A stretch of DNA of 35,353 nt. It comes from Clostridiaceae bacterium (GTDB lineage: Bacteria > Bacillota > Clostridia > Saccharofermentanales > Saccharofermentanaceae). The translations under genes were made by a program, and so were the position numbers. Positions 1-35,353 of the stretch are shown here, in pieces. The stretch covers positions 1-35,353 of the forward strand of contig JAAYIQ010000062.1 of NCBI GenBank assembly GCA_012523365.1, in the 5' to 3' direction. Position 1 is the stretch's first letter. Each line of letters starts with the position of its first letter. The notes beneath the pieces are model-generated. The model made no database searches. It saw only the letters and a list, made by a program, of their open reading frames with translations, and was not told where the DNA came from.

Positions 1-1192
<1,192 letters not shown>

Positions 1193-1252
1193 TTATCTGT
1201 TTATAAACATCGCAGCGGTCGCATCGATGTCGGATGTTTCCCGGATCGAAAG

Positions 1253-2194
1253 TCAATCGATCGATTGAACCGATCGGGCTCCGTTGATGATCTCGGTCAA
1301 TTCGGTTGTTATGAGAGACTGTCTTGCCCGGTTGCCCCTCAGTCGAAGTTGTTTCAGCATCTCGTCCGCGTTTTGCGTGGCGTGATCCATCGCGGTCATT
1401 CGAGCCGTTTGCTCACTCGAATAGGCTTCAACCAGTGCGCCGTATATTACCGCATTTAGATACGTGTCGATCAAAAAGGAGAAGACTGCGTTCGCGTCGG
1501 GCTCATACTCGATCACCGCACCCTTTTCGAGAGCAATACCGGCATCGGTCAGGCCTTCCGGGAGAAAAGCCGACAATCCTTTGGTATTCACCGGAACCAC
1601 GCGGGATATGATCGGTTTCATGCTGATCGCCGAATCCGTTTTTGTGTAGATCAGATAAACCAGATCGAATTCACCCGCGGAATACTTCCTTCTGATGATG
1701 TTTGCAACCTCACGCGCCTCGTAATAGGTCGGCTCCGTGATCGGGAAGGAAAAGTCCGGATCGACGCGGTAACCGTCCGAGATCAGTTTATCGCGGCCGA
1801 TGTTTCCGAAAACATAGAGGGTGTAATCCGTTTGAAGGCCCTTTGCTTCATTGTCGAGTATTTTTTCCCGGATATGTTCCTCGGTGGTTCGGACGACGTT
1901 GTTGTTGTAAGCACCGGCCAGGCCCTGATCTCCGGTCAGTATGAAGTAGCCGATTCGCCATGTCTGTCCCTCTTTTTTTTCGCGAAGTCGAAAAAAGGCA
2001 TTGTCAATTTCAGCCGAATACCGCTGTATCTCCAACATGCTCTCCGCGCACAGCGAAAAGAACGGATATACGAGATCATGCTGGAGCTTGGAACGGCGCA
2101 TTTTGGCCGCGCTGACCAACTCCATCGCACGGGTAAGCTGCCGGATGTCATTTACACTGCGAAGTCGCTTTTTAATATCTACGGGACGATCCAT
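1253..2194 (-). CDS. atpG: F-type ATP synthase subunit gamma
   Basis: Central rotor stalk of F1, coupling c-ring rotation to the catalytic subunits. The N-terminal helix carries the family pattern IKKRLRSVNDIRQLTRAMELV and SAAKMRR, the middle has the TGDQGLAGAYN segment, and the C-terminal helix has TARMTAMDHATQNADEML and ELTEIINGA. At 313 residues it is somewhat longer than the usual 280-290; the extra length is in the Rossmann-like middle part. The ATG start has AAGGAG 7 nt upstream, inside the last codons of atpA, whose stop is only 3 nt away, so the two are translationally coupled. Confidence 0.97.
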   Translation of the reverse strand: MDRPVDIKKRLRSVNDIRQLTRAMELVSAAKMRRSKLQHDLVYPFFSLCAESMLEIQRYSAEIDNAFFRLREKKEGQTWRIGYFILTGDQGLAGAYNNNVVRTTEEHIREKILDNEAKGLQTDYTLYVFGNIGRDKLISDGYRVDPDFSFPITEPTYYEAREVANIIRRKYSAGEFDLVYLIYTKTDSAISMKPIISRVVPVNTKGLSAFLPEGLTDAGIALEKGAVIEYEPDANAVFSFLIDTYLNAVIYGALVEAYSSEQTARMTAMDHATQNADEMLKQLRLRGNRARQSLITTELTEIINGARSVQSID

Positions 2195-2197
2195 CGT

Positions 2198-4096
2198 CTA
2201 CTCCTTCTCGCCGTATTCGCGATGCTCGGCAGTATAAACGGCCCGGTGGTCGATTTCATATTCATCAAGACGATGCTTGACACCATCGCTTAATGTCCCG
2301 GTTTCGGAGATCTCCTCAAGAACCTCAGGATGCATGACCCGAACACGCCGCAGAAATGAAAAAGCATATTCGCGGACATCCTCTTTTTTTAAGAACAGCA
2401 TCTTCTCAGCCGTTGCCAAATAAAGTATAACCACCTGCTCTTCGGTTGAGAGCGGCTCGTATTGTGGTTGTTTGAGGACCTCTCCTAGAATCTCACCTCT
2501 CTTGAGTTGAAGCTGGGTGCTCTCGTCCAGATCGGATCCGAACTGAGCAAACGCAGCCATCTCACGTGCCTGTGCAAGGTTAATGCGCAAGGGACCTGCA
2601 AGCTTCTTCATCGCTTGTGTCTGCGCGGCACCGCCCACCCGAGAAACCGACAGACCGACATTGACGGCCGGTCGTTGCCCTGAAAAGAACAGTTCGGATT
2701 CGAGATAAATCTGGCCGTCGGTTATCGATATGACGTTGGTCGGAATATAAGCCGAAATATCTCCGCCCTGTGTCTCAATGATCGGAAGTGCGGTGATGGA
2801 TCCTCCTCCGCAGCATGAATCCATATTCGCGGCCCGCTCCAAAAGCCTCGAATGAATATAGAAAACATCACCGGGGTAGGCTTCACGCCCGGGCGGGCGG
2901 CGCAGCAGAAGCGAAATTGCCCGATATGCCTGCGCATGCTTGGTTAAGTCGTCATATACGATGAGGACGTCACGATGCTTGTTGTACATGAAATATTCGG
3001 CGACCGCACACCCTGCGTACGGCGCGATATATTGCATGGATGCCTGTTCGGACGCGGCGGCCGCAACAATAACGGTGTAGGAAAGCGCACTATGCTTTTC
3101 GAGCGTTTGAACCAGTTTGGCAATCGTTGACATTTTTTGCCCGATCGCGACATATACACACAACACATCCTTGCCGCGCTGGTTGATTATCGCGTCGAGG
3201 GCAACCGCGGTTTTTCCGGTTTGACGATCTCCGATCAACAGTTCGCGCTGACCGCGACCGATCGGTGTCAGCGCGTCGATGACCGTTATGCCGGTTTGAA
3301 GCGGTACATTGACCGGACAACGATCAATTATTCCCGGAGCCGGAGATTCGATGGGGCGATATTTTGTTGTGCGCAGAACACCCTTTCCGTCGATCGGTTG
3401 ACCCAACGGATCGATGACTCTTCCGAGAAGCGCACTGCCGACCGGGACTTCGACGGTTTTACGCGTCCTTCTGCAGACAGAGCCTTCCACCACTTCGTCG
3501 AGATCTCCTAATAGCACGACTCCGACCCGATCCTTTTCGAGATTCAATGCAATCCCGAAAGCACTCGATCCGAATAGGACGGTTTCTCCGTACATGCAAT
3601 TATCGATGCCTTCGACAAAGGCAACTCCGTCGCTCACGCTGATGACGCGGCCGACTTCCTCAACTTTAATACCATCCCAAACGGATCCCGACGTGTCCCG
3701 GTCGTTCCCGGTCCGATCGGGAATCAATGATTCTCTCTCGAAAAGCGCCGCCGGTGCCTCCTCAAAAGCCTGAATTGCACGCATTAGCGAATCACGCACA
3801 GCCTCGTTGTCCGAGATTTCTTCATCGCCGACATCGGAGTCATCCGGATCCCGATCCGTGCTTCTTATTTTCCGTGAAATTCGCTCCAACTGCCCGCGGA
3901 CGCTGTTATCGTAACGGAACCCGCCCGAATAGATTACAAATCCGCCGATCAATGCCGGATCGACTTCGTGTGTGACGGAATATGCCGAAATCGAATAATG
4001 CTCCGCGAACTGTTGAACAAGCGACTCCAGTTTATCGGGCTTCAATTCAAATGCGGTGATGATCGTGATTCCGCAGGGTGCAGTTGGCTCGGTCAA
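2198..4096 (-). CDS. atpA: ATP synthase delta C-terminal domain fused to subunit alpha
   Basis: Non-catalytic nucleotide-binding subunit of F1 with an unusual head. Residues about 9-80 match the C-terminal domain of delta (AtpH): ITIITAFEL, then [15 protein letters not shown] and the SVRGQLERI motif, which in delta binds the end of the b stalk. An acidic linker (about 81-140) follows, then complete alpha: DVGxV-type start near 148, Walker A GDRQTGKT at 289-296 and the [11 protein letters not shown] arginine-finger segment. Total 632 residues against about 505 for alpha. The start is TTG, sharing TTGA with the atpF stop, behind GAGGTGAGG. There is no separate atpH between atpF and atpA, where it normally sits, and no coding room for the delta N-terminal domain. 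Internal starts at ATG 3782-3784 or TTG 3725-3727 would give near-normal alpha, but neither has a convincing ribosome site. Confidence 0.95.
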
Positions 4097-4710
4097 TCGC
4101 GCCTCACCTCAGCCTTCCGCGAGTCCGCGTTTAGTGAATGGCGAACCTCTTCCTTTTTTGAATCGCTGATTTCGACACCGATCACTTTTTGAGCGATGGC
4201 TACCGCCAAATCCGCAACTTCTTCCTTCATCAGGTCAACGGATGTGCGATGGATTCTTTCCGCGTCATCCTCGGCCTTTCTGCGGGCGGCTTCCGCCGCC
4301 TCCTTCGCTGTGCTCATAATCATTTCGCTTTGACGGTTCGCTTGCTCGCGTGCTTCGGAAATAATGTCCGCGGCTTCGATTCGGGCTTGTTGAAGGGCTT
4401 TGTCCGCCTCCGCGAGACGTTCTTCCGACTGAACCGATTTGTCGGCGGCTTCCCTCAGCTCCGCTTCGACAGCTTCGCGTCGCTTTTCCATCACCCGGAT
4501 GATCGGCTTGAAAACGAAACGCTTCAGAATTAAATAGGCGATCAAAAGGTTGATGATCGTCAGAATCGCCGTAACCGTATATCCGGCCATTTCTTCGGGT
4601 GCGAAAGGGTTCGATTCGGCCTTTTCAGGAACTTCTTCCGTCGCCGCTTCCGTCCGAGCAAGGCCGAAACGCGTTTCCCGGTTAAGATAAAATACTGGCA
4701 GGTTTTCCAT
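4093..4710 (-). CDS. atpF: F-type ATP synthase subunit b
   Basis: Peripheral stalk subunit anchoring F1 to the membrane. One transmembrane helix (about residues 44-62, [18 protein letters not shown]) is followed by the typical basic junction KRFVFKPI and a long Ala/Glu/Lys/Arg-rich coiled coil to the end. The 205 residues include a 43-residue segment before the membrane helix, longer than the few residues usual for b; the ATG is nevertheless supported by GGGGAGAGG just upstream, while the inner Met42 lacks such a site. The C-terminus does not contain the delta N-terminal domain, so this is not a mycobacterial-type b-delta fusion. It overlaps the start of the delta-alpha gene by 4 nt. Confidence 0.94.
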
Positions 4711-4813
4711 GTTGCCTCTCCCCGATTAATTAAACACTAATTCCGCGTATGATCCTTCCATTGATGTGGCCGGATGCCGAAGCGGCTCAAAAAGTGATTG
4801 ATACAACAGTCTG

Positions 4814-5092
4814 TCAAAAAGTAAAGATTAAAAGCAAACTGACAACCAGCGCATAAATTGCAACGGACTCCATAAAGACGATTGCCGTCAGGAGCATCGT
4901 TTGCAATTTACCGAGGATCTCCGGTTGACGGGAAGCGGATTCAAGAGCTTTCCCGGCTGCAATTCCCATGCCGATCGTGGCTCCGCACCCCGCCAATCCG
5001 ATTGCGATTCCGGCACCGATCGCCGCCATGGATTTGGGATCGATGGCAGCCGAAGCTTCGAGCGCGGCGAGAACCGATAATAATAGCGTCAT
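4814..5092 (-). CDS. atpE: F-type ATP synthase subunit c
   Basis: Forms the ion-carrying rotor ring of Fo. Two hydrophobic hairpin helices are joined by the polar loop RQPE (residues 55-58). Helix 1 is glycine-rich ([18 protein letters not shown]) and helix 2 carries the ion-binding Glu75 followed by Ser76, with Tyr80. Glu-Ser and the Tyr match Na+-type rings, but the glutamine that in those rings coordinates sodium from helix 1 is Met42 here, so the coupling ion cannot be decided. 92 residues, slightly longer than usual because of an N-terminal stretch. GGAGGG lies 8 nt before the ATG. Confidence 0.96.
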
Positions 5093-5182
5093 ATGTAAGT
5101 CCCTCCAAATAACTGTTGTTTCGTCATATATACAGGCGTATCCGCCGACATATCTTCTCTCTTGTTCTTATCGTTAACTTGC

Positions 5183-5220
5183 GGTTACCGTTCCTCTTCG
5201 AGACTCTCGCATCGGTAACC
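5183..5220 (-). promoter_or_regulatory. Stem-loop in the atpB-atpE spacer
   Basis: In the 193-bp gap before atpE the RNA could form an 8-bp stem GGTTACCG/CGGTAACC (outer arms 5183-5190 and 5213-5220) enclosing a second hairpin CGAGA/TCTCG (5199-5209). A further hairpin CGCTC/GAGCG lies at 5231-5246. No U-tract follows, so it is not a terminator. A role in setting the high translation of atpE or in mRNA processing between atpB and atpE is an inference only. Confidence 0.4.
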
Positions 5221-5285
5221 ACTGTCTGATCGCTCTCCTTCGAGCGCTGAACTCCCCTTGATCTGCTTGCGTAACAAATCACCGG

Positions 5286-6134
5286 TCAATCCGAAGAAAG
5301 CACGACTGCCGGTGCTTTCACCACAATTTCTTTCTTGTGCGCGGCCTCCGCGCCTTCCAGTACCTCGCCGATATAATTGATCGTCAGATAAGCGAATACC
5401 ACTGCCTGCAAAAGGCCGTCGGCAACATCAAACCAGAGCATCAGAACTCCGGGCAAAACGGCGGGAACAATGATGCGGATGAACTCCATCAGGATAAACG
5501 CACCGAAAATATTCCCGAAAAGTCGCAATGACAAGGACAACGGCTTGATCAAATACTCCAGAATCCGGAACGGAAGCATCGCTTTCATCGGATACACAAG
5601 AGAAGCCATGAATCCTTTTATTCCCACAAAACGAATCGAGATTACGATGACGTATACGATCGCGAAAAGCGCCATTGCGATCGGAAACGCGATGTTCTTC
5701 GCCGGAGGTCTGATATTGAAGACGGAAATGATATTGGCGGAAAGCAAAAACAGCGCGATGGTTCCGACCATGGAAGTTACCTCTGCGGCTTGCTTGCGAT
5801 TCATACCGTTGTCGATACAAAGACTCATCAAAAGCCCGACCAGCGATTCGGTGACCGTTTGCCGACCGGCGGGAATCCGTTCTCGCTTCGAAGCCATCCA
5901 CATCCAGAAGACAATGGAAGGGATTAACGCCAACCACGTCGCGATAACGGCATCGGTGAGTAGGAAGTGCTCATTTCCGATATCGAAATATGACTCGATT
6001 TGAAGAATCGCATTGCCGATCTCTCCGCCGATATCACCGATCATGATCTCCTCAATCAAGCGATCGCCCAGCGCGCGAAAATACCGTTCAAGCCATTCTC
6101 CGGCCGACAGGATAATTCCGATCTTCATAAACAT
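5286..6134 (-). CDS. atpB: F-type ATP synthase subunit a
   Basis: Stator channel of Fo that moves ions past the c-ring. The essential arginine is in the signature SLSLRLFGNIFGAFILME near residue 203, and the last helices carry the family's VFAYLTINYIGE segment. 282 residues with about five to six membrane helices. Two ATGs, 6132-6134 and 6126-6128, share the AAGG-rich region upstream; the first is annotated. It is the first gene of the atp operon; no atpI is present between it and upp. The preceding gap of 154 bp contains only a weak hairpin, so it may be read through from upp or have its own promoter. Confidence 0.95.
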   Translation of the reverse strand: MFMKIGIILSAGEWLERYFRALGDRLIEEIMIGDIGGEIGNAILQIESYFDIGNEHFLLTDAVIATWLALIPSIVFWMWMASKRERIPAGRQTVTESLVGLLMSLCIDNGMNRKQAAEVTSMVGTIALFLLSANIISVFNIRPPAKNIAFPIAMALFAIVYVIVISIRFVGIKGFMASLVYPMKAMLPFRILEYLIKPLSLSLRLFGNIFGAFILMEFIRIIVPAVLPGVLMLWFDVADGLLQAVVFAYLTINYIGEVLEGAEAAHKKEIVVKAPAVVLSSD

Positions 6135-6148
6135 GCCGCCTTTTCCCG

Positions 6149-6180
6149 AAAAAAGATGAAGTCCAAAATCACTCTGGACT
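6149..6180 (-). terminator. Weak candidate terminator or attenuator between upp and atpB
   Basis: On the minus strand AGTCCA (6180-6175) can pair with TGGACT (6165-6160) over a 9-nt loop, followed after TCATC by six Ts (6154-6149). The stem is only 6 bp with no GC clamp, and it ends just before the atpB ribosome binding site, so partial attenuation is as likely as termination. Confidence 0.3.
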
Positions 6181-6288
6181 TCGAGATCTTTCTATATGGC
6201 GATTTTACGCCCAAATAATTGTTTTGGCAATTATGCGAATGACCAGTTTTACGGCTTCTTCGGGCAGTTTTTTATTCGCTGTACCCTA

Positions 6289-6921
6289 TTATTTCGTTCC
6301 GAACAGACGATCTCCCGCATCTCCGAGCCCCGGAACGATATATGCATGATCGTTCAGCTTCGGATCCTTAGCCGCACAAAAAATCGGCACATCCGGATGC
6401 AACTCCTGAAGCTTCGCAATTCCCTCCGGAGCCGCGATCAGGCACATGAATTTGATCTGTGTGATTCCGCGTTCCTTCAAAAATGAAACAGCGGCCGAAG
6501 CGGATCCGCCGGTGGCAAGCATCGGGTCGAGAATAACGATCTCTCGTTCAACAACGTCCTCCGGAAGTTTGCAATAATATTCGACCGGCTCCAGGGATTG
6601 CGGATCCCTGTACAGTCCGATGTGCCCCACCTTGGCCATCGGGAGAAGATTCAGCATACCGTCCACCATACCGAGGCCGGCTCTCAAAATCGGAACGATC
6701 GCCAGTTTCTTTCCGGCGAGAACTTTCGTTTTGGCAATCGCGATCGGGGTCTCGATCTCGACCTCCTTCAGTGGCAAATCACGGGTAACCTCGTAGGCCA
6801 TCAACATTGCCAACTCACCGACCAATTCGCGGAACTCCTTGGTTGTCGTCCTCTTATCACGTAAGAGTGAAATCTTGTGCTGAATCAGGGGGTGATCGAA
6901 AATGAAAACGTTGCTGTCCAT
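6289..6921 (-). CDS. upp: Uracil phosphoribosyltransferase
   Basis: Salvages uracil with PRPP to UMP in the cytoplasm. The PRPP-binding loop is [16 protein letters not shown], the N-terminal part has [17 protein letters not shown] and [15 protein letters not shown], and the uracil-binding C-terminal segment is [13 protein letters not shown], all characteristic of Upp. The ATG at 6919-6921 is chosen because AAAGGAGG lies 9 nt upstream and the product is then 210 residues, the normal size; an in-frame upstream ATG would add 23 residues crossing the promoter region. Lying between rpiB and the atp operon matches the order in Bacillus-type genomes. Confidence 0.97.
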
Positions 6922-6951
6922 GAGGGACCCTCCTTTAATAAAATCATAAGT

Positions 6952-6957
6952 ATTGTA
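6952..6957 (-). promoter_or_regulatory. Candidate -10 element for upp
   Basis: TACAAT on the minus strand, about 30 nt before the upp ATG and directly after the rpiB terminator. No good -35 hexamer is visible at 16-18 nt, so this rests on position and the -10 match only. Confidence 0.35.
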
Positions 6958-6985
6958 CCACTTTCGGTCGGATGATAATCGACTC

Positions 6986-7025
6986 TTCAAAAGAAAACTT
7001 CGTCCCCGAGCCGGGAAACGAAGTT
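6986..7025 (-). terminator. Rho-independent terminator after rpiB
   Basis: On the minus strand AACTTCGT (7025-7018) pairs with ACGAAGTT (7003-6996); the inner part can form a second helix CCCG/CGGG. TTTTCTTTTG follows immediately. An 8-bp stem, GC-rich inner helix and T-tract at the end of rpiB make this the clearest protein-gene terminator in the window. Confidence 0.8.
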
Positions 7026-7034
7026 GATTAAGGC

Positions 7035-7463
7035 CTATTCGATGTCGTCGACACGATCGCGGTGTCTTCCGCCGTCAAATGTTTCGCCCAAAAATGTGTC
7101 TGTGATCGACTGCGCCAGAGTGACCCCGACGATTCTCGCACCCATTGCCAGAACGTTCGCGTCGTTATGTTGACGCGCAAGCCTGGACATGGTTTCGTTG
7201 ACGCAAAGAGCACACCGGATCCCCTGTTTCTTGTTGCAAACGATCGATATTCCGATACCGGTTCCGCATATAGCGATGCCCCTCTCCGCGGTGCCGCCGG
7301 TGACGTCCTTCGCCACCGCACGCCCGGCCTGAACGTAACTATAGGGTTCCGAGGATGATTCGGCTCCGTGCTCGGATACCTGATGACCCTTCTCTTTCAG
7401 ATACGACGCGATCGCGCGCCGAAGCTCATATCCCGCGTGATCCGATGCGATTGAAATAATCAT
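7035..7463 (-). CDS. rpiB: Ribose-5-phosphate isomerase B
   Basis: Interconverts ribose 5-phosphate and ribulose 5-phosphate in the pentose phosphate pathway; RpiB/LacAB family. Visible signatures are the N-terminal SDHAGYELR, the active-site cysteine in CGTGIGISI, and [17 protein letters not shown]. The ATG at 7461-7463 is chosen because GGAGGAG ends about 3-5 nt before it; an ATG six codons upstream has no such site. The product is 142 residues, normal for RpiB. It lies 92 bp after proA and ends in a strong terminator. Allose-6-phosphate isomerase activity is possible in this family, but the link to upp favours ribose metabolism. Confidence 0.95.
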
Positions 7464-7555
7464 ATTCTCCTCCGTGCTCATTTCTAAAATATATGAATGC
7501 TCCGTATAACAGAAGAGCTGTTCTTGATTTCGGCACGCCGATCGCTCCGACCGGT

Positions 7556-8836
7556 CTATTCCTCAATCCTTCGATGCGTAAATTCCCGCCGACCCGTTGC
7601 GTAGTCCTCGACGATTTGTCCTTCACCGTAAATCTTGTATTTATAAGTAACCAGACCTTCCAGTCCGACGGGCCCGCGCGCGTGGATCTTGGAGGTGCTG
7701 ACTCCGACTTCCGCTCCGAATCCGTATTTGAATCCGTCTGAGAAACGTGTCGAGCAATTAGTAAACACATTGCCGGAATCGACCATATTCATGAAAATCT
7801 CCGCTACCCCGGGATCAGACGTCACGATGGCATCCGTATGACCCGACCCATATCGGTTGATATGATCGATCGCTTCGACGTAGTCGTCGACAATACGGAC
7901 GGACATCTCGTAATCCAGGTATTCTTTGTGCCAGTCATCAACCCGTTCGATCGAAAGCATCTCCGCGGCCCGATCACAACCGTGAAGCACCACGCCGTGC
8001 TGACGAAGCGCGTACGCCAGGTCAGGGAGCAAGTCTGCGGCGATCTCCCGGTCGATCAGAAGCGTCTCTGCCGCATTGCACACCGCAACATACTGCGTCT
8101 TACTGTCGACAACGATCCGACGAGCCATGTCCGGAGATGCGTCCTTGTGTACGTACACGTGACATACTCCGTCCGCGTGACCGAGTACGGGGATCTTCGT
8201 GTGATCCATGATATAGCGAACAAATTCATTCGATCCTCTCGGGATCAGAAGGTCAATATATTCATGCAAACCGAGCATTTCGGCGACCTCGGTCCTGGAC
8301 TCGAGAAGCGCCATCCATCCCGCGGGTATACCTTCGGACACGGACGCTTCATCGATCACTTCCGCCAGGACTCGATTGGTGTGGATAGCCTCAGAACCGC
8401 CCTTCAGAAAAACCGCGTTTCCTGCCTTCAGACAAAGTGAGGCGATCTGAACCAACGCATCGGGACGCGACTCGAAAATAACACCGATCACGCCGATGGG
8501 GCAGGACACACGATAAAGTCGAAGACCCTGATCCATTTCGGTTCCAAGCAGTATTTTGCCGACCGGGTCTTCAAGTCCGGCCAATTGCAACAGACCGTCA
8601 ACGACGGCCCCGAGTTTCTTCTCGTCAAAAAGAAGCCGCTTCCGAAGAGGCATGGCCAAACCGGATTTATCCGCTTCGGATAAATCCCGCCGATTCGCCT
8701 CAAAAATCTCCTTCGCCCGTTCTTTCAGGCGTTTGGCGATCGCCTCAAGGGCGCAATTCTTGATTTCGGCGGACAGAGAAGACATCATCAGCGACGCGCG
8801 CCCGGCATTCTCCGCTTGCTTCTTTAAAATGGACAT
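7556..8836 (-). CDS. proA: Gamma-glutamyl phosphate reductase
   Basis: Second step of proline synthesis: NADPH-dependent reduction of gamma-glutamyl phosphate to glutamate semialdehyde. The aldehyde-dehydrogenase fold is complete, with the cofactor-binding region PIGVIGVIFESRPDA (about 113-127), the LKGGSEA loop, IPRGSNEFV, and the catalytic Cys253 in VCNAAETLLID. 426 residues, the usual length. AAAGGGGG lies about 10 nt before the ATG and a TATAAT -10 at 8867-8872. proB, which makes the substrate, is not in the window, so the pair is split in this genome or proB lies elsewhere. Confidence 0.96.
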   Translation of the reverse strand: MSILKKQAENAGRASLMMSSLSAEIKNCALEAIAKRLKERAKEIFEANRRDLSEADKSGLAMPLRKRLLFDEKKLGAVVDGLLQLAGLEDPVGKILLGTEMDQGLRLYRVSCPIGVIGVIFESRPDALVQIASLCLKAGNAVFLKGGSEAIHTNRVLAEVIDEASVSEGIPAGWMALLESRTEVAEMLGLHEYIDLLIPRGSNEFVRYIMDHTKIPVLGHADGVCHVYVHKDASPDMARRIVVDSKTQYVAVCNAAETLLIDREIAADLLPDLAYALRQHGVVLHGCDRAAEMLSIERVDDWHKEYLDYEMSVRIVDDYVEAIDHINRYGSGHTDAIVTSDPGVAEIFMNMVDSGNVFTNCSTRFSDGFKYGFGAEVGVSTSKIHARGPVGLEGLVTYKYKIYGEGQIVEDYATGRREFTHRRIEE

Positions 8837-8866
8837 ATCGGAATTTCCCCCTTTTCACTTTCAACC

Positions 8867-8872
8867 ATTATA
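8867..8872 (-). promoter_or_regulatory. Candidate -10 element for proA
   Basis: A perfect TATAAT on the minus strand, 30 nt before the proA ATG, immediately downstream of a short stem with eight Ts (8875-8896). No recognisable -35 is found at the right spacing because that region is the hairpin. Initiation about 7 nt further on would leave a leader of around 20 nt that contains the ribosome binding site. Confidence 0.45.
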
Positions 8873-8874
8873 CC

Positions 8875-8896
8875 AAAAAAAACGGGGCGCTCCGTT
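8875..8896 (-). terminator. Short terminator-like hairpin upstream of proA
   Basis: AACGG (8896-8892) pairs with CCGTT (8885-8881), loop of 6 nt, followed by a run of eight Ts on the minus strand. The stem is only 5 bp. It could stop transcripts arriving across the 407-bp gap from the methyltransferase gene. Confidence 0.4.
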
Positions 8897-9243
8897 CGGA
8901 ATCGGAATGTTTTTCCACCGTTTTTTCCCCTATTTTCCACTTTTGATCTCTGTGGAAGATGTGGAAAACTCTGTGCATAACTTGAAGACAAAGGTTTACG
9001 GCTTTTCGAACCTGAAAAGCTTAGAGACAAGGGATTTTACATTCTCATAACGAGAAGCTCACGAAACGCAAACATTTTTTCTGTGCCTCTGCGGTTGGCG
9101 TATTATGGCGTTTTGAGGCTGTTCTGTGAATAAATGTTCGATATAGTGTCTTCGTACGGCGGACACATTTGTAATCATGCCAAGGATGATCAGAGACCTT
9201 TTCGATGCGAAGTCTTTCGACCGATTCTAAATCCTCGGAGCCT

Positions 9244-10452
9244 TTATCTTCGATCTCCGGCGCGTCGGAAGTAGTGCGTCATCTGACAACAGATTTCCCC
9301 GTTGTACAGTTTTCTCCTCTTGTCAGCCCGCCTCATAGCCGCCTCCTCGAACGTGTCGCTCGGCGAGATGACCGACAAACGGATCCCGTCACGGCAATAA
9401 CCCTGAGCATCGAGATACGTGGATGCAATCCGGGCGAATATCTCGGCCGATTCCTGCGGTGTTTGCATCCTCTCGCCGTACGGAGGATTTGCGATAATGA
9501 GCTGGCGATCGTATCCGGTCCATTCCCGAAGCGCTTCCGGAGTTTGCGCAGATGCATCCGCTACAACAAACCGCACATAATCCGAAACTCCGGCGGCCGC
9601 GGCATTCGAAAGAGCCGTATCGATCGCCTGGGAATCAACATCCGAGCCGAAGAAGCAGATTTCTCCGCCCGTGCTCCTGATGATTCTGCTTCTGGCTTCC
9701 TCTCTCGCATAGTTAAAAGCTTCTTTGCCGACAACCGGCCATCTTTCCGCCCGAAAAGCTCTTTTCAATCCCGGAGCGATCTGATGCCCGAGCATGGCCG
9801 CCTCAATCACAATGGTTCCCGACCCGCAAAAAGGGTCGACCAGTGCCTCCTTCTCGTAAGGAGTATATCTCGAGAGACTGACCAAACCGGCCGCCAGCGT
9901 TTCCCGAAGCGGTGCCGCTCCGGCTGTCGGACGGTACCCTCTTTTGTGCAGCGGATCTCCCGAGGTATCGATCATCATGCGAACACGATCCGATACGATC
10001 CCAAAGCTGATTTTAACGATGCCGACCGTCGGATCCTCGTTAAGGCGGGCAGTCTCCGATCTCCCCCTAGCGCGCAAGAGGCGCTTTACTATTGCCTTTT
10101 TGCACACGCCTTGGCATGCCGGAATCGCGAAAAGCTTCGATTTTCGCGAATAGCCGTCAACGTGAAAGGCATAAGACTCCGGGATAAAATCCTCCCACCG
10201 GATCATTGATATCCCGTCAAAGAATTCGTCAAAGGTTTGGGCGTCGAAAACCCCCGCGGAGACAAGGACGCGCTCTCCGCGCCGCACCCAAAGGTTGACA
10301 CGCGCAACCGCGGACGCGATGTCGGTGTCCGGAACAGTTAAAATCACCGCACCGTCGTGCACCGCAATGTCCGTCGGGGCATAGCCGATTGCTTCCAGAT
10401 CCTCGCGTACAAGACTTTCCAAACCAAACAAAGCGGTAATGATCAATTCCAT
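9244..10452 (-). CDS. THUMP-domain rRNA guanine-N2 methyltransferase, RlmL/YpsC type
   Basis: SAM-dependent methyltransferase of the family that makes m2G in 23S rRNA. An N-terminal ferredoxin-like plus THUMP RNA-binding region (about 1-160) precedes a Rossmann methyltransferase domain with the SAM motif DPFCGSGTIVIEAA and the catalytic motif NPPYGERM, typical of N2-guanine methylation. 402 residues, close to the Bacillus-type single-domain enzymes and lacking the second methyltransferase (RlmK) domain of the E. coli protein. The ATG at 10450-10452 is chosen because AGGAGG lies 6-7 nt upstream; an upstream in-frame ATG has none. The exact modified nucleotide is not shown by the sequence. Confidence 0.9.
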   Translation of the reverse strand: MELIITALFGLESLVREDLEAIGYAPTDIAVHDGAVILTVPDTDIASAVARVNLWVRRGERVLVSAGVFDAQTFDEFFDGISMIRWEDFIPESYAFHVDGYSRKSKLFAIPACQGVCKKAIVKRLLRARGRSETARLNEDPTVGIVKISFGIVSDRVRMMIDTSGDPLHKRGYRPTAGAAPLRETLAAGLVSLSRYTPYEKEALVDPFCGSGTIVIEAAMLGHQIAPGLKRAFRAERWPVVGKEAFNYAREEARSRIIRSTGGEICFFGSDVDSQAIDTALSNAAAAGVSDYVRFVVADASAQTPEALREWTGYDRQLIIANPPYGERMQTPQESAEIFARIASTYLDAQGYCRDGIRLSVISPSDTFEEAAMRRADKRRKLYNGEICCQMTHYFRRAGDRR

Positions 10453-10523
10453 AGAAACCTCCTGAAAACTCACCCGATCCCGCAGGTCGCGAATTCATAA
10501 TACACGAGTCGCGGCCTTTTCCC

Positions 10524-11399
10524 TCAGCTTCGAAGCTTCGGCTTATTGATCGGAAGGGACTCGATCCAGCGAAACAACACTTTCAGCGGGTCGGATTCTT
10601 CCGGATCCTCGAAAAAAACGCCCATCACCAAATTCGAATGAAACACATCCTCGTCGCGGATGATCAGCGAGGATGCCATACCCGGCCGGATCCGATTCAG
10701 ATGATCCACAAAAAGAGTCTCGTTTTGAACCTCGCTGATCGGATCGTTAACTGCGTGGATACAAAGAACACGGGTCGGCTCACTGCCGTCCGCCAAAGCG
10801 ATCGGCTCAGCTGATTTACGATCAAAGCCCTTTTCGAAAAGAGCCTCGATCATCAACTGCGTCGTCGCCAGATATTCGACTCCGAACGAGAGGATTCCGC
10901 CGAGCGAAATCAATCCTCTGATTTTTTCCCGGTCGATCCCGAATTTCTGACGGCGGCCTTTATCGTACGAAAGAATTCCGCCGAGATGACCACCCGCCGA
11001 AGATCCGACGATGACGACGTTATCGGTATTGACGCCCTTTGACTCCAGCAACGTCATCCCCTTGGCAAAGGCGGTAAAAATATCGTCCGCCTGGGCCGGA
11101 TATTTGAAAAGGGGAGCATGCCGATACCCGAGCGAAAGGGTATGGTAGCCCATGTCCGAGAAAAGTTTGCCGATATATCGATAACGGTTCGGAGACCCGG
11201 ACATCCATCCGCCTCCGTGGATATATACAACGACGCGTTGTTTAATTGCTCCGGAAGGTTCAAAATACAGGTAATATTGCTTGCCGTCCCTTCCGAACGA
11301 ATGCCTTTCGGCCTTTACCTCGCTGTTTCGGATCGCTTGATCCAACCTCAATTTCGGGATGGTCAGCGCTTCCCCCAAGGTATTTTTGGGATCCGGCAT
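10524..11399 (-). CDS. Alpha/beta-hydrolase fold esterase/lipase (HSL-like)
   Basis: Probably hydrolyses an ester; substrate unknown. The oxyanion-hole motif HGGGW is at residues 61-65, the nucleophile elbow GSSAG at 132-136 (Ser134), a likely catalytic Asp is in AVNDPI and His in DVFHSN, giving the full triad in the order of the hormone-sensitive-lipase/acetyl-esterase group. No signal peptide, so cytoplasmic. 291 residues. GAGAGGAG lies before the ATG. It starts 42 bp after nagB, so it may be co-transcribed with amino-sugar catabolism and act on an acetylated or acylated sugar, but this is only a contextual guess. Confidence 0.85.
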   Translation of the reverse strand: MPDPKNTLGEALTIPKLRLDQAIRNSEVKAERHSFGRDGKQYYLYFEPSGAIKQRVVVYIHGGGWMSGSPNRYRYIGKLFSDMGYHTLSLGYRHAPLFKYPAQADDIFTAFAKGMTLLESKGVNTDNVVIVGSSAGGHLGGILSYDKGRRQKFGIDREKIRGLISLGGILSFGVEYLATTQLMIEALFEKGFDRKSAEPIALADGSEPTRVLCIHAVNDPISEVQNETLFVDHLNRIRPGMASSLIIRDEDVFHSNLVMGVFFEDPEESDPLKVLFRWIESLPINKPKLRS

Positions 11400-11441
11400 C
11401 GGATGCTCCTCTCAAAATGTCGCGCAATGGCGTCGCAATGG

Positions 11442-12251
11442 CTAAAGCATTGCCTTGATTTTTTCGGTGTGTTTATAAAAATCGACGTCATTGAGTCCGG
11501 AGGCCGCGTCCTCATCCAATATAACCGTCGCCTTTCCGGCGTGAAGTTGGATTGCCGAGGCGGTTACCCGAGATGTAACCGGGCCTTCAAGCGCGGCCGC
11601 AACCACGTCAGCCTTTCTTTTTCCGTTCGCGAGCATGATCAGGCTCCGAGCCCCGAGGATCGTCCCAATCCCCATCGTGATCGCGAAATGAGGCATATCC
11701 TCCCGCGAAAATCCCGCACCCTTATAAAACAACTCGTAATTATCGTCAAGTGTTTGTTGCGTCAGCACTTCGATTCTTGTTCGTGAAGCCAGAGAAGAGC
11801 CCGGCTCGTTGAACGCCCAGTGACCGTCTCCGCCGATACCGAGCAACTGCAGATCGACTCCGCCTGCCTCGCAAATCGCTTTCTCGTACTCATCGCAAAA
11901 GGCCTCGGGATCATTGGCGAGTCCATCGGGAACGCTGGTATTCTCCAGCGGAATGCCGATATTCCGGAACAACTCCTCGTACATAAATCTCGCGTAACTC
12001 TGATCCAGCGGATAAGGCTTGCTCAAATCTCGTCCGATTCCCAGATATTCATCCAGATTGAAGGTCCTGACGTTTGAGAAATCAAGGCCTTCCTCCCGAT
12101 GCAATCGGATCAATTCCTGATAGGTGCCGATCGGTGTTCCGCCGGTCGCCAGTCCCAACACGCAGTCCGGCTTCTTTCTTACAAGATCGGCAATCATTCC
12201 CGCCGCAGTCTTGCTCATCTGATCATAGTCCGCCCGAATCAGCACATCCAT
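11442..12251 (-). CDS. nagB: Glucosamine-6-phosphate deaminase
   Basis: Converts glucosamine 6-phosphate to fructose 6-phosphate and ammonia, the entry of amino sugars into glycolysis. Signatures: LGLATGGTPIGTYQEL, active-site Asp67 in FNLDEYLG, and GIGGDGHWAFNEPGSSLASRTR with Asp142, His144 and Glu149 at the catalytic positions of the family. The ATG at 12249-12251 is preceded by a GGAGG site and gives 269 residues, the family's normal length; an in-frame start 25 codons earlier is without support. nagA is not in the window. Confidence 0.96.
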   Translation of the reverse strand: MDVLIRADYDQMSKTAAGMIADLVRKKPDCVLGLATGGTPIGTYQELIRLHREEGLDFSNVRTFNLDEYLGIGRDLSKPYPLDQSYARFMYEELFRNIGIPLENTSVPDGLANDPEAFCDEYEKAICEAGGVDLQLLGIGGDGHWAFNEPGSSLASRTRIEVLTQQTLDDNYELFYKGAGFSREDMPHFAITMGIGTILGARSLIMLANGKRKADVVAAALEGPVTSRVTASAIQLHAGKATVILDEDAASGLNDVDFYKHTEKIKAML

Positions 12252-12376
12252 GTTCTTTTCCTCCGTCGAAAAAGATTGAACCCGACATTTAGCGACCCTT
12301 CGCATCATGCCGGGGTGAAAAACCAAAAGCTTCTCTGCTTCCGCTTTTCGATTATTCGAGACATCAGCCGTTCGGC

Positions 12377-13567
12377 TCAGTCCGTATAATTGTCAAAATA
12401 TCCCTGAATTAAAACGATCGGTGTTCCTTTATCTCCGCTTCCGGAGGTCAGATCGCAGAGCGACCCGATCAAATCCGTGAGTCTCCTGGGTGTGGTTCCC
12501 TGAGACGCCATATCTCCGACCAGATCGGATCCTTTCTTCCGAATATAATCCGATATGGCCTGTTTGAGCGGTTCACCGCTTAAATTGCTGAATTCATTAT
12601 CCGCAAGATACTTAAGTTTGACTTCGTTCGGCTGACCGCTTAAGCCTTCGGTAAATGCGGGCGAAACAACCGGATCCGCCAGTTCCCAAATCTTTCCGAC
12701 GGGATCTTTAAAAGCGCCGTCCCCGTAGATCATGACTTCTACATTCTTCCCGGTTCGATCGAAAAGCGTCTTCCGGATGCCCTCAACGATCGGCTGACAG
12801 TCCCTCGGAAAGAGTTTGACAGATTCGTCCGTCGCCTTGTTACTGCCCAAAAGCCCGTATTTCTCATTGTATCCGCTTCCGTCCGCCGGCTTCGTCAGGA
12901 TCTCATCCAGAGCAAAAACCCTCTTTGCTCCCGCCGCAAGAAGCCGCCTCCTGGTACGTGCGCGGGTATGGATATCACAGTTCAGGACGTACGGCGTATA
13001 TTCCAGTATTGCCTTGCATTCATTGGCGAGAACTACCTCGACCTCACAGTTTTCATTTCGGATCAATTCCTTATAGTACTCAATATAGTCAACACCGGTA
13101 AACTCGTGTTTGCCGTAACCAAAAAGTGATCGAAAGCGCTCTTCGGACAGAACGTCCGTCCAGGGATTGATACCTTTCTCGTCCAGAAGATCCATATCCA
13201 CCAGATGATTCCCAACTTCATCGGACGGGTAGCTCAACATCAATACGATCCTCGCAGCGCCTCTCGCGATGCCTTTGAGACAAATCGCAAAGCGATTCCG
13301 GCTCAAAATCGGGAAAATAACACCGATCTTATTTCCGTCGAATTTACCGCGAACATCACACGCGATCTGATCAACCGTGGCGTAATTGCCCTGAGCACGC
13401 GCGACCACCGCCTCCGTGACGGCGACTACATCCTTATCCCGCAACTCAAAGCCCTCGCTCTGCGCAGCTGCCAATACGCTGTCAGCGACAATCTCTACGA
13501 TGTCGTCGCCTTTGCGGATAATGGGTGCCCGAATACCTCTGGATATCGTTCCGACCAGTCGTTCCAT
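12377..13567 (-). CDS. CofE-like coenzyme F420-0:L-glutamate ligase family protein
   Basis: Resembles the ligase that adds glutamate to F420-0: N-terminal RGIRAPIIRKGDD, then DVVAVTEAVVARAQGNY, and the metal-binding-type segment VMIYGDGAFKDPVGKIWELADPV. 396 residues, longer than archaeal CofE (about 250); the extra parts are in the middle and C-terminus (GSGDKGTPIVLIQGYFD). Similar long proteins occur in Clostridia that have no other F420 genes, and no F420 gene is present here, so the real substrate is probably different and unknown. ATG start with AAGGAGG 8-9 nt upstream and an excellent promoter directly in front; likely first gene of a unit with nagB. Confidence 0.8.
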   Translation of the reverse strand: MERLVGTISRGIRAPIIRKGDDIVEIVADSVLAAAQSEGFELRDKDVVAVTEAVVARAQGNYATVDQIACDVRGKFDGNKIGVIFPILSRNRFAICLKGIARGAARIVLMLSYPSDEVGNHLVDMDLLDEKGINPWTDVLSEERFRSLFGYGKHEFTGVDYIEYYKELIRNENCEVEVVLANECKAILEYTPYVLNCDIHTRARTRRRLLAAGAKRVFALDEILTKPADGSGYNEKYGLLGSNKATDESVKLFPRDCQPIVEGIRKTLFDRTGKNVEVMIYGDGAFKDPVGKIWELADPVVSPAFTEGLSGQPNEVKLKYLADNEFSNLSGEPLKQAISDYIRKKGSDLVGDMASQGTTPRRLTDLIGSLCDLTSGSGDKGTPIVLIQGYFDNYTD

Positions 13568-13593
13568 AGCTCATGCCTCCTTGCAACCCAATC

Positions 13594-13622
13594 ATTATAA
13601 TGCCAAACCCCTTCGCTTTCAA
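13594..13622 (-). promoter_or_regulatory. Sigma-70 type promoter for the CofE-like gene
   Basis: On the minus strand TTGAAA (13622-13617) and TATAAT (13599-13594) are separated by exactly 17 nt. The -10 ends 27 nt before the ATG, leaving room for the AAGGAGG site. It overlaps an imperfect hairpin CTTCGC/GCGAAG that could bind a regulator. Confidence 0.75.
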
Positions 13623-13656
13623 AGGTTTTTCGCGAAGATACATGCCGGCGTAAGGA

Positions 13657-14412
13657 TCAACCGGAAAAATGGCTCTTATCTTCCGTGCTGACAAATCGAA
13701 GATTGGGAAATAATTGTTCCATAAAGTCGTCCGGAAACCACTGGTCCAAAACACGACTGATTGTGAAAACGGGTTGAGTATCCTTCTTTCGCTCCGCCCA
13801 ACGCCGCACTGCAAAAAAAGTCACTCCGATATTAATCGAAATGTAGACCAGAAGTATAACCGTCAAGATCCGGCCCGTGTTGCGCGGGATTTTCAGCAGT
13901 GATGCGGACAGAACGGGATACATGAACCCGAGAAGAAACAACGACAGGACACCCCAGAAAAAAGCGTATTTCAGATTGGTCCTTCCCTGGATATCCATCA
14001 AATCCGAATAGTGCCAGGATACGGAAGAAAAGACGCGCTCCTGAATATAGGAACAGGCAAACTCGACAAAGCACCCGACAAACATCCCGATCAAAAATAT
14101 GAGCGGAACAGATCGCTTCCGAACGCGATACAAAATGACGGTCATAATCACTCCGCCGACTCCGTACACCATGTTGAGCGGAGCCCACACAAAAGTCGAA
14201 CGGCTCTCAATCTGTCCGGTTCGCAAATACCAGAAGAGTGTTTCCGAGAACACGCCGAACGCGCTTGTCAGCAGAAAAACCCAGAAAAGTTTACACGAAC
14301 ACAAGCCCGGCGCGAAATGCTCCCGCAGCCTCTCCCGCTCCTCAATTGCGTCGATATTAAGATACCAGCGCTTCGGCCCGTTTGCCTCCGACTTTCGGAA
14401 TACCCTCTTCAT
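13657..14412 (-). CDS. CmpB-like (putative ABC-type) multi-pass membrane protein
   Basis: Integral membrane protein of the family usually named putative ABC transporter permease (CmpB/DUF1113-like); true function unknown. The N-terminal 50 residues are cytoplasmic and charged, then five to six hydrophobic helices follow. The family's conserved middle is visible: APLNMVYGVGGV, FVEFACSYIQERVF, SWHYSDL and the GRTNLKYAFFWG segment. The C-terminal about 45 residues are soluble. Start is ambiguous: ATG at 14410-14412 (GAGGG only 3 nt upstream) or GTG at 14455-14457, which lies at the predicted transcription start. I chose the ATG. No ATPase partner gene is adjacent. Confidence 0.75.
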   Translation of the reverse strand: MKRVFRKSEANGPKRWYLNIDAIEERERLREHFAPGLCSCKLFWVFLLTSAFGVFSETLFWYLRTGQIESRSTFVWAPLNMVYGVGGVIMTVILYRVRKRSVPLIFLIGMFVGCFVEFACSYIQERVFSSVSWHYSDLMDIQGRTNLKYAFFWGVLSLFLLGFMYPVLSASLLKIPRNTGRILTVILLVYISINIGVTFFAVRRWAERKKDTQPVFTISRVLDQWFPDDFMEQLFPNLRFVSTEDKSHFSG

Positions 14413-14465
14413 CGCCCTCGATTCGAATGTGCAACATTCGCCCCCTAATCGTTTCACGCATATAT

Positions 14466-14495
14466 ATTATATCTCTTTTCCGAGAAAAAGAGCAA
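14466..14495 (-). promoter_or_regulatory. Promoter of the CmpB-like gene with a palindrome in its spacer
   Basis: On the minus strand TTGCTC (14495-14490) and TATAAT (14471-14466) are 18 nt apart. Almost the whole spacer is a perfect inverted repeat CTCTTTT-N6-AAAAGAG (14473-14492), placed where a repressor would block polymerase. The -10 is strong, the -35 weak. Confidence 0.5.
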
Positions 14496-14522
14496 TCATT
14501 TCGACAAGCTCCGGCTCTTTCG

Positions 14523-14536
14523 GCCGAATATTCGGC
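14523..14536. repeat. 14-bp perfect palindrome
   Basis: GCCGAATATTCGGC, fully self-complementary, between the tRNA terminator and the CmpB promoter. Too tight for a normal RNA hairpin; it could be a dimeric protein-binding site, or part of a backup terminator. Confidence 0.4.
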
Positions 14537-14542
14537 TTATAT

Positions 14543-14595
14543 AAAAAAAGCAAGAGTCCCCGCCCGATCGGAAAGCCGGGCAACGGAAACTTGCT
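14543..14595 (-). terminator. Rho-independent terminator after tRNA-Arg
   Basis: On the minus strand AGCAAG (14595-14590) pairs with CTTGCT (14554-14549), enclosing a second helix GCCCG/CGGGC, and the T-tract of seven Ts is at 14549-14543. It begins 6 nt after the CCA end of the tRNA. Confidence 0.7.
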
Positions 14596-14600
14596 CCAGA

Positions 14601-14677
14601 TGGTGTTCCCGAGCGGATTTGAACCGCTGGCCTACCGCTTAGGAGGCGGTCGCTCTATCCAACTGAGCTACGGAAAC
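14601..14677 (-). tRNA. tRNA-Arg (anticodon CCU)
   Basis: A full cloverleaf on the minus strand: acceptor GTTTCCG/CGGGAAC (one T-G pair), D arm with AGCTCAGTTGGATAGAGC, anticodon stem ACCGC/GCGGT with loop CTCCTAA giving CCU, and T loop GGTTCAAATCC. Discriminator A is followed by an encoded CCA. 77 nt. It reads AGG codons. It has its own promoter and terminator. Confidence 0.96.
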
Positions 14678-14688
14678 AAGACGCGACG

Positions 14689-14717
14689 ATTATACATTAT
14701 TTTCGGGCGGTCAACAA
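14689..14717 (-). promoter_or_regulatory. Promoter of tRNA-Arg
   Basis: On the minus strand TTGTTG (14717-14712) and TATAAT (14694-14689) with a 17-nt spacer, ending 11 nt before the tRNA 5' end. A hairpin CGGG-T-CGGT/ACCG-CCCG overlaps the -35 but has no T-tract. Confidence 0.6.
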
Positions 14718-14741
14718 CCGACCCGTCTCCTTCGAACCCGC

Positions 14742-15884
14742 TCAGCCTAACGGAATCATCAGGCCTGCGAAAGCCGAGAGGATGATCATCGCCAGGGCCG
14801 TCAATATAAACACAAACGGTAATCCTTCAATCGATTTCGGTCTTTTCCCGAATATCATCTTCCGCTTAAATGTAATTACGAAAGTTCTCAGAAGGCAAGC
14901 CAGGATCCATAACAGTAAAAGTAAAGACAGATATCTCGTGCCTTGACGGACCGGATCAGTCAGTTGAAGTGCGGAGCCGAAAACGATATCGATCGGCAAA
15001 AGAACCGTCGCGAGCTGAATCGGAAGAACAAACACGCCGCCCGTCTTCCCGAGAAGAGAACCGCGACGACGCCGCGCAAAAACGGACACCGGACCCACAA
15101 TCAATGCCTGTGCCGGAACAATGAAAACAAGCAGCAAAAAAGGCTTAAGGGCAAGAAATTGCAGCAATAATACGAAACCGAACACAGCACACGCCATCAG
15201 TAGTGTAATGACCAGCAGTAAAACCATATCCGTGAATTGCTCCCTTTCTTTTTCCGCGTCCAAATAAGGTACTTCGCCGACCTTATCCTCCTCATCTTCC
15301 GGTATCAGAAGCGTGCTGTTCATTTTGCGAAGTATCAGCCGCAGTGTAATCAAAAACGCGGCGACAATCAGGGCCGCCGATGAGTCATCGGATAAATAGG
15401 GGAACCTTCCGATCATCCCGGATGAAATCGGATATCCCCATAAGGAACCGACGGTAAAAAACTCCCGGACAAGAGAAAGCGTCAGGATCAAAACGGAAAA
15501 AACAAATACAAGAGCAGTGGTTCTTCCCCCCGACAGACGTTCGCGCTTCAACGATCGATCCGCGGCAATCGGAACGAGAATCATGCACAGGAGCATATCG
15601 GCGAAAGCCGGTTCGTTCGAGACCGATTGCGGCGGAATCAAATATATAAACGCCGCGGTTATACCGACAGCCGATGCGGCCGCGAGAAACTCGAAAAGAA
15701 GGATGCGCGGTATGGTTATTCCGGATCCTGCGGTCCGCATGACCAGAGATGAAAGAAGAAAGAACACGACGGTAAAAACAACCGCCCGCGAGGCTTCGCG
15801 AAGCGAGGCAGATTGAAGAACAACCATGAGCCCGAGGCACAAGATCGTAATGAATGAAAAATCCCCTCTCTTTTCCCTGTTCAA
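14742..15884 (-). CDS. Double-length RnfE/RnfA-like integral membrane protein
   Basis: 380 residues with about eleven membrane helices in two halves separated by an acidic linker (about 189-218). The first half resembles RnfE (VREFFTVGSLWGYPI, like the RnfE REILGAGTLFG segment); the end of the second resembles RnfA (GLPFVFILTALAMIILSAFAGLM, like GLPIALITAGLMALAFMGF). RnfA and RnfE are each about 190-200 residues, so the size fits a head-to-tail fusion. Canonical RnfA/E carry Cys pairs for an intramembrane iron-sulfur cluster; here Cys16 and Cys232 lie at the first-helix positions, but the Asn-Cys motif of helix 4 is not seen in either half. TTG start, 4 nt after the rnfG-like gene. Last gene of the operon. 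The Rnf link rests on weak similarity plus context. Confidence 0.6.
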   Translation of the reverse strand: MNREKRGDFSFITILCLGLMVVLQSASLREASRAVVFTVVFFLLSSLVMRTAGSGITIPRILLFEFLAAASAVGITAAFIYLIPPQSVSNEPAFADMLLCMILVPIAADRSLKRERLSGGRTTALVFVFSVLILTLSLVREFFTVGSLWGYPISSGMIGRFPYLSDDSSAALIVAAFLITLRLILRKMNSTLLIPEDEEDKVGEVPYLDAEKEREQFTDMVLLLVITLLMACAVFGFVLLLQFLALKPFLLLVFIVPAQALIVGPVSVFARRRRGSLLGKTGGVFVLPIQLATVLLPIDIVFGSALQLTDPVRQGTRYLSLLLLLWILACLLRTFVITFKRKMIFGKRPKSIEGLPFVFILTALAMIILSAFAGLMIPLG

Positions 15885-15888
15885 TTCT

Positions 15889-17166
15889 CTATGCTCCCCA
15901 CTTCAGGTATTCCCGCAGAAACGCATACGCCAGATTCACGGAACGGGTCATTTGTTTGGACAAGTCGGGATCCTTCTCCAGCCCTTCGATTTGAGTACGA
16001 ATCTCGGAAAAAGGCAATCCATCAATGTTATCGGTAAGAATGGGGTTCCTTCCCGGTTCGACGACACCGTCCTCATTACCGATCACGCTGTCATCAAAAT
16101 CCGGATTCGGAACGGGCGTCGGCGTGACTGTCGGTGTCGGCGACGGAGACGGAGACGGCGTGAGCGTCGGAATGGACGTCTCGCCGTTTACTCCTGTATC
16201 CGACGGGCTCGGACCGGGAGGCGGTGTTACTGTCGGCTTGGCTCGCGCGGGAGTAGCGCTCGGACCCGGCGTCGGTGAGGGCGTTGCGGTCGGCTTCGGG
16301 ATATTGCTTTTCGAGTTGTCAATACAGCGAACTGAGAGCTCGTAGAACATATTGACATCCATGACCACACCGTCAACGATCTCCGTCGTGCCGTCCGACT
16401 TGACGGCTAGTTTGTCCGGATCCTGAACTTCGACTAATTTTTTCTGGATCGCGTATGCCTGGGCAACCCAAATCGGTTGGTTTTCGCCGAGTGAAAATGC
16501 GCCGGTGACCGAAGCTTGAGCGCGATTCGGCTCCACCTCGTCCCTGTGTTTTGCATCCCACAGCACGGATACGATTCGGCCGTCGGAGACTTTGATTTCA
16601 ATGAAATCTTTATAAAATGACCTGTCATAATCCTCGGCCTCCGCGTAGAAAACTCCGTCATGAAGCCCGGGGATCGAAGGATATTCATTCTGAGTCAGAA
16701 TTTCAACCGCCATCTGAGAATGCAATGCGATCGGAATACGAACACCCTCGATCTGAGAACACAAATTCAAAACTTCCGAATCTTGGTCATCCTGAAAGGT
16801 TCCGTTCTCATTGATTGGCCGTATGCGAATGATCTTTTCGCCTTCAGGCGTAACGCTCATGCGAACATAGATGCCTTCCTCGCGATCATCGGAGCGAATA
16901 TCTATGATATATCCGAGAAGCTTTCCGGACGAATCACGGGCAAGATAAAACGCACGGATCGAGGAATGTGCCGCAAAAACCCCGGGGTCAGAGGCTTCAT
17001 AACGATCCGCCGGCAGGAAAAAACTCAGTTTCGCTCTCAGTTCTTCCTGTTCGGCTCGATCCGCCCGGCCGAACAGGATCTGTCCGGCTCCGACCGCGAA
17101 GACGATTGCGACCAGTATAACGATCGCGGCCCGGATAAGGTAATCTCGAATATCCGCTCGGGTCAT
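15889..17166 (-). CDS. RnfG-like membrane-anchored protein with proline/threonine-rich linker
   Basis: One N-terminal membrane helix (about 12-31) then a large domain outside the membrane. Residues about 80-130 and 170-280 look like RnfG/FMN-binding folds (GKLLGYIIDI; DGVFYAEAEDYD with IKVSDGRIVSV). The SGAT motif whose Thr carries FMN is not present; the aligned place reads VDGVVMD (264-270). Residues about 290-353 are a Pro/Thr/Ser-rich spacer of PTPS-like units, followed by a short helical tail ending LREYLKWGA. At 425 residues it is twice the size of RnfG. It overlaps the rnfD-like gene by 4 nt. Identity as RnfG rests on position and fold-level similarity; flavin binding is doubtful. Confidence 0.7.
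   Translation of the reverse strand: MTRADIRDYLIRAAIVILVAIVFAVGAGQILFGRADRAEQEELRAKLSFFLPADRYEASDPGVFAAHSSIRAFYLARDSSGKLLGYIIDIRSDDREEGIYVRMSVTPEGEKIIRIRPINENGTFQDDQDSEVLNLCSQIEGVRIPIALHSQMAVEILTQNEYPSIPGLHDGVFYAEAEDYDRSFYKDFIEIKVSDGRIVSVLWDAKHRDEVEPNRAQASVTGAFSLGENQPIWVAQAYAIQKKLVEVQDPDKLAVKSDGTTEIVDGVVMDVNMFYELSVRCIDNSKSNIPKPTATPSPTPGPSATPARAKPTVTPPPGPSPSDTGVNGETSIPTLTPSPSPSPTPTVTPTPVPNPDFDDSVIGNEDGVVEPGRNPILTDNIDGLPFSEIRTQIEGLEKDPDLSKQMTRSVNLAYAFLREYLKWGA
16090..16300 (-). repeat. Low-complexity repeats coding the Pro/Thr/Ser-rich linker
   Basis: Short GTCGGCGT- and GACGGAGAC-like units (plus-strand reading) recur through this part of the rnfG-like gene, encoding proline alternating with Thr, Ser or Gly. 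Such stretches change length easily and are typical of flexible cell-surface spacers. Confidence 0.6.
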
Positions 17167-18158
17167 GCTCGTGTACCCCCTTCTTCAAAGCGCTCCGAAT
17201 CGGGCTTACCTTTTCGCGAAAACCAATGCTGATGAGCAAAAACACGAGGGCGTATATAAAACTCCAGGATCGGAGTCACCGCGTTCATAAGCAGAACGGA
17301 ACTGATAATGGCCATGACCGATTGCCCGATCGAAAACAATGCCAACGTTAGGACTCCCGTTCCGATTCCGAACGCAATACGCCCCGAACCGGATGTCGGT
17401 ACTGTCGAAAAATCACCGAGAGCAAACACCGCACAGAAAACAACTCCGGATCCGGCCAAAAATCCGATCATTCCTTTCAAGTCTGCTGTACCGAAAAAAA
17501 ACATCCAATAACCCGAAATCAATGTGACGGCATACGCGATCGGCGTTTGAAGTTTCAAAACTCCCCGTGCCGCAAGATACACTCCGCCCGCCACGGCAAA
17601 AACCGCACCCGTTAAACCCATCGCACCCGGAAAAAAACCGGTCATCAGTTGAAGCCATCCGGCATGTCCCGGAGCGGCGGACAGAAGCCCGGACGGTCCC
17701 GAAATCAAACTCTCCAGGTAAAACCGGGATTGAAACGGTTCCGCGATCACGCTCGTTTTATCCGAAAAAGCGACCGCCAGAAACGCACGAGCGGCAAATG
17801 CGGGATTGAAAAGATTGTTTCCGGCTCCGCCGAAAAACTGCTTAACAATGACCGACGAGAAAAGGACTCCCGCGGAAACTACCCATATCGAGACGGTCGG
17901 AGGAAGTAACAACACCAGTATCAGACCGCTGGTCAACCCGCTCAAATCGATATACGCCTGTTCCCGACGAACATATTGCGCAAAAATCCAATCTAAAAAT
18001 GCATGCAAAAGAGCTGCCCAGAGAAGGAGCACCGCGGCGCGAACACCATACATATAAACGGCCGCGACACAACAAGGCAGAAGCGCGATGACAACATCCA
18101 GATATATCTGCGGCGTATTTTGCTTTTTGCGGATATACGGCGCGTTCATTTCGTTCAT
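17163..18158 (-). CDS. rnfD: RnfD-like membrane subunit
   Basis: Membrane subunit of Rnf/Nqr-type ion-pumping oxidoreductases. 331 residues with about nine to ten helices. The family's patterns are present: DLSGLTSGLILVLLLPP (about 71-87), KQFFGGAGNNLFNPAFAARAFL (106-127), and VLLMNAVTPILEFYIRPRVF near the end. In RnfD a Thr in the SGAT motif holds covalent FMN; here that place reads ISGPSGLLSAAP (152-163), without the Thr, and the later GSIGETS motif is GAMGLTG. So the fold is RnfD, but flavinylation is probably lost. ATG start, 4 nt after the rnfC-like stop, with AAGG just upstream. Confidence 0.88.
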   Translation of the reverse strand: MNEMNAPYIRKKQNTPQIYLDVVIALLPCCVAAVYMYGVRAAVLLLWAALLHAFLDWIFAQYVRREQAYIDLSGLTSGLILVLLLPPTVSIWVVSAGVLFSSVIVKQFFGGAGNNLFNPAFAARAFLAVAFSDKTSVIAEPFQSRFYLESLISGPSGLLSAAPGHAGWLQLMTGFFPGAMGLTGAVFAVAGGVYLAARGVLKLQTPIAYAVTLISGYWMFFFGTADLKGMIGFLAGSGVVFCAVFALGDFSTVPTSGSGRIAFGIGTGVLTLALFSIGQSVMAIISSVLLMNAVTPILEFYIRPRVFAHQHWFSRKGKPDSERFEEGGTRA

Positions 18159-18162
18159 CCTT

Positions 18163-19494
18163 TTACCTTTTTCTCATACTCTCGGCGGCTCGGCCGATAC
18201 GGGCGGATAAATCGATACCTGCCGGACATACATACGAGCACGCCCCGCAGGAAATACAACTGTCAATATGTTCACGTTCCAGGGCTTCGGACTCGCCCAT
18301 CCGCAGAAGACGCTCGCAAAGGTAAGGTAACAAGCCCGCCGGACACGCGTCGACGCATGCTCCGCAGTGAATACAGGCCGTCCTCGGCGGTTCATGTTCG
18401 CGAACGATCATCAGACCGGCTGTGGTTTTCAATACAGGCGTATTCATATCCCGAACCGCAACACCCGTGATCGCCCCGCCCATTACGATCTTGCGGGCTG
18501 ATCCGGCTCCGGGCACTCGTTCCAGAAGTTCGCCGATCTTAGTGCCGATCGGAACCAAAACATTATGGCCTCTCGCGATATCGCTCGATACGGAGATGAC
18601 CCGCGAAGTCATCGGCTGATTCCGGTCAACCATATCCCAAACCGCCGCACAAGTGGAAGCGTTAAAAATGACCGTTCCCATGGCTTCCTCGGTGGAAGCG
18701 TCGACCGGAAGTTCCACCCCGTAAAGAGCCTTGATCAGAAGTTTGTCGTATCCTTGCGGATATCTCGATCGTAAAACACGGATTTCCAAATCACGGTCCG
18801 GATATTTTTCCCGGTGTTCCCGGAAAATCCTTTGAAGTGCCTGAAGTTCCGCCTCCCATTTGTCCAAAAGGCAGAAAATAACCTTCTTCACCCGGCAAAG
18901 CCCCGAAAGGACAAATGCACCTTGGATAACCCGCTCGGTTTGCTCGCGAATCAGATGAATATCACATGTCAAATACGGCTCGCTTTGGCATGCGTTGATG
19001 ATCAGCGTTTCCACTCCGATTCGTTCCGCGTTCCTGCACTTCACGGAGGTGGGCATTCCGTCCCTGCCCATCCCGACGACTCCTGAATACAGGAGAAGTT
19101 TCGACAAGTCCTCGCGGCTCAGGCGATCCGGAAATTTGCGTTTCCGGATGGATGGATGCAATTCCCTCTTCAAGTCATTGCGAATCGTAACCGCCTCGCA
19201 ACCGGTGCCGTCCGGAAGAATGATGCCCGAAATGCCCGTGACGGTCCCGGAAATGCCGGAATGAACGGGAGCGCTCGTTGCCGACGAAGGCTTGCCAACG
19301 ATCTGACCGATCGTCACCCGCTCCGATTCACGAACGGTCGGAATCGCCGGGGAACCCCGATGTTGGAGCATCGGCAATACAATTTCTCTTGGCGTAATAA
19401 TCTCAAGGACCGGCTCTCCCGGAAATTTCTTGTCTTCCGAAAATGCCAGCCCGTCGAGCGGAATCCATCCTTTTCTGAATGAAAGTTTTCTCAT
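18163..19494 (-). CDS. rnfC: RnfC-like iron-sulfur subunit
   Basis: Peripheral subunit that in Rnf complexes oxidises or reduces NAD(H) and passes electrons through two [4Fe-4S] clusters. Both clusters are intact: Cys374/377/380/384 and Cys413/416/419/423. The N-terminal barrel-like part carries APVHSGISGTV and the middle SLBB-like region GTVIFNASTCAAVWD. The nucleotide/FMN loop, usually GLGGAGFPT, reads GMGRDGMPT (141-149), and the usual NGAECEPYL reads NACQSEPYL (167-175), so cofactor or donor use may differ. 443 residues, normal for RnfC. ATG with GGGGGA upstream, only 22 nt after rpoD, so the two are probably on one transcript. Confidence 0.9.
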   Translation of the reverse strand: MRKLSFRKGWIPLDGLAFSEDKKFPGEPVLEIITPREIVLPMLQHRGSPAIPTVRESERVTIGQIVGKPSSATSAPVHSGISGTVTGISGIILPDGTGCEAVTIRNDLKRELHPSIRKRKFPDRLSREDLSKLLLYSGVVGMGRDGMPTSVKCRNAERIGVETLIINACQSEPYLTCDIHLIREQTERVIQGAFVLSGLCRVKKVIFCLLDKWEAELQALQRIFREHREKYPDRDLEIRVLRSRYPQGYDKLLIKALYGVELPVDASTEEAMGTVIFNASTCAAVWDMVDRNQPMTSRVISVSSDIARGHNVLVPIGTKIGELLERVPGAGSARKIVMGGAITGVAVRDMNTPVLKTTAGLMIVREHEPPRTACIHCGACVDACPAGLLPYLCERLLRMGESEALEREHIDSCISCGACSYVCPAGIDLSARIGRAAESMRKR

Positions 19495-19516
19495 TCGATC
19501 CCCCGGAGGCGGGATG

Positions 19517-20584
19517 TTAATCGATATAATCTTTAAGTTTCTTGCTCCGGCTCGGATGACGAAGCTTGCGCAAGGCCTTCGCCTCTATCTGGCGGATACG
19601 CTCCCGCGTGACGTTGAATTCACGGCCCACCTCTTCGAGCGTACGCTGTCTGCCGTCGTCCAGGCCGAAACGGAGACGAAGAACCTTCTCTTCTCTCGGT
19701 GTGAGGCCGCTCATTGCCTCCAATAATTGTTCTTTGAGCAATGTATACGCGACCTGGTCTGCGGGAGAAAGCGCATCTTCATCGGGAATAAAATCGCCGA
19801 GATGGCTGTCCTCTTCCTCACCGATCGGCTTCTCAAGCGATACCGGTTCCTGAGAGATCTTCTGGATCTCACGAACCTTCTCGACCGGAAGTCCCATCTC
19901 CTCTGCGATTTCTTCCACTTCGGGTTCGCGTCCGAGTTCCTGGATCAATGATCTTTGAACCCGGACCAGACGATTGATCGTCTCGACCATGTGGACCGGA
20001 ATTCGAATAGTCCGGGCTTGATCCGCAATCGCGCGGGTGATTGCCTGCCGGATCCACCATGTGGCATATGTGCTGAATTTAAAGCCCTTGGAGTGATCAA
20101 ATTTATCGACCGCTTTGATCAAACCGAGATTGCCTTCCTGAATCAAATCCAAGAACTGCATTCCTCGGCCGAGATAGCGCTTGGCAATCGACACCACGAG
20201 ACGAAGATTCGCCTCAATCAGCATATCTTTTGCCTCTTGGTCACCCTCCAACATACGTTTAGCCAGATCCTGCTCTTGTTCTGCGATCAGGAGCGGAACC
20301 TTTCCGATTTCTTTCAGATACATTCGAACCGGATCGTCCATACCGATGGATTCGCCGATTCCCTCACCGAGATCCACCTCGGTCAAATTCTCTTCCTCAA
20401 CGTTCGTCTCCGGTATGATCTCGACACCCTTTGCTTCAAGTGTGTCAAAAATTTTCTCCGCGATATCGGGATCCAGATCATTCTTCTCGATGATCGTCAT
20501 CATGTCTTTATAGCTGATCCCGTTATTGTTTGCCGCCGCTCTTTTCTCGATTTCCTGAAGAATGGAACGAAAGTCGTTTGCCAT
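19517..20584 (-). CDS. rpoD: Primary RNA polymerase sigma factor (sigma-70/sigma-A)
   Basis: Directs RNA polymerase to housekeeping promoters. All regions are present: a short region 1.1-like N-terminus, region 1.2 [18 protein letters not shown], region 2 with [18 protein letters not shown] and [17 protein letters not shown] (-10 recognition), region 3, and region 4 with the helix-turn-helix [30 protein letters not shown]. 355 residues, a typical Bacillota size without the E. coli insertion. ATG with AGGAGG. The usual neighbour dnaG is absent; instead a zinc-ribbon membrane protein gene precedes and the Rnf-like operon follows after 22 bp. Confidence 0.97.
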
Positions 20585-20650
20585 TAAATTCCTCCTGTTA
20601 TCCCTTTACCGTTTAGATAATCCGATAGGCAAATTGAGACAACTTAAACA

Positions 20651-21418
20651 TTATGTGAGTTCCGAAGCAAGAGGGATCACCGTCACCGTGCTCTTCTCCG
20701 TTTGTTTATCCGTTCGGATGATATATTTCTCACTTCCCGCGATGATCTCCACCCGAACATCACCGTAATACTGCGAAGCGTTATCTGTCTTGTATCCTGA
20801 TTTCTCGGCTCTCAGCGCCGCGAAAGCCTCGTAGGTATCACGAACCTGGTCTTCGCTTAATTCATTCGTCGAGGTTACTACCTGAAGAACATTGTTCGAG
20901 GATCCGGTTATGGAATATCCGACCGGATATCCGTCCGTGCTTGCCGTGTTGACTGCGTATCCCGCTGTCGTGAAAACCTGACCGACCGACTCGGAGATCG
21001 CATCCTTACGACCTTGCCGGATCAGATAAATCGGCAGGAATATCGCGACGACCAGCAAAATGATTCCGAGCGATATCCCGGCAATTGTCCACACGGTCTT
21101 CGCCGGAGCTTTCACGTCATCCGCCGATACCTCGTACGGATTCTTTTCTTTCTTCTTTGTGGTTGTCAGCGATTCCGCTTGTTTGATCGCCGCGGGTACC
21201 GGATCCGGAAACACCGGGACGGTCGTGTATCGCTTGTTTCCCTCGCGCTTCGGCTGAGGCTCGTTCGGAAACGTATAATTCCCGGGATTCTTCGCGATTT
21301 CAACAGCTTCGGATATCGGAAAAACGCAATCACAAAATAAACACTCGCACATCTCATCGCGATCATAAGCTACAACCAAAGAACCGCAGTTCTTGCATAT
21401 ACCGTTTATGGAAGCCAT
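20651..21418 (-). CDS. Zinc-ribbon single-pass membrane protein, function unknown
   Basis: An N-terminal treble of cysteines (Cys8, 11, 24, 26, 29, 31) forms a zinc-ribbon-like domain, followed by a polar linker rich in Lys/Thr, one transmembrane helix (about 110-132) and an outside domain of about 120 residues (residues 133-255) with no recognised motif. Such zinc-ribbon plus membrane-helix proteins often sense or scaffold at the membrane, but no function can be assigned. 255 residues; AGGTGGG precedes the ATG. It lies 66 bp before rpoD and may share its transcript. Confidence 0.75.
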   Translation of the reverse strand: MASINGICKNCGSLVVAYDRDEMCECLFCDCVFPISEAVEIAKNPGNYTFPNEPQPKREGNKRYTTVPVFPDPVPAAIKQAESLTTTKKKEKNPYEVSADDVKAPAKTVWTIAGISLGIILLVVAIFLPIYLIRQGRKDAISESVGQVFTTAGYAVNTASTDGYPVGYSITGSSNNVLQVVTSTNELSEDQVRDTYEAFAALRAEKSGYKTDNASQYYGDVRVEIIAGSEKYIIRTDKQTEKSTVTVIPLASELT

Positions 21419-21482
21419 CGGGAACCCACCTTTATGTATAATTACCTACAATCCCGGCAAAATACCACAAGTAGGCAGAGTA

Positions 21483-21511
21483 ATTATAACCGTTCACCCG
21501 GAAAAGTGCAA
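21483..21511 (-). promoter_or_regulatory. Candidate promoter of the zinc-ribbon gene (and rpoD)
   Basis: On the minus strand TTGCAC (21511-21506) and a perfect TATAAT (21488-21483) are 17 nt apart. The -35 matches weakly. It would give a leader of about 60 nt. A second AT-rich TATACA closer to the gene is also possible. Confidence 0.45.
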
Positions 21512-21552
21512 ACGGAAATAGTTAAGTTTCGGAACCGATTGATATCCTTTCA

Positions 21553-21561
21553 TGATATATT
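21553..21561 (+). promoter_or_regulatory. Extended -10 promoter implying leaderless tadA mRNA
   Basis: TGATATATT (extended -10 TGN plus TATATT at 21556-21561) ends only 6 nt before the tadA ATG, so transcription would begin at or next to the A of the ATG. No ribosome binding site is visible before this ATG, unlike nearly all other genes here. Confidence 0.45.
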
Positions 21562-21567
21562 GGGAAC

Positions 21568-22068
21568 ATGAGAGAATCAAGCATCAGCGAGAAATTTATG
21601 CGGCAGGCTCTGACCCAGGCGAAGAAAGCCCAAAACATCGGTGATTGTCCGATCGGTTGTGTTGTGGTCCGCGACGGCAGAATCATCGCCAGAGCCTATA
21701 ATTTACGGGAACACAAACAGGACGCGACCTTGCACGCGGAGATGATTGCCATACAAAAGGCCTGTAAGAAAATCGGCTCCTGGCGTCTCGAAGACTGCGA
21801 TTTATATGTGACGCTCGAGCCTTGCTCCATGTGTGCGGGAGCCATTATTCAGGCGCGCGTGAGACATGTGTATTTCGGAGCGCCCGACCCGAAAGCCGGG
21901 GCGGTAATGTCTAAGGACAAGCTTTTCGAGCGGGCACATAACCATCGAGTCAACTTTACCGCGGGAATACTGAAGGAAGAGTGCGGCGATATACTGAGCG
22001 GCTTTTTCCGCGACCTCAGAACGCATAAAAAGTCCGGTCCGGAATCAACCAAATCATCTTCTCTTTGA
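21568..22068 (+). CDS. tadA: tRNA-specific adenosine deaminase
   Basis: Deaminates A34 of tRNA-Arg(ACG) to inosine; essential for decoding CGN codons. Zinc-dependent cytidine-deaminase fold with HAE (His57, catalytic Glu59) and PCSMCAGA (Cys86, Cys89), plus GAPDPKAGA and a typical C-terminal HRVNFTAGILKEECGDILSGFFR. 166 residues, with about 15 extra polar residues at the end. That tail overlaps the end of addA on the other strand by 53 bp. The ATG lacks a ribosome binding site and sits directly at a predicted transcription start. Deaminases on other substrates are possible in the superfamily, but the motif spacing is that of TadA. Confidence 0.95.
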   Translation: MRESSISEKFMRQALTQAKKAQNIGDCPIGCVVVRDGRIIARAYNLREHKQDATLHAEMIAIQKACKKIGSWRLEDCDLYVTLEPCSMCAGAIIQARVRHVYFGAPDPKAGAVMSKDKLFERAHNHRVNFTAGILKEECGDILSGFFRDLRTHKKSGPESTKSSSL

Positions 22069-25000
22069 CTTTCAGACGGCTGGCCGCTTCAATGGCGCGG
22101 GCGTAATAGTCGAGCTGAACGGTATACCGATCTTTGAGGATCCTCTCCTTTTCATTCTGATCGCCGCGAATCCTGTCCGATTTGTAATCGATCAGAACGG
22201 CTCTCCCGTTCTCGATGAACCAGCAGTCGATCATTCCCTGAATCAGACGAAAATCGTCCGGCGATACCGGTTCCGTAATCGAAAACGGTATTTCACGGAA
22301 CGGGCCGTGACCCGGGGTTCGTTCGGCTTTGCACATCCTCGCGCAGATGTCCGAGGATGAAAAGGCAAGGATGTCCGCTATATACGGCTCAAGATACGGC
22401 ACCTGTCCGGGACGGATCATGCCATGCGCGGCCAACCGCGCCAACTCCGCCCGCACGCTCTCCGCTGTGGCATGCCCGGGCAAAGCAGAAAAATCCAGGT
22501 ACTGAAAAACGCTGTGAAGGAGAACGCCCGCTTCGGTCGGAGACAGTGCGCGCTCCGTCGTCCGCTTCGTTAATCCGGTGCGAACCACAAGATTAACCGG
22601 TCTTTTTCCGGGTATTCCGTCGATCCCGGCCGGCACCTTTTCTTCCTCTCCCTCTTCGGGAGGAGGTGTTCTGCGCTTCAATTCCGACACCGTCACCTTC
22701 GCCGGCATACGAATTAAATCCTCGCGGGAATATGCGTTGCCTGATTGCTTTTCGAAAAGCAATCGTTCGGAGTCGCTCAGATCCTCGATATTGACTTCCT
22801 GACGATCCTCGTCCCGCCCGCGCGGAGGGGTCGTATTCCCGACGTTCACGAGGTCTGCTCCGGAGAGCTCCTTCTCAAGAATATTCCGCTCGATGATCTG
22901 AACGGTCAAGTCCTTGGTCCTTCGAAGCACGACTCCCGCTTCGCTTAATGATGCAACGTCACTTCCTTCCGATATTAACGATTCTGCGGGCATCAGGGGG
23001 TTCCTGCCTAACCCGAGAAGCAGGAAATCCAGAAAACTCCCGGCGCGCAGAACCATATTCGGGGGGAGTTTCTCATCGGGAACCGGACGCGAGGCTGTCA
23101 CAAAGTCCTCATGCCGCGATATGCCTCCTTCTTTTTTTCTCGTAAAACTGCCGACCAGATAAAGCCTTTCCTCGGCGCGGGTCACAGCGACATATAGGAG
23201 GCGAAGATACTCGGAAAGTGCTGCGCGCCGCTCCCGCTCGGTCAGAAATATCTTCGGGAGGGTCGGATATTTATAGCCCTTTTCGAGTTCAATAAAATCA
23301 GAAGCGATTCCGTGAATATCATTCATTATGACGGATCCGGTATCGACGCGGAGCGGAAACGAGCCGGAAATCCCGCATACGAATACAACCTTATATTCAA
23401 GACCTTTGCTTTTATGGATGCTGTTACAACGGACCGCATTACGGATCTGCTCTCCGATTTCATAATCCTCGGGGCGCTGGTCTCCCCTTCGGATTTCGTC
23501 GATATAGCGGACAAAAGAATAAAGTCCGCCCCTTCTGCCGCTTTCAAAAGCATTCGCCCACTCGCGGAAGGTCTCCAGTGCCTCCACGCGCGAAGGCCCG
23601 TTCCGGTCGCCGATCAACCGATTCAAAATGCCAGTGGAAAGGTATATTCTTTCGATCAGCTCCGAAACCTTAAGGAACATCGATTGGGTGCGCAACGAGC
23701 CGATAAAATCGAGAAAACGATTGATTTTTCCGGCAAGCGGCTCCGGACCCTCAGCCGCATACAGTGCGACCTTCTCATGGTAGAAATCCTTAGCACGGCC
23801 CTTTTCCCTCGCGAAAAGATAAATCCGCAAGAACTCTTCGGGGGTGAATCCGGCATCCGGAAAATCGGCCCTCATAACCGAGCAGAGCGGGATGTCCTGC
23901 CTCATGTTGTCAATCAGCAGAATCAGGTTATTCATGAGCAGAAGCTCTCTGTCGGCGAAAAGCGCGGCTCCGGAGGGTCCCTGAGCCGGAACGCCCAATT
24001 CGGACAATAACTCCGATATTTCCGCCGCTTCGCGATTCGTCCGGCATAGTACCGCGAAGTCCCCGTATTCGCACCCGTACCGGGTGATCAGCCCGCGAAT
24101 CGTCCGATACACATACAGCCCTTCATAGCGAATCGCTTCGATGTCGATCGCTCCCTCACCGGTGAGCTCCGAAGCACCCGTGTCTGCGGACGGGTCCTCC
24201 GACTGAGCAGGGTCGGTGTTTTCGGGACGACCGGACTCGTCGACCCGACCGGATTTGTCCGTTTCTGATCGGTCTTCCGACGCTCCACCATCGGTTCCCC
24301 GCGATTCTCCGACCGGACGGGACCGATCAATCAAGACCATCTGTACGGCTTCTTCGGGGTGATCGTCGAACGCATTTTCGAGCCGCATCGGCTCAAGACG
24401 CTGAGACGCGTCGTATTCGATTTCGGCGGATAAACGCGACATCAGTTGCGAGAAAATATCGTTTGCGAAATTCAATATCTCGGCACGGCTTCGGAAATTA
24501 CCGTTCAATTCCAGAAGCGTACCTCCCGAGCCTTCGCGATAGCGGTCGCCTCTTGATGTAAACATGTCCGGTCGCGCGTGGCGGAATCGGTATATACTCT
24601 GTTTGACGTCGCCGACATAAAAAGCGTTCCCGTTCGCGATCCGTTCGATAATCGCGTCCTGAATCCGGCTGTTATCCTGATATTCGTCAATGTAAATCTC
24701 CGTGAAAAGCTCCCGGTAATGTGCGGACACCTCCGGTCTCTTCAAAAGCCGTAACGCCAGCTGTTCCTGGTCGGAATAATCCAGCGCACTTTCGGTGCGC
24801 TTTCGTTCGGAATACCAGCGGTCCGTGAGCTCCACCGTCTCGAAAAGCCGCGCCAGAAGCGGGAGCATGATCGAGAGATCCTTGCTGATCTCTTCGGCGT
24901 TTCTCCTGAAAACACCCGGTTCAAGACCTTTGAATCGGGACACGTACTCCCGGTTGATCGGATAGATCCCGGTCAGAATGTACATTTGCACAAAAAACGG

Positions 25001-26077
25001 CTCCAGAACGGAATAAAAACGATTCTTAAGATCATCGGAGTCCGCTCTCCCGGGCCCTCCCGGCCATTTTCCGATCGGTACGCGCATCGCGATCTCATGG
25101 ATGTCATTCCAAGAGCAATCTTCTTTCATTTTCTCGAAAAGCTCCGCGGACGCCGCAAATGCTCCCCGGTAACAAGCGACATATTCATCGTTTTTTTTCT
25201 TCACGCCGGTGAAGGCAAAAGAGCCGAGAATCCGATCGGCTTCCGAGACCGCATCGGCGGCGCGACGCGATATTTCCCCGAGCTCCTCAATGTATGCCGC
25301 CGCAACCGGCGATCGGGAAAAATCTGCGGCTTCGCGCTCTTTTTGCCGGATCATCTCGCGAATGCGCTCTTGGTAATCCGGAAGGCTTCGCAGTGCCGAA
25401 TGAAAGGACAGGATCATCTCCCGGAGCATGCGATCGCTTCGTCCGTCGCCGAAACACATCGACATATTCATGAAAGACGCGCACCATGATCGGGTAGTCG
25501 GGCAGTCATTTGTAAGCGAGAATGGCAAAGGCTCCGAAAGAACATCCGGCAGTTCGGCGGGAACGAGGGTCTCCGCGTCGGGATCACCGACCAGCAGAAT
25601 CCGGTGGCAAAGAGCATAGAGCCCGTCCAGAACACGATCAACCGATTCCTCCAGAAGGATCTTGGAACGGGTACCGTCCATGATCGAGGCGCCGGGTTCA
25701 ACAAACACCTTTCCCGCATCATCGGTCGATTCCGACCCGAAGTTCTTGATTACATCGTTACAAAAAGAGTGGATGGTCGAAATATGCGAAAGCGGAAGCA
25801 TGGAGATCTGCTCCGAAATCCGGAGCGCCTCGCCGGAGCTTCCCGCGCGTCTTTGCGCCTCCAGAAGAGCCGTTTCCAGACGGTTGCTCATATGTGTTGC
25901 CGCCGCTCGGGTAAACGTCATCACCAAAACATTCTCAACATTCAGTTTGCCTTCGACGATCCGCTCGGCGATACGCTCGACCAAAACCCGTGTTTTGCCG
26001 GATCCGGCGGCAGCGCTGACCAAGAGGTTTCCGAGTTCGGCGTTCACGACGCTTCGTTGTTGCTCCGTCAGACTCAT
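22016..26077 (-). CDS. addA: ATP-dependent helicase/nuclease subunit A
   Basis: 3'-5' helicase and nuclease of AddAB, which processes double-strand breaks to Chi-like sites for recombination. The UvrD-type helicase starts with the Walker A SAAAGSGKT (21-29), Walker B-like DEYQD near 462, and late motifs HKSKGLEYKVVFV and LYVAVTRAEERL; the C-terminal RecB-type nuclease has VLIDYKSD near 1295-1301. 1353 residues, longer than the about 1230 usual; part of the excess is an acidic Ser/Asp/Glu/Gly-rich insert near residues 589-642 that looks disordered. The start codon overlaps the addB stop (ATGA). Confidence 0.95.
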   Translation of the reverse strand: MSLTEQQRSVVNAELGNLLVSAAAGSGKTRVLVERIAERIVEGKLNVENVLVMTFTRAAATHMSNRLETALLEAQRRAGSSGEALRISEQISMLPLSHISTIHSFCNDVIKNFGSESTDDAGKVFVEPGASIMDGTRSKILLEESVDRVLDGLYALCHRILLVGDPDAETLVPAELPDVLSEPLPFSLTNDCPTTRSWCASFMNMSMCFGDGRSDRMLREMILSFHSALRSLPDYQERIREMIRQKEREAADFSRSPVAAAYIEELGEISRRAADAVSEADRILGSFAFTGVKKKNDEYVACYRGAFAASAELFEKMKEDCSWNDIHEIAMRVPIGKWPGGPGRADSDDLKNRFYSVLEPFFVQMYILTGIYPINREYVSRFKGLEPGVFRRNAEEISKDLSIMLPLLARLFETVELTDRWYSERKRTESALDYSDQEQLALRLLKRPEVSAHYRELFTEIYIDEYQDNSRIQDAIIERIANGNAFYVGDVKQSIYRFRHARPDMFTSRGDRYREGSGGTLLELNGNFRSRAEILNFANDIFSQLMSRLSAEIEYDASQRLEPMRLENAFDDHPEEAVQMVLIDRSRPVGESRGTDGGASEDRSETDKSGRVDESGRPENTDPAQSEDPSADTGASELTGEGAIDIEAIRYEGLYVYRTIRGLITRYGCEYGDFAVLCRTNREAAEISELLSELGVPAQGPSGAALFADRELLLMNNLILLIDNMRQDIPLCSVMRADFPDAGFTPEEFLRIYLFAREKGRAKDFYHEKVALYAAEGPEPLAGKINRFLDFIGSLRTQSMFLKVSELIERIYLSTGILNRLIGDRNGPSRVEALETFREWANAFESGRRGGLYSFVRYIDEIRRGDQRPEDYEIGEQIRNAVRCNSIHKSKGLEYKVVFVCGISGSFPLRVDTGSVIMNDIHGIASDFIELEKGYKYPTLPKIFLTERERRAALSEYLRLLYVAVTRAEERLYLVGSFTRKKEGGISRHEDFVTASRPVPDEKLPPNMVLRAGSFLDFLLLGLGRNPLMPAESLISEGSDVASLSEAGVVLRRTKDLTVQIIERNILEKELSGADLVNVGNTTPPRGRDEDRQEVNIEDLSDSERLLFEKQSGNAYSREDLIRMPAKVTVSELKRRTPPPEEGEEEKVPAGIDGIPGKRPVNLVVRTGLTKRTTERALSPTEAGVLLHSVFQYLDFSALPGHATAESVRAELARLAAHGMIRPGQVPYLEPYIADILAFSSSDICARMCKAERTPGHGPFREIPFSITEPVSPDDFRLIQGMIDCWFIENGRAVLIDYKSDRIRGDQNEKERILKDRYTVQLDYYARAIEAASRLKVKEKMIWLIPDRTFYAF

Positions 26078-29000
26078 TTCGTCAAATCTCCCGTTCCGTC
26101 CGTTTCCGCCGGCCGCTTCGTGTCGGCAGCTGTCCCCTGTCCGGGGATACGGGCAAGATCACGCCGTACGGCGGAAATATAACGTTCCCGGTCCGTCTGT
26201 TTTTTTCCGTCTCCGACGTCGATGTCGGGCAAAGGCTTCAGAAACGAAAACGGAGGCGTGACCGGGTCAATACCACAAACGGACTTATATTCGCAATATG
26301 TACAAGCGTGACTTCCGCCCGCCGGATCATAGACCGGTCGGACCGGGAAACAACCGCTGAAAATCTTCTCACAGGATTCTCGGATTCGAAGCATCGCATG
26401 TTCGGAACTGCAGATAAGATCCTCCGACGCCAACTTCATGCCCCGCTCGGAAAATTCTTTGCTTTTTCCGAGCGCCGCGCTCACCGCCGGGGCTTCACCT
26501 CCCGCGGGATCCACTCGGATGATCGGGTTACGAAGAACGAAATAACCCGCGTCGCCCGGCATCAGGTGCGGATTGGCAAACCGGTAAGCAAACAAATACG
26601 CCGGCAGTTGCACGGAAAGTCCGGAGTATATGTGGAGGAAATTTACGCGTTTATCTCCGGTTTTATAATCCAACACGCGAAAAACACCATCGGAGTTGAC
26701 GTCGACACGATCAATGATCCCTTTAAAAACAACGCTTCTTCCCTGCTCGGGCCATTCAATCGAAAACGGCGGATTCTTCTTTCCTTCGCCATATGACCAC
26801 TCGGCCTCCGCAGGAATGAACCCGCCGGCCCCGATCGCGCCGACGACTGCGCGAAGGGATTCCCGGGCAATCGCAATCATCCGCTGTCCGGACCCCATCC
26901 GGAGAGCCGGATCAAGGGAAACGTTATTTTTTTCTTCCGCGCACGCCTTTTCGAAAAGCTCCTCCGCCCAGCGCTGGTAGTCTCTGCACGAAAAGTCCTT
27001 CAGGACGGCTTCTCTCGCATCTTCACCGGAGGCTCCGCCAAGTTCTTCGATCAGTTCATCCAAGGCGATTTCCATGATCTTGTGCGTCACGGAACCGGTC
27101 TCCCGCGCGTCAACCTCGAATCGCTCGCGCTCCGCAAGACCAAGAATATATGAAGCAAAGTATTGAAACGGACAGGACACATATTTCTCGATCTGCGACA
27201 CGCTCATTTTCGAGCGCGAGCCGAGAAGCTCCGACATCAGTTTGCCGGGCAGAACGATCTCGAACGGATCTCCCGGGCGATCCCGGTCGCAGGCAAACTC
27301 AGGGTGCATACGAAGGAGGGCCAAGGCCTTATGTCGCTCTGCCGGATCCTCGTTTGCGGCATCCGGGGAACAGAGATGTGCCGCATGACGAAGCAGTGCG
27401 TTCGCCGAAAAAAGTCGCGGGTCGTGGAGGCTTTTCGGCGGATTATCGAGGAGCAACGCGTTCGGCAAACATTCTGCGATCAACCGAAAAACCAGCGACG
27501 GCTCCTTCGACAAGAGCCCCGAAACGAAGAACTTCTCGGATGGGCAATCCAAAATCGCGTATGCGGTAAAAAAATCCGCGTATGCGCCGTCCTTGGCGCG
27601 GTTCGGAAAACGGACGCGAAGAGATTTCCCGAGCAACTCTCGCTCATACCCGCGCAGAAAGCCCTCGGAAAGCGCGGTGTTCGGAAAATATTCCCGTTGG
27701 GCGCCGACCAAAAACAGGACCTTGCAATCCCTCTGAAATCCGTGGGCGACATCGGTTATCCGCACCTGATCGACAAATGCGGGTATCGCACCCGCGGAAG
27801 CGGCTTCGGCCGCGAAAACAAGCGCGTCGCGAAAATTAAGAAGCGATATTTTCATGTCTCCGAGCGGTCCGGCAAGTCGGTCAAGTGTTTTCGTCAGCTC
27901 ATTCCACGAGGCGACCAACGCAAGCGCTGCGTCGTGATCACCGGCCTCTACCCACTCACCGGCCAGGAGTTCGATCTGGCCGCCGTTTCCGCTGTCCGCA
28001 TCCGCTCCGACATACTCGATAAGAAAAGCGGAAAGAAGCCCGGCTTTTCGATCACAGCGGGGCTCGGCCGAAAGACCGCGCACCGCTTCGCGTAACGGAA
28101 GAAGCACTCGCTCGACCTCGCGAAAGACCTCCGGACCCTCCGTGTCCTTCCCGGTCGCGTAGTTTTTTTCATCGAAAATCCGGAACCCCTTAAAAAGCCC
28201 GTGCCGCAAGAAGTAATTTTCCAGTTTGTCCGATTGTTCCCGGGAGATATGACAAATTCCCGATTTCAAACATCGCATCAAACTGTCGTATGACCATCCG
28301 TTCACGCCCAAATCCAGAAGTGCGGTGACAAAGCGCATCAGCGCAGTATCGGAAAGTTTTCTTCTTTTATCGAGAAACGGATCCATGCCGAACTCCGAAA
28401 AAACGGCATGCAGATTGGACCGATAACTTTCGGGATCACAAAGGACAACCGTTATGTCCTTATATCGATAATCGTGAAGCAAAACCAACTCGCGGATTTT
28501 GCCGGCAATGTACGACAGCTCCTCGGTCGTCGACGCGAAAAGCATGCTTGTAACTCCTTCCGCGGATCCGGCAAAAGGTTTACGCTCGCGGCGCAGGAAG
28601 GATCTCGACAAATGCCTGATCTCGGGCACGGTTTCAGCTCCCGTCCCGACCCCGATGATCTCGGCTCCCGGGATCGCTTCCTTCAACAGCCGGATCGTCT
28701 GTCCGCCGAAATAAAAGCCGTCGGCGCAATTCTCGCAGGCACCGGAGTCCGAGAACCGGTTCGCGGTCTCCCGATCGGCGCATACCGATACGGTCACCTT
28801 GGCGCACAAGCTCGAGAGTCTCCGGATCAGTTCCGTCTCTTCCGGTGTGAAATTTCGTGTTTGGCCGAAGCCGTTGATCCAGATTGATGCCTCGGACAAG
28901 TATTCGAGTCGATTCAAAGGCCATGGCAAGGGTCCGTTATTACGGGCTTTGCGGACTTCGTCGACTACCGAGCAAAGTTTTGGGAGCGGGCGGGCCCGCT

Positions 29001-29562
29001 CGCAACAATCGAGCCGCTCGGTCAGCTCGTCCAAGCGTTTCATCAGGAGGCCCAACTCACGCATTTTTCTGGCGAAAAGCGGTCGGCTCGCCTCTTCGTC
29101 TATGTTTTCGAGCATCTCCGGAGTAATATCGTAACGGTAGAAATCTTCAAGCACATTTTGAATACGGGATGCGAAGCCGAATCTCTGTGAAATCGGTGAA
29201 AGCACCGAAAAATCATCCTTACCCTCATTCAGGACGCGATGAATCAAAAGACTCTGCATTGCCGCGTCGGGAAGATCATGCGCGGTTCCGCCGATCTCGG
29301 CGAGCACTCTGTGGGCGAAACGATGGAAACTCAACACGTCGACGATCATCAACGCTTCGTCGATTCCGCCTCCGGATTCAGGGCTCCGGCTCAACTTCTG
29401 CCGGATCTCAAGATAACGCCGCTCCATGTCGGCCTTTGTCTGCTCAGGTACAATGAGAAACGCCCGTTTATTCGGCCACAAAAGCGCTTCGTTGCAAATT
29501 TCCTCCATGCAGGCATCGGTTAAATCGCCCGCACGTTCTCCGTGCAGAATTCGAAACGCCAA
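26074..29562 (-). CDS. addB: ATP-dependent helicase/nuclease subunit B
   Basis: Partner of AddA with an inactivated helicase-like fold, a nuclease domain and an iron-sulfur cluster. The C-terminal nuclease has VLDYKTGD near 964; cluster cysteines are visible in YVSCPFQYF (near 799) and CTYCEYKSVC (near 1084). The N-terminus FRILHGERAGDLTD corresponds to the AddB P-loop (usually GRAGSGKT), but Lys and the Gly-Ser pattern are gone, so ATP binding by this subunit is probably lost. 1162 residues, normal. TTG start with GAGGAGG 9 nt upstream, 14 nt after the acyl-CoA synthetase gene. Confidence 0.93.
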   Translation of the reverse strand: MAFRILHGERAGDLTDACMEEICNEALLWPNKRAFLIVPEQTKADMERRYLEIRQKLSRSPESGGGIDEALMIVDVLSFHRFAHRVLAEIGGTAHDLPDAAMQSLLIHRVLNEGKDDFSVLSPISQRFGFASRIQNVLEDFYRYDITPEMLENIDEEASRPLFARKMRELGLLMKRLDELTERLDCCERARPLPKLCSVVDEVRKARNNGPLPWPLNRLEYLSEASIWINGFGQTRNFTPEETELIRRLSSLCAKVTVSVCADRETANRFSDSGACENCADGFYFGGQTIRLLKEAIPGAEIIGVGTGAETVPEIRHLSRSFLRRERKPFAGSAEGVTSMLFASTTEELSYIAGKIRELVLLHDYRYKDITVVLCDPESYRSNLHAVFSEFGMDPFLDKRRKLSDTALMRFVTALLDLGVNGWSYDSLMRCLKSGICHISREQSDKLENYFLRHGLFKGFRIFDEKNYATGKDTEGPEVFREVERVLLPLREAVRGLSAEPRCDRKAGLLSAFLIEYVGADADSGNGGQIELLAGEWVEAGDHDAALALVASWNELTKTLDRLAGPLGDMKISLLNFRDALVFAAEAASAGAIPAFVDQVRITDVAHGFQRDCKVLFLVGAQREYFPNTALSEGFLRGYERELLGKSLRVRFPNRAKDGAYADFFTAYAILDCPSEKFFVSGLLSKEPSLVFRLIAECLPNALLLDNPPKSLHDPRLFSANALLRHAAHLCSPDAANEDPAERHKALALLRMHPEFACDRDRPGDPFEIVLPGKLMSELLGSRSKMSVSQIEKYVSCPFQYFASYILGLAERERFEVDARETGSVTHKIMEIALDELIEELGGASGEDAREAVLKDFSCRDYQRWAEELFEKACAEEKNNVSLDPALRMGSGQRMIAIARESLRAVVGAIGAGGFIPAEAEWSYGEGKKNPPFSIEWPEQGRSVVFKGIIDRVDVNSDGVFRVLDYKTGDKRVNFLHIYSGLSVQLPAYLFAYRFANPHLMPGDAGYFVLRNPIIRVDPAGGEAPAVSAALGKSKEFSERGMKLASEDLICSSEHAMLRIRESCEKIFSGCFPVRPVYDPAGGSHACTYCEYKSVCGIDPVTPPFSFLKPLPDIDVGDGKKQTDRERYISAVRRDLARIPGQGTAADTKRPAETDGTGDLTK

Positions 29563-29576
29563 GACCGCGCACCTCC

Positions 29577-31409
29577 TCAGAGGGTATCCAGATTCTGGCC
29601 GTTCGCGGATTTCATCGTCGCGCCCGCCTTCTCCAGTATAGCATGAACGGCATCGAGTTCCTGTTTTCTTTTTACCTTCAGCGTAGTCGTCTTGACCATT
29701 TCACCTTCCGAGAAAACGAAGTAACGAATCGCCTTAAAAGAAGGCATCTGATGGTTGATCTCCCGGATATGATCGTGAAAATAATCATAAATAGCGTTAT
29801 CGCCCGGATTTTTATCCGGAACGGGCAGGTGTTTTCCGATCTCCTGACGGTCGATCAAAATTTTGGCGCAGATCTCAATGGATTCACGATCCGAAGTCTC
29901 CCCCCAGACGAACGATTCACGAACGCCCGGAATGATATTAATCAGAGATTCGATCTCCTCCGGAAAAGCCTTTTTTCCGTTCGTCAGTACGATCATCGAT
30001 TTCACGCGTCCGGTGATATGCAGGCATCCCTTCTTGTCCAGATAGCCCATGTCTCCCGTTCGAAACCATCCGTCCTCGGTCATCACCTCGGAGGTCGCCG
30101 CCGGATTCTCGTAGTATCCGAGCATCACGCATTCACTTCTGCTCAAGATTTCACCGACCGCTCCCGGCTTCGTGTCTTCGGTATCGATTCCGACCTGAAC
30201 ATCGGTGACCGGCCGACCGACACTCCCGTAAACATTGCATTCCTGTGTAGTTACGCTGATGACCGGCGCGGTTTCCGTCAGGCCGTATCCCATCAGAAAA
30301 TCCAGTCCGAAATCACTGAAATCACGAATGTATCTTTTATCGATTCCGGCGCCGCCGATGACGACCAGGCGAAGATGCCCGCCAAACTTTTTGAGGATGT
30401 CCTTAAAAATGATTCTGCGAAGATCAATGCCGATTTTGCGTAAAAATCGCGTCAGCGGAATCATCACGGATATCAAACTTTCTTTTCCGGATTCCGTGAT
30501 TCCGGCCATGATCTTCGAGTGTACGTTTTCAAACAAAAGCGGCACCGAAATCACGACCTCGATATGCCACTCCTGAAAATTCTTGACGAGATATCGAAGA
30601 CCGTCCGAAAAACAAATCACACAGCCGCGTGAGAGGAGGAAATAATCACAGGTGTTCTCAAAAGTATGATGGAGGGGCAATATCGAAAAGGCGCGCTCAC
30701 CGGTCTCCACATAAAGAGTTGAGGATATGTAATAGACATTCCGGCAAATATTCTTGTGCGAAAGCATGACGCCCTTGCTCATTGAGGTCGTTCCCGAGGT
30801 GAAAAGGATAATCCTCATCGCATCCGGGTCGATCGGTGTGTCCAGGAAACGTCGGTCTCCGGCTTCTTTTTGTTTTTTCCCGATCTCGAGAAGATCGATG
30901 AAATCCAGAAACCTTTTGTCCTCGGGCCATTTGTCGGCGACCGGTTCTTTCTCCATGCAGATAAAATAATTAACGCCCGGATCCGTTTCGCCGCTTTTAC
31001 CTGCCACCGAAATCATCATGTCATGATGCTTCGGGTGATAAAAAACCGCTTTCACCTTGCCGCGCTTCAGAAGATTGACAACCTCTGTTTCGGGAAGAAG
31101 ACGGTCTAGGGGAACACCGACACTGCCGCCTCCGACAATGGCCGAATAGGAAACCATCCATTCGTAGGAATTCTCTCCGACTACCGAAAGATGACTGCCG
31201 GTAAGCCCAAGTTCGGATAATGCGAGCGCGATGTGTTCGACATCGGCTCCGAAATCGTCGTATGTCTTATGAATTTCCGCTTGCTCCGGTTTTCTTCTGA
31301 AAATAAAGGCATCCTTGCCGGCGTACTTTTCTCTGATATCGAGAACCAAGTCCCGCAGCGTCTCATATTTTGCCCCTTCGCGAAGAGCCTTCCCGGTTAC
31401 CGTCTGCAT
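29577..31409 (-). CDS. Long-chain acyl-CoA synthetase (AMP-forming)
   Basis: ANL-superfamily enzyme activating a carboxylic acid, most likely a fatty acid, through an acyl-AMP. The P-loop-like FTSGTTSMSKGVMLSHKN, the YGLTETAPV motif, the GWFRTGDMG motif and the C-terminal hinge and lysine region (GRVKSMIVLTNGKKAFPEEIE; TTTLKVKRKQE) are all present. No signal peptide. The ATG at 31407-31409 is chosen because GGAGGGAGAAGG precedes it; another ATG 11 codons upstream has no site. 610 residues. Placed head-to-head with a plsC-like gene and upstream of addB/addA. It could instead load an acyl carrier protein, since one is encoded nearby. Confidence 0.9.
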   Translation of the reverse strand: MQTVTGKALREGAKYETLRDLVLDIREKYAGKDAFIFRRKPEQAEIHKTYDDFGADVEHIALALSELGLTGSHLSVVGENSYEWMVSYSAIVGGGSVGVPLDRLLPETEVVNLLKRGKVKAVFYHPKHHDMMISVAGKSGETDPGVNYFICMEKEPVADKWPEDKRFLDFIDLLEIGKKQKEAGDRRFLDTPIDPDAMRIILFTSGTTSMSKGVMLSHKNICRNVYYISSTLYVETGERAFSILPLHHTFENTCDYFLLSRGCVICFSDGLRYLVKNFQEWHIEVVISVPLLFENVHSKIMAGITESGKESLISVMIPLTRFLRKIGIDLRRIIFKDILKKFGGHLRLVVIGGAGIDKRYIRDFSDFGLDFLMGYGLTETAPVISVTTQECNVYGSVGRPVTDVQVGIDTEDTKPGAVGEILSRSECVMLGYYENPAATSEVMTEDGWFRTGDMGYLDKKGCLHITGRVKSMIVLTNGKKAFPEEIESLINIIPGVRESFVWGETSDRESIEICAKILIDRQEIGKHLPVPDKNPGDNAIYDYFHDHIREINHQMPSFKAIRYFVFSEGEMVKTTTLKVKRKQELDAVHAILEKAGATMKSANGQNLDTL

Positions 31410-31539
31410 TCCTTCTCCCTCCAAAAACAGCCTTATGTTCATTACTGTACGGATTCCGTCGATGAGTCGTCGGTGTTTTTGATTATTTTCGATAATAACA
31501 TGGAATCGGGAGAGCGTCTACGGGAAACACCGAATTTAT

Positions 31540-31567
31540 TTTGACTTTCAAACCATTTGGATCAAAT
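31540..31567. promoter_or_regulatory. Two TTTG/CAAA palindromes, candidate FabT/MarR operators
   Basis: TTTGA-CTT-TCAAA (31540-31552) and ATTTG-GAT-CAAAT (31555-31567) are perfect inverted repeats with centres 15 bp apart, ending 3 bp before the -35 of the plsC-like gene. They resemble the TTTGA..TCAAA palindromes known for FabT, the MarR-type regulator of fatty-acid genes; a MarR protein is encoded about 2 kb away. Confidence 0.5.
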
Positions 31568-31569
31568 CA

Positions 31570-31598
31570 TTGACATAAAGGGATTCGTGGAATAGCAT
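31570..31598 (+). promoter_or_regulatory. Sigma-70 type promoter of the plsC-like gene
   Basis: Perfect TTGACA (31570-31575), 17-nt spacer, TAGCAT (31593-31598). Leader of about 60 nt to the GTG start. The adjacent palindromes suggest repression or activation from just upstream. Confidence 0.65.
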
Positions 31599-31666
31599 GG
31601 GTAAAAAGAAACGCCGCTTTTTCGAGTTTAAGCAACTCAACGACCCACAAAGGAGCACGACGCAAA

Positions 31667-32422
31667 GTGAGCCCTTCCTCAGACTCCGGATCCATTAAAG
31701 CCTTGCCGTCTTCCGCCGGCAAGGACAGTCATTATCCCGTACGCCGCGGGTTTGTCGGCCATTTCTTTTTCGGACTTGGCGTAACAGCCTCCTATCTCCT
31801 GCTGCGTTTCAGGAGTTCGGGGCGAAAGAACATCCCGAAGGAGATACCATATGTCATCGCCGCCAACCATCAAACCTTTGTCGACGGAATGTGGATCGCC
31901 CGTTTTCTTCCCCGCAGGCATTTCGCGAAAATGTGCTGTCTGGCAGGCTCCGATCTCGAGACGAGTTACGGACTCCTGGGCCGGCTGATCATGCGCGTCG
32001 GGCGCGGGATCGCCGTCGATCGTTACGGAAGCCCGGTACGCGGTTTGATCAAAGCAAAGAAAGAAGTTGAGAACGGAAATATTATGCTGGTTCATCCGGA
32101 AGGAACGAGAACCCACGACGGAATGGTTGCGGAATTCAAGGACGGAGCCGCTTATATGGCGGTCAAGGCCGGCGTTCCGCTTCTCCCGGTGTACATAGAA
32201 GGCGGGTACGAAGTATTATCGAGACACATGAAACGCCCTCAGACCTGGGATCGCGTGAACAAACGGCGCAAAGCCGTCACCGTTCATTACGGCGAACCGC
32301 TGCTGCCCGAACAGTTCGGGGGAAATCCCAAGAAAATGACCGCGGCACTCCAGGAGTGGATGACTCAGATGGAGAAGAAAGCGAACGGTAATGCGTCCGG
32401 AATGACCTCGAAGCGGACCTGA
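31667..32422 (+). CDS. 1-acyl-sn-glycerol-3-phosphate acyltransferase (PlsC family)
   Basis: Adds the second acyl chain to lysophosphatidic acid, making phosphatidic acid for phospholipids. Motif I NHQTFVD (His-x4-Asp), motif II-like GRGIAVDRYG, motif III VHPEGTRTHDG and motif IV VPLLPVYIEGG are present. One hydrophobic segment near the N-terminus (about 29-46) would hold it at the membrane. GTG start with AAAGGAG about 12 nt upstream; 251 residues. Its last 58 bp overlap the end of the convergent diacylglycerol-kinase gene. The acyl donor could be acyl-ACP or acyl-CoA. Confidence 0.92.
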   Translation: MSPSSDSGSIKALPSSAGKDSHYPVRRGFVGHFFFGLGVTASYLLLRFRSSGRKNIPKEIPYVIAANHQTFVDGMWIARFLPRRHFAKMCCLAGSDLETSYGLLGRLIMRVGRGIAVDRYGSPVRGLIKAKKEVENGNIMLVHPEGTRTHDGMVAEFKDGAAYMAVKAGVPLLPVYIEGGYEVLSRHMKRPQTWDRVNKRRKAVTVHYGEPLLPEQFGGNPKKMTAALQEWMTQMEKKANGNASGMTSKRT

Positions 32423-33336
32423 TGCGCATAGAAGTCCTCCCCGTCGTAATTCCCGTGAATTTGTGAATGCCTCTCCGTTGAAGAGATGACACCGCTCGTT
32501 ACCGTGAAAAAATGGCACTTCGGATGCCCAAGGTGCTGTCCTTTTTTATATTTTCCGATGAGAGGAATGGCCTTGTGCCTTGACAGGTCTTCCACCAGGC
32601 AAACCTCCAGGATTCCGTCATCCGTATTCGAATGCGGAGAGGGGTTGAAACCGCCGCCGTAGTAACGGCCGTTGCATATACAAGCTAAGGAATAATCCAT
32701 TTGACCCTGTGCGCTTCCCTTGCCCGACGCAAGCTCAAGCGAGTAGTTCATCTTAAATTTCCAGCCTTTGATAAAGCACTTCAGTATCGCGATCGTATAT
32801 GCGTGCTTCCGGACAAATCCGTTACGATTGGTCTTGCGGATATATTCCTTCGCCTGAGCATTCACCATCGTATCGAGTCCGAACGATGTGATGTTCACGC
32901 TGTATCGACTCTTCTCGGGCAAAAAATTGGAAGTTTCGTCATAACAGTCGACACGGATCAAATCCAGCGGACGAACCTCGTGGTTCTCAATAAACGCGAT
33001 CAACTTAGCGGGCTCGTGATAATACTGTTCCGGGAGGATCGTACGCGCGAAATCGTTCCCGGTTCCCATCGGAAGAACCGCCATCGGAGTCTGTCCGAAT
33101 GCCAGCGCGTTCGCGACCTCATGAACCGTTCCGTCTCCTCCGCACGCGAAAACAATCGCGTCGGATCCAAATTTCCCCGCTGCTTCTGCCGCAAGTTCGC
33201 CGGCGTGACCGGGATATTCGGTGCGATGAATCTCAACTTTTGTGCCTTTACGAGCCTCAAAATCACGAATCGCAAGTTCCAACTCCGCTGCCTTTTTTCG
33301 TTCCGCAAAATAGTTCAGCAGAAAAACATAATTCAT
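32365..33336 (-). CDS. Diacylglycerol/lipid kinase family protein (DagK/YegS-like)
   Basis: Phosphorylates a lipid, probably diacylglycerol recycled to phosphatidic acid. The ATP-binding signature FACGGDGTVHEVANAL and MGTGNDFAR are clear, followed by the beta-sandwich domain with NITSFGLDTMVN, CNGRYYGGGFNPSP and a C-terminal NYDGE, near the usual IDGE. 323 residues, normal. GAGGTG precedes the ATG. It starts 18 bp after the acyl carrier protein gene, so MarR regulator, ACP and kinase form one unit. Another lipid substrate, such as a sphingoid or isoprenoid alcohol, is possible in this family. Confidence 0.9.
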   Translation of the reverse strand: MNYVFLLNYFAERKKAAELELAIRDFEARKGTKVEIHRTEYPGHAGELAAEAAGKFGSDAIVFACGGDGTVHEVANALAFGQTPMAVLPMGTGNDFARTILPEQYYHEPAKLIAFIENHEVRPLDLIRVDCYDETSNFLPEKSRYSVNITSFGLDTMVNAQAKEYIRKTNRNGFVRKHAYTIAILKCFIKGWKFKMNYSLELASGKGSAQGQMDYSLACICNGRYYGGGFNPSPHSNTDDGILEVCLVEDLSRHKAIPLIGKYKKGQHLGHPKCHFFTVTSGVISSTERHSQIHGNYDGEDFYAHQVRFEVIPDALPFAFFSI

Positions 33337-33354
33337 CGGGCACCTCGCTTGTAA

Positions 33355-33690
33355 TTATTCTGATGTCATACCGTAGATCAAATCGACCACATCCTGAACC
33401 GTGTTGACGCGCTCAAGCTCGTCGTCGGATATTCGGATTTCAAACCGGCTCTCCAAATCAATCACAAGCTCATATACCTGAAGCGAATCCAGTCCCAAAT
33501 CATGTACGATTTCGGTTTCGGGCTTAATGTCCGTCGGGGAAAGATCGTCCATCTCGGTCACCAGGTCAATCAAGGTGTCGTATATCCGTTCTTTCCTTCG
33601 CATCACGGGATCATCGAGCCCGATTCGTTCTCGGGGGTCGCCCGTACTGTCCGGCTCGCCTCGCTGTAAGTCACTGGATAAATCGGTCAT
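33355..33690 (-). CDS. Acyl carrier protein with N-terminal extension
   Basis: Carries acyl chains on 4'-phosphopantetheine bound to the Ser of LGLDSLQVYELV; the second half has the usual acidic helices EIRISDDELERVNTVQDVVDLI. The ACP core is about 77 residues, preceded by about 33 extra residues that are charged and probably disordered. I chose the ATG at 33688-33690 (GGAGG 10 nt upstream); a GTG two codons earlier would overlap the MarR stop as GTGA. The extension and lack of adjacent fab genes suggest a specialised rather than the main AcpP, possibly linked to the acyl-CoA synthetase and plsC nearby. Confidence 0.9.
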   Translation of the reverse strand: MTDLSSDLQRGEPDSTGDPRERIGLDDPVMRRKERIYDTLIDLVTEMDDLSPTDIKPETEIVHDLGLDSLQVYELVIDLESRFEIRISDDELERVNTVQDVVDLIYGMTSE

Positions 33691-33692
33691 TT

Positions 33693-34190
33693 TCACTGGT
33701 CCTCCGTTTGTTTTGCCGCTATTCGGGCATTTTCTTCCTGGCTGTATTTCTCGTATTGTTCTTTGATGAAGCTGTCGATCTCGCGTACGAGAGCGGCCAG
33801 TCTTTCCCGGTCATCGGGTGCCAGAGGATCCATGATCCTCCGGACAAGAAGTTTGTGAAACTTCGCGTGCATTCGGTACGCCAACTTTCCTTGGCGGGTC
33901 AGACAGATGCGAACCACGCGACGGTCTTTACTGTCGCGGTAACGTTCAACGTAACCCTTGCGCACCAATCGATCAATCGCCACAGTCAGCGTCCCGGTCG
34001 TTATACCGAGCCGTGAGGCCGTCTCGCTCATCGCGCGTGCTTCGTAAGGACCGATGGCTTCCAAGGTGTGTAGTTCCGCGATGGAAAGATTGGAAAAATA
34101 ACCCTTGGAAAGTGCTTTCTCCTCCGTCAAGAGAACATTGTCGAAAATCCTTAAGAGTCCCTCCGCAAAATCATTCTCGGCTGAATACAA
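33693..34190 (-). CDS. MarR-family regulator, possibly FabT-like
   Basis: Winged helix-turn-helix dimer of the MarR family: recognition part TASRLGITTGTLTVAIDRLVRKGYVERYRDSKDRRVVRICLTRQG is preceded by an N-terminal dimerisation helix and followed by a long C-terminal helix. 165 residues. TTG start with AAAGGAGG about 8 nt upstream. It is the first gene of a unit with an acyl carrier protein and a lipid kinase, the same kind of company as FabT, which represses fatty-acid genes with acyl-ACP as co-repressor. FabT-like palindromes occur before the plsC-like gene. The FabT assignment is inference; the family is certain. Confidence 0.88.
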   Translation of the reverse strand: MYSAENDFAEGLLRIFDNVLLTEEKALSKGYFSNLSIAELHTLEAIGPYEARAMSETASRLGITTGTLTVAIDRLVRKGYVERYRDSKDRRVVRICLTRQGKLAYRMHAKFHKLLVRRIMDPLAPDDRERLAALVREIDSFIKEQYEKYSQEENARIAAKQTEDQ

Positions 34191-34287
34191 AACGCGGTCC
34201 TCCTTTGGGGATAATCCATGCGGCTTTGGCGCACACTCTTATATCTTATCTTTTTTATTCGCAAAAAACAATCCGATCCGATAACGC

Positions 34288-35353
34288 TCAGCTGCCTCCG
34301 CCCTTTCGGCGCTTTTCGATGCGAAGAAAGCCGCGCATCAAACGGATGACCGAACGGGATATCGGGCGCTCGAAGGTTCTGCGGACCAGTTTCAATTCCT
34401 TGCGAATTTCGATGCTCTGCGGGCAATGCGATTCACAGCGCCCGCATTCCGTGCACATCGACGCGAATCCGGGACGCACCGAAAAAACGCCAAGCGTCCG
34501 GTAATAATTAAAAAAACCGCCCGACCCGTTCACGAGATACTTCTCGTTATAGATCGAAAAGCACCCCGGAATATCGACACCGAACGGGCATGGCATACAA
34601 TAACCGCATGCCGTGCAAGGGATCCTGGTTTGGGCCGCCATATCCGCCTTTACCCGCTCGAAAACCGCAAGGTCGGCGTCGGTCAAGCTGTTCGGCAACG
34701 CGTCGGATGCGGTTTTAATGTTCTCGAATAATTGCGCTTCCGTGCTCATCCCGGACAGCACTACGGTAACCTCCCCGTGATTCCATACCCATCGGAGTGC
34801 CCACTCCGCCATCGACCGTCCCGGATTCGTCTCGCGAAAAGCGCGAGTGATCGAATCGGGCAACTGATCCGAAAGCATCCCGCCGCGGATCGGCTCCATG
34901 ACGATCACCGGGATGCCCATTTTCGCGGCCAGCAACAACCCTTCCTTGCCGGCCTGATGATTCTCGTCCATATAGTTATACTGAATCTGACAAAAATCCC
35001 ACGGATACGCCTCCAGAATCTTTCGAAAGCTGTCATGACTGCCGTGAAAGGAAAAACCGATGTTCCGAATCGTTCCGGCGCTTTTCAGTTCTTCCATCCA
35101 TTGAAGCACGCCGATCTCAACCATCCGATCGAAACTGTTGATGTCGGTCAGCATGTGAAGGAGGTAATAGTCGATATAGTCCGTCTTCAACCGCTTCAAT
35201 TCCGTCGCGAACATGCTCTGTGCGCCGGACAACTTCTGTACCATATAAGCCGGAAGTTTCGTCGCGATATATACGCGTTCCCGGTAACCGCCCGCGAGCG
35301 CTTTGCCCAGGAGAACTTCGTTTTGCCCACCGTTATAAATATACGCAGTGTCA
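34288..35353 (-). CDS. Aldo/keto reductase with C-terminal ferredoxin domain (partial)
   Basis: The coding frame stays open to the window end, so the N-terminus (about 30-60 residues) is missing; the first visible residues read DTAYIYNGGQNE with the catalytic Tyr, then ATKLPAYM with the Lys and LLHML with the His of the AKR tetrad. After the TIM barrel come two iron-sulfur sites, CTACGYCMPCP and CTECGRCESHCP. Such AKR-ferredoxin proteins are common in anaerobes and may take electrons from ferredoxin rather than only NADPH; the substrate is unknown. A 97-bp gap with no clear terminator separates it from the MarR gene. Confidence 0.9.
   Translation of the reverse strand, partial: DTAYIYNGGQNEVLLGKALAGGYRERVYIATKLPAYMVQKLSGAQSMFATELKRLKTDYIDYYLLHMLTDINSFDRMVEIGVLQWMEELKSAGTIRNIGFSFHGSHDSFRKILEAYPWDFCQIQYNYMDENHQAGKEGLLLAAKMGIPVIVMEPIRGGMLSDQLPDSITRAFRETNPGRSMAEWALRWVWNHGEVTVVLSGMSTEAQLFENIKTASDALPNSLTDADLAVFERVKADMAAQTRIPCTACGYCMPCPFGVDIPGCFSIYNEKYLVNGSGGFFNYYRTLGVFSVRPGFASMCTECGRCESHCPQSIEIRKELKLVRRTFERPISRSVIRLMRGFLRIEKRRKGGGS

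Follow-up and report, generated by a model that had tools for sequence, protein, structure and literature searches.

A predicted FabT-type operator between plsC and a divergent acyl-CoA/acyl-ACP synthetase gene in an uncultured group of Clostridia

The gap between a plsC-type acyltransferase gene and a divergently oriented acyl-CoA/acyl-ACP synthetase gene (ACS) of a Clostridiaceae bacterium contains a palindrome that, judging by its conservation in related genomes, is very likely a real FabT-type operator. Taken together, the results make it probable that this operator serves the FabT-like regulator encoded nearby, with acyl-ACP as a co-factor, and mediates feedback on ACS, possibly also on plsC, with further copies of the same site at fabH/fabD, acpP and hppA. 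The motif, its conservation, the neighbouring genes and their order were computed directly from the genomes. The stretch of DNA analysed here, referred to as the window, comprises 35,353 nucleotides and lies on contig C183 of an assembly of 2,007,987 bp in 198 contigs (94.67% complete), whose nearest relatives are clostridial MAGs, some of them labelled Saccharofermentans or Mageeibacillus.

Results

The plsC/ACS gap and its palindromes

The features of the window are collected in Table 1. A MarR/FabT-like gene accompanied by an ACP gene and a lipid kinase gene had been proposed to lie 2 kb from the gap, and the family profiles identified all three genes as described. The best NCBIfam matches of ACS are acyl-CoA ligases, all scoring under their cut-offs. 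The plsC and lipid kinase genes overlap tail to tail by 58 bases (window 32365-32422), and their matches overlap in the relative's locus L026 too. Downstream of ACS lie addA/addB-type genes (window 22016-29562), and many of the 56 loci of relatives described below have an addB match after ACS.

Table 1. Predicted features of the plsC/ACS gap and of the surrounding genes in the window.
Feature	Position	Strand	Remarks
FabT-type operator (predicted, very likely) TTTGACTTTCAAA, arms TTTGA/TCAAA, spacer CTT	31540..31552		exact site; recurs in relatives
Extended operator, consensus of relatives about AAATNNTTTGANNNTCAAANNATTT	31534..31558		per-column counts over 44 distinct exact sites (acpP and ACS)
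Second palindrome ATTTGGATCAAAT, arms ATTTG/CAAAT, spacer GAT	31555..31567		no conserved operator
plsC promoter-like site TTGACA-N17-TAGCAT	31570..31598	+	score 10/12
ACS promoter-like site TAGACG-N17-TATTAT	31492..31520	-	score 9/12
ACS, acyl-CoA/acyl-ACP synthetase	29577..31442	-	AMP-binding PF00501; main predicted target
plsC-type acyltransferase	31667..32422	+	PF01553; possible co-target
YegS-type lipid (diacylglycerol) kinase	32365..33336	-	PF00781 and PF19279
Second acyl carrier protein	33355..33696	-	PF00550; start overlaps the fabT stop
FabT-like MarR regulator	33693..34190	-	NF050133, 140.7 bits; 6jbx, E 3e-27

The original prediction described two perfect palindromes, both candidate FabT-type operators, directly upstream of a TTGACA-N17-TAGCAT promoter of plsC. 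The promoter-like site was indeed found, and it shares the top score with one other of the 10 promoter-like hits in positions 29000-35353, where shuffled sequences give 5.3. Both palindromes are present with perfect 5-base arms, their 3-base spacers being non-palindromic, and the first of them holds up as a FabT-type site: the core TTTGANNNTCAAA occurs in 25 of 31 distinct plsC/ACS gaps (window included), whereas ATTTGNNNCAAAT, the core of the second, occurs in the window alone. The second palindrome, whose arms stand 2 bases closer than those of the FabT box and whose ATTT coincides with the 3′ flank of the first site, was thus rejected as an operator. The window departs from the extended consensus at some flank positions. 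When up to 2 mismatches were allowed, degenerate sites showed no excess in the window (17 found vs. 21.5 expected).

The regulator and the ACP encoded behind it

Against the NCBIfam FabT profile (NF050133) the regulator scores 140.6-140.7 bits, the next family reaching 39.2. It stays below the curated cut-off of 200 bits, which may be too strict to decide membership, because it is reached in none of 14 control genomes, Lactococcus lactis among them. The protein is a winged-helix member of the MarR family (PF01047, 45.3 bits, cut-off 24.6), and its closest solved structure is 6jbx (E 3e-27), annotated as a transcriptional regulator of fatty acid biosynthesis, which we take to be pneumococcal FabT. 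The fabT gene lies outside the fab operon and is followed by the acp and lipid kinase genes; fabH is located on another contig with no fabT beside it. The ACP encoded behind fabT is 37% identical over 71 aa to the other ACP of the genome (acpP), and hence distinct from it. No site with one mismatch or less was found in the 200 bases upstream of fabT in the window, where the best match has 2 mismatches, and autoregulation of this fabT is not claimed. No operator of its own was found for the lipid kinase gene.

Recurrence of the site in relatives

With the FabT of the window alone as a query against genome contigs, 73 loci were obtained, of which the 56 clostridial ones (L026-L081) were analysed; L082-L098 were left out of the gap and site counts. 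The common order in these 56 loci is fabT-acp-kinase with a convergent plsC, and 30 of them also have a divergent ACS. The results showed that the site recurs in the plsC/ACS gaps: 24 of the 30 contain it exactly, 2 with one mismatch (L058 and L078) and 4 with two or more (L043 with 2, L073 with 3, L034 and L035 with 4), as compared to 0/30 at one mismatch or less for the control. Upstream of fabT, the site is exact in 10/54 loci and has one mismatch in another 5/54 (15/54 in total; control 0). Altogether, the 598,345 bp of the 56 loci hold 40 exact sites (control 0), which are distributed between the plsC/ACS gaps (24), fabT (10), ACS alone (1), plsC alone (2) and the interior of ORFs elsewhere (3).

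An ACP gene is found within 400 bp behind fabT in 54/54 loci with enough sequence (2 of the 56 being left out). In 11/56 loci (L061-L064, L071, L073, L074, L076, L078, L079, L081), a homologue of ACS with 38-44% identity follows acp within the fabT cluster.

ACS is the better-supported target

The plsC promoter had been predicted to be the controlled one, with the divergent synthetase as a further possibility. The relatives point to the reverse order, the site tracking the ACS promoter. On the ACS side, 27/27 distinct sites (window included) have a T[A/G]GAC hexamer at 15-19 bp from the operator, followed after 17 bases by a TATNAT-like hexamer, the −35 box being sought 8-30 bp from the operator. 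A promoter for plsC (TTGAC with TA..AT) could be recognised in 21/25 exact-site gaps, window included, at distances of 17-84 bp. Moreover, an exact site is present upstream of plsC in 24/30 loci with a divergent ACS vs. 2/17 loci without it (Fisher test, p = 8e-6, a value that is too small because related genomes are treated as independent). One of the two exceptions, L044, is cut off by the contig end; the other, L052, has an exact site without a divergent ACS. In L042, where ACS lies apart from plsC, the site stays with ACS. Given the narrow range of spacing to the ACS promoter, the general lack of the site at plsC genes standing alone, and the L042 arrangement, ACS appears to be the better-supported target, and plsC may at most be co-regulated; as the main target, plsC was rejected.

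Sites at fab genes, acpP and hppA

The original prediction had expected the motif to be enriched near lipid genes. In agreement with this, the own genome contains 7 exact copies of TTTGANNNTCAAA vs. 1 for the reversed control, and 98 sites vs. 40 at one mismatch or less. Four of the seven exact copies lie outside genes, namely before fabH/fabD, before acpP-rnc (directly behind pgsA), before hppA, which encodes a membrane pyrophosphatase, and in the plsC/ACS gap. In the fabD-fabH gap, the exact site is followed by a second one (1 mismatch) starting 16 bp on; the start of fabH was set here from homology, and a longer frame would include the site. The products of fabH, fabK, fabZ, acpP, rnc, pgsA and hppA each clear an NCBIfam cut-off, and that of fabD has fabD as its best family at 249.2 bits, just under the cut-off of 260.9. 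The notion of a small regulon for phosphatidic acid is thus right in that lipid genes carry the motif, but the set is wider and includes fabH/fabD, acpP and hppA.

The other three exact copies, on contigs C76, C166 and C176, each overlap an ORF and were dropped as targets. The ORF on C76 has no match to a Pfam family; the site on C166 falls in the last part of a Band_7 gene, a short way before the likely start of a nicotinate phosphoribosyltransferase gene, and because of this position it may be a target. A site with one mismatch on contig C88 was discarded as being far from the ACS paralogue encoded there.

Furthermore, 58 genomes of the family were searched with own-genome proteins as queries, and for each query the best 30 loci were examined. 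Matches to fabH were obtained in 56/58 genomes, and all 29 usable loci among the best 30 (L126 was omitted for too little upstream DNA) have a site with one mismatch or less, exact in 11 (control 1/29). By eye, a −10-like box immediately precedes the fabH site, and a second site frequently follows at 16 bp. For acpP, the best 30 loci yielded 27 exact sites and 2 with one mismatch (control 0), and 20 further genomes, 19 of them from genus g2, yielded 11 at one mismatch or less (control 1), with L225 and L234 away from the promoter. For ACS, 27 of the best 30 loci have an exact site (control 0 at one mismatch or less); among 20 further genomes, all of genus g2, a site with one mismatch or less is present in 4 (control 0), so that in g2 the ACS site is mostly missing.

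Matches to hppA were found in 27/58 genomes. Among the best 30 rows, which represent 29 places (L134 and L158 are the same gene), 17 have a site with one mismatch or less, 6 of them exact (control 0). The site is present at the two close hppA genes of the own genus (L129, L130) and common in g2; at hppA of g3 and g5 (L131-L133) it is missing, the best matches having 2 or 3 mismatches. In g2, the hppA box supplies, by eye, a TTGNCA that could be a −35 element. In the own genome, the hppA box lies on contig C131 at 5159-5171 (L015), upstream of the pyrophosphatase gene.

Spacing between the site and the promoters

At acpP, where the −35 box is TTGACA, the operator ends 28-30 bp before it in 28/28 distinct sites (two one-mismatch sites included), −35 boxes being sought at 20-40 bp; at ACS, the site ends 15-19 bp before the −35. 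In g2, the acpP site was seen by eye 8 bp (7/8) or 10 bp (1/8) before the same type of promoter, i.e., about two helical turns nearer. The sites at ACS, acpP and plsC are all upstream of the −35, so simple occlusion of the promoter is not obvious; the spacings at acpP and ACS differ from one another by close to multiples of a helical turn, and contact with RNA polymerase is therefore possible. Repression and activation both fit the geometry at ACS and acpP. The fabH site, as well as the fabT site where present, lies by eye near the expected transcription start, in a repressor position, and repression seems likely in both cases.

Acyl supply

No FakA match was found in the own genome, and a profile search gave no PlsX match either, in an assembly that is 94.67% complete. 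In the family, PlsX was matched in 5/38 genomes (2 strongly, 1 over the cut-off) and PlsY in 1/38, under the cut-off; each of the two profiles is over its cut-off in 8/14 control genomes, B. subtilis and L. lactis included, and a diverged PlsX or PlsY enzyme could be missed by such searches. The own genome encodes two PF01553 proteins, plsC and one on contig C188. Since FakA and PlsX lack matches, a path for free fatty acids through ACS is plausible.

Discussion

The arrangement described here looks like a variant of the known FabT regulon, with a site that is very likely of the FabT type. The FabT box has been published as ANTTTGATTATCAAATT (PMC10138225) and ANTTTGACTGTNAAATT (PMC8406281). 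According to PMC13046290, repression by FabT is weak, acyl-ACP improves its binding, and its gene is the first of the fab operon. As in the FabT regulon of Streptococcus, Enterococcus and Lactococcus, we have here a regulator of the MarR family, the core TTTGANNNTCAAA and fab genes as predicted targets. A gene for activation of exogenous fatty acids has been proposed as a FabT target there as well, fakB4 in S. pyogenes (PMC10138225), and here ACS carries the site. The differences are that fabT of the window heads a fabT-acp-kinase cluster instead of the fab operon, that ACS and hppA carry the site, and that FakA and PlsX were not found by the searches described above.

The ACP encoded behind fabT resembles AcpB of E. 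faecalis in being a second, divergent ACP and a possible ligand carrier, with no site of one mismatch or less upstream of fabT-acp in the window. AcpB has been suggested as the source of the ligand when cells grow on exogenous fatty acids, and acpB is apparently cotranscribed with plsX (PMC6509188); a putative FabT site in the E. faecalis acpB promoter was tested by gel shift (PMC9083066), and acpB has been placed outside the FabT regulon (PMC13046290). The present ACP differs in being encoded behind fabT and not with plsX, for which there is no match in the own genome.

From this arrangement we infer binding, an acyl-ACP ligand, use of ACP by ACS and a sign of regulation along the following lines. 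The regulator would bind the operator in the plsC/ACS gap, and by analogy with FabT of Lactobacillales it would bind DNA better when holding long-chain acyl-ACP, the ACP encoded behind fabT being the likely carrier of the acyl signal. Since acpP has a site and the window fabT has none with one mismatch or less in its 200 upstream bases, the supply of the second ACP could continue when acpP is controlled, a logic that has been proposed for Enterococcus AcpB. ACS would join free fatty acids to ACP or CoA, the products serving as acyl donors for phospholipids and perhaps as the FabT ligand, and the operator would feed back on ACS and perhaps on plsC; the other copies of the site would control fabH/fabD, acpP and hppA.

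The assignment of the site to ACS bears directly on the proposal that two operators at the plsC promoter, together with the lipid kinase, form a small phosphatidic-acid regulon. In the window, the first site does stop 17 bp short of the plsC −35, a spacing of 17-19 bp is seen in 6/21 gaps with a plsC promoter (window included), and in L052 an exact site precedes a plsC copy that has no divergent ACS. Yet the plsC promoter stands at varying distances from the site (17-84 bp), as against 15-19 bp for the ACS promoter, the exact site is found in 24/30 cases with a divergent ACS vs. 2/17 without (L044 among the latter at a contig end), the site stays with ACS in L042, and the second palindrome is not conserved, which leaves this proposal improbable. 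It is even harder to credit that another regulator binds the motif and that the neighbouring MarR gene is a mere bystander: three other FabT-profile matches do exist in the genome, but they are weaker, at most 33.9 bits vs. 140.6 for the window gene, while the core motif equals the published FabT box and fabT itself has an exact site in 10/54 relatives.

As to the sign of regulation, FabT might act in two ways, repressing fabH from a site near the start and activating ACS and acpP from sites upstream that share one helical face. The narrow ranges of distance to the −35 at acpP (28-30 bp, 28/28) and ACS (15-19 bp, 27/27), as well as the displacement of the g2 acpP site by two helical turns (to 8 or 10 bp), are consistent with such a dual role. 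On the other hand, the promoters seem good enough to work unaided (TTGACA at acpP, a TATCAT-type −10 at ACS), the spacing at ACS covers a 5-bp range, repression too can come from phased contact, and among the titles searched no paper on FabT as an activator was found. A dual role is in our opinion rather unlikely, and we are similarly doubtful of its fuller version, in which a dual FabT with a co-encoded sensor ACP would activate the acyl-ACP synthetase and acpP in the absence of a FakA/PlsX/PlsY route. We keep to feedback by the FabT-like regulator on ACS, and perhaps plsC, as the preferred reading.

A search of titles and opening abstract lines for FabT with plsC, Clostridia, acyl-ACP synthetase, pyrophosphatase or Saccharofermentans lipids revealed no paper title describing this arrangement. 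In rumen butyrivibrios, the presence of FabT could not be verified in 2015 (PMC4478896). If the preferred reading is true, FabT control would extend to an uncultured group of Clostridia that includes many MAGs labelled as coming from the rumen. The regulator would be tied there to an ACP encoded with it and to an acyl synthetase of the AMP-forming type, and not to FakAB/PlsX, and a membrane pyrophosphatase gene would stand next to the same motif.
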